Under the pieces are notes generated by a model, which ran no database searches, was not told the DNA's origin, and worked only from the letters and a program-made list of their open reading frames with translations. The translations under genes and the position numbers were made by a program. From assembly GCF_024346355.1 (NCBI RefSeq), contig NZ_JAGQCU010000005.1:1-64000 (forward strand): a DNA stretch of 64,000 nt, read 5' to 3'. Origin of the DNA: Cyanobium sp. ATX 6A2. GTDB lineage: Bacteria; Cyanobacteriota; Cyanobacteriia; PCC-6307; Cyanobiaceae. This document shows positions 1 to 64,000 of this stretch, piece after piece (position 1 is the stretch's first letter; each line of letters begins with the position of its first letter).

Positions 1-1
1 G

Positions 2-175
2 GCAAGTTTCGGCTCCCAGAAAGGTGAAATCAGGCCAATCGAGGCTCAGATCCGCCAAAAATTGTTCATTCCGAGCAAATTGGAACCTTGGCCTCTCTTT
101 CAGGGCTCGTTGCCCAGAGGTTCCTTAAAATTCCCGCCGAATGAACCCGTCCACCATTCGGTTGGCAAGCAATAG
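2..175 (+). other. Open reading frame cut by the left edge, unrecognised
   Basis: A frame is open from the first bases to a TAG at 173-175 and would be the C-terminal 57 residues of something starting outside the window. I recognise no family in it, and the composition is less GC-rich than the rest of the window. It may be the end of a gene in the same island or simply chance. Confidence 0.15.
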
Positions 176-202
176 CTTAGCCGGTCAACATGAAACGGCG
201 GC

Positions 203-208
203 TAGAAT
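203..208 (+). promoter_or_regulatory. Possible -10 element upstream of the small-peptide frames
   Basis: TAGAAT at 203-208 matches the sigma-70 -10 consensus at five of six positions and lies 28 bases before the ATG at 236. No convincing -35 element sits at standard spacing; TTGGCA at 162-167 is too far away. Assigning it as the promoter of the peptide/hydroxylase unit is inference from position only. Confidence 0.25.
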
Positions 209-235
209 TTACTATTGCAAAAAGCGGAACGCCCA

Positions 236-463
236 ATGCTCCAATCTGATTTTAGTCTTCCCAGCAGACTCTTCGGGTTTCAACTGATAACTGCTGCCTA
301 TACTCCCGTTACCGCCAAGATGGGCAATGGTGACTGGCCAATCGAGCCGCAAGATAAGTCTTCACCAACCAGTTCAGCGCTCACTGCCAAGGTTGCAGAT
401 CCGGTAGAACCGATACAATCCAGCAACACTCACTTCACCAATCCACAGCGCGCTCTCACCTGA
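236..463 (+). CDS. Candidate RiPP precursor peptide 1 (GF-x10-TAK family)
   Basis: A 75-residue frame starts at ATG 236; an in-frame TTG lies at 215. Residues 12-15 are LFGF, followed by exactly ten residues and then TAK at 26-28. A second TAKV-like stretch lies further on. The same LFGF/GF-x10-T[AS]K pattern recurs in the frames at 500 and 791. Between the three copies many differences in the shared residues are at third codon positions (GGG/GGT/GGC, TTT/TTC), as expected for translated sequence. The C-terminal half is rich in Pro, Ser and Thr and differs from the other copies, like a variable core after a conserved leader. It lies upstream of, and on the same strand as, a peptide beta-hydroxylase gene. 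I know of no named family that matches. Function as a precursor is inferred. Confidence 0.5.
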   Translation: MLQSDFSLPSRLFGFQLITAAYTPVTAKMGNGDWPIEPQDKSSPTSSALTAKVADPVEPIQSSNTHFTNPQRALT

Positions 464-499
464 CTCCCCATAAGAAATCTCTCTCAAATCAACCGACCC

Positions 500-676
500 A
501 TGCAACATCTGACATCAGCATCCGGTCTCTTCGGTTTCATGCAATCTGGCGCGATTGAATCGCACACCACCGCCAAGGTGTCATCAGATACTGAGCCGCA
601 TCCCGATAGTCAGCGAGCTTGCGAGCCCTCTACCAGCAGCTCACACAAGACCTTTGCGATTCGCAATGCTTCATAG
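500..676 (+). CDS. Candidate RiPP precursor peptide 2 (GF-x10-TAK family)
   Basis: A 58-residue frame runs from ATG 500 to TAG 674-676. It starts MQHLTSASGLFGF, with LFGF at residues 10-13, then ten residues, then TAKV at 24-27. This is the same order and spacing as the frame at 236. The remainder (DTEPHPD, one Cys, Ser-rich) is unlike copy 1. No clear Shine-Dalgarno sequence precedes the ATG. The lack of a ribosome-binding site and the short length are the main reasons for doubt; the conserved spacing is the main reason to believe it. Confidence 0.45.
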   Translation: MQHLTSASGLFGFMQSGAIESHTTAKVSSDTEPHPDSQRACEPSTSSSHKTFAIRNAS

Positions 677-790
677 ATACTCGCTCTAGCATCTGTTGAT
701 TGAGAACGCTCTCAACCGAGCGCTTCTTCTCAATTTGCGTCATCAGTTTAGCCTCATTCTACTACCGCATTGATCTAGTGAACACTACCC

Positions 791-928
791 ATTCCCCAGC
801 TCCCCTCAACCTTTCGCGCGTCCCTTGGCTTCAAGCTAGTTGAGATCACAAATTCGGCTACCACTTCCAAGGTTGGTGGCTTGGAACCCATGCCCGCGAA
901 ACCACCCACCAAGCCGTTGGCCAGCTGA
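791..928 (+). pseudogene. Third GF-x10-TSK peptide frame, start unclear (remnant or non-ATG start)
   Basis: A frame open from 782 to TGA 926-928 encodes SLGF, ten residues, then TSKVGGLEP. It matches the two upstream peptide frames in order and spacing. It has no ATG, GTG or TTG before the conserved part; the first possible codon is ATT at 791. A GTG at 778 opens a different frame, so a single-base shift could have broken a longer gene. The C-terminus is short and Pro/Lys-rich. It ends 39 bases before the hydroxylase start. It may be a decayed copy, or a gene using a rare start. Confidence 0.4.
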
Positions 929-967
929 GTCGCCTAGTTCCCCTTCTGCGGTTCAAGGACTGAGGCT

Positions 968-2083
968 GTGATTGCTGACGAGGTCGGCCTTAGCAATAGG
1001 GTTCTTAGCTGTCTGAACAGCGCCCAAATCCACTTGGCTGAGTCTCTTTCGCTGCTTGACAAAGCTGCGCCTGATTTATCCATTGGTGATGTTGTTCGAG
1101 AGTTAAACTTGCTCTTGAGCCAACACCCTGTTGGGCTGAGCCCTTGGATTTATCTTGGCTATTACGAGCTTGGAAAAGTGGTGTTGCAGGCAGGGGGCAA
1201 TCCCCATCCACCTGGTGGGCCACCCCAGCCAAGCCCTGATCAGCAGGTGGTGGAGTTCCATGCAGCAAACGCACTTGCACTGATCCAGCATGGATTGACA
1301 GCGTCTAGATTCAACACCGAAGCTCGCAATCCACAGGTCATAGGCTTCGGCGATCCCGCCGAGGCCTCTGCTCAGATGTGGGCTACACTGCTGGCCATGT
1401 TGCAGGAGGGAGGTGATTTTGTCGTCGACATTTGTTCGCCAAGCAGCGAGACAATTGGACAATTTGAAGCGGCAATTCGCGATGCCCGGCGTTTGATCTC
1501 ACTGGTGAACCCAGCGCTGGATACCCTGATGAGTCGGCTGCAGCGACTGCTGCTGCTGGCTGAACCAGGTCCGCAGGCTCGTACCGCCGGGCAGAATTTC
1601 GGGGGCGCCACCGCTTTCTTCTTTCGCGGTGGCAGCGTGATCAACGCCAGCCGGCAGCTTCACCCCACAGCGATGCTGGAGCTGCTGGTGCATGAATATG
1701 CCCACGGTGAACTGTTCGCCCTGGGGCAGGAGCAGGTGCTGTGCCTGAATCAGGATGATGAGCGCTATCCGGTGCTGATCCGCAGCGATCCTCGGCCGAT
1801 GCATGGCATCCTCCATTCCCTCCACGTGGTGTCGCGGGTGGTGGGCGTGATTGACAAGATCCTGCAACTCTCTCCGGCTGCACTCCCTGATGGGGGTGCA
1901 TCACAGCCTGCCTTCCGCGACTTGCTGGTTCGTCAGCATGCCTACGGGCGCTCCTCCCTGGCCGCCATTCGCGAGCATGCCCGGCTCACCCCTCTTGGCC
2001 AGGAGGTGGTGGAGGCCGCGGTCTGGCGGCTGGGTCTGCAACAGGCCGAGCCGTCCTACCTGCAGACCGCAGAGAGCCTCTGA
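968..2083 (+). CDS. aKG-HExxH-type peptide beta-hydroxylase
   Basis: A 371-residue protein with HEYAH at residues 242-246, followed about 26 residues later by RSDPRPMHG and a His-rich helix (H279, H283, H286). The HExxH plus DPRP-x-x-G-x-x-H layout is that of the 'HEXXH motif domain' family, now named aKG-HExxH-type peptide beta-hydroxylases. Family members are iron enzymes that hydroxylate side chains of ribosomal peptides, usually encoded beside their precursor genes. The start is GTG 968, with AAGGA at 955-959 eight bases upstream. The stop is directly followed by the ATG of the acyl ligase, so the two are probably translationally coupled. Three short paralogous peptide frames lie just upstream and are the natural candidate substrates; that link is inference. 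Confidence 0.75.
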   Translation: MIADEVGLSNRVLSCLNSAQIHLAESLSLLDKAAPDLSIGDVVRELNLLLSQHPVGLSPWIYLGYYELGKVVLQAGGNPHPPGGPPQPSPDQQVVEFHAANALALIQHGLTASRFNTEARNPQVIGFGDPAEASAQMWATLLAMLQEGGDFVVDICSPSSETIGQFEAAIRDARRLISLVNPALDTLMSRLQRLLLLAEPGPQARTAGQNFGGATAFFFRGGSVINASRQLHPTAMLELLVHEYAHGELFALGQEQVLCLNQDDERYPVLIRSDPRPMHGILHSLHVVSRVVGVIDKILQLSPAALPDGGASQPAFRDLLVRQHAYGRSSLAAIREHARLTPLGQEVVEAAVWRLGLQQAEPSYLQTAESL

Positions 2084-3523
2084 ATGCCGACGACCTGCCT
2101 GCGCAACCAGCTGCAGGAGCGTTGGCTGCACATCACCGCTGCGGATCCAGGTGCACCGGCCATCGACTGGCTGGGGGAGGAGACCCTCAGCTTCCAGGAC
2201 CTGGCCGAACGGGTTGCGAATGAACAGTCTCAGCTCGAACGGCTGATCACAGCAACCGAGTCGAACGCAATGCCCAGGGTGGGTGTGCGGATCGCCAATG
2301 GCGCCCAGAACCTGATCAGCGGGCTGGCACTCTTGCTGGCGGGCATTCCTCAGGCCATCCTGCCGATCACTGCCACAGCTACGGAGCAAGAACACCTGGA
2401 GCGTCGTCTCGGGCTGAGCCATCGGCTCGGCCACGAAACCCCGCAAACTGAAGGGCCTTGGACCTTCCTGGGCCGTGTGCCCTCCGGGCTGGGCTGTTGG
2501 CACAACCCCACCCAAGAGCTGACGGAACCTGGAGACCCGGGCGATCCCGACGTCTTTCTGGGTACCACGTCTGGCACCACATCCGGGTTGCCCGGAGTGA
2601 TCAGGATGCGGGCCAAGGCGGTGCTGGCCCCTGCCAATCCCGATTCCCCCTACCAGCAGGTGCGGACCCCGCTGCTGGGAGAGGGTCTCCAGAATTGGAG
2701 CGCCCGCTTATACAAACTGATGACGCTGATCCGCGGTGGGCAGTTGGTGATCCGCCGATTGGATCAGCCGTTTCAACCTGGAACCATCCCGTGCCGCTGT
2801 GACGGCATGCCGATGCCCCCGAACATGCTGCGGATGCATCTGGCCTGGGACGATCTGCGCCACTGCCCGGAGGGTTTTCTGCTGATCAGCGGCAGCGACC
2901 GTGTGCCCATGGCACTGCGACAGGCAGTGGTCGCCAGCGGACCCGTGCGTCTCGGCATCACCTACGCCACCAGCCAGAGCGGCCCCCTCACCTGGCTGCC
3001 GCCCGAGGCCGTGCTGGATGAACGGGAGTCGGTGGGCTGGCCCATCCCCAGCGTGAAGCTGGAGCCCACAGGTCCGGAGCGCTACGCGCGTGACGGTTTG
3101 TGCTTTCGCGAAGTGATCGCCACAGCTCCAGGCCGCGACCCGTTCAATCCCGGAGATCTGCTGGCGTTCTCGGCATCAGGCCAGGTGATCTTCGGGGGCC
3201 GCTCCAATGATGTCTTCCTGTTTTCAAGCCTGCTGATCTCACCCTTTGAGATCGAGGAGGTGCTGAGCCAGCACCCGGCTGTGGAGCAGTGCGTGGCCTT
3301 CGGGGCCCAATCCGAGCGCTACGGCGGAGTGCCGATGGCCGCCGTGCGCCTGCGACCCGGCCATGAAGCCGCCACAGTTCTCACCGAACTCGACCAGCTG
3401 GCCCGCGACAGCCTCGGTCATCGCCGTCCCCGCCGGATCATTCCCCTGGACACCATCCCCGAGGGGCCAACGGGGAAGCCACTGCGACGGGTTCTTAGTG
3501 AGCAGTTCGCGCTCCAAACATGA
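2084..3523 (+). CDS. AMP-dependent acyl (acyl-ACP/CoA) ligase
   Basis: A 479-residue member of the adenylate-forming (ANL) superfamily. TSGTTSGLPGVIRM at about residues 165-180 is the A3 phosphate loop, though the usual Pro-Lys ending is altered. GRSNDVF followed by ISPFEIEE is the A8 hinge. GPTGKPLRR near the C-terminus carries the catalytic A10 lysine. It activates a carboxylic acid as an acyl-adenylate; the acid is not predictable from sequence. The ATG abuts the hydroxylase stop, and the stop overlaps the next gene (ATGA). With a carrier protein encoded nearby, loading of a fatty acid or amino acid onto that carrier is plausible. A broken paralogue lies at 5455-6340 on the other strand. 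Confidence 0.8.
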   Translation: MPTTCLRNQLQERWLHITAADPGAPAIDWLGEETLSFQDLAERVANEQSQLERLITATESNAMPRVGVRIANGAQNLISGLALLLAGIPQAILPITATATEQEHLERRLGLSHRLGHETPQTEGPWTFLGRVPSGLGCWHNPTQELTEPGDPGDPDVFLGTTSGTTSGLPGVIRMRAKAVLAPANPDSPYQQVRTPLLGEGLQNWSARLYKLMTLIRGGQLVIRRLDQPFQPGTIPCRCDGMPMPPNMLRMHLAWDDLRHCPEGFLLISGSDRVPMALRQAVVASGPVRLGITYATSQSGPLTWLPPEAVLDERESVGWPIPSVKLEPTGPERYARDGLCFREVIATAPGRDPFNPGDLLAFSASGQVIFGGRSNDVFLFSSLLISPFEIEEVLSQHPAVEQCVAFGAQSERYGGVPMAAVRLRPGHEAATVLTELDQLARDSLGHRRPRRIIPLDTIPEGPTGKPLRRVLSEQFALQT

Positions 3524-4581
3524 CCGTTCCCCCCCAACTCGCCTGGGAAGAGCTGGAGCGGCAGCTGCGCGCCGAAGACCCGCAGATCTGGTATCAGCGC
3601 CTCAAGACCTTGGAGACCAACCGCTTCAATCAGCATCAGATGCTGCTCGACCGCTTCGCCACGGGAAGCGAACTGAAAGCCCTGTTCAGGCTGGCCCGCC
3701 GCGATGCGAACGCCCATCCCGGGTTCCAGCCATGGCGACAGAAGGCAAAACAGTTCTCACCGTCCTATGGGTCGGCCACGGCGCGCTTCCGCCGGCGCGT
3801 GCACCGGGGCCGACACCACGAGATCCTGCACTATCAAGGCGCTCCTCTACCCGGTACCGACCCATGTCCTCGGCCTGTGTTGATCGGCTTCACCGGGAAT
3901 GTGGGCCTACTGATGGCACCAACCCCTTACATTCTGTCGGCGCTCGGGATCATCGGACACGATCTGCTGCTGGTTCGACGGCACACGTTGGAGGGATATT
4001 TCCACCACGAGGGACAGGTTTTGCGAGACATCTCCCGTCATCTACGTCAGCGTCTGGAAACGCTCGCCCGCCGCGGCCTCTGCCGTTCCCAGGTGCAGTC
4101 TCTGGGCACCAGTGCCGGAGGACTTGCAGCCCTGGCGGTGGCCCAGAGGCTGGCACTGGCCCAAGGAGTGGCCATCGGTGCAGGGGGTGGGCCGGAAACC
4201 TTTCGTCCCGGTGGCCCAGTGCAGAGGGCCCACTCCGGGATCGGCAGCTGGTGGCCGCGCTCCCAGCGGACACCCCTGGTGCTCGCGTACCCCGAGCACA
4301 ACGATACCGACCGCGTGAGCGCCGGCTGGGTCGCCAACTACTACCAGCAAAAGCACCCTCGCCAAACCACCATCAGCGGACGTGCCTACAGGGGCTGCAC
4401 CAACCACACACTGTTTAAGGATCTCATCCAGCAGGGGGTGACTCTGGAGGACGCCCTGCCCGGCCTCCTGCGCCGAGGACCTTGGGCCGACACTGCGGCG
4501 AAACATACTGATCCGCTGGCCCGGAAGGTGGGGGCGGCAGAGCTGCAGGCTGGACGAATGGTCGCTGGCGAGAATGTCTGA
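3520..4581 (+). CDS. Alpha/beta-hydrolase-like protein of the peptide island
   Basis: A 353-residue soluble protein with no signal peptide. GTSAGG at residues 196-201 is a nucleophile elbow with Ser198. A downstream YPEHNDTD segment and NHTLF near residue 305 could supply the acid and His of a Ser-Asp-His triad. It overlaps the acyl-ligase stop by four bases (ATGA), so the two are coupled. Possible roles are a thioesterase releasing or editing an acyl group, an acyltransferase, or a peptidase removing a leader; sequence alone does not choose between them. It runs convergently towards the carrier-protein gene with a 23-base gap. Confidence 0.55.
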   Translation: MTVPPQLAWEELERQLRAEDPQIWYQRLKTLETNRFNQHQMLLDRFATGSELKALFRLARRDANAHPGFQPWRQKAKQFSPSYGSATARFRRRVHRGRHHEILHYQGAPLPGTDPCPRPVLIGFTGNVGLLMAPTPYILSALGIIGHDLLLVRRHTLEGYFHHEGQVLRDISRHLRQRLETLARRGLCRSQVQSLGTSAGGLAALAVAQRLALAQGVAIGAGGGPETFRPGGPVQRAHSGIGSWWPRSQRTPLVLAYPEHNDTDRVSAGWVANYYQQKHPRQTTISGRAYRGCTNHTLFKDLIQQGVTLEDALPGLLRRGPWADTAAKHTDPLARKVGAAELQAGRMVAGENV

Positions 4582-4604
4582 GCCGTCGCTGGCCTCCAGG
4601 ACGT

Positions 4605-4961
4605 TCAGTCCACCTGGGCCCGGATCGACTGGATCAACGCCTCCACCGACTCCATGGTGATCAGGGTTTCCGGGGTGATCACCACCCCATGATCAAGTTC
4701 CAGATGGATGCAGAACTCCATGCGGCCGAGGCTGTCCAGCCCAAACCGCTCGATCGGCAAGGTGGCGTGATGCTGACGCAGCTCAGCCTCCAGCCCCTCG
4801 AGATTCGGCGGAGGCAAGGAGAGCGACCGAAGCCCGTTCAGGATCAGGTCAATCTCCCTGGCAGGGTCAAGGACCTCATCCACACTCACTGTTCCAGATC
4901 CTGGCGAATCGCTCACAGTCTGCTCCACACCAGGCAATCGACCACCAGACTGCCCCTGCAT
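4605..4961 (-). CDS. Acyl/peptidyl carrier protein
   Basis: A 118-residue protein whose residues 35-118 look like a carrier domain. RFGLDSLGRMEF contains the D-S-L phosphopantetheine motif with Ser77, followed by an acidic helix and the terminal helix SVEALIQSI. The first 30 or so residues are a low-complexity extension. Carrier proteins tether acyl or aminoacyl groups as thioesters. It is on the strand opposite the ligase/hydrolase operon and the same strand as the broken second ligase. The cell's housekeeping fatty-acid ACP would be more acidic and about 80 residues, so this is a dedicated carrier. Its partner is most likely the acyl ligase at 2084. Confidence 0.75.
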   Translation of the reverse strand: MQGQSGGRLPGVEQTVSDSPGSGTVSVDEVLDPAREIDLILNGLRSLSLPPPNLEGLEAELRQHHATLPIERFGLDSLGRMEFCIHLELDHGVVITPETLITMESVEALIQSIRAQVD

Positions 4962-4969
4962 GACAGTGA

Positions 4970-5452
4970 CGAAGCTCCATTCGTGAGGAACCAGCCGAAA
5001 CTTACCGCACCAGTAGGGGCGCCACAGCTGATCCGCGAGGTCGAATCAGCTGTGGCGCCATCGCTCTTGCAGCCCTGGTCAGCAGCCTTGGTTACCCCTG
5101 CTCGGCAGAGGAAATGGAACAACGACTTGACTCCATGCCCCGGCATCTCTACAAGAAATTCGTAGCCGGGATAGATGGAGTTGCCACAGGACTGGTAGGA
5201 GTTATCATCGCTCCCGTTTATACCCACAATGAGCCGATTGGCTGAATCCTGGTGCTGGTAGTCGATCCCGCACAGCGAGGACAGGGCATCAGCAATCGAC
5301 TTCTCATCCATGCCGAGCACTACATGGTCAGCCGGGGCGTGCGGGCATCCCAGCTCTACTCAAAGATGTCCAACCGGCCGGCCCACCTCTTTTACAGCAA
5401 GCGGGGCTACGCGCCCGAAGCATTTCGGTTTCTCAAACGCCTGGCTGGCTGA
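4970..5452 (+). pseudogene. GNAT family N-acetyltransferase, broken by an in-frame stop
   Basis: Read in one frame, 5039-5242 encodes a GNAT N-terminal half (ALVSSLGYPCSAEEMEQRL, then GVATGLVGVII). A TGA at 5243-5245 follows, then the acetyl-CoA-binding half VVDPAQRGQGISNRLL and the terminal HLFYSKRGY motif up to 5452. One stop codon, apparently replacing a codon at the end of a beta strand, separates the two halves, and no proper start is visible before 5039. The fragment could still make a 66-residue peptide from GTG 5252, but this would lack half the fold. GNAT enzymes acylate amines, so this may once have been an acyltransferase of the island. Confidence 0.65.
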
Positions 5453-5454
5453 AT

Positions 5455-6340
5455 TCGCCGTGGGGATCGGGTCCAGCCCATCGACAAACTGCACCACAGC
5501 CATGGGAACGGCGCCATAGACGCTCGACTCAGCACCGAAGACCACAGCTTCTCGAACACCAGGCTGGGCTTCAAGGAAGGCCTCCAGTTCAACCGGCGAA
5601 ACCAGCACGCCTCTCAGCAGAAAAACATCGTTGGCTCTGCCAGCGAAGGCAAACTGGCCATCCTGCAAACGACGGAGGTGATCCCCCGGACGAAAGCCGT
5701 GGAGGTGTTGCTGGTGAGTTCGCCACCCACCACCGACCTCCGGGACAGCGAGCATCTGGGTCTTCTCCACAATGATTTCGACAGCCCCGTCAGCACCCGC
5801 TCCTCCACAAACCCCAGGCACACCCCCGGAACAGGCCAGCCGACAGACGCCTCCGCTCCCATGGGCTGATCGGAGGGAAGGAAGGTGATCGGACCGCACT
5901 GTTGCTGGCCCCAGGTCGCCAGCCCTGAGGTGCGAAGCCGGGGCTATCGCTAAGTATCCAGTCACAACCATGCATCCCCACCAGAGCCTCGATCTCCTGG
6001 GAAGGGGCATAGCCCGGCAGCACAATCTGGCAGTGTCCGACCAGCAACAGTGCGATCCCCAAGACGAGATTGGGCAGGCCATCTTCAAAGTGGATGCCGA
6101 TCTGACCGGGGTCATCAAGCCAGCCACCACCTACCAGCGCGGAAGTGGGCCTGGTGCACGGCAAAGGCGAATGCGTCGCGGGTCGCAGCCCGTTCCGTGC
6201 TCCACACGACATCCGCAGCCGGAGCCTCTTCCTGCCAGCCTTGAATAAAGATCCGGAGAAGCTGGCGCAGGTCGCCGCAGGCCTGGGCCAGTTGCTGGTG
6301 CCGAGGAAGACCTCCCGCTCCGGGCCAGCCGCACAGGCGG
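5455..6340 (-). pseudogene. Second AMP-dependent acyl ligase, frameshifted and internally deleted
   Basis: Pieces in at least three reading frames match the intact ligase at 2084-3523 in order. An N-terminal piece around 5950-6130 (GLPNLVLGIALLLVGH, compare GAQNLISGLALLLAGI) is followed by VGWPVPGV near 5840. A C-terminal piece at about 5460-5680 has FAGRANDVFLLRGVLVSP and VFGAESSVYGAVPMAVV. About 500 bases that would encode the A3 phosphate loop are missing between the first two, so no active enzyme can be made. It is on the carrier-protein strand and ends against the GNAT remnant. Confidence 0.75.
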
Positions 6341-6459
6341 TTCACTGCAACAGGGGCATGGTGATCAGCGGATTGCTGAGAGCACCTTGTGAACAACCCG
6401 CTGTTCCAGCCGGCTCACCGAAACGACGGCCAACAGAGGAGTCGCTCTCCCCCACTCGC

Positions 6460-7167
6460 TCACCCCTCCAGCTTGAAGTCCTGCAGGGCGGTGAAGTCAA
6501 CCTGCACCGAGGGGCCCATGGTGGAGGTCACGTAGAGGGAGCGCCAGTAGCGGCCCTTGGCGCCGCTGGGTTTTTGGCGGTCGATGGTTTCCTGCAGGGC
6601 CTTGAGGTTGTCGAGCAGCTTGGCGGCGTCGAAGCTGGCCTTGCCGAAGCGCACGTGCACGATGCCGGTGCGGTCGGCGCGGAACTCGAGTTTGCCGGCC
6701 TTGAATTCGGCGATGGCCCCGGCCAGGTTGGTGGTGACGGTGCCGGCCTTTGGGTTGGGCATCAGGCCGCGGGGACCGAGCACCCGGCCCAGCTTGGCCA
6801 CCTTGGGCATCATGTCGGGGGTGGCGATCAGCAGGTCGAAGTCCATCTGCCCCTGGGCGATGGCGTCGACCAGGTCCTCGTCGCCGGCCAGGTCGGCCCC
6901 GGCGGCCTCGGCGGCGGCAACCGCTTCACCGCGGGCGATCACGGCGATGCGGATGGACTGACCCGTGCCGTGGGGCAGGGCCACGGTGGTGCGCAGCTGC
7001 TGATCGGTGTATTTGGGGTCGATGCCCAGGCGCACGTGGGCTTCGATCGTCTCGTCGAACTTGGCGGTGGCGTTGGCCTTCACCAGCTCAATGGCCTCGA
7101 GCGGGGCATAGGCCCGGTCGACCACCTTGGCGGCCAGTTCGGTGTAGCGCTTGGAAATCTTGGGCAT
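6460..7167 (-). CDS. rplA: 50S ribosomal protein L1
   Basis: A 235-residue L1, the protein of the 50S L1 stalk, which also represses its own operon in bacteria. The start is the ATG at 7167 ([17 protein letters not shown]). The frame stays open 59 codons upstream, but that extension runs across the rplK 3' end and is not part of L1. [16 protein letters not shown] is the family signature. Downstream there is no rplJ-rplL, the usual next genes; the broken acyl ligase of the island follows instead. No obvious terminator hairpin lies after the stop. Confidence 0.97.
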
Positions 7168-7247
7168 GGCAGGAGTGGGGTACGGGCGACCTTGCGGTCT
7201 CCCCCGGGTTGGGTGAACGGTGAACGGGACTGGCGCGGGTGGCCAGG

Positions 7248-7283
7248 GCGAATCGGTCTGCGAATCAGTCAGCGAATCAGTCG
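7248..7283. repeat. 12-base tandem repeat, three units, at the rplK stop
   Basis: Three consecutive 12-base units read GCGAATCGGTCT, GCGAATCAGTCA and GCGAATCAGTCG on the plus strand. The last unit contains the rplK stop codon. They sit at the start of the 109-base rplK-rplA spacer, where the L1 autoregulatory site can lie in other bacteria. They may be a slippage product without function. Confidence 0.7.
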
Positions 7284-7702
7284 TTGACGGCCACGCCCAT
7301 GTTGCGGGCGGTGCCTTCGATGATGCGCATGGCCGACTCCACACTGCTGCAATTCAGGTCGGGCAGCTTGGTCTTGGCGATCTCCTCGAGCTGGGCGCGG
7401 GAAATGGCACCCACCGACCCCTTGGCGGAGGTGGCGGCACCCTTCTCGATGCCGGCGGCCTTGGAGATCAGCACCGAAGCGGGCGGGGTCTTGGTGACGA
7501 AGGTGAAGCTGCGGTCTTCAAAGACCGAGATCTCCACCGGAATCACATAGCCGGCCTTGTCCTGGGTGCGGGCGTTGTACTCCTTGCAGAACGCCATGAT
7601 GTTGACGCCGTGCTGACCGAGGGCAGGGCCCACGGGAGGTGCCGGATTGGCTTTGCCGGCCTGGAGGGCCAGCTTGATTACGGCAACGACTTTCTTGGCC
7701 AT
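7277..7702 (-). CDS. rplK: 50S ribosomal protein L11
   Basis: A 141-residue full-length L11. The N-terminal [20 protein letters not shown] and [15 protein letters not shown] are the conserved L11 start. The C-terminal RNA-binding domain ends in [15 protein letters not shown]11 binds the GTPase-associated centre of 23S rRNA. It lies between nusG and rplA on the same strand, the standard cyanobacterial order. Confidence 0.98.
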
Positions 7703-7807
7703 CGTCTGGGGCTAGGGGGCGGATCTGCGGATGACCCCCATCGCCGGGGGTATGCGGGAGACGGCCGCCCTCCGCAGGGAGACGGCCGCTGAGCCTTGGC
7801 CGCGGCC

Positions 7808-8482
7808 TCAGCTCTGCTTGCTGATCTGGGAGAACTCCAGTTCCACCGGGGTTTCGCGGCCGAAGATCGAGAGCAGGGCCTTGAGCTTGTTGCGGTCGCC
7901 CGACACCTCGATCACCTCGCCCTGGAAGTCCTTGAACGGACCGGCAGTGACCAGGATCTGATCGCCTTCGGCCAGATCCACCTTCACCACCGGCTTCTTC
8001 TCGGCCGCGCGCTTGAAGATGCGGTCTACCTCCTGACGGCTCAGGGGGCGGGGCTTGATGTGGCCCCGGGCCCGCGCTGTGGCGCGGCGCTCTTCGGCCC
8101 CCACGAAATTGATCACGTTGGGGGTGCTGCGCACCGCCATCATCGTGTCTTCATCGAGCACCATGCGCACCAGCACGTAGCCGGGGAACACCTTTTCCTC
8201 GGTGCTGGTGCGGTTGCCGTCCTTCTTGATCTTCACCCCGGGGGTCTGGGGGATCTCGATCTCGAGGATGCGGTTGTCCACGCCGAGGGTCACGGCCCGC
8301 TGCTCGAGGGTGGCCTTCACCTTCTTCTCACAGCTGGAGGCCACCTGCACCGCATACCAACGGGCCACCTGGCGCTTCTCAGCCTGCTCAGCTGCAACCG
8401 CCTCACTGGCCTCAGCGCTGGGGGCGTCGATGACAGCTGGGCTGAGGAGGCTCTCGGGCAGGGACTCGGACACGGGGCTCAC
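7808..8482 (-). CDS. nusG: Transcription termination/antitermination protein NusG
   Basis: A 224-residue protein. After a variable acidic leader of about 38 residues the NGN domain begins at RWYAVQVASSCEKKVK. The C-terminal KOW domain is visible as EGDQILVTAGPFKDFQGEV. NusG binds RNA polymerase and modulates pausing and Rho termination. The N-terminal leader is typical of cyanobacterial NusG. It follows secE by 34 bases and precedes rplK by 105 bases. Confidence 0.96.
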   Translation of the reverse strand: MSPVSESLPESLLSPAVIDAPSAEASEAVAAEQAEKRQVARWYAVQVASSCEKKVKATLEQRAVTLGVDNRILEIEIPQTPGVKIKKDGNRTSTEEKVFPGYVLVRMVLDEDTMMAVRSTPNVINFVGAEERRATARARGHIKPRPLSRQEVDRIFKRAAEKKPVVKVDLAEGDQILVTAGPFKDFQGEVIEVSGDRNKLKALLSIFGRETPVELEFSQISKQS

Positions 8483-8516
8483 GGAAAAAACGATCGACGG
8501 TTATGGATTGGCGAAC

Positions 8517-8825
8517 TCAGCGGAACACCTGGGAAGCGCCCCATCCGAAGAGGCGGTCGATGGCGGCGATGGCGGCGGCCGACAGACCCACCATCAGGAT
8601 CACCGCCACCGATTCACTGAACAGCTGCTGGCGGCTCGGCCACACCACCTTGCGCAGCTCATCGAGGGTGGCGGCGGTGAAGCCGGCCGGCTGCAGGTCG
8701 CTGGTGTCCGCGGTTTCAGCCGCGGCTGCCCCCACAGCACCATCTGCCGCGCTCCCAGGTTCCGGTTCGGTGGCCGTGGCGGCCTCCTGACGGGACTGGG
8801 CGGATTGGGGCGAGTCGGGCTCCAC
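8517..8825 (-). CDS. secE: Preprotein translocase subunit SecE
   Basis: A 102-residue protein with an Ala/Glu-rich N-terminal tail of about 45 residues, then the SecE core: FTAATLDELRKVVWPSRQQL, with the W-P-S-R signature of the amphipathic helix, and a single membrane segment (ESVAVILMVGLSAAAIAAID). SecE clamps SecY in the translocon. Its place directly before nusG is conserved across bacteria. Confidence 0.93.
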   Translation of the reverse strand: MEPDSPQSAQSRQEAATATEPEPGSAADGAVGAAAAETADTSDLQPAGFTAATLDELRKVVWPSRQQLFSESVAVILMVGLSAAAIAAIDRLFGWGASQVFR

Positions 8826-8926
8826 GGCGGGCTCGGCTGGGGTGGACAGTCAGGGCGCTGGAGACGCCACGACGCTGGGGCCGCGACGCTGAGGCGGATG
8901 ACTGTGCGTCTGGGCAATCTCTCACC

Positions 8927-11716
8927 CTACCGGAGGGACTGGAAGCTCAGCTCCCCGCCCCCCTCGGAAGCCAGCTCCACCCGCACGCCGGCAGCGCCGC
9001 TGAAGCACTCCGCCAGCAGCTGCGTGGCCAGGGGATTCTCGAGACGCCGGCGCAACACCCGCCGCAGGGGCCTGGCGCCGTATTCCGGCTCATAGCCCTG
9101 CTCCGCCAGGGCCTGCACCACCGGCTCCTCCACCACCAGCTCCAGCCCCTGCTCAGCCAGCAGCGCGCCCAGTTCGGCCAGCTGCAGGCGCACGATGCGC
9201 TGCAGATCGTCGGCCGCCAGGGGGCGGAAGCGGATCACCTCATCGATGCGGTTGAGAAACTCGGGGCGGAAATGGCTGGCCAGCGCCGCCTCCACCGCCT
9301 CATCGAGCTGCCGTTCACGGACCTCGGGATCGGCGCCCGAGCGGGCGTTCTCCAGGATCGCCCGGCTGGCCAGGTTGCTGGTCATGATCACCACGGTGTG
9401 GCGGAAGTCCACGGTGCGGCCCTGGGAATCGGTGAGGCGGCCGTCGTCGAGCACCTGCAGCAGCAGGTTGAACACCTCGGGGTGGGCCTTCTCCACCTCA
9501 TCGAGCAGCAGCACGGCGTAGGGGCGGCGGCGTACCGCCTCGGTGAGCTGGCCACCCTCCTCGTACCCCACATACCCGGGGGGGGCCCCCACCAGCCGGG
9601 CCACGGCGTTGCGCTCCATGAATTCGCTCATGTCAAGGCGCACCAGGGCCTCCTCCTCGTCGAACAGGGCGGCGGCCAGGGCCTTGGCCAGTTCGGTCTT
9701 GCCCACGCCGGTGGGGCCCAGAAACAGGAACGAGCCCACCGGCCGGGTGGGGGCCTGCATGCCGGCCCGGGCCCGGCGGATCGATGCCGCCACCGCCGCC
9801 ACCGCCTCCACCTGGCCGATCACCCGCTTCTCCAGCCGGGCCTCCAGTTCCAGCAGCTTCTGGCGTTCACCCGCCAGCAGGCGCTGCACCGGGATGCCGG
9901 TCCAGCGACCCACCACATCGGCGATGTCACCGGCCTCCACCATCTCCCGCAGGATCGACTCCCCACTGCGCTGATCAGCCAGCTGCTCGGACTCCAGGGC
10001 CTCACGGCGCTGCTGCAGCGCCTGCAGCTGGTCCACCTGCAGCCGGGCCGCCTCCTCCCAGGCCCCATCGCGCTCGGCCTCGGCGATGGCCTGGCGCAGC
10101 TCCTCCTCCTGCTGAAACAGCTCCCGCAGCTCGGCGAGCTGCTCCCGCTCCCGCTGCCAGCGCTGCCGCACCTGCTGCAGGGCCTCGGTGACCCGCTGGC
10201 GCTGCTGCTGCAACGTCACCCGTTCGGCCTGCGGCGCCGCCTCAGCCGAGAGCAGGGCCAGCTCCACCCGGCGCAGTTCGGCCTCGGCGGCCTCCACCGG
10301 CTGGGGCTTGGAGGTCACCTCCATGCGCAGCTGGGCGGCGGCCTCATCGATCAGGTCGATGGCCGAATCGGGCAGGCTGCGGTCGCTGATGTAGCGCTCG
10401 GCGAGCCGGGCGGCGGCCACCAGCGCGCCATCGCTGATGGTGACGCCGTGGTGCAGCTCGTAGCGCTCCTTGAGGCCGCGCAGGATGGCCACGCTGGTCT
10501 CCAGGTCGGGCTCGCGCACGACCAGCTGCTGGAAGCGCCGCTCCAGGGCCGGATCCTTGGCGATGCTGCGGCGGTACTCCTCGGAGGTGGTGGCACCGAT
10601 GCAGCGCAGTTCGCCGCGGGCCAGGGCCGGCTTGAGGATGCTGCCGGCATCGGCGCTGGAGCGGTCGCTGCTCACCACGGTGTGCAGCTCGTCGATGAAC
10701 AGGATCACGCCGGGATCGGCGTCACGCACCTCCGCCAGCACGGCGCGCAGGCGCTCCTCAAACTGACCGCGGAACTTGGCACCGGCGATCAGAGCCCCCA
10801 GATCGAGGGCCACCAGGCGCTGGCCGAGCAGGGCTTCGGGCACCTCCGCGGCCACGATGCGCTGGGCCAGCAACTCCACCACGGCGGTCTTGCCCACGCC
10901 CGGCTCGCCCAGCAGCACAGGGTTGTTCTTGCTGCGGCGCGAGAGCACCTGCATCAGCCGTCGGATCTCGGCGTCGCGGCCGATCACCGGATCGAGCTCG
11001 CCGGCGCGGGCGGCGGCGGTGAGATCCCGGCCGTAGCGCTCCAGGGCCGTGGGCTCGCTCGCCTCGGCCTCCAGGCGCAGCTCCCCGGCGGCGGCCTCGC
11101 TGTCGGCGCCGCGGGCGGGAGCGGGCCTGGGAGCGGGGGCCTGAGCCGGGCCTGGAGAGGCGGCGGCGGGGGGGTCGATCCAGGCGTCGGCGGCGGCAGG
11201 CGCCGGAGCCACCGGGGCCGGGCGTTCGCTCCGGGGCTCGGACACCCCCGGCCGCAGGCAGCGCAACAGCTGCTCCTCCCCCAGCCCCTCGGCCGCCAGC
11301 AGCGACGCGCCCAGGCGCGGTTCATCCAGCAGGGCCAGCAGCAGATGGGGGAGATCGATCAGCCGCGACCCCCAGGCGGCCCGGCAGCGGTCGGCCTGCT
11401 CGAGCAGATCCTCAAGGGCATCGCCCACGTAGAGCTCCGGGCCCTGGCCGCCGGGCTGCTCCAGGCAGAAGCTCTCCAGGCCATCGAGCACCCGGTCGGC
11501 ATCGATCGGCAGGCGCCCCACCCAGCTGGCGAAGCGCCGCTCCAGCAGCAGGGCCTGGAGCAGATGCTCCACATCCATGGCGCCGTGGCGCCAGCGCCGG
11601 GCGGTGTCCTGGGCGGCCAGCAGCAACTCCCAGGCGTCGTCGCTGAAGCGCTCGGGTTCGCGGGTGAGGCTCACGCCCAGCTGCTCCTCGGCCAGGACGG
11701 GGGAATCGCTGGGCAT
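8927..11716 (-). CDS. clpB: ClpB-type AAA+ disaggregase (ClpB2-like)
   Basis: A 929-residue two-ring AAA+ protein. It has an N-terminal Clp repeat domain (about 1-150), a Pro/Ala-rich linker (about 155-220), and a first AAA with GEPGVGKT and a FIDELHT Walker B. A long coiled-coil middle domain (about 420-545) marks it as ClpB rather than ClpC. The second AAA has [15 protein letters not shown] and [15 protein letters not shown]. ClpB works with DnaK to dissolve protein aggregates. The N-terminal domain and linker are more divergent than in canonical ClpB, which fits the second cyanobacterial form usually found upstream of secE. It ends one base before the glyoxalase frame begins, so the two may be co-transcribed. 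Confidence 0.93.
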
Positions 11717-11717
11717 C

Positions 11718-12116
11718 TCAGGCGGCGGCGCGGGAGGAGAGCTGGATCAGCTCGACTTTGTAGCCGTCCGGATCCTCCACAAAGGCGATCACGGTGCTGC
11801 CGTGCTTCATCGGCCCCGGTTCGCGCACCACCCGGCCGCCCTTGGCGCTGATCTGCTCACACACCCGGTGGATGTCCTCCACCCCCAGAGCGATGTGGCC
11901 GTAACCATCACCCAGCTGATAGCTGCTGGTGTCCCAGTTGTGGGTGAGCTCCAGCACCGTGTGATCGCTCTCCTCGCCATAGCCCACAAAGGCCAGGGTG
12001 AAGCGGCCGCCGGGGTACTCCTTGCGGCGCAACAGGCGCATGCCCAGCACCTCGGTATAGAAGGCCAGGGAACGCTCCAGATCACCCACCCGGAGCATGG
12101 TGTGCAGCAGTCGCAT
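11718..12116 (-). CDS. gloA: Lactoylglutathione lyase (glyoxalase I)
   Basis: A 132-residue vicinal-oxygen-chelate protein that isomerises the methylglyoxal-glutathione adduct to S-lactoylglutathione. Visible are [18 protein letters not shown], with the first metal His; VLELTHNWD, with the Glu; GYGHIALGV, with the second His; and a final [11 protein letters not shown] with the last Glu. All four Ni/Zn ligands are therefore present. I start at ATG 12116; a TTG at 12131 would add five residues. It is divergent from eno and lies just upstream of clpB on the same strand. Confidence 0.93.
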
Positions 12117-12187
12117 GGGCAGGGGGCGCAATCAACCCATTGTGGTGGCGCCGGTGATCGCGCCGGTGGGGGTGTCGGTTGGCCCAT

Positions 12188-12207
12188 GCAGTGCCCTCAG
12201 GCACTGC
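12188..12207. promoter_or_regulatory. Perfect hairpin in the gloA-eno divergent spacer
   Basis: GCAGTGCC (12188-12195), a CTCA loop, then GGCACTGC (12200-12207) make an eight-base perfect stem. It lies in the 145-base spacer between divergent genes, so a terminator role is unlikely. An operator or a 5'-leader structure of eno is possible. Confidence 0.4.
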
Positions 12208-12231
12208 GGCAGCCCCCGGGGTGACCCATAA

Positions 12232-13554
<1,323 letters not shown>

Positions 13555-13562
13555 AGCCGCCC

Positions 13563-15254
13563 CTACTGGCCGCTGCCCATGCCCGGCAGTTGATCGAGGC
13601 GGCCGTCGCGCCTCAGGCGTGCCTGCAGCTTCAGCCAGCTGAGGCCCACCGGTACCCCGAGCACCAGGGGAACGGCCACCAGGGCCGGCCGGGCGCTCAC
13701 CGCCAGCAGGGCGGCGGCCACGGCCAGGCCGGCCAGCAGCATCGACTGGCCGGCGCTCTGCTGGGCGAGGGCCAGGCGGCGCAGCAGGCGGTCGGTTTCG
13801 CCGGCGCGGATCTGCACCTGCAGATCCCCCTGCTCGATGCGCAGGAGGCTTTCATCCAAGCGCCGTGGAATGCCCAGGGCGCGGCTGCCCACTTCGGCAG
13901 CCTGGCGGGAGAGCTCACCGAAGAGGTCGGAGCCGCCCGGCCCCCCGCCAACGCCACCGGGTCCACTGCTCGAGGTCATCAGGGGAAGCAGGTAGGGACG
14001 GGCGATCGACACCAGGCTAAAGCCGGGATCGAGGCTGCGGCCCACGCCCTCGAAGGTGGACAGGGCGCGCATCACGAAGATCAGCTCCGGCGGCACGCGG
14101 AACGGCTGGCCATAGACCAACGCGTAGAGATCACCGGAGAGCTTGTTGATCACGTTGGCCGAGAACGGCGGCGTCAGCGCGTCGGCGAGCATCACCCGCA
14201 CCAGACGCCGCACCGGCCCAGGATCCACCTCCGCCGCGATCACCCCGGCGGCCTGCAGCTCCTGCACCAGGCCACCGGCATCGCGGCCGGCGGCGGCCCG
14301 CACCATCCGGCCCAGGCGTGAGCGCAGCCGCCCGGAGATCTGCCCCATCATCCCGAAGTCGTAGTAGATGAGGGCACCATCGGGGGCCACCGCCAGGTTG
14401 CCCGGGTGGGGATCGGCATGGAAAAACCCGAAGCGCACCAGCTGCTGCAGGTAGCTGGCGGCGCCCTTTTCGGCCACCGCGGCCGGATCGATGCCGGCCT
14501 CCAGCAAGGCCTGACGATCGGTGACTTTGATGCCGGGCACGTAGTCGAGGCACAGCACCCGGCGGGCACTGAGCTCCCAGATCACCGCCGGGATGCGGAT
14601 GCCGGGGTCGTCGAGAAACTGCTGGCGAAAGCGGGCGGCATGCTCGGCCTCGAGACGGAAATCCAGCTCCCGCAGCAGCACCCGCCGGCATTCCTTGGCG
14701 ATACCGATCCAGTCGCGGCCCCGGCCCCAGCGGGGATGGCGCTGCACCAGGGCCGCCACCTGCTGCAGCACCTCCAGGTCAAGCCGGAACAGGTGCTCCA
14801 GCCCCGGCCGCTGCACCTTGAGCACCACCTGCCGGCCGCTGCGCAGGCTGGCGCGGTGCACCTGGGCCAGGCTGGCGGAGCCCAGGGGCTTGGGGTCGAG
14901 GTCGATGATCTCGGCGCAGCGCTCAGCCAGCTCCGCCTCCAGCAGTTCCTGCACCACCGCGAAGGGGAAGGCGGGCACGCTGTCCTGCAGGAGGGCGAGT
15001 TCCTCCACCAGCTCGGCGGGCAGCACATCGGGCCGGGCCGAGAGCAGCTGGCCCAGCTTGATGAAGGCCGAGCCGAGAGCCAGGAACTCGGCGGTGAGCC
15101 AGCGGGCCCGGCGGCGGGCCCGCTGGGAGCGGCGCTCGGGGGTGGGCCCGCCGGGATAGCTCCAGCTCTGGCCGTCCCACCACAGCCCCAGGCTCAGACG
15201 CAGGGCCAGCCACCAGATCCGCAGCGGCCGCCAGAACAGGGGGCGGGCGATCAC
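13563..15254 (-). CDS. ABC1/UbiB-family atypical protein kinase
   Basis: A 563-residue protein with the ABC1 signatures: KLGQLLSARPDVLP (KxGQ motif, about 65-80), GSASLAQVHRA (Ala-rich nucleotide loop), QVVLKVQRPG, FFHADPHPGN and YYDFGMMG. The last 80 residues contain a membrane-spanning pair. Family members are ATPases linked to quinone biosynthesis and, in plastids and cyanobacteria, plastoquinone and tocopherol metabolism. The substrate is not evident here. Its start overlaps the upstream small gene by four bases (ATGA at 15251-15254), so the two are translationally coupled. Confidence 0.92.
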   Translation of the reverse strand: MIARPLFWRPLRIWWLALRLSLGLWWDGQSWSYPGGPTPERRSQRARRRARWLTAEFLALGSAFIKLGQLLSARPDVLPAELVEELALLQDSVPAFPFAVVQELLEAELAERCAEIIDLDPKPLGSASLAQVHRASLRSGRQVVLKVQRPGLEHLFRLDLEVLQQVAALVQRHPRWGRGRDWIGIAKECRRVLLRELDFRLEAEHAARFRQQFLDDPGIRIPAVIWELSARRVLCLDYVPGIKVTDRQALLEAGIDPAAVAEKGAASYLQQLVRFGFFHADPHPGNLAVAPDGALIYYDFGMMGQISGRLRSRLGRMVRAAAGRDAGGLVQELQAAGVIAAEVDPGPVRRLVRVMLADALTPPFSANVINKLSGDLYALVYGQPFRVPPELIFVMRALSTFEGVGRSLDPGFSLVSIARPYLLPLMTSSSGPGGVGGGPGGSDLFGELSRQAAEVGSRALGIPRRLDESLLRIEQGDLQVQIRAGETDRLLRRLALAQQSAGQSMLLAGLAVAAALLAVSARPALVAVPLVLGVPVGLSWLKLQARLRRDGRLDQLPGMGSGQ

Positions 15255-15592
15255 GACACCTGATCGAGGCGACGGCTGAACCCAGCAACCTGGGACCTCA
15301 GTCCATCGATGCGCTGCTGCACGTCCGCCGCTGAGGGCACCGGTGATCCCGGGTCATGGCCAGCGGGCCAGGCCAGGTCGACATCGGAGGCGGGGGGGGC
15401 GGCGGCATCACGCTCGAGCCGCTGGGCTTCCCGCTCCACCTCGTCCCAGAACAGCCGCAGCTCCCGGCGCACCTGCTCCGGCGCGTCCTGCAGCACCACA
15501 GCGGCATTCGCGGCCGCATCCAGCAGACCACTGCCGAGGCGGGCCCCCAGCCGGGCGAACACCGCCTGCATCAGGGTCTGGGGAGCTGGCAT
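15251..15592 (-). CDS. Small helical protein coupled to the ABC1 kinase
   Basis: A 113-residue protein with no membrane segment. Residues 25-62 (QDAPEQVRRELRLFWDEVER) and 88-113 look like amphipathic or coiled-coil helices, joined by an Ala/Pro-rich linker. Its stop overlaps the kinase start by four bases, implying one operon and possibly interaction. I do not recognise a named family; the helix-linker-helix build resembles small phasin-like proteins, but that is only a resemblance. Confidence 0.75.
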   Translation of the reverse strand: MPAPQTLMQAVFARLGARLGSGLLDAAANAAVVLQDAPEQVRRELRLFWDEVEREAQRLERDAAAPPASDVDLAWPAGHDPGSPVPSAADVQQRIDGLRSQVAGFSRRLDQVS

Positions 15593-15634
15593 CGGGGCCT
15601 GCCGCGGCTGGGGGAACTGTGGCAGATGGAGGCT

Positions 15635-16111
15635 TCAGGGGGTGAGCAGCTCGGAAGGCGCCGAGCTGGGCGGATCCAGGGGTGGCCGGGGGTCGGCCGC
15701 GGGCGGAGGCGCAGGGGCGGGCAAGGGCAGAGGGGCGGGGGCGGGCTCCAGCTCGCGGCTGAGGGGGGGCTCCAGCCGCTCGCGCTGACGTTCGGCCTCC
15801 AGCTCCTGTTCCCGCTGGCGCCGCTCGGTCTCAACCTTGCGCTGCTGCTCCTCCTGCTCCAGGGCACCGAGATCGCCGCGGATCGGCCGGGGTTCCTCGC
15901 CCAGCTTCAGCCGCAGGCTCTCCAGGGTGGTGCCGGGAAACTCCTTCATCCGGAACGACTCCACCAGTTGTCCCCCCCGAGGAAGCTCCAGCTGCATCAG
16001 GCGCTGCACCACGCCGTAGCCGAGGCCGAAGCAGAAGCCCGCCAGCAGCGGAATCCGCCAGCGCTGCGGCACCACGTGCCGGGACGAGCGAACCGGGGCG
16101 GGAGTCACCAT
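15635..16111 (-). CDS. Single-pass membrane protein with charged coiled coil and Pro-rich tail
   Basis: A 158-residue protein. One hydrophobic segment lies near residues 18-36 (WRIPLLAGFCFGLGYGVVQR). It is followed by a short conserved-looking stretch (FPGTTLESLRLKLGE), a Gln/Glu/Arg coiled coil (about 84-115) and a Pro/Ala tail. The layout suggests anchoring in a membrane with the charged part in the cytoplasm. I recognise no family. It is followed by the small kinase-linked gene 42 bases on and preceded by argJ by nine bases, all on one strand. Confidence 0.7.
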   Translation of the reverse strand: MVTPAPVRSSRHVVPQRWRIPLLAGFCFGLGYGVVQRLMQLELPRGGQLVESFRMKEFPGTTLESLRLKLGEEPRPIRGDLGALEQEEQQRKVETERRQREQELEAERQRERLEPPLSRELEPAPAPLPLPAPAPPPAADPRPPLDPPSSAPSELLTP

Positions 16112-16120
16112 CGAAGGAAG

Positions 16121-17365
16121 TTAGGTGGTGTAATCGGCGTTGATGCGCACATATTGGTCGGAGAGATCACAGCCCCAGGCCACTCCCCGGCCGGGGCCAT
16201 CGCCCACCCGCAGGCGGATCAGCACCGTGTCGCCGCCGGGTCCGCTGCCGCCCAGGTAGGCGCCGGCGGCCCGTTCGCGCAGGGTGGCCGAGGCGGCCGC
16301 CCGATCGAAGGGCAGCGGCTCGCCGGCGGCCATCAGCTGGTGGTCCCCCAGCCACAGGGCCACGGCCGCCGCATCAAAGGCCACCCCTGCCCGGCCGGCG
16401 GCGGCCACGATCCGGCCCCAGTTGGGGTCGCGGCCGTGCACGGCGCACTTCACCAGCGAGGAGCCGCAGACGGTGCGGGCGATGGCGCGGGCGCCGGCGT
16501 CATCGGCCGCTCCCTCCACCCGCACCTCGATCAGGCAGGTGGCGCCCTCACCGTCGCGGGCGATGGCACGCGCCAGATGCTGCGACACCGCCGTCAGGCC
16601 GGCCTCCAGCGCGTCGAAGTGCTCAGGGCTCAGGGGCTCGCCGGCTGCAAACGCCAGGAACGTGTCGTTGGTGCTGGTGTCGCCGTCCACCGTGATCGCA
16701 TTGAAGGAGCGATCCACCGCCCGCCGCACCATGGCCTGCCACAGCTCCGCCGGCACGCCGGCATCGCAGCTCAGGTAGCCGAGCATCGTGGCCATGTCGG
16801 GGTGGATCATTCCCGAGCCCTTGGCCATGCCGCCGATGCGCACCGTGCGGCCGCCCAGCGTCGCCTCCAGGGCGATCTGCTTGTCCACCAGGTCGGTGGT
16901 GAGAATCGCCCGGGCTGCCGCCGGGCCACCGTCGGGGCTGAGGGCGGCCACCAGGGGATCGAGGCCCGCGACCAGGGTGTCCATCGGGATCGGCACGCCG
17001 ATCACGCCGGTGGAGCAGATCAGCACCTCCTCAGGCGCCAGGCCCAGGCGCTCAGCCGTCGCCGCCGTGGCGGTGAGGCTGTCGGCCAGGCCGCGCCCAC
17101 CGGTGCAGGCGTTGGCCTGGCCGGAGTTGGTGAGCACCGCCCGGGCCCGGCCGCCTGAGGCCTGCAGCCGCTCAGCGCAGAGGTCCACGCAGGCGGCCCG
17201 CACCAGGGAGGTGGTGAAGGTGCCGGCGCACACGGCCCCCTCGGGGGCCAGCAGCAGGGAGAGGTCGGGCTTGCCCGAGGCCTTCAGGCCCGCAGTGATC
17301 GCCGCCGCCAGAAAGCCGCTGGGAGCGGTGAGGCCGCCGGGGATCGGGGTCCAGGGGTGAGTCAA
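16121..17365 (-). CDS. argJ: Bifunctional glutamate N-acetyltransferase / amino-acid acetyltransferase ArgJ
   Basis: ArgJ moves the acetyl group from N-acetylornithine to glutamate and closes the cyclic arginine pathway. The sequence shows the N-terminal GGLTAPSGFLAAAITAGLK, NSGQANACTG, and MAKGSGMIHPDMATMLGYL. The last holds the Thr at which the precursor cleaves itself into alpha and beta chains (between MA and T). The family normally starts just before GGLTAP, and the only start there is TTG 17365. The open frame continues to 17518 but would overlap the divergent coaE gene. The start is therefore inferred, the identity is not. Confidence 0.93.
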   Translation of the reverse strand: MTHPWTPIPGGLTAPSGFLAAAITAGLKASGKPDLSLLLAPEGAVCAGTFTTSLVRAACVDLCAERLQASGGRARAVLTNSGQANACTGGRGLADSLTATAATAERLGLAPEEVLICSTGVIGVPIPMDTLVAGLDPLVAALSPDGGPAAARAILTTDLVDKQIALEATLGGRTVRIGGMAKGSGMIHPDMATMLGYLSCDAGVPAELWQAMVRRAVDRSFNAITVDGDTSTNDTFLAFAAGEPLSPEHFDALEAGLTAVSQHLARAIARDGEGATCLIEVRVEGAADDAGARAIARTVCGSSLVKCAVHGRDPNWGRIVAAAGRAGVAFDAAAVALWLGDHQLMAAGEPLPFDRAAASATLRERAAGAYLGGSGPGGDTVLIRLRVGDGPGRGVAWGCDLSDQYVRINADYTT

Positions 17366-17458
17366 GGCAGGGCGGCCAGTGTCTGCATCCTGAATCGGCG
17401 CCTGCAGCGGATCGAGCCGGAGGCCGATCCCACGGAAAATGGGTGCGCATGAGGGGCG

Positions 17459-18877
<1,419 letters not shown>

Positions 18878-19058
18878 GTGGCCGTTCGGGCACTGACGCG
18901 CTGGCCAATGAACCGATCGCCACGATCGAGGGTGCCGTGGCCAACGGCTCCACAACGGCGTCGCCTTCTTCGCGGAGGACTCCTTTCAGATGAACCGGGG
19001 CTTCAGCAAACCGGGAGCGCCTCAGCAGCCAGCACCGAGCTGATGACCGGCGGCCGCA
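18878..19058. other. Short intergenic stretch, no gene recognised
   Basis: It contains two short open stretches on the plus strand (one ending in SFQMNRGFSKPG before a TGA near 19045) that I cannot assign. It lies at the edge of the duplicated coaE-gatB block, so it may hold decayed sequence. Confidence 0.4.
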
Positions 19059-19661
19059 TCAACCCGCTTGCAGAGCGGAGACCACCCGGTCCACGCAGGC
19101 CTCGGGCCCCAGCTGACCAGAATCCAGGGTCAGGTCGTAGGTGCAGAACCGATGCACCACATCCGCCAGGCCTCTGGCCCGGCCAAGGACGCGGTCGCCG
19201 CGGGCCCTCTCCCGGGCCTCAAGGATGGCCAGGTCACAGGTGATGCCCACGCTGAACACGCGCAGCCCGGCGAAGGCGGCTGTGCAGCTGTCCATCATCT
19301 CCTGATCATGCAGGACATAGTCGAAGATCACCGGGTTGCCTCCCTCCACCAGCGTGCGCACCACTGGAGCCATGGCCCCGATCAGGCGCCGGAAGACCGG
19401 GCCAAACACGGGCCGCACATCCAGCGGATCCCCCTCCTCGGACACCCGATGCATCTGCACGCCCTGGGCGGTGAAAGGATCGGATACGTCCTGCCGAGGC
19501 GTGTCTGCCCCCCTGTAGTAGCGAGGGGCAGCGAAAAAGATCAGGTCATCGAAGCCCAGGCACAGATAGGGGTGCTCGATCCGCGCCTGCAGCCGGCGGC
19601 AGAGAGTGGACTTGCCGGCACTGGACGGTCCGTTGACAACAATGACGTCCGGCCAGTTCAC
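19059..19661 (-). CDS. Chloramphenicol phosphotransferase-like P-loop kinase
   Basis: A 200-residue protein starting [19 protein letters not shown], with the Walker A loop at residues 10-19. [31 protein letters not shown] and the late ARERARGDR with its Arg-rich lid match the CPT family. CPT enzymes phosphorylate small hydroxyl compounds; in Streptomyces the substrate is chloramphenicol, in most bacteria it is unknown. It sits in the left copy of a duplicated coaE-gatB region, next to the broken gatB. The antibiotic link is by family only. Confidence 0.75.
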
Positions 19662-19689
19662 GCCGTCGACCTGATCAAGGGACCCTCAA

Positions 19690-20290
19690 AGCTATACCGC
19701 GCACACAGCCCCTCAGCTGCTCGCTGCGGATGCGTTTGCCGGGCTGGGGGTCGGCCCGGCCGCCGGTGCGCTTCATCAGCTGCCCCACGAAGAAGCCCTG
19801 CAGCTGGGTCTTGCCGCCCCACCACCTGGAGAGCGGAGGGGTCGATGCTCATTGCCAGGCCGCGCTCCGCCACGAGCGCCTTGGCGAAACCGCCCTTCTC
19901 AAGCAGCTCCGGCAACTCCTCGGCTTTCAGACGCAGCTCGGAGATCGGTTCGTCGTACTGGGAGATCTGGTAGTTCCTGGGCAGATCGGGATAGAAATAC
20001 TGCTTGCGATCAAACTTACTGTGCTCAGCGATATGAGGATTGAGGGCCATTGCTGCCTTCACTGCATACTCGAGCACCTTCCGATTGAGCACCTTCCGAT
20101 GAAGCACCGGCAGGGTGCCGGGCAGCCCGCACACCGCAGGATCAATGTGGGTGTTGGGGTCGTCATCGAAGGCGGTGGAGGCGGCGGTGAAGATCTTGCT
20201 GGCGGTGCCCAGCTGCACATGGGTCTCGAGACCGATCACGGCCTCCCAGTCGGCTTGACCTGTTGCCTGCCCTGCCCGTTGCGAGTGCAC
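19690..20290 (-). pseudogene. gatB: Broken second copy of gatB
   Basis: The N-terminal 100 or so residues ([21 protein letters not shown]) match the intact gatB at 24817-26307 almost codon for codon. After YQISQYDEP it jumps to the C-terminal [21 protein letters not shown] region, losing roughly 290 residues including the catalytic middle. It then shifts frame before a recognisable [12 protein letters not shown] ending. A small internal duplication (ACCTTCCGAT-type) is also present near 20085. It cannot make an amidotransferase subunit. Confidence 0.88.
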
Positions 20291-20352
20291 CAGGGCTGAT
20301 CCTATGGACCGGCCCGCCGCAGCGTCCGCCGGGGCCCCACCGTCAGGGACGT

Positions 20353-21189
20353 TCAGCGGGCAGGACGCAGCTCCCGTTCCTGGCCACCCCCACTGCCACC
20401 GCCGCCGTTGCCGGAGCCTCCCAGGCCGAAGCCGAACCCGAAGGAGAACCCGGGTCGGCCGCGGCGTTCACGGGCCTGCGGCTGGGGCAGCTCCACCCCC
20501 GGCACGTTCGACTGCAGATGGGCCTCCAGGGCCGCCTGCTCGGGCAGCGGCGAGCGGAAGCCCTCGAACAGGGGGCCCCGCAGGATCGCCCGGTAGTCCT
20601 CCGCTGTGAGGGCGATCTGGGTGACGAGTCCCGGGCCAGCAAACCAGCGCAGACGCTGGCCGCTCGTCAGCAACCGTGGCGCCAGACCGCTGGGCTCCCC
20701 GTCGCGCAGCAGCTCCACCTCCAGGCGGCCCTCCAGGGAGGTGACCGCCGTATCGCCGTTCTCGAAGACCTCCAGCACGTAGTTGGTGCCGCGCACGCTC
20801 AGGCGCAGCGAACGGGTGCAGCCCCCCTGCCGGCCCGAGATCAGCAGCTGACCTTCCTCCAGCCGCAGGCAGTCGCTGCCCAGCCGGAGCAGGGAACGGC
20901 GCGGCATGCGGCCGCCCGCCCCGCTGCTGAACAGCAGCTGGGCACGGGTGTCGCGGGTGCTCACATCCTGGGGCTCGCGGGCCACGTCCTTCACCCGGGC
21001 CCGTTGCCGGTCGATGAACAGGTCGGGTCCGTCAAGAATCTCCTGCACAGTGGCGCTGAGGACGGGGACCTGGGCGGCTGCCGCCGGCGGCAGCACCATC
21101 GGCACCAGCGCCACCAGTGCAACGGAGGGAACCAGCAGCACCAGCGCCGGCAGGCGGCCGGCAGGGCGATGGCGGGACTGGCTGGTCAT
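20353..21189 (-). CDS. FecR-domain exported protein, cyclase partner 1
   Basis: A 278-residue protein from ATG 21189. It has a hydrophobic signal segment ([20 protein letters not shown]) ending in AAAAQ, then a FecR domain: [45 protein letters not shown] and [12 protein letters not shown] Gly-rich tail follows. The start overlaps the cyclase stop by four bases (ATGA), so it is translationally coupled to the CHASE2 cyclase. No TonB-dependent transporter or ECF sigma factor is nearby, so classical iron signalling is unlikely. It probably acts in the periplasm with the cyclase sensor. Confidence 0.82.
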
Positions 21190-23084
21190 GGACTGGTCTC
21201 CAGGGCGGGCACGGCGTCGCAGGTGAACACCGGCTGGGGATCCATGCCCTTGACCGGGGTCTCCCCCAGGCTGCGCACCGGGATGGCATTGCGCACCAGC
21301 TCGGCGGTGGCGGCATCGAACAGCACCGGCACCTCCAGGTTGCGGGTGAGGCCCTCCATGCGGCTGGCGAGGTTGACCTTGTCGCCGATCACCGTGAACT
21401 CCATGCGCCGGGGGCTGCCGATCTGCCCCACCAGCACCTCGCCCGAGGCCAGGCCGATGCCGCTCTCGAGTCCGGTGCAGCCTTCCTCCGCCCACTGCTG
21501 ATTGAGACGCTGCAGGGTGTGCCGCATCGCCTGGGCGCAGCGCACGGCCGCCTGGGCTTCGGCGGCGACACCCCGGCTCACAGGCGAGCCGAACACGGCC
21601 ATCACCGCATCGCCGATGAACTTGTCGATCGTGCCTCCATGGGCCGTGATCACCTCCACCATGGCGCCCAGATACTGGTTGAGCTGGCGCACGTGCAGCT
21701 CGATCTCACCGGTGCGGCTGCGCCGGTTGGTGAGCTGGGTGAAGCCCTTGAGATCGGAGAACAGGATCGTCACCGGCAGCAGCCGCCCGCGCAGCATGCC
21801 CTCGGCGTCCGCCGGGTCGGCGAGGATCTCGGCCACCACGCTGGGCGCCACGTAGCGCTCGAAGGTGCGGCGCAGGCGGCGGCGCTCGCGCTCCTCGTTC
21901 AGGTAGGCCGCCCCGCCGTGCACCAGCCCCAGCGCCACCAGCCCCGTGGCGGGCACCAGCAGGGGAATCCAGGTGTGGATCCAGAACAGCGCCAGTACGG
22001 CGGCGCCGAACAGCAGGCCCAGCCCAGCCCCCGTTACGCCGAGCCGCCAGCGCAGGCTGCCCCTGGCGAGAGCCAGCAGGGCCACAATCAGCACCGCCCC
22101 CGCCGCAAGCAGGCCCCGCTGCATGGGCCCGGCCGGCCAGATGCGCAGGCCGTCACCCTGCAACGAGTTGGCCGTGGCCGTGGCCAGCACCTCCAGCCCC
22201 GAGAGGTTGCCGAAGGGGGTGGGTGTGCCGGTGCCGCCCTGGGCCGCCACCGGGCCCACCAGCACCAGAGCCCCGCGGATGCTGCTGCGCTGGGGGTGGT
22301 TGCTCCAGCGCTGGGGGTCGAGCACCTCCCACGCCGCCAGCCGCAGGAAGCGGCCCTCGGCTCCATACACATTGAGGCTGCGCTCGGCATCGGCTTGGCG
22401 GCTGGGGCGCCCGGCCTGCTCCAGCAGCACCCGGGGCAGGGACGGCAACGCCATGGGGGGGTTCACGGTCGCCAGGGAGCAGCTGAAGGCCTCGGGATGG
22501 CGAGGGGAGACCTCGCCCGACAGCTCCGGCAGGATGTTGGAGAGTCCGATGCTGGCCGGCCCGGCCGCAGCCAGCAGCATCTCCGGAGGCTGCACCAGGC
22601 TCAGGCCGGCGAAGCCGCTCTCGCTGATGTCGAGCACCTCGGCGGCCAGGGCCACCCGACCCCGCGACCGCTCCAGAGCTCCAGCCAGGGCGGCGTCGTC
22701 GGCCGCCCCCCGGCTGCTGGCCCCCTGGAACACAAGGTTGATGCCCACGGCGGCGGGTTCGGCCTCCCTGAGCCGGTCGAGCAGATCGCCGTAGCGGGCC
22801 CGGGGCCAGGGCAGGGTGTGGATTCCCTCCGCCCAGGGCGGCACCGGCTCACCGGCGCTGCCCTCATCGCTGAACCAGGCTCCCTGCTGCAGGGTGGCGT
22901 CGTCGATGGTCACCAGCACCACCGAATCCGGAACCGACCTGGCCCCCCGCAACCGCAGGAGCCGGGCCTCCAGCCCGCGCTCGAGGGTGCGCACCGCCTG
23001 CGGCGGGAATGCGCTCAGCAGCCCCGCCGCCAGGGTGAGCAGCGCCGTCATGGCGGCCATGGGCGCCTGGTTGCGCGGTCGCAT
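21186..23084 (-). CDS. CHASE2-domain class III nucleotide cyclase 1
   Basis: A 632-residue membrane cyclase. An N-terminal anchor precedes a periplasmic CHASE2 sensor (about 30-330: VVLVTIDDATL, LPWPRARYGDLLDRL, GALVLVGPVA). A cluster of membrane helices (about 345-400) leads to a catalytic domain (about 430-600). Both metal Asp residues are present (FSDLKGFT and GDAVMAVFG), as are the Lys of IDKFIGD and the Thr, Asn and Arg of FTVIGDKVNLASR. This is the K/T pair seen in many bacterial adenylate cyclases. It is expected to make cAMP. It lies between two FecR genes on one strand, an apparent three-gene operon. Confidence 0.9.
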   Translation of the reverse strand: MRPRNQAPMAAMTALLTLAAGLLSAFPPQAVRTLERGLEARLLRLRGARSVPDSVVLVTIDDATLQQGAWFSDEGSAGEPVPPWAEGIHTLPWPRARYGDLLDRLREAEPAAVGINLVFQGASSRGAADDAALAGALERSRGRVALAAEVLDISESGFAGLSLVQPPEMLLAAAGPASIGLSNILPELSGEVSPRHPEAFSCSLATVNPPMALPSLPRVLLEQAGRPSRQADAERSLNVYGAEGRFLRLAAWEVLDPQRWSNHPQRSSIRGALVLVGPVAAQGGTGTPTPFGNLSGLEVLATATANSLQGDGLRIWPAGPMQRGLLAAGAVLIVALLALARGSLRWRLGVTGAGLGLLFGAAVLALFWIHTWIPLLVPATGLVALGLVHGGAAYLNEERERRRLRRTFERYVAPSVVAEILADPADAEGMLRGRLLPVTILFSDLKGFTQLTNRRSRTGEIELHVRQLNQYLGAMVEVITAHGGTIDKFIGDAVMAVFGSPVSRGVAAEAQAAVRCAQAMRHTLQRLNQQWAEEGCTGLESGIGLASGEVLVGQIGSPRRMEFTVIGDKVNLASRMEGLTRNLEVPVLFDAATAELVRNAIPVRSLGETPVKGMDPQPVFTCDAVPALETSP

Positions 23085-23118
23085 GGGCGTCAGGACAGGA
23101 GGGGGGCGAGACCGGCGC

Positions 23119-23832
23119 CTAGAAGAGGCGCGGCACCATGTTGAAGCCAGGGAGGACCGGCCTCAGCGGCGATGCGGGCAGATTCACGCCGGGCACCGAT
23201 CGCCTCAGATAGCTCTCCAGCGAAGCGATGCCCGGTAGCGGGGTGCGGAAGCCCTCGAACAGGGGCCCTCCGAGGATCCCCCTGTATTCGCCGGCGCTCA
23301 ACCGAATCAAGGTGAGCACCACTCCCTCCGGCGAGAGTGTGAGCCGCTGGCCGGCCTCCACCGTGGTGGGCTCCTCCCCGGTGGGTTCCCCATCCAGCAG
23401 GGGCTCCACCTCCACGCTGCCCTCCAGCACAGCGATCTCGGCAGCGCCATTCGCATCCACCTCGAGCACGTAATTGGTGCCCCGCACGCTCAGGCGGGCC
23501 GAGCGCGTGCAGCCGCTCTGGGGACCGGAAACCAGGATCTGGCCGCGGTCGAGCTGAAAGCAGCCGCTGCCCAGACGCAGCAGGGAGAAGCGGGTGAGAC
23601 GGCCCGCGGCACCGGTGGTGAACAGCAGCTGGCCGCGGCTTCTGCCGGTGCTGATCTCCTGGGGCGCCACTGCCCGCTGCTGCACCCGTGCCTGGCGCTG
23701 ATCGATGTAGAGCTCGCGGCCATCGAGGATCTCCTGCACCGTGGCCCCCTGGCGAGCCCTGGCCGGGCCGGCGGCAAGACCCAGCAGCAGGGGTAGGAGC
23801 GCGGCTGAAACCAGGGAGAGCGGAACTGCCAT
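23119..23832 (-). CDS. FecR-domain exported protein, cyclase partner 2
   Basis: A 237-residue paralogue of the FecR protein at 20353. It has a signal peptide (MAVPLSLVSAALLPLLLGLA ending near ARA), then [41 protein letters not shown] and VLEGSVEVEPL. Both share a C-terminal GPLFEGFR motif. It precedes the cyclase by 34 bases, so the order is FecR, cyclase, FecR. The open frame continues upstream of ATG 23832 into the broken coaE copy on the other strand, which is not coding for FecR. Confidence 0.82.
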   Translation of the reverse strand: MAVPLSLVSAALLPLLLGLAAGPARARQGATVQEILDGRELYIDQRQARVQQRAVAPQEISTGRSRGQLLFTTGAAGRLTRFSLLRLGSGCFQLDRGQILVSGPQSGCTRSARLSVRGTNYVLEVDANGAAEIAVLEGSVEVEPLLDGEPTGEEPTTVEAGQRLTLSPEGVVLTLIRLSAGEYRGILGGPLFEGFRTPLPGIASLESYLRRSVPGVNLPASPLRPVLPGFNMVPRLF

Positions 23833-23874
23833 CTGCTGCCGCTCGGAGATGCGGAAGAGTCTATTGATCAACGC

Positions 23875-24115
23875 AATGGCGGGAGCACGGGGCAAACCCG
23901 AGCTGGAATCGCTGTGCAGCGAGGTGTGGCTGGTGGACTGCGCCGAAGTGCAGCAACTGCAACGGCTGATGGAGCGCGACGCTCTGAGCGAGGGTGACAC
24001 CAGCCGGAGGATCGCTGCCCAGTGGCCTCTGGAGCGCAAACGAAGAAATGCCGATTTCTGATCGACAACCGAGGTAGGCCCCAAGAGCTGGAGACGCAGG
24101 TGAAGCTGACATTGA
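23875..24115 (+). pseudogene. Duplicated 3' end of coaE, broken
   Basis: It encodes ESLCSEVWLVDCAEV and RRIAAQWPLERKR, matching the intact coaE C-terminus (LCSEVWLVDCAAE, DRIAAQWPLERKR). After a frameshift LIDNRGRPQELE follows (intact: VLDNRGPAEALH). The N-terminal two thirds, with the P-loop, are absent. The last matching stretch, at about 24010-24038, is nearly identical in DNA to 18739-18768. It is a relic of the duplication that also produced the broken gatB. Confidence 0.85.
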
Positions 24116-24133
24116 CCAGGGAAAGTCAGCGGA

Positions 24134-24820
24134 TCAGACAGTGGGAAGAGGGTCAGCAGGGCGAGGGTACTGACGAAACCACTTCGTGACGATATATTTG
24201 ACGCCGCAATGAACCTTTAATCCCCCATGCAGCGTGTATGGGTTACCCCCTCCGTCGCCATACAGATTGTTCCAGGCCAGGCCCATGCCAGCCACTGGCT
24301 CGAAGCGGCGGCCAATGCGATGAAAGAGGGTCTGACCACCCTCCTCAACACTGTTGAGATAGATCATCACGGTCCAGGTACGCTGGCCCAGATAATCCAG
24401 CTGACGGCAAGCAGCGGGACCATCGGGTGAAAACCAATCCGTGTGGCCGCCATAGGCTTCACCCGGTGAATAGCGCTGTCCCTGCAGGGGATCGGAATAG
24501 GCCGGATCCATGCCGATCAGGTCCGCACAGCGGCGGTCGACCCTGCTGGCGAGATCAGGCTCCAAGGAGGCCAGGTGGCAGGTTTGGCTGCTGCGATGGG
24601 CTGAGATCCCTGCGAGGGTCTTGGAGCGTTCCAGGTTCCGATCAATAGCCTCAATCACCTCGCGGCACTCCCGCTTGTTGAGCAGTCCCGGAATCTCATA
24701 GATCTGGGCCAAGGGCGTATCCAGCCTCCAGGCTCTCGGACGGTGGTCGGGCCGAGTCAGAGGCGCAGCCACCATCGCCTGGAATAACAGGGCCGACTCC
24801 AGGTCACGGGCCGTCATCAC
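24134..24820 (-). CDS. Prolyl-4-hydroxylase-like 2-oxoglutarate/Fe(II) dioxygenase
   Basis: A 228-residue protein. GGHTDWF gives the HxD metal pair, and LHGGLKVHCGVKYIVTKWFR gives the distal His and the Lys that binds 2-oxoglutarate, all in P4H order. An N-terminal helical part (LNKRECREVIEAIDRNLERS) matches the P4Hc fold. Bacterial members hydroxylate Pro in proteins or peptides; the target here is unknown. Its start overlaps the gatB stop by four bases (ATGA), so it is translated with gatB in the right-hand copy of the duplication. Confidence 0.87.
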   Translation of the reverse strand: MMTARDLESALLFQAMVAAPLTRPDHRPRAWRLDTPLAQIYEIPGLLNKRECREVIEAIDRNLERSKTLAGISAHRSSQTCHLASLEPDLASRVDRRCADLIGMDPAYSDPLQGQRYSPGEAYGGHTDWFSPDGPAACRQLDYLGQRTWTVMIYLNSVEEGGQTLFHRIGRRFEPVAGMGLAWNNLYGDGGGNPYTLHGGLKVHCGVKYIVTKWFRQYPRPADPLPTV

Positions 24821-26307
24821 CCCTTGAGCTTCTGGTTGAGGATCTGGTTGGCCAACTTGGGATCGGCCTTGCCGCCGGTGCGCTTCATCAGCTGCCCCAC
24901 AAAGAAGCCCTGCAGCTTGGTCTTGCCGCCACGGAAGGCCTCCACCTCCTCGGGATGGGCCGCCAGCAGCTCCTCCACGATCGCCGTGATCGCCGCCGGG
25001 TCGCTGATCATGCCCAGGCCGCGCTGCTCCACGATTGCCTTGGGGGAGCCGCCCTGCTCCAGCAGCTCCGGCAGGAGCTCCTTGGCGATCTTGCCGCTGA
25101 TCACACCGGCTTCGATCATCTGCACCATTTCGGCCAGCTGCTCGGGCCGGAAGGGCAGCTCGGCATAGGCGAGCCGGTTGGCATTCACGTGGGCGGCGAT
25201 GTCGCCGGTGATCCAGTTGGTCACCCCCTTGGCATCACCGCCGGCGGCGATGGCCGCCTCGAAGTAGTCGGCCATGGCGCGCTCGTCGGTGAGCACTCGG
25301 GCGTCGTACGGCGACAGCCCCAGCTGCTCGGCATAGCGGTGGCGCTTGGCGGCCGGCAGCTCCGGCAGTTCGGCCCGCCAGCCCTCGCGCAGCTCGGCGC
25401 CCACCTCGATCGGGCCGAGGTCGGGATCGGGGAAGTAGCGGTAGTCGCTGGCGCCCTCCTTGGAGCGCATGCTCTTGGTGAGCTGCTTGCCCTCATCCCA
25501 GAGGCGCGTTTCCTGCACCACCGGCTCACCGGCCTCGTAGGCCTTGATCTGGCGCTGGATCTCGTAATCGATCGCCTTCTGGATCGCCGAAAACGAGTTC
25601 ATGTTCTTGATCTCCACCTTCGTACCAAAGGGGGCATCGGGGCCGCGCCGCACCGAGATGTTGACATCGCAGCGCAGGGATCCCTCCTGCATATTGCCGT
25701 CACTCACCCCCAGATAGCGCATGATCCGGCGGATCTCCGAGGCGTATTCGGCCGCCTCGCGGCCGGTGCGCAGATCGGGCTTGCTCACGATTTCGGCGAG
25801 GGCCACCCCGGCGCGGTTGTAATCCACCAGCGAGTGGGTGGAGCCATCCAGACGATCGCTGCCGGCGTGCACCAACTTGCCGGCGTCCTCCTCCATGTGC
25901 AGGCGCTCGATGCCGATCGTTTTCAGATAGGTGTCCTTGCCCTTTTCCGCCACCTCCACCTCGATCCAGCCGTCTTCGGCAATCGGTTCGTCGTACTGGG
26001 AGATCTGGTAGTTCTTGGGCAGATCGGGATAGAAATACTGCTTGCGATCAAACTTACTATGCTCAGCGATATGAAGATTGAGGGCCATTGCTGCCTTCAC
26101 TGCATACTCGAGCACCTTCCGATTGAGCACCGGCAGGGTGCCGGGCAGCCCGCACACCACCGGATCAATGTGGGTGTTGGGGTCGTCGCCGAAGGCAGTG
26201 GAGGCCGAGGTGAAGATCTTGCTGGCGGTGCCCAGCTGCACGTGGGTCTCCAGGCCGATCACGGCCTCCCAGTCGGCTTGACCTGTTGCCTGCCCTGCCA
26301 TGCCCAA
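24817..26307 (-). CDS. gatB: Asp-tRNA(Asn)/Glu-tRNA(Gln) amidotransferase subunit B
   Basis: A 496-residue full-length GatB. It provides the tRNA-binding and kinase part of the GatCAB complex that converts Glu-tRNA(Gln) to Gln-tRNA(Gln). Visible are [76 protein letters not shown], and the C-terminal YqeY-like domain ending NQILNQKLKG. It is the intact copy; the broken one is at 19690-20290. Confidence 0.97.
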   Translation of the reverse strand: MGMAGQATGQADWEAVIGLETHVQLGTASKIFTSASTAFGDDPNTHIDPVVCGLPGTLPVLNRKVLEYAVKAAMALNLHIAEHSKFDRKQYFYPDLPKNYQISQYDEPIAEDGWIEVEVAEKGKDTYLKTIGIERLHMEEDAGKLVHAGSDRLDGSTHSLVDYNRAGVALAEIVSKPDLRTGREAAEYASEIRRIMRYLGVSDGNMQEGSLRCDVNISVRRGPDAPFGTKVEIKNMNSFSAIQKAIDYEIQRQIKAYEAGEPVVQETRLWDEGKQLTKSMRSKEGASDYRYFPDPDLGPIEVGAELREGWRAELPELPAAKRHRYAEQLGLSPYDARVLTDERAMADYFEAAIAAGGDAKGVTNWITGDIAAHVNANRLAYAELPFRPEQLAEMVQMIEAGVISGKIAKELLPELLEQGGSPKAIVEQRGLGMISDPAAITAIVEELLAAHPEEVEAFRGGKTKLQGFFVGQLMKRTGGKADPKLANQILNQKLKG

Positions 26308-26388
26308 TCCAATTGCGTTGGCCTGATCCTATGGACAGGGCCACCCAGGGGGCAGGGGTGTTCAGCAGACAGCCCCGAGGCGATCGCC

Positions 26389-26781
26389 TCAGCTCTGATC
26401 GGGATCCGTGAGCTTGCGTTGCATGGAGTCGAGATAGGTATCGAGCTCCGCCGCACTGGCGAACACCGAACCGACATCCACCGCCCGCACAATGTCGAAG
26501 ACCTTCTGCACCGCGGGCCGGGCGTCCACGAACAGGGCGCGACCCTGCCGCTCCTTCATCGCCTTCTGAGCCATGAACAGCGATCTCAGCCCCATGCTGC
26601 TGATGTAAACCAGCTCAGCGAGATTGAAAACGAGCAGCTCGAACGACTCCTGCCACAGCGACAGCAGTTGCTGATCCAGCTGGTCTGCCGACTCATTGTC
26701 GAGACGGCCCTGCAGTCGCACGCTGCGGACCCCCGGCTGTGCGGCCTGCGCTGACCGCTCGATGACGACGACGAGAGCCAT
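26389..26781 (-). CDS. STAS-domain protein (anti-sigma-factor antagonist type)
   Basis: A 130-residue single STAS domain. VRLQGRLDNESADQLDQQL, FNLAELVYISSMGLRSLFM and a late VFDIVRAVDVGSVF give the usual strand-helix order. ISSMGLR holds the Ser that SpoIIAA-like proteins have at the phosphorylated position. Just upstream on the same strand is an RsbW-like ATPase, suggesting a partner-switch pair. Cyanobacteria lack a sigma-B of the Bacillus kind, so the output is unknown. Confidence 0.85.
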   Translation of the reverse strand: MALVVVIERSAQAAQPGVRSVRLQGRLDNESADQLDQQLLSLWQESFELLVFNLAELVYISSMGLRSLFMAQKAMKERQGRALFVDARPAVQKVFDIVRAVDVGSVFASAAELDTYLDSMQRKLTDPDQS

Positions 26782-26890
26782 GGCAGCAGACCGGAACGAT
26801 CCGGAACCCCAAGGAGCCCAACGGTAGACGGGCCTTCAGCCCCTGGCAGTTGGCTGCGACCCAGGCTCGCTCCGCCAGCCGACCAGGGGC

Positions 26891-27322
26891 CTAGGCGTCA
26901 GGGAGCGCCTGGGGCTGGTGTCGCTTTCGGAGTGTGAGCAGGTTCCTGCCGTCGCGGTAGTCGTAGGCCATCTCGTCCGCCAGCATCTGCAGCAGGTGGA
27001 TCCCCAGGCCTCCAGCGCAGCGCTCCTCCACGGGAGCGCTGAGGTCTGGTGGCGCCACGGCACAGGGATTGAAGGGTGGACCTTCGTCCTCGAAGCGGAT
27101 CTCCACCCCATCGCCACCGCAGCAGCCAACGATCCGGATCACCGACTGCGCGTCGGGCGCGAGAGCGTGGCAGACGATGTTCATCAACACCTCCTCGGCC
27201 AGAAGCCGCCACTCGCCGAGGTCGTCGCCGCCGACACCAGCCGCGCCGAGCCACCCCTCAAGGGCGTTCAGGACCTTTGGTATCGCGGCGGGATCCGCAG
27301 TGGTGCTGAGGGTGGTGCGCAT
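26891..27322 (-). CDS. RsbW/SpoIIAB-like histidine-kinase-type ATPase
   Basis: A 143-residue protein from ATG 27322 (MRTTLSTTADPAAIPKVL); the frame is open 29 codons further but the conserved part begins here. WRLLAEEVLMNIVCHAL is the N-box, FEDEGPPFNP the G1 box and AGGLGIHLLQMLAD the G2 box of the HATPase_c_2 fold. Such proteins phosphorylate and bind STAS antagonists. The STAS gene follows 109 bases downstream on the same strand. Confidence 0.85.
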   Translation of the reverse strand: MRTTLSTTADPAAIPKVLNALEGWLGAAGVGGDDLGEWRLLAEEVLMNIVCHALAPDAQSVIRIVGCCGGDGVEIRFEDEGPPFNPCAVAPPDLSAPVEERCAGGLGIHLLQMLADEMAYDYRDGRNLLTLRKRHQPQALPDA

Positions 27323-27476
27323 GCCTGGGGCTGGGGGAGCCCACGGCGTCAAGACTGACTGGTGCGCTGGATGGAACGCGCCGGATGATCGGTGCTGGAT
27401 GGGACCCATGTGAGCTGAACCGTCAACCTAGCTTCGGAAGCTGGCTGAGAGACCCAGGGGGGCGGTGACAGCCGAG

Positions 27477-28595
27477 ATGGCCCACGAAACGATCCTGATT
27501 CTCGGTGGCGGGCTGATGGGCCTGACCATCGCCCACCAGGTTGCCCGCCGCGGCCTGCCGGTGACGGTGCTGAGCCGGAGCCGCCGGGAGGCGGCCGGCT
27601 TCGTGGCCGCCGGGATGCTGGCCCCCCACGCCGAGGGCCTCAGCGGCGAGCTGCTGGCCCTGGGCCAGGCCAGCCTCGAGCGCATCCCCGCCTGGGTGGA
27701 GCAGGTGGAAGGCGACAGCGGGCTGGGCTGCGGTCTGAGGCCCTGCGGGATCGTGGTGCCCTGCGCCGGCAGCGCCGAGGCGGAGGCCTATCCCACCGCC
27801 GCCCATGGCCAGCTGCTGGAGCGCGCCGCGCTGGAACACCAGGTGCCCGGCATCGGCCCCAGCTGGCAGGCGGGGCTGCTGTTCATGCAGGACGGCCAGA
27901 TCGACAACCGCCGCCGGCTGATGCGGGCGCTGGAGCGGGCCTGCACCGGCCTCGGGGTGGGCTTCGAGGAGGGCACCGAGGTGGAGGCGCTGCAGCGGGA
28001 TGGCAGCGGTGCCCTCGCGGGCGTGGCGCTGCGCCGCGCAGATGGCAGCCGCCACGGCCTGCCCTGCCGCCGGGCGGTGCTGGCCTGCGGAGCCTGGAGC
28101 GCCGAACTGCTGCCGGAGCTGCCGGTGTTCCCGGTGAAGGGCCAGATGCTGTCGCTGCAAGGACCACGCCAGGCCCTGCGGCGGGTGATCTTCGGGCCCG
28201 GCACCTACCTGGTGGGCCGCGAGGACGGCCTGCTGGTGGTGGGGGCCACCAGCGAGCCCGCAGCCGGCTTCGCCGACGGCCTCACCCCGGCCGGCCAGCG
28301 GCAGCTGGAGGGTGGCATCGCGGCCCTGCTGCCCGAGGCTGCCGGCTGGCCGCCGATGGAGCGCTGGTGGGGGTTCCGGCCATGTACCCCCGACGAGGGG
28401 CCCCTGCTCGGCCCGGGACCCATCCCCGGCCTGCTGCTGGCCACCGGCCACCACCGCAACGGCGTGTTGCTGGCGGCGATCACCGGCGCGCTGCTGGCAC
28501 AGCAGCTCTGCCCGGACCAGCCCAGCGGTGTGGAGCCGGCCATGGCGGCGAGGTTTCTGCGGGCCTTCCGCTGGGATCGCTTCGCGGCAGCCTGA
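27477..28595 (+). CDS. thiO: Glycine oxidase ThiO (FAD-dependent)
   Basis: A 372-residue flavoprotein that oxidises glycine to iminoglycine for the thiazole ring of thiamine. The N-terminal ILILGGGLMGLTIAHQVAR is the FAD-binding Rossmann motif, and SRREAAGFVAAGMLAPHAE is typical of ThiO. PVKGQMLSL and the C-terminal LLATGHHRNGVLLAAIT match the DAO fold. A GTG at 27465 would add four residues. It is divergent from the RsbW-like gene and converges on ndk with 13 bases between stops. Confidence 0.92.
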   Translation: MAHETILILGGGLMGLTIAHQVARRGLPVTVLSRSRREAAGFVAAGMLAPHAEGLSGELLALGQASLERIPAWVEQVEGDSGLGCGLRPCGIVVPCAGSAEAEAYPTAAHGQLLERAALEHQVPGIGPSWQAGLLFMQDGQIDNRRRLMRALERACTGLGVGFEEGTEVEALQRDGSGALAGVALRRADGSRHGLPCRRAVLACGAWSAELLPELPVFPVKGQMLSLQGPRQALRRVIFGPGTYLVGREDGLLVVGATSEPAAGFADGLTPAGQRQLEGGIAALLPEAAGWPPMERWWGFRPCTPDEGPLLGPGPIPGLLLATGHHRNGVLLAAITGALLAQQLCPDQPSGVEPAMAARFLRAFRWDRFAAA

Positions 28596-28608
28596 GCCGC
28601 CCGACCGC

Positions 28609-29067
28609 TCAGCCCTCGACGCGCCAGACCTGATCGGCGGGGGTCCAGTCACTCAGTTCGGAGGGCTGGAACCACAGGCCGATCTCGAAGCTGGCGGTTT
28701 CGGGGGCGTCGGAGCCGTGGATCACGTTGCGGCCGATGTTCACGGCCAGATCGCCGCGGATGGTGCCGGGCTCGGCCTCCAGGGGCTTGGTGGCTCCGAT
28801 GAGCTTGCGGGCGCTGGCGATCACCCCATCGCCCTCCCACACCATCGCCACCACCGGGCCGGAGGTGATGAACGCCACCAGGCCGGCGAAGAAGGGCCGC
28901 TCACGGTGCACGCCGTAATGCTCTTCGGCCAACTCCCGGCTGGGGGTGAGCTGCTTGAGGCCCACCAGCTTGAAGCCCTTGCGCTCGAAGCGCCCCAGGA
29001 TCTCCCCCACCAGCCCCCGCTGCACGCCGTCGGACTTGATGGCGATGAAGGTGCGTTCGGCAGTCAT
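28609..29067 (-). CDS. ndk: Nucleoside diphosphate kinase
   Basis: A 152-residue NDK, starting at ATG 29067 ([20 protein letters not shown]). The active-site region [20 protein letters not shown] is intact, with the phospho-His in the NVIHGSD motif. The normally strict K-P-D-G near the N-terminus reads K-S-D-G, from a TCC in place of CCC. The enzyme passes gamma-phosphates from ATP to other NDPs. The C-terminal [11 protein letters not shown] extension is normal for cyanobacteria. Confidence 0.95.
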
Positions 29068-29134
29068 GGGGGCGTTGACAGGGATCGCGCCATCGTGTGC
29101 GGCGGCCCTGCCGGTTGGCAAGCAACCGGCCTGC

Positions 29135-30988
29135 TCAGGGCGACAGCTGCAGGCTGACGTCTCGCTCCAGGCCGTACACCGCGATGGGCTCCGGCCAGCC
29201 CCTCAGGCACTGCTCTCCCAGGGATTTGAAGGGAAGGTCGGTGGGCAGCAAGGCCAGCAGCTCGCCGCTGAGCAGCAGGTCATAGTCGGGGAAGGCATGG
29301 CCGAGAGCCTCCAGGCGGCTGGCCACATTCACCGCCGCTCCCACCACGGTGAACTCCAGGTGCCGCTGACTGCCCAGGTTGCCGGCCATCACCTCGCCGA
29401 TGTGGAGCCCCAGACGCTGGCGCAGGGGCGGCAGACCCTCGGCGGCCAGCTCCTGGTTGAGCGCGGCCAGGCGACCGCGCATGCCGATCACGGCCCGCAG
29501 CGCCGCCAGGGCCTCCTGCTGATCGCCCCGACTGCGGGGCACACCGAACTCCGCCATCAGGGCATCGCCGATGTACTTGTCCAGCAGCCCTCCCTCCGCC
29601 ACCACCGCTGCACCGATGGCATCGAAGTAGCGATTCAGCAGCGCGAACAGGGCTGCGGGTTCCAGCCGCGAGCTCAGCGCCGTGAACCCCTCCAGATCGC
29701 TGAACAGCACCACGCAACGGCAGCGGGCCCCCTGCGCCTGGGTCCAGAAGGGTGCGGGGTCGCGCAGGATCTCATCGAGGAGAGCCGGATCCAGACGGCT
29801 GGCCAGCAGCTTCTGAAGCACGGCGCGCTGCCGCTGCTCCCGGCTCGCCTGGCCGGCGGCCCGCAGACCCGCCGCCAGGATGGGCGGAAGCGCCAGAGCC
29901 GAGGCGGGGGAGCGCACCAGCAACAGGCCCCAGAGCAGGGCCGAGAGGCACAGGGTGGCCACGGACAGGCCCGCACCCAGCAGCAGCGATCGCTGCGAAC
30001 TGCCGCTGCGGGCCAGGGCCAGCGCGCTGATCGCCACCGTCAGCAGCAGCCAGGCCGCCGCCAGGGGAACGGGCAGAGGGCGGAGGCCCTGATCGCTGAG
30101 CACCGAGGCGATGGCCGCCGCCTGCACATCGGTGCCGCTCTGAGGTCCGAAGGGGGTCTCCAGCTGGTCTCCCAGGCCGGCGGTGGTGGCCCCGATCACC
30201 ACGGTGCGATCCCGCCAGAACGCCGGATCGGCCTGGGGCAGCTGCCAGGCGCTCAGGCGCCGGATGCTGCCGACCGGGCCCGGGTAGTTGATGCCGAGCG
30301 GCGCCCGGGGAACTGGACGCCGGGCGGCTGCGTAGGCCAGAGGCGGCGGCAGGGGCGACTGAAAGCCCCCCAGGTGATCCTCCATCCAGGCCGCCCCGGG
30401 AATGGCAGTGGCCACACCCTGGGGGCTCTGCAGCACTGTGGTCAGCCCTTCACGGGGCGGTGGCAGCCCCGCGATCGCCCAGTCCTCCACGAGGCTGGGG
30501 CGCCGGAGACTACCCATCGCCAGACCCGGAGCGGGCCGCTCGACGGTCCACCCTGCCGCCAGCACCAGCTGCGATCGCCAGGGCTCCAGGCGCCGCCGAA
30601 ACGTCGCATCGTCGCTCGGCCCGTAGCGGCTGGGTTCGGCCAGCACCACATTCAGCACCACCTGGCGGGCCCCTCGCTCGAGCAGCTGGGCCGCCAGTTC
30701 AGCCTGCAAGGCCCGGGGCCAGGGCCAGGGGCCCATATCCCTCCAGAGCGGCGACGCCTGGCGCTCCTCGGGCGTGAGCAGCTGATCCAGCGTCAGCGAG
30801 GGGCTGTCGATGGCCAGGATCACCACCTGCTCCGGGGCGGGACGTGCCCCTCGCAGCTGGAAGGCGAGCGCCTCGAGCTGGGCGTCGACAGCGCTCAGGC
30901 CTCGCCCCACGGGACTGGACGCCAGGGGCGGCAGGGCCAGCAGCGGCAGGACCAGGGGCAGGCCCCACAGCGGCGGGACTCCCCTCAC
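29135..30988 (-). CDS. CHASE2-domain class III nucleotide cyclase 2
   Basis: A 617-residue paralogue of the cyclase at 21186. It has a signal or anchor segment ([17 protein letters not shown]), then CHASE2 (about 40-310: [41 protein letters not shown]). Membrane helices lie at about 320-385, and the cyclase domain at about 425-600. Metal Asp residues are in FSDLEGFT and GDALMAEFG, Lys in LLDKYIGD, and Thr, Asn and Arg in [15 protein letters not shown] before the last motif reads GA, which is not a catalytic position. It overlaps the upstream FecR gene by four bases. Confidence 0.88.
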
Positions 30989-31692
30989 CGCACCTGGATC
31001 CCCAGTTCCGCCTCGATCAGCGGCAGGGTCTCCATCGGCGTGTCGAAACCCTGCAGCAGCTCACTGCGGGCACTGCGCGCCGCCGCCTCCTCTCGGCTGA
31101 GACGCCGTGGCGGCTGCCAGGCGCCATCGCGGAAGGCCAGTTCCTCGCCACTGGTGAGAATCACGGTGTCGCCGGCATCGGTGACCACCCGCACCCGCCC
31201 CTCCCAGCTGAACAGGCGCAGGTCGTGCTCCGTGGCGTCCACGAACACCGTGGTGCCCTCGATCGAGGCGGTGGCGCTGCGGGTGCGCACCTCCAGCGGG
31301 CCGGAGCCGGGACGTCCCGGAGTGACCCAGGCGATGATCTGGCCGCGCTCGAGCGTCAGAGAGCTGGGTCGCACGCGCAGCAAGGCATCACCGCCGAGGC
31401 GGAAACTGCGGCCATCGGCCAGCTGCACCTGCAGGCGTCCCGGTTTGCTGGTGCGCACCAGGGAGTCGCGCATCAGGCGCTGACCGACCGCGGCAGGGCG
31501 CTCCTGTCCCCCCGGTGGCTGCACCCAGGCCGGACGGGTGGGAACGGCCACCACCTGGGGCAAGGGGCGTGCTCCCCCCGCCCGGACAGGGACCAAGGCC
31601 AGGTTGCCGGCGATGAGCAGCAGCACAGCCCCCACACCCGCGCCCCGGCGGCACGGCGGTGCGGGCAGAGGCGCGGGCCTGTCAAGCGGCAT
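30985..31692 (-). CDS. FecR-domain exported protein, cyclase partner 3
   Basis: A 235-residue protein from ATG 31692. A membrane or signal segment (GVGAVLLLIAGNLALVPV) precedes a FecR domain: VGQRLMRDSLVRT, GRSFRLGGDALLRV, VRTRSATASIEGTTVFVD and LFSWEGRVRVVTD. It is translated just before the cyclase, with the two overlapping at ATGA (30985-30988). It is more like canonical FecR than the pair at 20-24 kb. The frame is open far upstream, antisense to speA, and that extension is not real. Confidence 0.82.
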   Translation of the reverse strand: MPLDRPAPLPAPPCRRGAGVGAVLLLIAGNLALVPVRAGGARPLPQVVAVPTRPAWVQPPGGQERPAAVGQRLMRDSLVRTSKPGRLQVQLADGRSFRLGGDALLRVRPSSLTLERGQIIAWVTPGRPGSGPLEVRTRSATASIEGTTVFVDATEHDLRLFSWEGRVRVVTDAGDTVILTSGEELAFRDGAWQPPRRLSREEAAARSARSELLQGFDTPMETLPLIEAELGIQVR

Positions 31693-31935
31693 GGCTGTCA
31701 CGCGATGGGGCTCCGGTACGCATGGTTGGCTCTGCTGCACGATGCGGGTGTTCAGGCGATACGGGAAGCCCTGTCCCGACAGCAGGCCCACCCTCCGCGA
31801 TCCGACAGGGCCGTGCACGGGGCTGACAGAGAACCGACACCCGTGATCCCCCCAGGCCAGGCGGATCAGGATGCCGGGCAATCCACGTACATTCACCAAT
31901 TGTTGCAACGAGCGGTGGACACCCCCCCAGTTCCG

Positions 31936-33972
31936 ATGGTGCTCGCCGATCCTCCTCACCCCGATCGGCCTGACCAGGATCGGCACCCCACGGCGGCTGC
32001 GCCGCTCTGGAGCTCGGCCGACGGCGCCGCCCTCTATGGCCTGGATCGCTGGGGGGATCCCTACTTCTCGGTGAGCGAGCGCGGCCATGTGATGGTGCAG
32101 CCGCGGGGGGATCGCGGTGGCTCGCTCGATCTGGTGGAGCTGGTGGGGGAGTTGCAGGGGCGCGACCTGGGCCTGCCGCTGCTGATCCGCTTCGACGACA
32201 TCCTCGAGGACCGGCTGGAGCGGCTGCACGCGGCCTTCGAGCGGGCCATCGCCCAGTACGGCTACCCCGGGCGCTACCAGGGGGTGTTCCCGGTGAAGTG
32301 CAACCAGCAGCGCCACGTGGTGGAGCAGTTGGTGGAAAGCGGCAAGCGCTGGCACTTCGGCCTGGAGGCCGGCAGCAAGGCCGAGCTGCTGATCGCCCTG
32401 TCCCTGCTCGACGACCCGCACGCCCTGCTGATCTGCAACGGCTACAAGGACCAGCGGTACATCGAGACGGCGATCCTCGCCCGCCAGCTGGGACGCCAGC
32501 CGGTGGTGGTGATCGAGCAGGCCGACGAGGTGCCGCGGATCATCGCCGCCAGCCATGCCCTGGGAGCCGCCCCCCTGATCGGCATCCGCGCCAAACTGGC
32601 CACCCGCAGCACCGGTCGCTGGGGCAGCTCGGTGGGAGAGCGGGCCAAGTTCGGGCTTTCGGTGCCAGACCTGCTGGCCTGCGTGGAGGCCCTCGATCAG
32701 GCCGGCCTGCTGGGCGACCTGCGGCTGCTGCACTTCCACATCGGCAGTCAGATCAACGACATCGCCGTTCTCAAGGACGCCCTGCAGGAGGCCGGTCGGA
32801 TCTATGTGGAGCTCACCCGCCTGGGGGCGCCGATGGGCTATCTCGATGTCGGCGGTGGCCTGGCGATCGACTACGACGGCAGCCGCACCGCCACCGCCGC
32901 CTCCAGGAACTACTCGCTCCAGAACTACGCCAACGACGTGGTGGCCACGGTGCGCGAGTGCTGCGAGCCCCACGGCGTCACGCCGCCCAGCCTGGTGAGC
33001 GAGAGCGGCCGGGCGATCGCCAGCCACTTCTCGGTGCTGGTGTTCAACGTGCTGGGGGCCGCTGCCCTGGCCGGGGCGGTGCCTCAGGCCGCGGGGGAGG
33101 AAGCGCTGATCCTGCGCAATCTGCGCGACACCCTGCACACCATCGAGGCCTGGCGGGCCCGGGGTGGCGAAGACGACGCGAGCGCGGGGGTGGGCGCCGC
33201 TGCGGCGAGCGGCGGCCTGGAGCACCTGCAGGAGGCCTGGAACGACGCGCTCAAGTTCCGCGATGACGCCCTGGCGGCGTTCCGGCTGGGCTACCTGAGC
33301 CTGCCGGAGCGGGGACGGGCCGAGCAGCTCACCTGGGCCTGCTGCCAGGCGATCGCCGATCACCTGGCGGCGCTGCCCGCGGAGGCGCCAGTGCCGGAGG
33401 AGCTGCGCGCCCTGCCGGCCGTGCTGGCCGGCACCTACCACGCCAACCTCTCGGTGTTCCGCTCCGCACCCGACACCTGGGCGATCGACCAGCTGTTTCC
33501 GGTGCTGCCCCTGCAGCGCCTGCACGAGCGGCCCCTGCGGCTGGGCAGCTTCGCTGATCTCACCTGCGACTCCGACGGCAAGCTGGCCCGCTTCATCGAC
33601 CGGGGGCAGGTGAAGCCGCTGCTGGAGCTGCATGACCTGAGGCCAGGTGAGCCCTACTGGATGGGACTGTTTCTGGCCGGGGCCTACCAGGAGGTGATGG
33701 GCAACCTGCACAACCTGTTCGGCAGCACCAATGCGGTGCACATCCGCCTGGCGGCCGGCGGCGGCTACCAGGTGGACCACGTGGTGCACGGTGACACCAA
33801 CGCCGAGGTGCTGGAGGCGATGGAGCACGATCCCGAGCTGCTGCTGGAGCGGCTGCGGATGGCCAGCGAGGCGGCGATCGCCAGTGGTCGCCTGGGAATC
33901 GGTGACGCCAGGCGGCTGATGGCCCACCTCAGATCGAGTCTGGAGCAGACGACCTATCTCGAGGACGAATGA
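31936..33972 (+). CDS. speA: Biosynthetic arginine decarboxylase
   Basis: A 678-residue PLP enzyme that decarboxylates arginine to agmatine, the first step of putrescine and spermidine synthesis. FPVKCNQQRHVVEQLVE carries the PLP lysine. FHIGSQINDIAVLKDAL and YLDVGGGLAIDYDG are the phosphate-binding parts. LTCDSDGKLARFID includes the active-site Cys, and MGLFLAGAYQEVMGNLHNLF closes the site. I start at ATG 31936; GTG 31939 is equally possible, and the much longer open frame upstream overlaps the divergent FecR gene. Confidence 0.95.
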   Translation: MVLADPPHPDRPDQDRHPTAAAPLWSSADGAALYGLDRWGDPYFSVSERGHVMVQPRGDRGGSLDLVELVGELQGRDLGLPLLIRFDDILEDRLERLHAAFERAIAQYGYPGRYQGVFPVKCNQQRHVVEQLVESGKRWHFGLEAGSKAELLIALSLLDDPHALLICNGYKDQRYIETAILARQLGRQPVVVIEQADEVPRIIAASHALGAAPLIGIRAKLATRSTGRWGSSVGERAKFGLSVPDLLACVEALDQAGLLGDLRLLHFHIGSQINDIAVLKDALQEAGRIYVELTRLGAPMGYLDVGGGLAIDYDGSRTATAASRNYSLQNYANDVVATVRECCEPHGVTPPSLVSESGRAIASHFSVLVFNVLGAAALAGAVPQAAGEEALILRNLRDTLHTIEAWRARGGEDDASAGVGAAAASGGLEHLQEAWNDALKFRDDALAAFRLGYLSLPERGRAEQLTWACCQAIADHLAALPAEAPVPEELRALPAVLAGTYHANLSVFRSAPDTWAIDQLFPVLPLQRLHERPLRLGSFADLTCDSDGKLARFIDRGQVKPLLELHDLRPGEPYWMGLFLAGAYQEVMGNLHNLFGSTNAVHIRLAAGGGYQVDHVVHGDTNAEVLEAMEHDPELLLERLRMASEAAIASGRLGIGDARRLMAHLRSSLEQTTYLEDE

Positions 33973-34012
33973 AATCTGGACAGTGGCGTGCCGAGGGCAG
34001 CGTGGGGCTGCA

Positions 34013-34396
34013 TCACACCAGGCGCAGCAGGCCCGTGAGGCCCAGCCAGCCGTTGGCCAGCATCACCAGCACCCACACAAGTTTGCAGATGAGATGCAGC
34101 AGCTGATCGAAGCCAAGACTGTAGCGATGGCGGCACTTGCCATCGTCGATCAGCATGTGCACCACCCATTCCGCCAGGCCCAGCCACACCACGCCGGTGA
34201 GCACGGCTACAAAAAAGCCATGGATGGCGGCATGGGAGAGCAACCACCACTGCCACGGCAAGGTGCAGTCCTTGCCCCGGCACTTCTCCGTGGCCATGCG
34301 GTCACTCTGCAGGCCGAAATCGGCCAGGAAATGGCCCATGGCCAGCAGCAGGAACGACTGGACCCCAGCCTGGAGGACAACGCTGGGGGTGGCCAT
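34013..34396 (-). CDS. DUF3307-type integral membrane protein
   Basis: A 127-residue protein with about four hydrophobic segments. GHFLADFGLQSDRMATEK, WWLLSHAAIHGFFVAVL, HMLIDDGKC and YSLGFDQLLHLICKLVWVL give the His/Asp pattern (GHFLADF, SHAAIH, HMLID, DQLLH) of the DUF3307 family. Its function is unknown; relatives often occur in phages and mobile regions. It converges on speA, 40 bases after its stop. Confidence 0.8.
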   Translation of the reverse strand: MATPSVVLQAGVQSFLLLAMGHFLADFGLQSDRMATEKCRGKDCTLPWQWWLLSHAAIHGFFVAVLTGVVWLGLAEWVVHMLIDDGKCRHRYSLGFDQLLHLICKLVWVLVMLANGWLGLTGLLRLV

Positions 34397-34444
34397 TTAG
34401 CGGGTGATTGTGTTTAGGCATTTTGCCCCATTGTCAAGGTGGAC

Positions 34445-34482
34445 GGCTCAGGCCGGGGCCCAGCCATGCCCCGGCCTGAGCC
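34445..34482. terminator. Perfect 15-base-pair hairpin, likely terminator of the SIMPL gene
   Basis: Arms 34445-34459 and 34468-34482 are exactly complementary (GGCTCAGGCCGGGGC and its complement) with an eight-base loop. It lies 24 bases beyond the stop of the minus-strand SIMPL gene. There is no T-run on the minus strand after it, so termination would rely on the stem alone. Confidence 0.6.
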
Positions 34483-34506
34483 AGCGGTTCCGAAGCGCTC
34501 ACCGCA

Positions 34507-35238
34507 TCAACGGGCGCAGAATCGTACCGACAACTGCACACGGTCGATGGGCTGGGGCAGTTCGTCGGGGTCGAACTCCGGCGCTGAGGCCATGTCCCGC
34601 TGAGCCGCAGCCATGGGCACCGGGCGAAAGGCCGACTCGATCTGCACGTGCAGCGGTGCAGGGCTACCCACGCCGATCGCCTCGGCCATCTCCCGGGCCT
34701 GGGCCAGGGCGTCCTGGTAGGCGGCCCGCAGCAGCTGGGGCCTCACCACCGCGGCTTGGGCGTCATCGGCCACAGCGCTCACCGGTGCCAGGCTGACGCC
34801 GGGGAGACCGCCCACCTCCCGCACCAGGGCCTGCAGCCGGGCCGGCTGCAGCTCGCCGCTCACCCGCAGGCTGGCGTGCGCCACGGGGGCCCGGCCACGC
34901 TCTGCCGGCCGCATGAAGGTGGACGGGGAGGTGACATCCAGCTCCTTGACGTCGAGGCGCTGCAGCGCTGAGCGCACCGCAGCCAACCGCTGCTGCAGCA
35001 GGCCGAGGGCCTCATCCGTCGAGGCGCCCTCGGCCTCCAGAGCCAGGGAGAGGCGGAGGCGCTGGATCGGGCGTTTCTGCTCGGCACTGCCCTGGGCCTC
35101 CAGCAGGGTGCCATCACAGCGCAGCTGCACCTGCTGGGCGTGGGTGGGGGTGAGGCCGGAGCTGAAGCTGACGCCGAAGGCAGCCACAACGCCAGCGGGG
35201 CCAGCCCAGCGATGGGGTCGAAACAGCAGCGATGACAC
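34507..35238 (-). CDS. SIMPL-domain (DUF541) exported protein
   Basis: A 243-residue protein. A signal peptide (WAGPAGVVAAFGVSFSS, cleavage near AHAQ) is followed by a SIMPL domain: LRLSLALEAEGASTDEALGLL, VKELDVTSPS, AHASLRVSGELQPARLQALV and AAYQDALAQAREMAEAIGV, then a conserved-type ending VQLSVRFC. Family members are periplasmic or outer-envelope proteins of poorly defined role. It is divergent from the MscS-like channel with a 123-base spacer. Confidence 0.85.
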   Translation of the reverse strand: MSSLLFRPHRWAGPAGVVAAFGVSFSSGLTPTHAQQVQLRCDGTLLEAQGSAEQKRPIQRLRLSLALEAEGASTDEALGLLQQRLAAVRSALQRLDVKELDVTSPSTFMRPAERGRAPVAHASLRVSGELQPARLQALVREVGGLPGVSLAPVSAVADDAQAAVVRPQLLRAAYQDALAQAREMAEAIGVGSPAPLHVQIESAFRPVPMAAAQRDMASAPEFDPDELPQPIDRVQLSVRFCAR

Positions 35239-35361
35239 GGGGCTTGGTCTCCACCGGGGGGATGCAGATCTCTACCACCGCTTCGATCGCTCGACCTAGC
35301 CTGCCGGCGAGCCGAACTGCGCCGGCCGCGAGATCCACCACCGTTCCCGTTCACTGCCCGG

Positions 35362-36840
35362 ATGCCACTTCTGCAGGTGTGGCTCGCCGCCATCACGCTC
35401 CTGGCCCTGCTGCTGCCCCTGCAGCAGGGCGCACGCCGCCTCGGACTGCCAAAGCTTCCCGTGGGACTGGCCGCAGCCGTTCTGCTGGCCTGGGCCCTGG
35501 TGGAATCCCTGCCCCAGGGGCTCCCGCCCCACCCCTACCGCCCCTGGATCCTGATCACCGACAAGCTGCTGGTCAGCTACCTGGGGATCAGGCTTCTGCT
35601 GTGGTTGACCGTGGAACTGCCGGCAGCCCTGGGCTGGCGGAAACCCCCGCCCCAGATCCTGGTGCAGTTGCTGATGCTCGGCGGCTCCGGCCTCGCCACC
35701 GTGATCGTGCTGAGGGAGCTGGCCCGCTTCGATGTGGTGGGCCTGGTGACCACATCAGCCGTGCTCACGGCCGTGCTGGGGCTGGCGGCGCAGGAACCCC
35801 TGAAGGATCTGTTCGCCGGGCTGGAACTGCAGCTCGACGACATCTTCAAGGTGGGCGACTTCATCCAGGTTGGCGAGCAGCACCAGGGGGTGGTGGTGTC
35901 GGTGAACTGGCGGGACACCTGCCTGAGAGACGTCAAGGGCGCCCTGGTGGTGGTGCCCAACACCATGGTGACCGAGGCGGTGGTGGAGAACTTCTGCCGC
36001 TACGGCTCGATGGGCAACCGCTTCAGCATCGGCCTGGACTACGCCCTGCCACCGGCCCAGGCCCACACGTTGGTGCTGGACGTGCTCAACCGGCATCCGG
36101 ACGTGCTGAGCCTGCCCCCTCCCGCGGTGCGGGTGGAGAGTTTCGGCGAGAGCGCGATCACCTATGAGATTCTGGTTTTCCAGATGCCGGGAAACTCCGC
36201 GGATCTGCTCAACCTGCGCAGTGAGCTGCTCGGCCAGATCTGGTATTCCCTGGAGCGAAACGGTCAGAGCGTGCCCTATCCGGTTCGCGAACTGCGGCCC
36301 AAGCGCACGCCGAAGGACAGCAACCACCCCACCCGGCTGGCGACCGGTGAGCGCATCGCTCTGCTGGGGAGGAATCCGCTGTTCGGCGCGCTCAACGACG
36401 ACGAACTCGCCAGCCTGGCCCAGCAGGCCGATTGCCTGAGGTTCTCCCCCGCCGAAGCCGTGGTTCAGGAAGGTGCTCCCGGCCATTCCCTCTACCAGCT
36501 GGTGAGCGGCCGGGTGGAGGTGCGGAAACGCCAGGCCAGTGGCGCCATGGTGCCCGTGGCTCAGCTCAGCCCCGGCGACATCTTCGGAGAGATGTCGCTG
36601 CTCACCGACAGCCCCCGCAGTGCCAGCGTGGTGGCGATCGACGAATGCGTGATGCTGAAGGTGGCCCAGCAGCACGTGGCCCCTCTGCTGCAGAAGAACC
36701 CTGCCCTGTTGGATGAGCTGGCACGCTTGGTGACGGCCCGGCGCAACCAGTTAGAGGATCTGCACTCGGAAACAGTGATCGCCCAGGAAAACCAACTGCT
36801 GAAACGCATGAAGCAGATCTTCGCCACCCGCATCTGGTGA
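35362..36840 (+). CDS. MscS-like mechanosensitive channel with cyclic-nucleotide-binding domain
   Basis: A 492-residue protein. Four or so membrane helices (about 1-150) lead to the MscS pore helix and beta domain: LTAVLGLAAQEPLKDLFAGL, DIFKVGDFIQVG, VVVPNTMVTEAVVENF. A cNMP-binding domain follows (about 335-460: LFGALNDDELASLAQQ, PGDIFGEMSLLTDSPRSASVVA). The phosphate-binding cassette reads GEMSLLTDSPRSA, close to the GExALL-x-x-x-PRxA consensus, so ligand binding is plausible. Such channels open or close with cAMP or cGMP. A broken paralogue lies at 39930-40205. Confidence 0.93.
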   Translation: MPLLQVWLAAITLLALLLPLQQGARRLGLPKLPVGLAAAVLLAWALVESLPQGLPPHPYRPWILITDKLLVSYLGIRLLLWLTVELPAALGWRKPPPQILVQLLMLGGSGLATVIVLRELARFDVVGLVTTSAVLTAVLGLAAQEPLKDLFAGLELQLDDIFKVGDFIQVGEQHQGVVVSVNWRDTCLRDVKGALVVVPNTMVTEAVVENFCRYGSMGNRFSIGLDYALPPAQAHTLVLDVLNRHPDVLSLPPPAVRVESFGESAITYEILVFQMPGNSADLLNLRSELLGQIWYSLERNGQSVPYPVRELRPKRTPKDSNHPTRLATGERIALLGRNPLFGALNDDELASLAQQADCLRFSPAEAVVQEGAPGHSLYQLVSGRVEVRKRQASGAMVPVAQLSPGDIFGEMSLLTDSPRSASVVAIDECVMLKVAQQHVAPLLQKNPALLDELARLVTARRNQLEDLHSETVIAQENQLLKRMKQIFATRIW

Positions 36841-36853
36841 GCGGGAGAAAGCG

Positions 36854-37747
36854 TCACTCGCAGCGGGAGATCGATTCCTGGATCCTTTCGGCCACACCGG
36901 GGGGCAGGGCGAGCTTGTCATCGGTGAAGCGGTTCAGGGCCGCCAGCAACTGGGTGCGGCTCAGCACGGCCTGCTGCATGAAGTCACCCTCCAGGCTGAA
37001 CTGGGCTACCTCGCAGCCGCAGATGTAGGTGGTGCGGCCACTCGGGTCACCATCGACCACCGGAATCGAGCTGCCGGGGGGTCGCCCAGGAGGGTCCTGG
37101 GCGCGCCGAGGAGGTTCAGCACGCTGCGCCAGGAGGTCACCGTCGGCCACCTGCAGGGAACTGCGGGGAGTGTCGCTGGCGGGGGAAGGGGTCGTGCCGT
37201 CCCCGGGTGCGGACTGAAGGCGCTGCTCCTCGTAGCCATCCGGCTCTCCCACGTAGGCCACGCCCTCGAGGGTGATCACGTTGAAGGAACCCTGCTCGCG
37301 CTGCACGATGGTGGTGGTGCCTTTCACCCCGAGCACCTTGGTGCCCAGGCAGGTTCTCTGAGGGCCGCTCATCAGCACCGCACCGCGATCGAGGCGCAGA
37401 CACTCGCTGCCCACGTTCAGCACGCTCGAGCGCCCCATGAACCCCACCGTGCGGCCGTCGAAGAGAAGCTCGGCGCGGCTGCGGCCCGTGCGCAGCTGCT
37501 GGCCGGAACGGGCGACGTTGCCCGGCTTGGCGGTGCGGCCATTGATGAACACCTCACTGCCATCGATCACGCGCTTGATCTGGGCGGACTGGATGACCGC
37601 CGCCCGGGCGGGTGCTGGGGCAATGGCGGTGAGCATGGCCGTGGCCAGGGCGATGACGCCGGAATGTCCGAGCCGAAACCGTTGGCCCGCTGGCACACAA
37701 CGAACAACAGAACGGACAACTCTGGCGCCCATGGATGGGGTGCGCAT
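36854..37747 (-). CDS. FecR-domain exported protein, cyclase partner 4
   Basis: A 297-residue protein from ATG 37747 (another ATG at 37732). The signal segment (SGVIALATAMLTAIAPA) ends near ARA. The FecR domain reads RSGQQLRTGRSRAELLF, GRTVGFMGRSSVLNVG, LGTKVLGVKGTTTIVQREQG and VITLEGVAYVGEP. An unstructured stretch then leads to a C-terminal helical part ending ERIQESISRCE that the other FecR proteins here lack. It is 34 bases downstream of the cyclase on the same strand. Confidence 0.82.
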   Translation of the reverse strand: MRTPSMGARVVRSVVRCVPAGQRFRLGHSGVIALATAMLTAIAPAPARAAVIQSAQIKRVIDGSEVFINGRTAKPGNVARSGQQLRTGRSRAELLFDGRTVGFMGRSSVLNVGSECLRLDRGAVLMSGPQRTCLGTKVLGVKGTTTIVQREQGSFNVITLEGVAYVGEPDGYEEQRLQSAPGDGTTPSPASDTPRSSLQVADGDLLAQRAEPPRRAQDPPGRPPGSSIPVVDGDPSGRTTYICGCEVAQFSLEGDFMQQAVLSRTQLLAALNRFTDDKLALPPGVAERIQESISRCE

Positions 37748-37781
37748 GGATGGGACCGGCCGGTGATCGTTGCAATCAATC

Positions 37782-39698
37782 CTAGGAGACCTGTCCGGCG
37801 CTGGCATCAGCGTCAGCACGTCCGATCAGGGTGAACAGTTCCTGGCTGCCCTGACCGCGGACCTCGTAGTCGCCGAGTGTCTGAATGTTCCACTCCTGGC
37901 GGGCCTGAGCGGCCACGACCTGGTTCACCACCACGCCGCTGTCCGCCTCCTTGGCCACCGACTCAAGACGACTGGCCATGTTCACGGTGTCGCCGATCAT
38001 CGTGTAATCCATGCGGCTGGCGCACCCGATGTTGCCGCTGATCACAGGCCCGCCGGAGAGCACCAACACATGCTCCCAGGGTTCGCGGCCCTCGGAGATC
38101 CAGCGTTGATTGAGCTCCGCGAAGGCGCCTTGAATCTCGGTGACGGCCTCGAGCGCTGCCTGCACTTCATTCTCCAGACCCCGGCTCAGGGGAACCCCGA
38201 AAACCGCCAGCACCGCATCGCCCATGTACTTGTCGATCGTGGCGCCATGGCGCTGGAGCACACCCACAAGGACGGCGAAATACTCGTTCAGCTGAGCCAC
38301 CAATTCGCTGGCCCGGCCCTCCTGGCTCATCTGGGTCGTGCGCTGGGTGAAGCCACGGACATCGCACAGAAACACCACCACCTCCGACACCCGCCCACCC
38401 AGCAGCTCATCAGCTTCCTCGGGCTGGCTGGCGATCTGGGCCGCCACGGCCGGAGACAGATAGCGCTCGAGCATGCGCCGCAGGCGCAGCCGGTTGAGCT
38501 GCAGGCGCACGGTGGCCTCCCCCGCGCTCACCAGGCCGGTGGCGAGGGTGAACCCCGACAGACCCACCAGCACGATGCCCATTCCCTTGGAACTGATCAG
38601 GATCAGGGCCACCAGAAACAACACACCGGCGATCAGCGCCAGGGTGCCCAGTCGCGCCTGGGGTTGCTCCCAGCGCGTGGAGAGCAGGCCCAGCAACAGC
38701 ACCCCCAGGCCGAGCAGCGGAGCCCAGAGCGGTGAGGTGAAGGGCACGAACAGGGCCCGGCCCTCGAGACGGTTGGCGATCTCGGCGGCGTGAATCTCTA
38801 CCCCGGGCATGCCCTCCGCCCCGGCGAAAGCGGTGCGATGGATGTCCTGCAGCACACTGGCGGTGGGGCCGATCAGCACCACCTGATCCTTGAGGACTCC
38901 ACGCTCCAGCAACTGCTCGAAGCTGGCCGTCTCCAGCACCTCCCAGATGGAGATGGTGGGGATGGTGCGGGCGGGTCCGTAGGGGTCGACCAGAGGGCGC
39001 CAGGAGGCCACCAGACGGGGTGGGGGCAGTTCTTCGAGAGCGCCCTTGCCGATCAGCCGATCCGCCAGACCGGGAGGCACATCCAGCGCCCCGCTCTGGC
39101 GCAGCTGTTCGGCATAGGTGGTGGGCCGGAGGCGGATGTAACCGTCGGGGTCCTGAAGGCCATTGAGCAGACCGGAACTGGCGTCACCGGCCGCGGCACT
39201 GAGCTGGTCGATCGGGCTGCTGAGGGTCAGTCCCCCCACCCGTCCCCGGGATTCGAACACCTGGGCCCCAAGCACCACCTTGCCCTGATGACGGCTCAGG
39301 GCCCGGGCGAAACGGTCGTCGTCGTTGGGGCCGTGGCTGCTGGGGCCATCGAAGAGAAGGTCGAAGCCCACCGCCAGCGCTCCGGCGGCGAACAGGCGCT
39401 CCAGCACGCGGTCGTAGATGGCGCGGGGCCAGGGCCAGCTCACCAGCCGACTCAGCTCGGGATCCGCACTGAGATCGGCATTCGCCCCCTGCACGAGGCT
39501 GTGGTCGTCGATGGCGACGATCACCACCCCATCCGGCGGCTGTCTGGGTCCCCGCAGCTCCTGGGTGCGGGTGGCCACCATCAGCTGCCACTGGTCGTAG
39601 GTGTTGGCGAACACGGCAAACCCCACCGTGCAGGCGGAGGCCCAGACCACGAACACCAGGTGGCGGCGAAGCCAGCGGAACGGACGGGCCTGGATCAC
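37782..39698 (-). CDS. CHASE2-domain class III nucleotide cyclase 3
   Basis: A 638-residue cyclase with the same layout as the two others. It has an N-terminal anchor (LVFVVWASACTVGFAVFA), CHASE2 (about 40-330: VVIVAIDDHSLVQGANADLS, SWPWPRAIYDRVLERL, DQVVLIGPTAS), and three membrane helices (about 335-400). The catalytic domain spans about 435-610, with metal Asp in FLCDVRGFTQ and GDAVLAVFG, Lys in IDKYMGD and Thr, Asn and Arg in YTMIGDTVNMASR. All residues needed for activity are present. The FecR gene follows on the same strand. Product assumed cAMP by family. Confidence 0.9.
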   Translation of the reverse strand: MIQARPFRWLRRHLVFVVWASACTVGFAVFANTYDQWQLMVATRTQELRGPRQPPDGVVIVAIDDHSLVQGANADLSADPELSRLVSWPWPRAIYDRVLERLFAAGALAVGFDLLFDGPSSHGPNDDDRFARALSRHQGKVVLGAQVFESRGRVGGLTLSSPIDQLSAAAGDASSGLLNGLQDPDGYIRLRPTTYAEQLRQSGALDVPPGLADRLIGKGALEELPPPRLVASWRPLVDPYGPARTIPTISIWEVLETASFEQLLERGVLKDQVVLIGPTASVLQDIHRTAFAGAEGMPGVEIHAAEIANRLEGRALFVPFTSPLWAPLLGLGVLLLGLLSTRWEQPQARLGTLALIAGVLFLVALILISSKGMGIVLVGLSGFTLATGLVSAGEATVRLQLNRLRLRRMLERYLSPAVAAQIASQPEEADELLGGRVSEVVVFLCDVRGFTQRTTQMSQEGRASELVAQLNEYFAVLVGVLQRHGATIDKYMGDAVLAVFGVPLSRGLENEVQAALEAVTEIQGAFAELNQRWISEGREPWEHVLVLSGGPVISGNIGCASRMDYTMIGDTVNMASRLESVAKEADSGVVVNQVVAAQARQEWNIQTLGDYEVRGQGSQELFTLIGRADADASAGQVS

Positions 39699-39929
39699 GG
39701 ATTGACCTGGATCACGGGACGGACCTGAGGGGAGATGGGGAGCCTGCGGGAGAGGGCGGACGGCGCCCAGCCACCAGGCCGAGGCGATGATCCCAGCGCC
39801 GATCGGGAGCGGGGTCTGTCGCCGCGACTACGGCTGGTGGGCTGAGGGGATGGAGGATCGCCAGCCCCGCCAGGCCATTGCCTACGCCTATCACAACTAC
39901 GCCATCACCCAGGAACTGGAGCCTGGACA

Positions 39930-40205
39930 AGAGGCTTCAACGGACCTTGGCTTCGATCACCCCAGGAGAGAACGTTCCAGTCAGACTTGGCATACCTTGG
40001 AGCGAATTCAGCAGCGCATACCCAATCCGTTTCAGGAATTGAAGCGCCGCACAAAAATCTCGATCCCAAAGACCCGGCGGGCTACGACGCAGAGAACAGG
40101 ATGGCGATTCGGCGCCCAGGCCCCCTGTTCGGCCACCTGAACCATGGGCAGCTGGCCGACATCGCTGCCCTGAACCCCTGCCTGCGCTTCGCACCCCTGC
40201 CTGCG
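39930..40205 (+). pseudogene. Remnant of a second MscS-cNMP channel gene
   Basis: WHTLERIQQRIPNPFQELKR, a frame change, then PLFGHLNHGQLADIAALNPCLRF correspond in order to WYSLERNGQSVPYPVRELRP and PLFGALNDDELASLAQQADCLRF of the intact channel at 35362. Membrane and pore parts upstream and the rest of the cNMP domain downstream are missing. The fragment stops against the alaS 3' end at 40210. The stretch 39699-39930 before it shows nothing I can assign. Confidence 0.65.
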
Positions 40206-40209
40206 CTGC

Positions 40210-42951
40210 TCAGCCTTGGGCCGCCCCCAGCTCAGCCAGGAGAGCAGTGCGCGCCCCCTCCAAGGCCCCATCCAGGGCGGCGCCGTCGCGGCCGCCGGCC
40301 TGGGCCAGGTTGGGCCGGCCGCCGCCGCCGCCGCCGCAGGCCTTGGCCACACCGCCGATGAAGGCCCCGGCTTTCGGGCCGGCAGCGATCACCGCCTTGC
40401 CGAAGGCCGCCACCAGGATCACCTTGCCCAGGTCGGCCGGATCGGGCAGGCCGCCGAGCACCACCGCGGCGCTGTCGCCGAGCTGGTCGGCCAGGCCCTG
40501 GGCGGCACCCTGCAGGCCAGCCCCATCCACGCCGTCGAGGCGGGCCACCAGCAGCTGGAAGGCCTGGCCATCAGCGCCGGCACCTGACGTTGGCAGCACC
40601 GCTTCGGCACGGGCCGCCAGAGCCGCCGCCTTGGCCACCGCCAGCTCGCCGCGGGCCGCCGCCAGGGCTTTTTGCGTGGCCTTGAGCTCCTCGGCCAACT
40701 GGGCCACCCGCTCCACGATCTCGCCGGGCTGGGCCTTGAAGCGCTCGGCCAGGGGCTTCACCACCGCCTCGCGCTCCTTGAGATAGGCCAGCACCGCCGG
40801 ACCGGCCACCGCCTCGATGCGGCGGATGCCGGCGGCCACGCCGCTCTCGCCCACGATCTTGAACACACCGATCTCGGCGGTGTTGGCCACATGGGTGCCG
40901 CCGCAGAGCTCCATCGACACGCCGGGCACATCCACCACCCGCACCACATCGGCGTATTTCTCGCCGAACATCGCCACGGCGCCGGCGGCCTTGGCCGTCT
41001 CGATCGCCATCTCCGCCACCTCGAGGCTGTGGGCCTCGGCGATCCAGCCGTTGATCAGCGCCTCGATCTGCTCGAGCTCCTCGGGCGTCACGGCCCGGGG
41101 GCAATGGAAATCGAAGCGCAGGCGATCGAAGTCCACCAGCGAGCCCGCCTGGCCGATGCCCGGATCCACCACCTGCTTGAGCGCAGCCTGCAGCAGGTGG
41201 GTGGCCGTGTGGTTGGCCTGGGCCCGGCGCCGGCAGGCCGCATCCACCCGGGCGGTGAGCAGGTCGCCCACGGCCACGCTGCCCCGATCGATGCGGCCGC
41301 TGTGCACGAACACCGAGCGGTTGCGGCTCACCCCGGCGATGCTCACGATCACCCCCGCATCCACGCTGGTCTGGTCGCCGCCGCCCAGCAGCACGCCCCG
41401 GTCGCCCACCTGGCCGCCGCCCTCGCCGTAGAAGGGGGTGACATCGAGCACCAGCTGCACGTCGTCGCCAGCCGCGGCGCGCTCGGCCGGCTGGCCATTC
41501 ACCACCAAGGCGAGCACGCAGCTGGGGTGCTCCAGGGCTTCATAGCCCTTGAAGGCGGTGGCTTCAACGGCGGAGGCCACCTGATCAATGGCCTCCTGCA
41601 GGGTGAGGTCGATGCTCACCGCCGCCGCCTTGGCCCGCTGGCGCTGGGCCTCCATCGCCGCCTCGAAGCCGGCGGTGTCCACCGTGAGGCCGTGCTCCTC
41701 GGCGATCTCCTCGGTGAGCTCCAGGGGGAAGCCGTAGGTGTCGTAGAGCTCGAAGGCCTGCTCGCCGCTGATCTGCTGGGGCTGGGCGGCCAGCACCTCG
41801 GCCAGCAGCTTTTCGCCCCGCTCCAGGGTGTCCAGGAAGCGGGCCTCCTCGCGCTGCAATTCGGCCAGGATCACCTCACGCCGCTCCACCAGCTGGGGGT
41901 AGGCGCTCTGCATCAGCGCGATCGAGGCCTCACCCAAGGCCGTGAGGAAGGGTTTGGTGATGCCGAGCAGGCGGCCGTGACGCACCACGCGCCGCAGCAG
42001 CCGGCGCAGGATGTAGCCGCGGCCGAGATTGCTGGCGGTCACGCCATCGCCGATCAGCTGGGTGATCGCGCGCGAATGGTCGCCGATCACCTTGAGCGAG
42101 GTTTTGCCCTTCTCATCGAGGCTGCGGTAGTCCACGCCCGCCAGCTGCGCCGCCGTTTCAATCAACGGGTAAATCAGGTCGGTTTCGTAGTTGTTCGGCA
42201 CGCCCTGCAGGATCTGGGCCATGCGCTCCAGCCCCAGACCGGTGTCGATGTTGCGGTTGGCCAGCGGCGTGAGGGTGCCCTCCGCGTCGCGGTTGTACTG
42301 CATGAACACCAGGTTGTAGAACTCGATGAAGCGGCTGTCGTCCTCCAGATCGATGCCGTCGTCACCGCGTTCGGGCTTGAAGTCGTAATAGATCTCCGAG
42401 CAGGGGCCGCAGGGGCCGGTGGGGCCGGAAGCCCAGAAGTTGTCGGCCTCATCCATGCGGATGATCCGCTTGGGATTCACGCCCACCAGGTCGCGCCAGA
42501 TCGCCTCGGCCTCGTCGTCTTCGCGGAACACGCTCACCACCAGGTTGTTCGGCGAGAGGCCGAACACGCCGGTGCTCAGCTCCCAGGCCCACTGGATCGC
42601 CTGCTCCTTGAAGTAATCCCCGAAGGAGAAGTTGCCGAGCATCTCGAAGAACGTGTGATGCCGCGCCGTGCGGCCCACGTTCTCGATGTCGTTGGTGCGG
42701 ATGCACTTCTGGGCGCTGGTGGCCCGCGGCGCCGGCCTCGGAGATTGGCCCAGGAACACCGGCTTGAAGGGCAGCATGCCGGCGATGGTGAGCAGCACCG
42801 TGGGGTCGTCCGGCACCAGCGAGGCGCTGGCCATCGGGGTATGGCCCCGTTGCTCGTAGAAATCAAGGAAGGCCGCGCGGATTTCGGCGCCGCTGCGGGG
42901 GCGCAGGGAGGGCTGACCCGAGGCCTGGGGAGAGGAAGGGGCAACGGCCAT
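40210..42951 (-). CDS. alaS: Alanyl-tRNA synthetase
   Basis: A 913-residue class II synthetase. The catalytic part shows RAAFLDFYEQRGHTPMASAS, KCIRTNDIENVGRTARHHTF and FNLVFMQYNRDAEG. The editing domain has QANHTATHLLQAALK and the zinc-site Cys-His of MELCGGTHVANTAEIG. The C-terminal oligomerisation region ends with a Gly-rich CGGGGGGRPNLAQAGG. It attaches alanine to tRNA(Ala) and clears mischarged serine. The ATG start at 42951 is standard. Confidence 0.97.
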   Translation of the reverse strand: MAVAPSSPQASGQPSLRPRSGAEIRAAFLDFYEQRGHTPMASASLVPDDPTVLLTIAGMLPFKPVFLGQSPRPAPRATSAQKCIRTNDIENVGRTARHHTFFEMLGNFSFGDYFKEQAIQWAWELSTGVFGLSPNNLVVSVFREDDEAEAIWRDLVGVNPKRIIRMDEADNFWASGPTGPCGPCSEIYYDFKPERGDDGIDLEDDSRFIEFYNLVFMQYNRDAEGTLTPLANRNIDTGLGLERMAQILQGVPNNYETDLIYPLIETAAQLAGVDYRSLDEKGKTSLKVIGDHSRAITQLIGDGVTASNLGRGYILRRLLRRVVRHGRLLGITKPFLTALGEASIALMQSAYPQLVERREVILAELQREEARFLDTLERGEKLLAEVLAAQPQQISGEQAFELYDTYGFPLELTEEIAEEHGLTVDTAGFEAAMEAQRQRAKAAAVSIDLTLQEAIDQVASAVEATAFKGYEALEHPSCVLALVVNGQPAERAAAGDDVQLVLDVTPFYGEGGGQVGDRGVLLGGGDQTSVDAGVIVSIAGVSRNRSVFVHSGRIDRGSVAVGDLLTARVDAACRRRAQANHTATHLLQAALKQVVDPGIGQAGSLVDFDRLRFDFHCPRAVTPEELEQIEALINGWIAEAHSLEVAEMAIETAKAAGAVAMFGEKYADVVRVVDVPGVSMELCGGTHVANTAEIGVFKIVGESGVAAGIRRIEAVAGPAVLAYLKEREAVVKPLAERFKAQPGEIVERVAQLAEELKATQKALAAARGELAVAKAAALAARAEAVLPTSGAGADGQAFQLLVARLDGVDGAGLQGAAQGLADQLGDSAAVVLGGLPDPADLGKVILVAAFGKAVIAAGPKAGAFIGGVAKACGGGGGGRPNLAQAGGRDGAALDGALEGARTALLAELGAAQG

Positions 42952-42996
42952 GGCGGAACGGGGGCGGATCCTTGCAAGGCATGATGGCTCAGCGCC

Positions 42997-44862
42997 TCAG
43001 TAGTGCTCCATCAGGGTGAGCTGAACGCTGGTCTGGCTGAGTTTTGTGCCCATGTCGCAGGTGAGGGCCTTGAGCAGGGAGATCACCACCTGTGGGTGGC
43101 TGTGGCTGAGGGCATCGAAATCATCCCGATGCAACACCCAGCATGCCCCCGCTTCTGTGGCGACGATGTCGGCCGTGCGCGGGTTCTGAGCAATGAAACC
43201 GATCTCACCGAAACAGAGCCCCGCGCCGAAGGTGGCTAACCGGGTGGAGTGGTGCACCCCATCGCCACTACTGATCTTGAGAGCGATGTCGAAGGATCCG
43301 GACTGAACCAGAAAAAGCTCGTCGCCAGGGTCCCCACCACGGATGACGACATCACCGGATTCAAACAATCTAAGGCTCATCCGCTCGGCCAGCACCACGC
43401 GATGCTCATCGGGGAGCTGGCCCAGAAAGCCCGGATACCGGGGATCGGCCAAAACCGTCACAGTCGCGGGGGGTGCCTCCGTGTCGTACAACGACAGCAG
43501 CATCTCCTCAGCCGCCTCGAGGGCTGAATCGAGATGCTCATAGGCTTCGACACGCTCAGTGATCCTCCAGTCAGGCATGCTGACCATGGGCAGCCTCCCG
43601 GCACGGGAGAGGAGAATATCCACCCCCTTGTCCTCCATGGAACAGAGCTGGCGATCCAGGAGGCCGGAGGATTCCACCGGACATTCCGTGACATGGGCCA
43701 GATCGAGAATCAAAATTCGCACCTTGTCCGACAGCTTCGCCAACTCTGCGGCCATCTGCTCGATTCCACCGAAATCAAGCACTCCCTGGACATGAATGAT
43801 CTGCACTTCGTCGCGATGGGGGTCCAGGATCCGCAACTCCCGATCGCTGCGCCAGCGCCGTGACGTTCGCTGGGATCCCAGGTAAGAACGCCGGATGGTG
43901 GCATCCACTTGGTAGTATTGATTGAACAGGCTTAGCCCTACCCCTCTTGAGAGCTGCCGGCACACAGCTACGCCACGCACGCTGTTGCCGAAGCTGTCGA
44001 GCGAAGGGGAGTAGGTGGCGATGCCGAGCCGCCCCGGAATGACCGCCATAACCCCACCCGCCACGCCACTCTTGGCCGGAATACCCACATCATGGAGCCA
44101 CTGGCCGGCAAAGTCATACATGCCGCAGGTCCCCATCAGGGCAAGAACCCGCACCGTGATCTCCGGGGAAATGGCCTGACCGCCGGTGAAGGGATTGCGC
44201 CCTTGGCAAGCCAGCGTCGTGGCCATCACCGCAAGGTCTCGACATGTGACGGAGATAGCACACTGGCGAAAGTAGAGATCCAGAGCCGGCTCCGGATCAG
44301 ATTCAATGATGTTGAAATTACGAAGCAGATGGCCGATGGCCCGGTTGCGGTGGCCGGTCTCTTTCTCTGATCTATAAACATCGAAATTGATACTCAGCCG
44401 CCGTCCGGCCAGCTGCTCGAAATAATCAAGCAATTGCTCTTCGGAATTTCCAGGGAACGCATCACAGATCTGGGCCGATGCAGCGATGGCACCGGCATTG
44501 ATCATGGGATTGCGCGGTTTTCCCGACTCCGGATCAAGGCTGATGGCGTTGAACGCATCACCAGAGGGCTCCACATCAATCTTGCTGGCAATGAACTCCA
44601 GGGAGAGCAGCTTCAATGCCAGCGCATAGATGAACGGCTTCGAAATTGATTGGATGGTGAACTCCTTTCTCGTTGCACCAACCTCATAGATTCTGCCACC
44701 GGGGGTGGCGATCACGATGCCAAAATCGTCAGGGCAAGCCTTGGCCAACTCAGGTATATAGTCGGCTACCCGGCCTTCATTCAAACCAGAATAAGCGTGG
44801 TACAGCTCTTCCAGCAGCTCCTGAATCACGTTGGCACTACACTGATGAACCTGCACGGTCAT
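42997..44862 (-). CDS. glsA: Glutaminase with STAS and cyclic-nucleotide-binding domains
   Basis: A 621-residue three-domain protein. Residues 1-310 are a serine-type glutaminase: FTIQSISKPF has the Ser-x-x-Lys pair, then SGKPRNPMINAGAIA and KSGVAGGVMAVIPGRLGIA. Residues about 345-455 are a STAS domain (VQIIHVQGVLDFGGIEQMA, LILDLAHV). Residues about 480-600 are a cNMP-binding domain (LFESGDVVIRGGDPGDELF, GLCFGEIGFIAQNPRTADI). Glutaminase hydrolyses glutamine to glutamate and ammonia. The appended domains suggest control by cyclic nucleotide and by a STAS partner. Codon use is visibly less GC-rich than in the neighbours, hinting at transfer. Confidence 0.94.
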   Translation of the reverse strand: MTVQVHQCSANVIQELLEELYHAYSGLNEGRVADYIPELAKACPDDFGIVIATPGGRIYEVGATRKEFTIQSISKPFIYALALKLLSLEFIASKIDVEPSGDAFNAISLDPESGKPRNPMINAGAIAASAQICDAFPGNSEEQLLDYFEQLAGRRLSINFDVYRSEKETGHRNRAIGHLLRNFNIIESDPEPALDLYFRQCAISVTCRDLAVMATTLACQGRNPFTGGQAISPEITVRVLALMGTCGMYDFAGQWLHDVGIPAKSGVAGGVMAVIPGRLGIATYSPSLDSFGNSVRGVAVCRQLSRGVGLSLFNQYYQVDATIRRSYLGSQRTSRRWRSDRELRILDPHRDEVQIIHVQGVLDFGGIEQMAAELAKLSDKVRILILDLAHVTECPVESSGLLDRQLCSMEDKGVDILLSRAGRLPMVSMPDWRITERVEAYEHLDSALEAAEEMLLSLYDTEAPPATVTVLADPRYPGFLGQLPDEHRVVLAERMSLRLFESGDVVIRGGDPGDELFLVQSGSFDIALKISSGDGVHHSTRLATFGAGLCFGEIGFIAQNPRTADIVATEAGACWVLHRDDFDALSHSHPQVVISLLKALTCDMGTKLSQTSVQLTLMEHY

Positions 44863-45139
44863 AGCCTCGCCAAGGCCGTCACATTACCAAACCCTGAAAG
44901 ACCCAGATTGCTGTAGGAATTGCTACACCGGCTTCGAAAGGACTTGAAGGACATGTGGCGACGGCTGGCTGCATCACAACTCCTTCGCAGCAATCAGCCC
45001 GGTCTGGATGGTCCCCGGACCAGAAGGCACGGGCACAATCTGTGGTGATCCAGGGCGTCCTGCCCATCGGCACACCAGGGAGGGGAGATCCGCCCCGCCA
45101 TACAGGCATCCAGGCTATGGCCACCCCAGGAGTCGAGCA

Positions 45140-45305
45140 GTCCGGCCTGGCGTCGCACATAGCGGCCAGGGCCTCGGGCGAGTCCAGCTGAGGAACGCAG
45201 TGCTCGGCACTCAGCAATGGATCGACGCTCCAGCGCCGCTGCCTGGCCAGCCACTGATCAAGCTACTCGAAGCGACCGGCCCGCCGATCGGTGCTGGCCG
45301 CTTTG
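45140..45305 (-). pseudogene. Remnant of a sulfotransferase gene
   Basis: Reading down from 45305 on the minus strand gives GPHKAAST, an internal stop, then LDQWLARQRRWSVDPLLSAEHCVPQLDSPEAL. The intact gene at 46093-47181 has GPHKTGST and LDQLLRRQGRWSGDLLLSAEHFVPLLERPEAI. About 50 residues are missing between the two parts and the C-terminal two thirds are unrecognisable. It is joined head-on to the broken SNF2 copy. Confidence 0.75.
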
Positions 45306-45966
45306 TGGGGGCCGACTGTTCCTGTGGGGTGACACCTGGCGCGTGGCCAGCCCGGTGGAGCCCGACCGGGAGGCGCCGGCCCACCCCCTGGGCCTGAGCG
45401 CCGACGAGGTAGCCGACTGGCTGGACGACAACGAACTCTGGAGTGAGGCCCTGCGGCCGGCCCGGGCCACCCTCACCCTGCCCAGCCGCACCCAGGCCGG
45501 CAGGGGACGGCGCAGCGGCGACAGCTGGAGCGGGCTGCCGCTGCAGGCGGGCGAGCCGATCCCCAAACAGCTGGAGTGGTGGCCCTGGCAGGTGGAGGGC
45601 TGGGCCCTGGATCCGCCCGGGGCCGCTGGCTGCCGATGATCGAGGAGGGCAGAGCCCGCTGGCAGCCCCTGCTCAACCGCGAGGGCGACCGCCGCCGGCT
45701 GGAGGAGCTGGCCGTGGGCATCCCCCAGGTGGCCACCTGTGCCCTGGCGGCAGGACTGGAGGGCCACCCTGCCCTGGCCTGCCGCCGGCCCAGCAGCGGC
45801 CGGCTGCGGGTGGCCAGCCTGCTGGCGGCCCTGCTCGACGGCCAGCTGCGTTCCGGATTTCAGTGCGCGCCGGAGGGTCTCGACCCCCTGCTCCTGGCCT
45901 GGCAGAAGGGCCTGGGCAAGGGGGACGGCAGCCTGCGGCTCGATGAGGAGGAGCTGGAGCGCCTCA
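45304..45966 (+). pseudogene. Partial copy of the SNF2 helicase 5' part
   Basis: 45304-45615 repeats 47758-48064 apparently without change, and 45616-45966 repeats about 48178-48530 with very few differences. About 112 bases between are missing, at a GATC shared by both edges, which shifts the frame. The copy ends after the codons for EEELERL. It encodes only the non-catalytic N-terminal part, so it has no helicase function. Near-identity implies a recent copy or gene conversion. Confidence 0.9.
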
Positions 45967-46054
45967 ACGAGGCGATCAGGGCCAGCCAGCCCAGCAGCAG
46001 CAGCCAGCGCAGCAGGTGGGCCTGCTGTTCCGGCCACCGCGAGAAGAGCCGCAT
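45964..46054 (-). pseudogene. Truncated start of a membrane protein
   Basis: From ATG 46054 the minus strand reads MRLFSRWPEQQ, then a strongly hydrophobic helix (LLRWLLLLGWLALIASLRR), and then runs into antisense SNF2 sequence at 45966. This looks like the N-terminus of a membrane protein cut by the insertion of the SNF2 fragment. The gene cannot be named. Confidence 0.35.
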
Positions 46055-46078
46055 CGGGACCCCAGCAGGGCCTACAGA

Positions 46079-46106
46079 TTATTGGGATGACGTTATTGGG
46101 ATGACG
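46079..46106. repeat. Two tandem 14-base units at the sulfotransferase stop
   Basis: TTATTGGGATGACG occurs twice in a row (46079-46092 and 46093-46106). The second unit contains the last codons and stop of the sulfotransferase gene. It is at the edge of the rearranged SNF2 fragment region, and may mark a repair junction. Confidence 0.7.
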
Positions 46107-47181
46107 CCGCCAGCAACCGTCGCCGATAGCCCTTGAAAAGCTGCTCGGCCTCCCGCTCCACCTCGCCATCCAGCACCAGCCCCGCCGGGGCGGGGACGCC
46201 TGGGCTGGCCTCTGCGTCGGCCGGACCGGGGGCGGCCGGACCGGGGGAGGCGAAGCAGGCGTTCCAGGGCTGCCCCCACACCCGGGCGGCGAAGCGCCCA
46301 TTGGCGGCGCCGTAGCGCTGGCGCACCCGCTCCAGCAGCCCGGCCTCCCAGCCGCTGAAGCGCTCCTGCACCCAGCCGCGCTGCCGGGCCCGCGCCCGCA
46401 GCCGCTCCACCAGCCGGTTGAGACCGTGCTCAGCGATCAGGCGGTTGCGGCGCAGGGGCAGGCCATCGAGGCGCTGATTGAGCAGAAGGGCCACCCCCAG
46501 CCCGCGGCGGCCGAGCTGCTCATTGGCCTGGTCCGGCGGCGCCGGCCGCCAGGGGCCCGCGGGCAGCTCCAGGGTCGCCATCAGCTGCTCGAACAGGTCC
46601 CCCTGGCGCGGGCGGAAGGGCAGGAACGACCCCCGCACACCGTCGGCGGCCAGCAGGGGAGCAAAGCGCCGCTCGAAATCCAGCGCCAGGGGGGCCATGT
46701 GAATCCAGCGGCGCCGGCCGGCACCGCGCACCCGCCGTCCCGCCAGCTGGGCGCGCACGTAGGCCCGGAAGCCCGGGCCGCCGTAGAGCCGGCCCAGGGC
46801 GTGGCAGTAGAAGGAGTTGAGCAGCTCCTCCTGGGGCCGCACCACGCTGATCACGTGCAACCGGTAGCCGTGGGCGTCGGCGGCCTGGCGCAGCTGCGCG
46901 ATGGCCTCGGGCCGCTCCAGCAGGGGCACGAAGTGCTCGGCGCTGAGCAGCAGGTCGCCGCTCCAGCGCCCCTGGCGCCGCAGCAGCTGATCGAGCGCCT
47001 CCAGCCGGCCGGCCCGCAGGGCCCGGGCCAGATGGCGGTGGGAGTGTTCGCGCCAGGGGGTGGGGTAGCGCAGACCCAACCGCTCCAGGGCCCGGCCGTT
47101 GCGGTGCAGCCGGGCCTGCAGGTAGGTGCTGCCGGTTTTGTGGGGGCCGGCGTGGAGGTGCAGGGTGCGCTGGGGCGGCAT
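46093..47181 (-). CDS. Sulfotransferase-like P-loop protein
   Basis: A 362-residue protein from ATG 47181 (MPPQRTLHLHAGPHKTGSTYLQ). GPHKTGST is the 5'-phosphosulfate loop that binds PAPS. LHVISVVRPQEELLNSFYC holds the Arg of the 3'-phosphate site. The rest is Arg/Leu-rich and divergent. Likely role: transfer of sulfate to an extracellular polysaccharide or other glycan; the substrate is not evident. Its neighbours, a membrane protein and SNF2 helicase, start on the opposite strand 59 bases away. A decayed copy lies at 45140-45305. Confidence 0.75.
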   Translation of the reverse strand: MPPQRTLHLHAGPHKTGSTYLQARLHRNGRALERLGLRYPTPWREHSHRHLARALRAGRLEALDQLLRRQGRWSGDLLLSAEHFVPLLERPEAIAQLRQAADAHGYRLHVISVVRPQEELLNSFYCHALGRLYGGPGFRAYVRAQLAGRRVRGAGRRRWIHMAPLALDFERRFAPLLAADGVRGSFLPFRPRQGDLFEQLMATLELPAGPWRPAPPDQANEQLGRRGLGVALLLNQRLDGLPLRRNRLIAEHGLNRLVERLRARARQRGWVQERFSGWEAGLLERVRQRYGAANGRFAARVWGQPWNACFASPGPAAPGPADAEASPGVPAPAGLVLDGEVEREAEQLFKGYRRRLLAASSQ

Positions 47182-47240
47182 GGCAGACCGGCAGGGGAGC
47201 ATGATCGCCCGTCAGAGGCCCTGCCCCCTCGGGCGTCACC

Positions 47241-47702
47241 GTGAGCCAGGCCGCCACCTCGCCATCCCGCCAGCAGCTGCGCCAGCGCTCGATCGCCTGG
47301 GCGCTGGCTGCCGGCGTCGCCGCGCTGCTGCTGGGCCTGCCGCTGGGGCTGGCAGCGGCCCTGCGGGCCGGCGGCTGTGGCCTGCTCTACGGCCTGCTGG
47401 CCTTCCATCTCCAGCGTGTCGATCCCGACGACAGCCACCTGCAGGCCGGCCTGGTGGGAGCCGTGTGCGGCATCCACAGCCTGGGGCTGCCGGCCCTCGC
47501 CGACTGGCCAGCGCGCACCCCGCTGCCGGCCGCCCTGGTGGCGGTCGGGCCGGCTGTGATGATGGAGCTCATTCGCACCTGGTTGCCGCTGGTCGGCGCC
47601 GCCCTGGTGCTGCACGGAGCCCGCCTGGTCGCCCAACGCGTCCTGCCCTCGCGCACCGCCGGCCTGGCCGCCGGCGGCCAGGCCTCCACCCACCGGCCCT
47701 GA
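47241..47702 (+). CDS. Small integral membrane protein of unknown function
   Basis: A 153-residue protein starting at GTG 47241, with about four hydrophobic segments (AWALAAGVAALLLGLPLGLA, GGCGLLYGLLAFHL, GLVGAVCGIHSLGLPAL, LVAVGPAVMMELI). VDPDDSHLQAGLVGAVCG between segments 2 and 3 is the most distinctive loop. No family recognised. It is ten bases before the SNF2 gene on the same strand and may be part of its operon. Confidence 0.65.
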   Translation: MSQAATSPSRQQLRQRSIAWALAAGVAALLLGLPLGLAAALRAGGCGLLYGLLAFHLQRVDPDDSHLQAGLVGAVCGIHSLGLPALADWPARTPLPAALVAVGPAVMMELIRTWLPLVGAALVLHGARLVAQRVLPSRTAGLAAGGQASTHRP

Positions 47703-47712
47703 ACACCCTGGG

Positions 47713-50700
47713 ATGAGCCTGCTGCACGCCACCTGGCTGTTTCCCCCCGACGGTCCCGGGGGCCGACTGTTCCTGTGGGGTGACACCTGGCGCGTGGCCA
47801 GCCCGGTGGAGCCCGACCGGGAGGCGCCGGCCCACCCCCTGGGCCTGAGCGCCGACGAGGTAGCCGACTGGCTGGACGACAACGAACTCTGGAGTGAGGC
47901 CCTGCGGCCGGCCCGGGCCACCCTCACCCTGCCCAGCCGCACCCAGGCCGGCAGGGGACGGCGCAGCGGCGACAGCTGGAGCGGGCTGCCGCTGCAGGCG
48001 GGCGAGCCGATCCCCAAACAGCTGGAGTGGTGGCCCTGGCAGGTGGAGGGCTGGGCCCTGGATCCAGCCGGCGCCGCCGAATGGCTCAGCGGCCTGCCCC
48101 TGGCCGCCGGCCACCCGCAGATGGCCGATGAGCTGCGCTGGTGGAGCCATCTGCAGCGCTGGGCCCTGAGCCTGATCGCCCGGGGCCGCTGGCTGCCGAT
48201 GATCGAGGAGGGCAGAGCCCGCTGGCAGCCCCTGCTCAACCGCGAGGGCGACCGCCGCCGGCTGGAGGAGCTGGCCGTGGGCATCCCCCAGGTGGCCACC
48301 TGTGCCCTGGCGGCAGGACTGGAGGGCCACCCTGCCCTGGCCTGCCGCCGGCCCGGCAGCGGCCGGCTGCGGGTGGCCAGCCTGCTGGCGGCCCTGCTCG
48401 ACGGCCAGCTGCGTTCCGGATTTCAGTGCGCGCCGGAGGGTCTCGACCCCCTGCTCCTGGCCTGGCAGAAGGGCCTGGGCAAGGGGGACGGCAGCCTGCG
48501 GCTCGATGAGGAGGAGCTGGAGCGCCTCACGATCGCCACCCACCACTGGCGCGAGGCCGTGGCCGGCCGGGTGGCCCCGGCACGGGCCTGCCTGGAGCTG
48601 TTCACCCCCCCCGAGGGCGAGGAGCTCTGGGAGCTGAAGTTCAGCCTGCAGGCTGAGGCCGACCCCAGTCTGCGGCTGCCGGCGCCGGCGGCCTGGGATG
48701 CGGGCGACCGCACCCTCCAGCTCGGGGAGGTGGCCGTGCCCCAGCCCAGCGAGCTGCTGCTGGAGGGGCTCGGTCGGGCCCTGAGCGTGTTCGAGCCGAT
48801 CGAGCGGGGCCTCGATTCCGGCACCCCCGAGGGCATGCAGCTCACCCCGGCCGAGGCCTTCGTGCTGGTGCGCACCGCCGCGGCGCAGCTGCGGGATGTG
48901 GGCGTGGGCGTGGTGCTGCCCAGCAGCCTCTCCGGGGGACTGGCCAGCCGGCTGGGACTGGCGATCACGGCCGAGCTGCCGGAGACCTCCCGGGGCTTCA
49001 CCCTGGGCGAAAGCCTGGTGTGGAACTGGGAGTTCATGATCGGTGGCGTCACCCTCAACCTGCGCGAGCTGGAGCGGCTTTCGGCGAAGCGCAGCCCCCT
49101 GGTGCAGCACAGGGGGGTGTGGATCGAGCTGCGGCCCAACGACCTGCGGAACGCCGAGCGCTTCTGCGCCGCCGACCCGGGCCTCAGCCTCGACGACGCC
49201 CTGCGGCTCACCGCCAGCGACGGCGACACCTTTCACCGCCTGCCGGTGCACGCCTTCACCGCCGGCCCAAGGCTGCAGGCGGTGCTGGAGCAATACCACC
49301 AGCAGAAGGCACCCGATCCACTGCCGGCCCCTCCGGGCTTCGCCGGTCAGCTGCGCCCCTATCAGGAGCGCGGCCTGGGCTGGCTGGCCTTCCTGCACCG
49401 CTTCGACCAGGGGGCCTGCCTGGCCGACGACATGGGCCTGGGCAAGACGATCCAGCTGCTGGCCTTCCTGCAGCACCTCAAGGCGGAGGAGGAACTCAAG
49501 CGACCGGTGTTGCTGGTGGCCCCCACCTCGGTGCTCACCAACTGGAAGCGGGAGGCGGCGGCCTTCACCCCGGAGCTGGGCGTGCGCGAGCACTACGGGC
49601 CCCGGCGCGCCGCCAGCGAGGCGGCCCTGAAGAAAGCCCTCAAGGGGGTGGACCTGATGCTCACCAGCTACGGCCTGCTGCAGCGCGACAGCGAACTGCT
49701 GGAAGCCATCGACTGGCAGGGGGTGGTGATCGACGAGGCCCAGGCGATCAAGAACCCCCAGGCCAAGCAGTCGATGGCGGCCCGCGACCTGGCGCGAGCG
49801 GGCAACGGCGGCGGCAGCCGGGGCTCACGGGCCAGCCGGGGCAGCCGCTTCCGGATCGCGCTCACGGGCACGCCGGTGGAGAACCGCGTGGGCGAGCTGT
49901 GGGCCCTGATGGACTTTCTCAACCCGATGGTGCTGGGGGATGAGGCCTTCTTCCACCAGCGCTACCGGCTGCCGATCGAGCGCTATGGCGACATGGCCTC
50001 CCTGCGGGATCTCAAGGGCCGGGTGGGCCCCTTCATCCTGCGGCGGCTGAAAACCGACAAATCGATCATCTCCGACCTGCCTGAGAAGGTGGAGCTGCAG
50101 GAGTGGGTGGGGCTCAGCAGCGAGCAGCGCAAGCTCTACACCCGCACCGTGGAGGAGAGCCTCGATGCCATCGCCCGCTCGCCCCTGGGCCAGAAGCAAG
50201 GTCAGGTGCTGGCCCTGCTCACCAAGCTCAAGCAGGTGTGCAACCATCCGGCCCTGGCCCTGGGCGAGGCCAGCGACACCGTGCTGGCCGGCAACGGCAG
50301 CGGCGACTTCGCCGCCCGCAGCGCCAAGCTCCAGCGCCTGGAGGAGATCCTCGAGGAGGTGATCGAGGCCGGCGATCGCGCCCTGCTGTTCACCCAGTTC
50401 GCCGAGTGGGGCCACCTGCTCAAGGCCCACCTGCAGCGCCGCTGGCGCCAGGAGGTGCCCTTCCTCTACGGCAACACCAGCAAGGCCGAGCGCCAGGCGA
50501 TGGTGGACCGCTTCCAGGAGGATCCCCGCGGCCCGCAGTTGTTCCTGCTCTCGCTCAAGGCCGGCGGCGTGGGCCTCAACCTCACCCGCGCCAGCCATGT
50601 GTTCCACATCGACCGCTGGTGGAACCCGGCGGTGGAGAACCAGGCCACCGATCGCGCCTACCGCATCGGCCAGCAGAACCGGGTGATGGTGCACAAGTTC

Positions 50701-50856
50701 ATCACCAGCAGCTCGGTGGAGGAGCGCATCGACCGCATGATCCGCGAGAAATCCAGGCTGGCCGAGGAGATCGTGGGCTCCGGCGAGGAGTGGCTGGGGG
50801 GGCTGGACATGGGCCAGCTGCGCGACCTGGTGGCCCTCGGCGACCCTGGAGCGTGA
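47713..50856 (+). CDS. SNF2-family DNA helicase/ATPase
   Basis: A 1047-residue Swi2/Snf2 ATPase. The first 530 residues are the bacterial SNF2 N-terminal region. Then come LRPYQERGLGWLAFLHRF, DDMGLGKTIQLLAFL (Walker A), VVIDEAQAIKNPQAKQS (motif II) and ALTGTPVENRVGELWALMDF. Helicase C has LFTQFAEWGHLL, LSLKAGGVGLNLTRASHVF and DRAYRIGQ. It is a translocase acting on DNA-protein complexes; the HepA/RapA-like role is not proven. It is followed by ceramidase-like and SWIM genes. SNF2 and SWIM proteins are often encoded together and thought to cooperate. A partial duplicate of its 5' part lies at 45304-45966. Confidence 0.95.
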   Translation: MSLLHATWLFPPDGPGGRLFLWGDTWRVASPVEPDREAPAHPLGLSADEVADWLDDNELWSEALRPARATLTLPSRTQAGRGRRSGDSWSGLPLQAGEPIPKQLEWWPWQVEGWALDPAGAAEWLSGLPLAAGHPQMADELRWWSHLQRWALSLIARGRWLPMIEEGRARWQPLLNREGDRRRLEELAVGIPQVATCALAAGLEGHPALACRRPGSGRLRVASLLAALLDGQLRSGFQCAPEGLDPLLLAWQKGLGKGDGSLRLDEEELERLTIATHHWREAVAGRVAPARACLELFTPPEGEELWELKFSLQAEADPSLRLPAPAAWDAGDRTLQLGEVAVPQPSELLLEGLGRALSVFEPIERGLDSGTPEGMQLTPAEAFVLVRTAAAQLRDVGVGVVLPSSLSGGLASRLGLAITAELPETSRGFTLGESLVWNWEFMIGGVTLNLRELERLSAKRSPLVQHRGVWIELRPNDLRNAERFCAADPGLSLDDALRLTASDGDTFHRLPVHAFTAGPRLQAVLEQYHQQKAPDPLPAPPGFAGQLRPYQERGLGWLAFLHRFDQGACLADDMGLGKTIQLLAFLQHLKAEEELKRPVLLVAPTSVLTNWKREAAAFTPELGVREHYGPRRAASEAALKKALKGVDLMLTSYGLLQRDSELLEAIDWQGVVIDEAQAIKNPQAKQSMAARDLARAGNGGGSRGSRASRGSRFRIALTGTPVENRVGELWALMDFLNPMVLGDEAFFHQRYRLPIERYGDMASLRDLKGRVGPFILRRLKTDKSIISDLPEKVELQEWVGLSSEQRKLYTRTVEESLDAIARSPLGQKQGQVLALLTKLKQVCNHPALALGEASDTVLAGNGSGDFAARSAKLQRLEEILEEVIEAGDRALLFTQFAEWGHLLKAHLQRRWRQEVPFLYGNTSKAERQAMVDRFQEDPRGPQLFLLSLKAGGVGLNLTRASHVFHIDRWWNPAVENQATDRAYRIGQQNRVMVHKFITSSSVEERIDRMIREKSRLAEEIVGSGEEWLGGLDMGQLRDLVALGDPGA

Positions 50857-50860
50857 GCTG

Positions 50861-51544
50861 TTGACGACGCTCAACGACTACTGCGAGCGCCTGGGGCCCG
50901 GCCTGCTGGCCGAACCGGTGAATGCCGTGACCAACGGGGCCTTTCTGATCGCGGCCTGGTGGATCCAGGCCCGGGCGCGGCGGCTGGGGGTGAGCGGCGA
51001 TCCCGGCATCGCCGGCCTCACCGCCCTGGCGGTGGCCATCGGCGTGGGCAGCACCGTCTTTCACACCGTGGCCACGTCCTGGGCCCTGCTGGCCGATGTG
51101 GTGCCGATCCTGCTGTTCCAGCTGCTGTTCCTGTGGCTCTACCTGCGCCGCCGCACTGCGGTGGGGGCGGCCGGCGCGCTGCTACTGGTGGCCCTGTTCC
51201 TGCTCGCCACCCTGGCCAGCCGCTCGGCGCCGCAGGTCTTGAACGGATCACTGGCGTACTACGGCCCCACCCTGCTGGTGCTGCTGGGGCTGGGCTGGCG
51301 GGAGCTGCGCCAGCGCCAGCGCCCCCAGCTGCTGCTGGCTGGGGGGGTGTTCAGTTTCTCCCTGCTGCTGCGCAGCATCGATCAGCTGGTGTGCCCGTGG
51401 CTGCCGATCGGCACCCACCTCTTCTGGCACCTGCTCAATGCCGTGGTGCTGGCGCTGGCCGCGGCGGCCCTGATGCCGCCTGCAGCCGGTGCAGCCCCGG
51501 CGGGGATCGGCGGCCACACTGACAACAACGCCCTGCAGCCATGA
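50861..51544 (+). CDS. Ceramidase-like (CREST-type) membrane hydrolase
   Basis: A 227-residue protein with about seven membrane segments. DYCERLGPGLLAEPVNAVTN, VGSTVFHTVATSWALLADVVPI and GTHLFWHLLNAVVL contain the Glu/Asn, Ser/His/Asp and His-x3-His residues of the alkaline ceramidase/CREST family, whose members bind zinc. Cyanobacteria rarely have ceramide, so the true substrate may be another amide lipid. The start is TTG 50861, four bases after the SNF2 stop; the stop overlaps the SWIM gene (ATGA). Confidence 0.8.
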   Translation: MTTLNDYCERLGPGLLAEPVNAVTNGAFLIAAWWIQARARRLGVSGDPGIAGLTALAVAIGVGSTVFHTVATSWALLADVVPILLFQLLFLWLYLRRRTAVGAAGALLLVALFLLATLASRSAPQVLNGSLAYYGPTLLVLLGLGWRELRQRQRPQLLLAGGVFSFSLLLRSIDQLVCPWLPIGTHLFWHLLNAVVLALAAAALMPPAAGAAPAGIGGHTDNNALQP

Positions 51545-52443
51545 CCAGCACTCCGATCAGCACCCAGCTCGGCGATGAGGGCCTGGCTCAGCAGCCCTGG
51601 TGGGTGGAGCAGTGGATGGAACTGATCCAGGCCTACCGCTTCAAGAAACGCCTCGAGCGCGCCTGGGAGTACGCCCGCTCCGGCAGCGTTTCCTCGATCC
51701 GCTTCGAGGGCCGGCGCGTGCATGCCCGTGTGCAGGGGAGCGACGAGGAGCCCTACAAGGTGAAGCTCTGGCTCGATGTGCTCAGCGATGAGGACTGGGG
51801 CTACGTGCTCGATGCCCTCAGCCAGAAGGCCCGCTGGTCGGCCCAGCTGCTGGCCGGGGTGATGCCGGCCGACATCGAGCGGGCCTTTGCCGCCAGCGGC
51901 AAGCGGCTGTTCCCGTTCAAGCTTCAGGAGGTGCGCAGCGAGTGCAGCTGCCCCGACAAGGCCAACCCCTGCAAGCACGTCAGCGCCGTGTTTTATCTGA
52001 TGGGTGAGCGCTTCAGCGAAGATCCCTTCGTGCTCTTCCAGCTGCGCGGCCGCACCCGCCCCCAGCTGCTCAACGATCTGGCCAAGCGCCGCCGGCGGGC
52101 CCTGGCCCGCCAGGCCCGGCAGGCCCGCGCCACCGGGCAGGAGCCGGCAGCCACCGATGCCACCCCGCCGCCGGTGCATGCGGCGATCACCGACCCCACC
52201 CGCTGGTGGCGCTACGGAGCCGCCCTCGACCCGGATCTGGTGGTGATCACCCCCGCCCTCGAGGGCGACACCGGCCTGGATGCGGCCGGCCCACTGCCCC
52301 TGGCCGAAGAGCCCCGCTTCCCCGAGGCCAACCGCCTGTTTCTCGACCACATCCGCGCCCACGGCGAACATCAGGGCAGCAAGGCCATGGCCCGGGCCAT
52401 GGGCAACGGCCAGGAGCAGAGCCCAGACACCAGCAGTGACTGA
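51541..52443 (+). CDS. SWIM zinc-finger protein
   Basis: A 300-residue soluble protein. EVRSECSCPDKANPCKHVSAVFY (about 132-154) is the SWIM motif CxC-x6-CxH that binds zinc. The N-terminal half (PWWVEQWMELIQAYRFKKRL) is typical of the SWIM partners of bacterial SNF2 proteins. The last 100 residues are Arg/Ala/Pro-rich. It overlaps the ceramidase-like stop by four bases, and the three genes after SNF2 appear to form one transcription unit. Confidence 0.9.
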   Translation: MTSTPISTQLGDEGLAQQPWWVEQWMELIQAYRFKKRLERAWEYARSGSVSSIRFEGRRVHARVQGSDEEPYKVKLWLDVLSDEDWGYVLDALSQKARWSAQLLAGVMPADIERAFAASGKRLFPFKLQEVRSECSCPDKANPCKHVSAVFYLMGERFSEDPFVLFQLRGRTRPQLLNDLAKRRRRALARQARQARATGQEPAATDATPPPVHAAITDPTRWWRYGAALDPDLVVITPALEGDTGLDAAGPLPLAEEPRFPEANRLFLDHIRAHGEHQGSKAMARAMGNGQEQSPDTSSD

Positions 52444-52975
52444 ACACACCCGGACAGCTGACTTCCGGCTCAGCGATGGGGCGCCAGCTCCGCCGCCGTG
52501 GCTGGCGGAACCCAGGCTGGCCCTGGCGCGGTGCATTCTCGAGAGTCATCAGCGCGCCTTCGGCACACCCCTGCTGGCCGGGGTGTGCGCCGATGCCAGC
52601 CCGCTCCAGCGCGCCCAGGCCCTGTTCGCCGCCCCGCTGATGGTGCTCGCCCACGACGGCCAGGACCCGGGAAGCGACCCCGGCCCGCGGCTCACCTATG
52701 CCAACCGGGCCGCCCTGCTCCTCTGGCGGCGCCGCTGGGGGGAGATGGTGGGGATGCCCTCCCGGCTCACCGCTCCCGAGGCGGAGCGCGCCGAGCGGCG
52801 GCAGGCGCTGCTGCAGGCCCGTGCCGGGGAAGCGATCGCGGGCTACAGCGGCATCCGCATGGACAGCAGCGGCCGCCGCTTCCAGATCCATGGCGCCCGC
52901 CTCTGGACCCTGCACAACGACCAGGGACAGCCCTGCGGTCAGGCGGCCCGCTTCAGCACCTGGTGGTGGCTGTGA
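52436..52975 (+). CDS. MEKHLA-domain protein
   Basis: A 179-residue protein starting at GTG 52436, overlapping the SWIM stop. LTYANRAALLLWRRRWGEMV, GMPSRLTAPEAERAERR, YSGIRMDSSGRRFQIHGARLWTL and a final ARFSTWWWL match the MEKHLA domain, a PAS-like module found alone in cyanobacteria and at the end of plant HD-ZIP III factors. A small-molecule or redox sensing role is possible. It precedes flv3 by 52 bases. Confidence 0.85.
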   Translation: MTEHTRTADFRLSDGAPAPPPWLAEPRLALARCILESHQRAFGTPLLAGVCADASPLQRAQALFAAPLMVLAHDGQDPGSDPGPRLTYANRAALLLWRRRWGEMVGMPSRLTAPEAERAERRQALLQARAGEAIAGYSGIRMDSSGRRFQIHGARLWTLHNDQGQPCGQAARFSTWWWL

Positions 52976-53027
52976 GGCCAGGGTGCACCGGGCCTCCCTA
53001 CAGTCGAGCCAGCCGTACCGGGTGTCC

Positions 53028-54812
53028 ATGGCAGCCGCCACCACCAGCCCGCAAGCCAGCACAGCAACCAGCCCCGGCGCGCCCCCGCGTCTCAGCCTGC
53101 AGCGGGAGACCATCGCCGCCGACACCACCGCGATCCGCTCGCTGGACTGGGACCGCAGCCGCTTCGACATCGAGTTCGGCCTGCGCAACGGCACCACTTA
53201 CAACAGCTTTCTGGTGCGGGGTGAACGCACCGCCCTGATCGACACCAGCCACCTCAAGTTCGAGAGCACCTGGCTGCCCCTGCTGCGGGAGCAGATCGAT
53301 CCAAAGGCGATCGACTGTCTGATCGTGAGCCACACCGAGCCGGACCACTCCGGCCTGATCGGTCACCTGATCGATCTGAATCCCGAGATCGAGATCGTGG
53401 CCTCCAAGGTGGCGATCCAGTTCCTGGAGGACCAGGTGCACCGGCCCTTCCGCAGCCGGGCGGTGAAGAGCGGCGAGCAACTGGATCTGGGCACCAACCC
53501 CGACAGCGGCGTGCAGCACCGCTTCGAGTTCCTCAGCGCCCCCAACCTGCACTGGCCGGACACGATCTTCTCCTTCGACCACGGCACCGGCATCCTCTAC
53601 ACCTGCGACGCCTTCGGCCTGCACTACTGCTCCGATGATCTGTTCGACGTGGATCCCGGCGCCATCGCCCCGGATTTCCGCTTCTACTACGAGTGCCTGA
53701 TGGGCCCCAACGCCCGCAGCGTGCTGCAGGCGATGAAGCGCATGGACGCCCTGCCGGCGATCCACACGATCGCCGTGGGCCACGGACCGCTGCTCCGCCA
53801 CCACCTCGGTCTGTGGCTGGACGACTACCGCAGCTGGAGCAGTGAGCGCAGCACGGGCGAGACCTACGCCGCCGTGTGCTATGTGAGCCAGTACGGCTTC
53901 TGCGACCGCCTCAGCCAGGCGATCGCCCACGGCATCGACAAGGCCGGCGCCCAGGTGCAGCTGGTGGACCTGCGCGCCACCGATGCCCAGGAGCTCACCG
54001 CCCTGGTGGGTGAGGCCAGCGCCGTGGTGGTGCCCACCTGGCCGGCCCAGGCCGACGCCGACCTGCAGGCCTCGATCGGCACCCTGCTGGCGGCCCTCAA
54101 ACCCAAGCAGTGGGTGGCCTGCTACGACGCCTTCGGTGGCAACGACCAGCCGATCGACACCGTGGCCGGCCAGCTGCGGGCCCTGGGCCAGAAGAGCGCC
54201 TTCGAGCCGCTGCGCATCCGCCAGGTGCCCAACACCGGCGACTACCAGCGCTGCGAAGAGGCCGGCACCGACCTGGGCCAGCTGCTCACCAAGGCCAAGA
54301 CCATCGCCGCCATCAAGGCCCTCGATGGCGACCTGGACAAGGCCCTCGGCCGCCTGTCGGGCGGGCTGTATGTGGTGACGGCCCACCAGGGCGAGGGGGC
54401 CGACGCCCGCAGCGGCGCCATGGTGGCCAGCTGGGTGAGCCAGGCCAGCTTCGATCCCCCGGGAATCACCGTGGCCGTGGCCAAGGACCGGGCGATCGAG
54501 GCGCTGATGCAGGTGGGCGACCGCTTCGTGATCAACATCCTGCGGGAGGACAACCACCAGGAACTGCTGCGCCATTTCCTGCGGCGGTTCCCGCCCGGGG
54601 CCGACCGCTTCGCCGGGGTGAGCACCCTGGAGGGGATGGCCGCCGGCGGGCCGGTGCTCGGCGATGCCCTGGCCTTCCTGGGCTGCCGGGTGGCCCAGCG
54701 CCTGGAGGGCCCCGACCACTGGATCATCTACGCCGTGGTGGAGCAGGGCAATGTGTCCGACACCCAGGCCCATACCGCCGTGCATCACCGCAAGGTGGGG
54801 AACCATTACTGA
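53028..54812 (+). CDS. flv3: Flavodiiron protein, canonical diiron site (Flv3 type)
   Basis: A 594-residue three-domain protein: metallo-beta-lactamase-like diiron domain (about 30-280), flavodoxin domain (about 285-435) and a C-terminal flavin-reductase domain (about 445-590). The diiron ligands are canonical: SHTEPDHSGL gives HxExDH, and NLHWPD, CDAFGLH and VGHGPLL give the rest. That fits Flv3 rather than Flv1. With Flv1 it reduces O2 to water using NADPH from photosystem I. The start is ATG 53028. Its stop and the next start share a base (TGATG), so the pair is translated together. Confidence 0.93.
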   Translation: MAAATTSPQASTATSPGAPPRLSLQRETIAADTTAIRSLDWDRSRFDIEFGLRNGTTYNSFLVRGERTALIDTSHLKFESTWLPLLREQIDPKAIDCLIVSHTEPDHSGLIGHLIDLNPEIEIVASKVAIQFLEDQVHRPFRSRAVKSGEQLDLGTNPDSGVQHRFEFLSAPNLHWPDTIFSFDHGTGILYTCDAFGLHYCSDDLFDVDPGAIAPDFRFYYECLMGPNARSVLQAMKRMDALPAIHTIAVGHGPLLRHHLGLWLDDYRSWSSERSTGETYAAVCYVSQYGFCDRLSQAIAHGIDKAGAQVQLVDLRATDAQELTALVGEASAVVVPTWPAQADADLQASIGTLLAALKPKQWVACYDAFGGNDQPIDTVAGQLRALGQKSAFEPLRIRQVPNTGDYQRCEEAGTDLGQLLTKAKTIAAIKALDGDLDKALGRLSGGLYVVTAHQGEGADARSGAMVASWVSQASFDPPGITVAVAKDRAIEALMQVGDRFVINILREDNHQELLRHFLRRFPPGADRFAGVSTLEGMAAGGPVLGDALAFLGCRVAQRLEGPDHWIIYAVVEQGNVSDTQAHTAVHHRKVGNHY

Positions 54813-56650
54813 TGACGGCCCGCGCTGCGGTGGCCAGCGACCGGCGCGTGCTGGTGCTGCCTGTCGATGACGGGCTGATCTGTCTGCGGGGCCTGAGCCC
54901 CACCCGGCTGCGCTTCGAGGTGGAGTACGGCCTGGAGCGGGGCACCACGGCCAACAGCTTCCTGTTCCTGCCGGGCAGCACCACCACCGGGCGCCCGATT
55001 CCGCCGGTGCTGGTGCATCCGCCGGGTGCCTCCTTCGCCGAGCCCTACCTGGAGCAACTGGCCACCCTGGTGCCGGCCGATGCCGCCCTCAAGGTGGTGG
55101 TGGGCCACGTGAACCCCAACCGGGTGGCGCTGCTGCGCCAGCTGGCGGAGCGCTGGCCCGCCCTGATGCTGGTGGCCTCCAACCCCGGGGCGCGGCTGCT
55201 GGAACAGCTCTGGAGCCAGCAGAAACCCGCCCCAGCCGGCGGCGCCGACGCCCCGGCCGCCAGCGAGCCGCCGCCCCTCCCGCCGCTGGATGTGGTGAAG
55301 CAGGAGGCCGGCCGCGAGCTGGGCGGCGGTCACCGGCTGCGCCTGATCCCGGCCCCCACCCCCCGCTGGCCAGGAGCCCTGCTGGCCTTCGAGGAAACCA
55401 CCGGCCTGCTGATGAGCGGCAAGTTCTTCGCCGCCCACCTCTACAGCGAGAGCTGGGCGGAGGCCAACCGCAGCAGCAGCGAGGAAGACCGCCGCTACTT
55501 CTACGACTGCCTGATGGCGCCCATGGCCCGGCAGGTGGAAACGGTGGTGGACCGGCTCGAGGAACTCGAGATCCGCACGATCGCCCCGGGGCACGGTCCG
55601 GCGATCGCCGAAAGCTGGCGCAGCCTGCTGGCCGACTACCGGCGCTGGGGCGAGAGCAGTGAACGCAGCAGCCAGTCGGTGGCGCTGCTGTTCGCCAGCG
55701 CCTACGGCAACACCGCCGCCATCGCCGATGCCCTCGCCCAGGGGGTGGCGCGCACCGGCGTGCGGGTGGAGAGCATCAACTGCGAATTCAGTGAACCCGA
55801 ACAGCTGCTGGAGGCGATCCGCTCCTGCGATGCCCTGCTGATCGGCTCGCCCACCCTGGGCGGCCACGCACCCACGCCGATCGTCTCAGCCCTGGGCACG
55901 GTGCTGGCCGAGGGGGATCGCGCCAAGCCGGTGGGGGTGTTCGGCAGCTTCGGCTGGAGCGGTGAAGCGCTCGACCTGCTCGAGAGCAAGCTGCGCAATG
56001 GCGGCTTTGCACTCGCCTTCGAGCCGATCAAGGTGAAGTTCAGCCCCGATGCGGCCCGCCTCAAGGCGATCGAGGAAACCGGCACCGCCCTGGGACGCCA
56101 GCTGCGGGCCGCCCAGCGCCGCGGCGAGCGTCGCGGCAGCAAAGGGGGCCTGCGGGAGAGCCGCAGCGAGCCGGCGATCCAGGCCCTGGGCCGGGTGCTC
56201 GGCTCCCTCTGCGTGCTCACCACGGTGAAGGGGAGCGGCGAGGCCCACCTGAGTGGGGCGATGGTGGCCAGCTGGGTGAGCCAGGCCAGCTTCACGCCAC
56301 CGGGCTTCACGGTGGCCGTGGCCAAGGAGCGGGCGGTGGAGACGCTGCTGCACATCGGCGACCGCTTCGCCCTCAACGTGCTGGCCGCCGGCCGGGAAAC
56401 CGGGCCGATGCGCCAGTTCCTCAAACCCTTTGCGCCGGGAGCCGATCGCTTCGCCGGCCTGGAGCTGGAGACAAGCCCCAGCGGCCAGCCGATCCTGCCG
56501 GAGGCGCTGGCCTGGCTGGAGGCCACGGTGCAGCAGCGCATGGAGTGCGGTGACCACTGGCTCCTCTATGCCCAGGTGGAGCGGGGCGCGGTGCTGGATG
56601 CCACCGCCGCAACGGCGGTGCACCAGCGCCGCAGCGGCGCCAACTACTGA
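54812..56650 (+). CDS. flv1: Flavodiiron protein, altered diiron site (Flv1 type)
   Basis: A 612-residue paralogue of the preceding protein with the same three domains. The first metal motif is changed to GHVNPNRVAL (H-x-N-x-N-R instead of H-x-E-x-D-H), and the next to TPRWPGAL, lacking the His. HGPAIAE is retained. Replacement of iron ligands is the hallmark of Flv1/Flv2 subunits, which work as heteromers with Flv3/Flv4. The flavodoxin and flavin-reductase domains (ALLFASAYGNTAAIADAL, GAMVASWVSQASFTPPG) look intact. Confidence 0.92.
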   Translation: MTARAAVASDRRVLVLPVDDGLICLRGLSPTRLRFEVEYGLERGTTANSFLFLPGSTTTGRPIPPVLVHPPGASFAEPYLEQLATLVPADAALKVVVGHVNPNRVALLRQLAERWPALMLVASNPGARLLEQLWSQQKPAPAGGADAPAASEPPPLPPLDVVKQEAGRELGGGHRLRLIPAPTPRWPGALLAFEETTGLLMSGKFFAAHLYSESWAEANRSSSEEDRRYFYDCLMAPMARQVETVVDRLEELEIRTIAPGHGPAIAESWRSLLADYRRWGESSERSSQSVALLFASAYGNTAAIADALAQGVARTGVRVESINCEFSEPEQLLEAIRSCDALLIGSPTLGGHAPTPIVSALGTVLAEGDRAKPVGVFGSFGWSGEALDLLESKLRNGGFALAFEPIKVKFSPDAARLKAIEETGTALGRQLRAAQRRGERRGSKGGLRESRSEPAIQALGRVLGSLCVLTTVKGSGEAHLSGAMVASWVSQASFTPPGFTVAVAKERAVETLLHIGDRFALNVLAAGRETGPMRQFLKPFAPGADRFAGLELETSPSGQPILPEALAWLEATVQQRMECGDHWLLYAQVERGAVLDATAATAVHQRRSGANY

Positions 56651-56671
56651 GGGTGCACCAGCTGCTGGCGC

Positions 56672-56848
56672 TCAGGCCGCCTGGGGAGGCGGGGTGGGAT
56701 CGCTGCCCCCCTGGAAGGGCAGCACCACGGTGACCCAGCGCTCGGGCCGGTCCGGACGGCTGCGGCGGGGGCGGCGCACGCCGAAGGCCACCCGAACCAC
56801 GTTGGTGCCGCTGCCATCGGGTGGTCCGCCTGAATTGCTGCCGTTCAT
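56672..56848 (-). CDS. Small basic hypothetical protein
   Basis: A 58-residue frame from ATG 56848 (alternative ATG 56857). It has a Gly/Ser-rich start (NGSNSGGPPDGSGTN), a basic stretch VVRVAFGVRRPRRSRPDRPE, then RWVTVVLPFQGG. The mix of a hydrophobic strand and Arg-rich segment suggests a real small protein, though no family is recognised. It lies between flv1 and gcvP and converges on flv1. The rest of the spacer, 56849-56993, shows nothing else. Confidence 0.5.
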   Translation of the reverse strand: MNGSNSGGPPDGSGTNVVRVAFGVRRPRRSRPDRPERWVTVVLPFQGGSDPTPPPQAA

Positions 56849-56993
56849 GATCCCCATACCGAATAACGGACAAGTGGCGCGCCCGCGTTGCAATTGCAGT
56901 TGCAACACATGGGGCCGACAAGACAAGGCCTGGATGCCAGGGAAATCCTGAAGATTCAGGTTCGCCCGGGCACATTATGCCCCCGGATCGCGC

Positions 56994-59930
56994 TCAGGCC
57001 AGGGCCACCGCCAGCTCCTCCACCGACGGGCAGGTGCACACCAGATTGCGATCGCCGTAGGCGTTGTCGACGCGGGCCACCGCCGGCCAGAACTTCTGCT
57101 GCCGTTGCTCCTCGCCAGCCGGGAAGGCGGCCTGGCTCCGGCTGTAGGGCCGCTCCCAGGCCTCGGCGGTGACTGCCGCCAGGGTGTGGGGGGCGCGCTT
57201 GAGGGGGTTGTCGAGGGGGTCCACCTCGCCGCGCTCGATGGCTGCCGCCTCGGCGCGGATCGCCGCCATGGCGGCGCAGAAGCGATCCAGCTCCGCCAGC
57301 GATTCACTCTCGGTGGGCTCCACCATCACCGTGCCGGCCACCGGCCAGCTCACGGTGGGGGCATGGAAGCCGTAGTCCATCAGGCGCTTGGCCAGGTCGT
57401 CCACCTCCAGAGCGCAGCTGCGCTTGAGCGGCCGCAGATCGAGGATGCACTCGTGCGCCACCCGGCCCCCGGCGCCGCGGTAGAGCACCGGGAAGTGGCG
57501 CTCCAGCCGCTCGGCGATCAGGTTGGCGGCCAGCAGGGCCACCTGGCTGGCGGTGCGCAGGCCGGAGCCGCCCATCATGCGGATGTACATCCAGCTGATC
57601 GGCAGGATCGAGGCGCTGCCCAGGGGCGCCGCCGCCACCGGGCCCACCGCCGCACCGCCGGCACCGCCGGCACCGGGCAGGAAGGGCAGCAGGTGCTCGG
57701 CCACGGCGATCGGGCCCACCCCCGGGCCGCCGCCGCCATGGGGGATGCAGAAGGTCTTGTGCAGGTTGAGGTGGCAGACGTCGGCCCCATAGAGGCCCGG
57801 CTTGCACAGCCCCACCTGGGCGTTGAGGTTGGCGCCGTCGAGGTACACCTGGCCGCCCCGCTCATGCACCAGGGCGCAGATGCGGCGGATGGCCGGCTCG
57901 AACACCCCGTGGGTGGAGGGATAGGTGACCATCAGGGCCGCCAGGCGCTCGGCGTGGGCCTCGGCCTTGGCCTCCAGATCGGCCAGGTCCACGTTGCCCT
58001 GCGTGTCGCAGGCCACCGCCACCACCCGCAGACCGGCCATCACCGCACTGGCCGGGTTGGTGCCGTGGGCGCTGGTGGGGATCAGGCACACGTCGCGGTG
58101 CTGCTCGCCGCGGCTGCGATGCCAGGCCCGGATCGCCAGCAGGCCGGCGTATTCCCCCTGGGAGCCGGCATTGGGCTGCAGCGATACGCCGGCAAAGCCG
58201 GTGATCGCCGCCAGCCACTGCTCCAGGTCGGCCGCCAGGCGGCGGTAGCCGCCCTGCTGCTCGGCGGGCGCAAAGGGATGCAGCTGGGCGAAGGCGGGCC
58301 AGCTCACCGGCAGCAGCTCGGCAGCGGCGTTGAGCTTCATGGTGCAGCTGCCCAGGGGGATCATCCCGTGCACGAGGGAGAAGTCGCGGGCCACCAGCCG
58401 CTGGATGTAGCGCAGCAGCTCGGTTTCGCTGCGGTACTGATGGAACACCGGCTGGCTGAGCCAGGCCCCCTGCCTGCGCGGCAGGGGGCGGGAGGCGCCC
58501 TGCCAGGCCTGCTGCCAGAGCCGATCGCCCTGCTCCAGGGCCAGCTCCAGGGCCGCCAGGGCCGAGCTCAGGGCCGCCGGCGCAACCGCCGGCGCAACCG
58601 CCAGCGCCTTCAGCAGCCGGCGCAGCTCCTCAACCGTGCTGCACTCATCGAGGCTGATGCCCACGCCGCCTGGGTGGCGGCGCAGGTTGAAGCCTTCGGC
58701 CAGGGCCGCGGCGATCAGGCCGTCGGGGTCGGCGACCGGCACCACCAGGGTGCCGAAGCCGGGGCCGGGTTCGCTCTCCAGGCCGAGGGCCGCCAGGGCG
58801 GCCACCAGGGCCTGGCGCAGGCCGGCGATGCGGCCGGCGATGGCGGTGAGCCCATGGGGGCCGTGGTGCACGGCGTAGAACCCGGCCATCACCGCGAGCA
58901 GCACCTGGGCGGTGCAGATGTTGCTGGTGGCGCGGTCGCGGCGGATGTGCTGCTCCCGGGTCTGCAGGGCCAGGCGCAGGGCCGGCCGGCCCTCGGCATC
59001 GCGGGAGCGCCCCACCAGGCGGCCGGGGATCTGGCGTTTGTAGGCCTCGCGGGTGGCGAAAAAGGCGGCATGGGGGCCGCCGCCGCCCATGGGCACCCCA
59101 TAGCGCTGGGCACTGCCCACGGCGATGTCGGCACCCAGCTCAGCCACCGGGGTCAGCAGCACCTGGGCAAGGGGATCGATGGCCACGGCCCGGATCAGCC
59201 CGGCCGTGCCGGCGGCGGCCAGCAGCGGCGCCGGATCCCACACACGGCCGCGGTCGCCGGGCAGCTGCAGCAGCAGGCCGAAGGCATCGGCGGGCAGCTG
59301 GTGGCCGCTCAGGGCTTCGGCATCCACCAGCTCCAGGGTGATGCCGAGGGGTTCGGCCCGGGTCTGCAGCACCGCCAGGGTCTGGGGAAACACCTGGCGG
59401 TCCACCAGAAACCGCCCGGCGTGCTGACGGCCGCAGACCGCGTGTGCCAGGGCCATCGCCTCAGCGGCGGCCGTGGCCTCATCCAGCAGCGAGGCGTTGG
59501 CGATCGGCAGGCCGGTGAGCTCACTGATCAGGGTCTGGAAGTTGAGCAGGGCCTCGAGGCGCCCCTGGGCGATCTCGGCCTGGTAGGGGGTGTAAGCGGT
59601 GTACCAGGCGGGGTTCTCGAACACATGGCGCTGAAGCAGGGCCGGGGTGGCCGTGCCGTAGTAGCCCTGGCCGATCAGGGAGCGCCGCACCTGGTTGCCA
59701 GCGGCGATCGCCCCCAGCTCCGCCAGGGCCCGGGCCTCGTCGCAGGGTTCGGGCAGGGATTCAGCGGCGGCCTCGGGCGGCAGCAGGATGTCGGCCGGCA
59801 CCACCTGTTCGGCCAGGTGCTCGAGGCTGTCGAGGCCCAGTTCAGCCAGCATCCGGGCCTGATCGGCTGCGCTCGGGCCCAGGTGACGCTGGCTGAAGTC
59901 CGGGCTGGTGATCACGGGCCCCGCGTTCAT
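56994..59930 (-). CDS. gcvP: Glycine dehydrogenase (decarboxylating), P protein
   Basis: A 978-residue homodimer-type P protein of the glycine cleavage system. It decarboxylates glycine and passes the aminomethyl group to GcvH, an essential photorespiratory step. The N-terminus shows [17 protein letters not shown]. The PLP lysine lies in [37 protein letters not shown] and [19 protein letters not shown] are conserved C-half motifs. It overlaps gcvH by four bases (ATGA). Confidence 0.97.
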
Positions 59931-60319
59931 CCCTGGCCCTGCACTTTGGCGGCGTAGCTGTCGGCCTGCATCAGGGCATCGAGCTGCTCGGGGGCGCCGG
60001 GGCGGACCAGCAGCAGCCAGCCCTCCCCATAGGGGTCGTGTTGCAGCTCCTCGGGGTTGGCCAGCACCGCCTCGTTGCGGGCCTCCACCACGCCGCTGAT
60101 GGGCGCCAGCAGGTCTTCCACCGCCTTCACCGACTCCACACTGCCGAAGCTCTGGCCGCAGCTGAGCACGGCCCCCACCTCCGGCAGCTCCACAAACACG
60201 ATGTCGCCGAGCTGATCCACGGCGAAGGCACTGAGGCCGAGGCGAACGTGCTCCCCCTCGGGCCGCACGTATTCATGGCTGTCGGCGTAGCGGCAGTCGC
60301 TGGGGAAGCTGAGCGCCAT
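59927..60319 (-). CDS. gcvH: Glycine cleavage system H protein
   Basis: A 130-residue lipoyl carrier. [20 protein letters not shown] begins the fold and [19 protein letters not shown] carries the lipoylated Lys. The terminal helix reads [17 protein letters not shown]. It shuttles the aminomethyl group from GcvP to GcvT. It is translated just before gcvP with a four-base overlap. Confidence 0.97.
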
Positions 60320-60346
60320 GGCTGGCGGGCCTGAAAGCGGTGCCGC

Positions 60347-61606
60347 TCAGTCTGTCGGAAGGTGGTGGGATTCGCTGATCACCGTGAGGGCCCGTTGCAG
60401 GGCGATGGCGGCATGGGCCCGGTGGGTGCCCCCCTGGACATAGAGCACGTAGGGCTCCCGCAGCGGCCCGTCGGCGGAGAACTCACTGGTGCTGCCATCG
60501 ATGAAGGTGCCACCGGCCATCACCAGCTCGCTGGCGTAGCCGGGCATCGGCGCCGGCACCGGATCGAGGTAGGAGCCGATCGGCGAGGCGGCCTGGAAGG
60601 CGCGGCACACGGCCTTGAGCAGCGCCGGGTCGCCCAGCCGCACCGCCTGGATCACATCGCTGCGCTCGGCGCCGGGCAGGGGATCCACGGCGAAGCCCAG
60701 ATCGCTGAACACCTGGGCCACCAGCTCGCTGGCGATCAGCGCCTCAGCCACCATCTGGGGCGCCAGGAACAGCCCCTGGAAGAGCAGGCGGTTGAGATCG
60801 AAGCTGGTGCCGCCCTCGCTGCCGATCCCCGGGGCGGTGAGGCGGCAGCAGGCCTGCTCCACCAGGTCGGCGCGGCCGGCCACGTAGCCGCCGCTGGGGG
60901 CGATGGTGCCGCCCAGGTTCTTGATCAGCGAGCCGGCGATCAGATCGGCGCCCACAGCGGTGGGCTCCTGCTCGTTCACCAGCTCGCCGTAGCAGTTGTC
61001 CACGAACACCACACAGCCGGGCTGCAGGCTCTTCACCCGCTCCACCAGCCGGCCGATCTCGGCCACCGCCAGCGACGGCCGCCAGCTGTAGCCGCGGCTG
61101 CGCTGGATCAGCACCATGCGCGTGGGCAGGGCCAGGGCCGCGGCGAGACCATCCCAGTCGAGGCCGCCATCGGGCCGCAGACCGAGTTCGTCGTAGCGGA
61201 TGCCGAAGTCGGCCAGGGATCCCTGGCCGCGCCCGCGCAGGCCGATCACCTCCTCGAGGGTGTCGTAGGGACGGCCGCTGAGAGCCAGCAGCCGATCACC
61301 GGGCCGCAGCACGCCAAAGAGCGCGGCGGCGATGGCGTGGGTGCCGCTCACAAACTGCAGCCGCACCGCCGCGGCCTCGGCCTGCAGCACCCGCGCGAAC
61401 ACCCGATCCAGCACCTGCCGGCCCTGGTCGCCGTGGCCGTAGCCGCTCACCGAGGCGAAGTGCTGCACCCCCACCCGCTCGGCGGCGAGGGCGGCCAGCA
61501 CCCGCGCCAGGCGCCCCTGCACCGCGGCGGTATGGGCAGCGGCCAGGGGGGCGATGCGGGCCTCGGCGGCGGCCACCCGCTCGGCTGCCCAGCTGCCGGC
61601 GCTCAT
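60347..61606 (-). CDS. PLP enzyme of the methionine gamma-lyase / aluminium-resistance family
   Basis: A 419-residue fold-type I PLP protein. VQLHF-like ASVSGYGHGDQGR, SGTHAIAAALFGVLRPGD, VFVDNCYGELVNEQEPTAVG, and LIAGSLIKNLGGTIAPSGGY (with the PLP lysine) match the family annotated as methionine gamma-lyase or aluminium-resistance protein. The reaction in cyanobacteria is not established. The start overlaps the upstream gene by four bases (ATGA at 61603-61606). Confidence 0.88.
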   Translation of the reverse strand: MSAGSWAAERVAAAEARIAPLAAAHTAAVQGRLARVLAALAAERVGVQHFASVSGYGHGDQGRQVLDRVFARVLQAEAAAVRLQFVSGTHAIAAALFGVLRPGDRLLALSGRPYDTLEEVIGLRGRGQGSLADFGIRYDELGLRPDGGLDWDGLAAALALPTRMVLIQRSRGYSWRPSLAVAEIGRLVERVKSLQPGCVVFVDNCYGELVNEQEPTAVGADLIAGSLIKNLGGTIAPSGGYVAGRADLVEQACCRLTAPGIGSEGGTSFDLNRLLFQGLFLAPQMVAEALIASELVAQVFSDLGFAVDPLPGAERSDVIQAVRLGDPALLKAVCRAFQAASPIGSYLDPVPAPMPGYASELVMAGGTFIDGSTSEFSADGPLREPYVLYVQGGTHRAHAAIALQRALTVISESHHLPTD

Positions 61607-62415
61607 GCGTCACGGGGCGGACAGGCCACCGCCGCGCCGGCCAGCTGGGCCCGGATCGCGGCCCCGAGATCACTCTGCGGCGCAGCCGCCCAGCCCCGCT
61701 CCTGCAGCTCCCGGGCCCGCTGACGCAGCAGCTCCAGCACCTGATCGGTCTCCAGCTCGCCCTCCCCGGCCCCCCCCAGGGCCGCCAGGGTGAGGCTCAG
61801 ATCGGGCAGTTCCGCATCCAGCTCAGCGGCGCTGTAGTCACGCTGGCCAGCCATCACCTCACCAAAGCGGTCGCGCCGCTGGCGCTTGGTCACCGGATAG
61901 GCGGCCAGCACCGGCTCACGGCAGAGCCGCCAGGGGCGACCGGCACAGAAGAGATCGGCCAGGGCGGCGCTGAGGGCGGCGGCTTCGGCGTCGGCGATGC
62001 GCAGATCGAAGGCCGCCGGCGGCTGGCGCAGGCCCACGAACACCTCCAGCAGCTCACCGGGCCCCAGCACCGGCTCACCGGGGGCCTGCACCGGCAGGGC
62101 CGAGGCCTCCAGGGCCGCCAGCAGTTCAGGGTGAGCCACCAGGAGCTGGCGCAGCTCGGGGGAGAGCGTTCCACCGATGGCCTGCTCAGCCAGCAGGCAG
62201 TTGATCCGACCCAGGGCCAGGAACACCTCCGGACCCGGGGAGGCGAGCTTGCCATTGCGCAGCATCGACAGCTGGGAGTTGTGCACCCGGCCCAGGTCGA
62301 GCGCCTCCGCCAGCCCCGGCAACACCCGGTGACTCCAGCCATTGCGGCCATGCCACACGCGGATCAGGTGGGCGAAGGCCACCCGGCCAGCGGTGAGGTC
62401 ATCCCGATAACCCAC
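61603..62415 (-). CDS. Conserved-type hypothetical protein coupled to the PLP enzyme
   Basis: A 270-residue soluble protein. I start at GTG 62415, which has GGAG seven bases upstream; the frame reaches ATG 62490, but that has no ribosome-binding site and would leave only 29 bases to the divergent desaturase start. FAHLIRVWHGRNGWSHRVLP and HNSQLSMLRNGKLASPGPEV are the most striking stretches and could be a DNA-binding-like helical domain. No family recognised. It overlaps the PLP-enzyme gene, so the two are co-translated. Confidence 0.75.
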   Translation of the reverse strand: MGYRDDLTAGRVAFAHLIRVWHGRNGWSHRVLPGLAEALDLGRVHNSQLSMLRNGKLASPGPEVFLALGRINCLLAEQAIGGTLSPELRQLLVAHPELLAALEASALPVQAPGEPVLGPGELLEVFVGLRQPPAAFDLRIADAEAAALSAALADLFCAGRPWRLCREPVLAAYPVTKRQRRDRFGEVMAGQRDYSAAELDAELPDLSLTLAALGGAGEGELETDQVLELLRQRARELQERGWAAAPQSDLGAAIRAQLAGAAVACPPRDA

Positions 62416-62504
62416 GGGGGTGCTCCAAGGTTCGGTTCGCAGATCCGGTTGGCGAATTTGGCTCGCAATCCGAATTCGTATTGCTACCATCCTATCGATT
62501 GATC

Positions 62505-62509
62505 AGGAG
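62505..62509 (+). promoter_or_regulatory. Ribosome-binding site of the desaturase gene
   Basis: AGGAG at 62505-62509 lies ten bases before ATG 62520 and selects this start over the in-frame upstream codon at 62481. The AT-richer stretch 62440-62500 just before it probably holds the promoter of one or both divergent genes, but no clear -35/-10 pair stands out. Confidence 0.6.
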
Positions 62510-62519
62510 TCGGTCCGCT

Positions 62520-63521
62520 ATGGCCGCTACAACCGCCACACGATCGGGAACGCGCACCAGGGCCTCAGCCTCAGGCACCCGCCCCTCATCCCGTGGCACC
62601 CGCAAGCCCGCCTTCATCAACGTCGGCGAGCGGGGCCTGCGCCGAGCCGAGGCCCTGCATCTGGCCCGCGTCGGCGAACCCGAGCCCAGCGTCAAGCGCG
62701 GCACCCGCTGGGGCACCATCACCTACATGGTGACCATCCATGTGCTGGCCCTGGTGGCCCTGCTGCCCCGCTTCTGGAGCCTGCCCGCCGTGGCCAGCTT
62801 CCTGGTGCTCTATTGGATCACCGCCTGCCTGGGCGTGACTCTCGGCTACCACCGCATGCTCAGCCACCGCGCCTTCCGCGTGCCCCACTGGCTGGAGCGC
62901 TTCTTCACCACCTGCGGCGCCCTCAGCTGCCAGCACGGCCCGATCGACTGGGTGGGCCTGCACCGCCACCACCACAAGTTCTCCGACACCGACGTCGATC
63001 ACCACACCAGCCTGAAGGGCTTCTGGTGGAGCCACATGGGCTGGATGTTCCACACCATTCCCGCCATGTCGGCCGTGCCCCGGCTCACCGGCGATCTGGC
63101 CAGGGATCCTTACTACCGCTGGCTGAACAACTGGTTCCTGCTGCTGCAGCTGCCCCTGGCCGGTCTGCTGTTCTGGATCGGCACGGTGACCGGTGCCGGC
63201 GGCCTGGCCCTGGTGCTGTGGGGCATCCCCCTGCGCCTGGTGGTGGTGTACCACTGCACCTGGCTGGTGAATTCGGCCACCCACTGCTGGGGTGGCGTGC
63301 GCCACGCCAGCGGCGACAACTCCAAGAACAACTGGTGGGTGGCGGCACTCACCTTCGGCGAGGGCTGGCACAACAACCACCACGCCTTCCCCCACTCGGC
63401 CCGCCACGGCTTCGGCCCTCAGATCGACCTCACCTGGCAGCACATCCGGCTGATGCGCAGGCTGGGGCTGGCCAGGCAGGTGCGCCTGCCCGCGGCGGCG
63501 GCTCTGGGCTCACGGCGCTGA
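62520..63521 (+). CDS. desC: Acyl-lipid delta-9-type fatty-acid desaturase
   Basis: A 333-residue integral membrane diiron enzyme that introduces the first double bond into membrane acyl chains using ferredoxin. The three His boxes are GYHRMLSHR, LHRHHHKFSD and GWHNNHHAFPH, with a further HCTWLVNSATHCWG. Four hydrophobic segments are visible (TYMVTIHVLALVALLPRFW, LVLYWITACLGVTLGY, FLLLQLPLAGLLFWIGTVTG, ALVLWGIPLRLVVVYHCTW). An Arg/Thr/Ser-rich tail of about 60 residues precedes the first and is longer than usual. Confidence 0.93.
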   Translation: MAATTATRSGTRTRASASGTRPSSRGTRKPAFINVGERGLRRAEALHLARVGEPEPSVKRGTRWGTITYMVTIHVLALVALLPRFWSLPAVASFLVLYWITACLGVTLGYHRMLSHRAFRVPHWLERFFTTCGALSCQHGPIDWVGLHRHHHKFSDTDVDHHTSLKGFWWSHMGWMFHTIPAMSAVPRLTGDLARDPYYRWLNNWFLLLQLPLAGLLFWIGTVTGAGGLALVLWGIPLRLVVVYHCTWLVNSATHCWGGVRHASGDNSKNNWWVAALTFGEGWHNNHHAFPHSARHGFGPQIDLTWQHIRLMRRLGLARQVRLPAAAALGSRR

Positions 63522-63570
63522 GCGTTCCCACCACGGCTGCTCACAGGAGCCACTGGTCACACCAGCAACC

Positions 63571-63593
63571 CCCCCAGCCCCGAACGCTGGGGG
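63571..63593. terminator. Hairpin downstream of the desaturase gene
   Basis: CCCCCAGC (63571-63578) and GCTGGGGG (63586-63593) form an eight-base stem with a seven-base loop, 50 bases after the desaturase stop. No T-run follows directly; it stands just before a second hairpin. Confidence 0.5.
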
Positions 63594-63600
63594 CGGGCTC

Positions 63601-63629
63601 ACCCCACACTCCACCCCGGGGTGTGGGGT
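63601..63629 (+). terminator. Second hairpin after desaturase, likely the terminator
   Basis: ACCCCACAC (63601-63609) and GTGTGGGGT (63621-63629) are exactly complementary, and a T/G-rich tail (TTGCTGTGTTTG) follows. It separates the desaturase from rplI, 124 bases further on. Confidence 0.65.
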
Positions 63630-63752
63630 TGCTGTGTTTGTGGAGGCGGGATCGGCCACCCATGCCCTGGTGGCGGGGCTGCGTGCCTTCAGCGCACGAC
63701 CCCTGATCTAGGGTGGCCAATCGGCTCGTGATCCATTCCGCTCCCTAACTCC

Positions 63753-64000
63753 ATGGCCAAGCGCGTACAAGTCGTCCTCCAGGAAGACGTCCTCAGCCTG
63801 GGCAAGGACGGAGATCTGGTGGATGTGGCCCCCGGTTTCGCCCGCAACTTCCTGGTGCCCACCGGCAAGGCCGTGCCGGTGACGGCGGCTGTGATGCGCC
63901 AGGTTGAAGCCCGCCGGGCCAAGGAAGCCCAACGCCAGGCCGCCCTCAAGGCCGAAGCCGAGGCCTTCAGCACCGCCCTCGCCACCATCGGCCGCTTCAC
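63753..64000 (+). CDS. rplI: 50S ribosomal protein L9 (cut by right edge)
   Basis: The first 82 codons of L9 from ATG 63753: [20 protein letters not shown], then [17 protein letters not shown], the L9 signature. The start of the long connecting helix follows ([20 protein letters not shown]). The C-terminal domain lies outside the window. L9 binds 23S rRNA domain V. Confidence 0.96.

Follow-up and report, generated by a model that had tools for sequence, protein, structure and literature searches.

Small LFGF...[ST]AK peptides encoded beside an αKG-HExxH hydroxylase in Cyanobium sp. ATX 6A2, a rare candidate RiPP family

The window, that is the whole stretch of 64,000 nucleotides analysed here, comprises the first 64 kb of contig C42 of Cyanobium sp. 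ATX 6A2 (source genome label G000), whose assembly consists of 46 contigs. The contig opens with a compact cluster of small peptide frames, a peptide hydroxylase, an AMP-forming ligase, an α/β-hydrolase-fold protein and a carrier protein, followed by two broken genes and by rplA (Table 1). The ligase frame starts at the base directly after the hydroxylase stop codon, and the hydrolase and ligase frames overlap by 4 bases. Further on, past rplA, the genes rplK and nusG were read by eye. Between the precursors and rplA, no gene was recognised as coding for a transporter or a leader peptidase, and no RRE-type recognition domain was present among the Pfam and NCBIfam matches listed, the NCBIfam lists of two proteins comprising at most 25 entries. 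Promoter and terminator scans gave matches at chance level only. Moreover, a search of five loci with Rfam yielded four Cyano-1 RNAs, every one of which lies outside the cluster.

Table 1 Features at the opening of the window, with positions counted from its first base
Feature	Position	Strand	Details
Putative precursor peptide 1	236..463	+	75 aa, ATG start; LFGF motif 269-280; two cores
Cores of putative precursor peptide 1	308-349; 380-412	+	VTAKMGNGDWPIEP (308-349); LTAKVADPVEP (380-412)
Putative precursor peptide 2	500..676	+	58 aa, ATG start; LFGF 527-538; single core TTAKVSSDTEP 566-598
Precursor-like frame 3	791..928	+	46 codons including stop; LGF; single core TTSKVGGLEP 860-889
αKG-HExxH peptide hydroxylase	968..2083	+	371 aa; TIGR04267 74.6 bits
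AMP-forming (ANL superfamily) ligase	2084..3523	+	479 aa; PF13193, PF00501, alignment and PDB profile matches
α/β-hydrolase-fold protein	3520..4581	+	353 aa; alignment of five sequences, predicted model, Foldseek
Acyl/peptidyl carrier protein	4605..4961	-	118 aa; GLDSLG phosphopantetheine site; PF00550 25.2 bits (cut-off 20.8)
GNAT acetyltransferase remnant, broken	5114..5452	+	frame cut by a stop; longer relative in G056
Second AMP-forming ligase, broken	5360..6396	-	pieces lie in different reading frames; assembled by eye with the G056 relative as guide
rplA (ribosomal protein L1)	6460..7344	-	marks the site between rplJ and rplA

The gap between the matched parts of rplJ and rplA measures 283 to 356 bases in five genomes of the same genus that have no TIGR04267 match (G002, G005, G006, G008 and G012). 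The distance is 4.5 kb in G009 and 10.3 kb in G056. In the source genome, 628 bases separate rplJ from the end of contig C7 and the cluster stands at the opening of C42, so that the cluster is likely to be located between rplJ and rplA here as well, on two contigs that are unjoined. A frame at the end of C7 (KQLGFGDYEQATAKKR; L087, 1260-1328) was considered as a fourth precursor and rejected because it resembles the N-terminus of a transposase and carries LGF...TAK by chance. We take this frame to be the start of an IS5-type transposase, which, if so identified, likely explains why the assembly is interrupted between rplJ and the peptide cluster. A transposase-like gene, read by eye, is also found in the G056 cluster beside the GNAT gene (L020, 3983-5551), and this cluster contains longer relatives of both the GNAT and the second ligase. 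Furthermore, the DNA around CTGCTGTCTGGGGT(C/T/A)GGGCGCGTGCCC is conserved beside rplJ (L019 near 7971, L020, L021, L029, L087 and L088); the stretch occurs with and without the cluster and is probably part of the rplJ 5' region. Part of the window copy appears to be decaying, given the missing normal start of frame 3 and the broken state of the GNAT gene and of the second ligase.

The initial annotation had described three paralogous frames with a GF-x10-T[AS]K signature. The pattern is indeed present in all three: frames 1 and 2 start with ATG and carry LFGF and GF-x10-TAK, frame 3 carries LGF and GF-x10-TSK, and the GF-TAK units align to one another without gaps. However, the start assigned to frame 3 at 791 is an ATT codon and no ATG, GTG or TTG is available, so that this copy may have a weak start or be in decay. 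The three starts have similar DNA (cccaATG, cccATG and cccATT), with the ATT of frame 3 aligned opposite the ATGs, and the ribosome-binding sites look weak by eye. The strict motif occurs three times in the window, always within bases 1-967 and upstream of the hydroxylase. Dinucleotide shuffles of these bases gave a mean of 0.001 occurrences and a maximum of 1 (2000 shuffles), and shuffles of the whole window a mean of 0.033 and a maximum of 1 (60 shuffles). In all three window pairs pS (0.67-0.82) is higher than pN (0.45-0.50), and the differences at codon positions 1, 2 and 3 amount to 72, 60 and 99 over the 142 codon pairs of these comparisons. dS is saturated in two of the three pairs; the remaining one has a dN/dS of 0.50. 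Two features had escaped the initial annotation, namely a second TAK at residues 50-52 of peptide 1 and the E-P that follows each of the four window cores.

The neighbouring gene had been read as a peptide hydroxylase, and the family assignment is borne out by a TIGR04267 match well over the cut-off of 40 bits. The HEYAH motif of the αKG-HExxH enzyme covers residues 242-246 (1691-1705). H242, E243, H246 and H283 are invariant in the seven hydroxylases of the LFGF type, and H283, which is part of DPRPMxGIxH, is likely to be the third iron ligand. The closest solved structure found with a sequence profile is that of ChlH (8s5f, E 0.0039), with a match over HExxH and RPxxGxxH. A structural model built from the seven sequences (pLDDT 81.4) retrieved the same entry, the HExxH domain of ChlBH, in a Foldseek search (E 1.7e-7, TM 0.55-0.60). 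SjiH (22ob) was also above noise with an E-value of 1.9e-4, and the remaining matches had E-values of 0.1 or worse. The window hydroxylase is predicted by this model to have the ChlH fold with HExxH and a downstream His. In a tree of 21 HExxH rows, the seven LFGF-type rows form a clade with a support of 100/100; the remaining rows are poorly placed because of their long branches. According to the accessible part of one source, the residues of RiPP precursors that characterised HExxH enzymes β-hydroxylate are His, Asp, Phe, Gln and Pro (PMC13060819). PflC and PosC, as far as the accessible part of their description goes, additionally cleave the backbone oxidatively, which makes backbone cleavage at the core a further possibility for the window enzyme (PMC12636437).

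The recurrence of peptide and hydroxylase was assessed in 400 genomes of the family Cyanobiaceae, 12 of which contain TIGR04267 matches. The LFGF-type hydroxylase subfamily is present in seven of the 400 (G000, G004, G009, G056, G352, G357 and G377, G004 belonging to the same genus as the source genome), and the LFGF...[ST]AK peptide occurs in the same seven. The six foreign enzymes are 39-45% identical to the window enzyme, and all six foreign loci contain a small frame with LFGF[KRQ]L and [ST]AK at a distance of 0 to 312 bases from the hydroxylase frame. A profile of the nine precursors gave strong matches (E 1.3e-8 or better) in these seven genomes alone; 77 of the 400 genomes had a match at E 10 or better, the best one outside the seven having an E-value of 0.01. 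Since the nine-precursor profile was built from the same loci and is circular in this respect, a profile of the three window peptides was run as well. Among 5758 frames from 19 hydroxylase loci, it placed the six foreign precursors at ranks 1-6 (E 0.0042 to 0.28; rank 7, E 0.69). Applied to 60 complete genome sequences, the three-peptide profile lacked strength and recovered two of the six foreign precursors (E 0.09 and 0.38) amid chance matches. A wider hydroxylase profile (A1) matched 5 of 388 genomes of the class, 5 of 42 genomes from the genus of G352 and 1 of 16 from that of G056, so that the cluster must be regarded as rare and patchy. A supposed second precursor on contig C188 of G357 was rejected, as it represents the same gene once more, on a contig end that overlaps.

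Where dN/dS could be measured in the foreign peptides, it ranged from 0.13 to 0.41 in three diverged sets (G460, G195 and G207/G299, some of them with dS >1 and two G460 pairs saturated), though the closest precursor pair, G352/G357, has a value of 0.71 over few changes. As judged from these substitution patterns, the peptide frames are under protein-level selection. Both expectations of the initial annotation, namely that the motif should recur beside the enzyme and that homologous copies should show a third-position bias, thus agree with what was found: seven of the 400 family genomes carry the pair, the three-peptide profile ranks the six foreign precursors first, and the diverged sets have low dN/dS values. 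Moreover, the peptides had been said to carry a leader other than the Nif11/NHLP type. In agreement with this, no NCBIfam family matches the peptides tested, and Pfam returned one chance plant domain with an E-value of 1.

The precursors are 45-82 residues long. In the nine peptides of the LFGF type, the LFGF motif (SLGF in window frame 3) lies within residues 4-15 and the core Lys at residues 20-55, while linkers and tails are variable. The core follows roughly the consensus [ST]AK[VIMF]G-x-EP and is present once or twice per peptide. Two cores are found in window peptide 1 and in the G009 peptide, the G056 peptide has two and a degenerate third, and the other peptides have one. An acidic residue and Pro follow the core Lys in 12 of the 13 K[VIMF]x stretches. 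The corresponding pattern, K[VIMF]x with E-P or D-P within a few residues, was written after the peptides had been seen; its 12 copies compare with 0.096 on average and at most 2 in shuffled peptides (2000 rounds). Multi-core precursors are known in other RiPPs, and because the core unit is repeated, one precursor could carry several products or modified sites. The plan proposed by the initial annotation, a conserved N-terminal and a variable C-terminal part, needs to be adjusted: separate leader-like and variable parts do exist, but the conserved motif is bipartite and its TAK belongs to the start of the repeatable core. Likewise, the spacing of exactly ten residues does not hold as a general rule. 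Counted by hand, the distance from GF to the first [ST]AK is 9, 15, 17, 26, 36 and 38 residues in the six foreign LFGF peptides. The ten-residue spacing was therefore rejected as a signature and is largely incidental. In the G056 peptide, a first, non-TAK core (HPK) is located ten residues past GF.

The bipartite plan is also present in five more genomes, at four HExxH loci in the family and at one locus in another cyanobacterial family. G035 has two peptides with LHGF...A-K-[IV]-G, G207 and G299 have LHGF...GARLG, G195 has four tandem peptides with YGF/SGF...[AS]KIG, and G460 has five tandem frames with LLGF...QAKI[GS], one of which is without ATG. Thus, 12 of the 19 genomes with any TIGR04267 match (E 0.001) show the plan; two of the 19, G476 and G728, are under the curated cut-off of TIGR04267. 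With a pattern that was defined post hoc and with G728 excluded, frames carrying both motifs were counted at up to 1.2 kb from a HExxH gene (21 in 74.5 kb) and farther off (5 in 254.5 kb). Of these, 19 of the 21 near frames and 2 of the 5 far frames were judged to be family members. Regular-expression matches near L076 and L079 were rejected because they look like chance. The idea that an LxGF-type peptide accompanies every HExxH enzyme was also rejected, as none was seen at G335 (where the HExxH gene lies at a contig end), G476, G481, G528, G533, G551 and G728. Furthermore, no such peptide was seen beside the HExxH gene on three gammaproteobacterial (enterobacterial/vibrio) plasmids. The HExxH family as a whole is hence not tied to the LxGF peptide, given the 7 of 19 cyanobacterial genomes without the plan and the three plasmids without the peptide.

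Some of these loci have other neighbours. On the three plasmids, the HExxH gene adjoins an MFS-type transporter gene (L082, 6890-9001; L083, 6797-9126; L084, 5234-7522), which is annotated as such on the Pantoea and Xenorhabdus plasmids and was read by eye as a membrane-protein-like frame on the Photobacterium plasmid. The G533 locus (L077, 4180-13051) contains three HExxH genes together with other large frames, one of which looks radical-SAM-like by eye. A search for related loci with the single hydroxylase protein retrieved none, and the alignment retrieved five, that is four loci already seen and L034. In the latter, which derives from a gammaproteobacterial MAG (HyVt-581), two near-identical small frames (MxKIKLDATKLLGNTQKGR...) stand beside the HExxH gene (2142-2539). 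These paralogs were rejected as LxGF-type precursors because they are without GF and AKIG; perhaps they represent another type of precursor.

We propose, with a probability of roughly 0.7, that the three frames encode precursors belonging to a rare RiPP family whose peptides would undergo HExxH-dependent hydroxylation followed by an amide or ester modification via an activated carboxylate. That the frames belong to a RiPP precursor family had already been suggested by the initial annotation, and this view has gained from the recurrence beside the HExxH enzyme, the bipartite anatomy and the coding bias; the modification of the peptides we infer. The RiPP status is well supported by the anatomy, and the proposal as a whole builds on the recurrence, the selection acting on the peptides, the enzyme family, its predicted fold and the invariant residues. 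The N-terminal LFGF(K/R/Q)L would probably serve as the recognition (leader) element, and the core would consist of one or two [ST][AS]K-(V/I/M/F)-G-x-E-P units, with the degenerate third in G056. The HExxH enzyme probably hydroxylates a core residue, most likely the conserved Lys or the branched residue that follows, in either case at the β-carbon. The ligase, together with the carrier and the α/β-hydrolase where they are present, may constitute a split adenylation/carrier/thioesterase module, which would activate a carboxylate and transfer the putative acyl group to the core as an amide or ester, with the Lys amine or the new hydroxyl as candidate acceptor, or else would form a lactam between Lys and Glu. 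Maturation could finally be achieved by a peptidase encoded elsewhere in the genome.

The assignment of the ligase relies on PF13193 (46.3 bits, cut-off 24.5) and on PF00501, which at 29.8 bits falls just under its cut-off of 29.9. Lys 465 in GxxGKxLRR is invariant, and a profile of the enzyme matches CoA ligases and NRPS adenylation domains in the PDB; these matches do not fix the substrate. By tblastn, an AMP-forming ligase was found in all seven LFGF clusters, and the carrier and the hydrolase in six of them. In G004, for instance, the gene order is hydroxylase, carrier, precursor, ligase and hydrolase. In G377 the peptide, the hydroxylase and the ligase are present, the ligase frame ending 31 bases from the rplA frame, and tblastn detected neither carrier nor hydrolase within 15 kb. 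A relative of the GNAT was found by tblastn in G056 alone among the six foreign clusters. The more distant loci are organised differently. G195 encodes a protein of 844 residues with an AMP-binding domain (37-366, 86.2 bits), a PP-binding match at 548-593 that is weak (17.0 bits, under the cut-off of 20.8) and a thioesterase-like GFCLAG stretch that was read by eye; the functions of ligase, carrier and thioesterase-like enzyme seem to be joined in this one protein, which adjoins a protein with sub-threshold ATP-grasp matches. In G035, G207 and G460, the neighbour is an ATP-grasp protein. Those of G035 and G460 show partial matches to cyanophycin synthetase models, far under the cut-offs, the G207 and G035 proteins share 42% identity, and G299 has only a shorter frame of this protein. 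No window-like ligase or carrier was detected by tblastn in G035, and no ATP-grasp match was obtained for the window genes tested with Pfam and NCBIfam. The peptide-hydroxylase pairing is thus constant, whereas the carboxylate-activating partners change between lineages.

An alternative outcome of the ligase step would be the closure of a graspetide-like intramolecular Lys-Glu lactam. The ligase would adenylate the Glu of the K-V-G-x-E-P core and the Lys amine would close the ring, with hydroxylation by the HExxH enzyme taking place before or after ring closure. We consider this route conceivable but unlikely. It would fit the acidic residue and Pro that follow the core Lys in 12 of the 13 stretches, the ATP-grasp proteins of the distant relatives and also, in the accessible part of its description, corallotide, in which a Lys-Asp isopeptide is followed by hydroxylation of Lys in a repeated KIVAD by a different 2OG enzyme (PMC13097080). 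However, the spacing from Lys to Glu varies between 3 and 9 residues, no Glu or Asp follows the core in four of five G460 cores, in both G207/G299 peptides and in one G035 peptide, and the carrier protein would be left without a role. Moreover, AMP-forming enzymes are not known to act as RiPP macrocyclases, which further counts against a lactam.

The α/β-hydrolase may likewise be interpreted in two ways. Ser198, Asp264 and His296 are invariant in an alignment of five sequences and would form the catalytic triad. The predicted model (pLDDT 80.2) matches esterases, dipeptidyl peptidase IV and FAP in Foldseek, with TM scores of 0.38-0.45 by query length, and these matches do not fix the substrate. 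Since peptidases are among them and no other peptidase was recognised in the cluster, the protein might be a serine peptidase that removes the leader, and not a thioesterase or acyl transferase. We regard this role as doubtful, because the gene was not found at the G377 locus and because the G195 protein seems to join adenylation, carrier and a thioesterase-like end. It is still less probable that the small frames encode real regulatory or structural peptides that are not substrates, and that the HExxH enzyme hydroxylates a carrier-bound amino acid of an NRPS-like operon. The resemblance of ligase, carrier and hydrolase to a split A/T/TE set and the HExxH relatives on the three plasmids without such peptides would be compatible with this idea. 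However, what stays constant is the pairing of peptide and hydroxylase, and protein-level selection acts on the peptides. G377 retains peptide, hydroxylase and ligase where tblastn detects neither carrier nor hydrolase within 15 kb, and an ATP-grasp protein is present in G460 and also next door in G035, which by tblastn is without a window-like ligase or carrier. Finally, chance or non-coding repeats are hardly credible: the third frame without a usual start, the lack of a fitting Pfam or NCBIfam family for the peptides tested and the ribosome-binding sites that look weak by eye have to be set against three motifs where the shuffles give 0.001, the recurrence at six foreign loci and the synonymous excess.

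Returning to the RiPP reading, it can be asked whether the family forms a RiPP class of its own. The hallmarks of this class would be an LxGF leader followed by an A(K/R)(V/I)G core and a stand-alone αKG-HExxH hydroxylase, and its carboxylate-activation step would be exchanged between lineages, being performed by the split AMP-ligase/carrier/hydrolase, by a fused A-T-TE-like protein or by a cyanophycin-synthetase-like ATP-grasp enzyme. We put this forward tentatively and with less than even confidence. If it were true, three activation arrangements from two enzyme superfamilies would serve the same kind of peptide, and an NRPS-style module would acylate or aminoacylate a ribosomal peptide on a fresh hydroxyl or on Lys. 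In any case, the locus represents a compact system of short precursors, a single hydroxylase from an enzyme class recognised only recently and a partner for acid activation that varies from lineage to lineage. Such a system could reveal whether ribosomal peptides are subject to NRPS-like activation, and the LFGF...[ST]AK signature can be used for finding further members.

A description of the LFGF...[ST]AK peptide family was not found by title or abstract in the open-licence literature. With ChlH/ChlBH, PflC/PosC, BpmH and PesO (TIGR04267 / IPR026337), the window cluster has in common the enzyme family, the predicted fold and a small adjoining precursor gene, and the region of HExxH and RPxxGxxH is shared with ChlH. 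It differs from these systems in its partner enzymes, which are an AMP-forming ligase, a carrier and a hydrolase, whereas radical SAM, MNIO or Asn-synthetase-like proteins were not seen in the cluster; moreover, the precursor matches no Nif11/NHLP-type model and its core is another one. Hydroxylation of Lys or of a branched residue would add a site to those given in the accessible part of PMC13060819.

Graspetides, in particular corallotide (group 15) as far as the accessible part of the source describes it, resemble the locus in the repeated short Lys motif with a later acidic residue, the carboxylate-activating enzyme and the hydroxylase (PMC13097080). The same part of the source states that group 1 graspetide clusters often contain AMP-binding and/or α/β-hydrolase proteins, so that such proteins beside a RiPP precursor are not unheard of (PMC13097080). 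The ATP-grasp proteins at distant relatives of the locus add to the likeness. In contrast to graspetides, the window ligase belongs to the ANL superfamily and not to the ATP-grasp enzymes, the HExxH fold is not that of a classic 2OG oxygenase, and the acidic core residue is not conserved across the wider set. Selidamides and nostolysamides are lipid-acylated RiPPs that are formed by GNAT enzymes with other precursor types. Acylation of a core Lys would be common to them and the family described here, and a GNAT is present in G056 and as a remnant in the window; however, the window GNAT is broken, and by tblastn one of the six foreign clusters has a relative. NRPS-like A-T-TE proteins, to which the apparently fused G195 protein comes closest, share the ligase, the carrier and the hydrolase with the cluster. 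They differ from it in that no condensation domain is among the matches listed for the cluster, which combines these enzymes with a ribosomal precursor and a HExxH enzyme. We therefore regard the LFGF...[ST]AK family as a kind of RiPP and not as a new kind of system.
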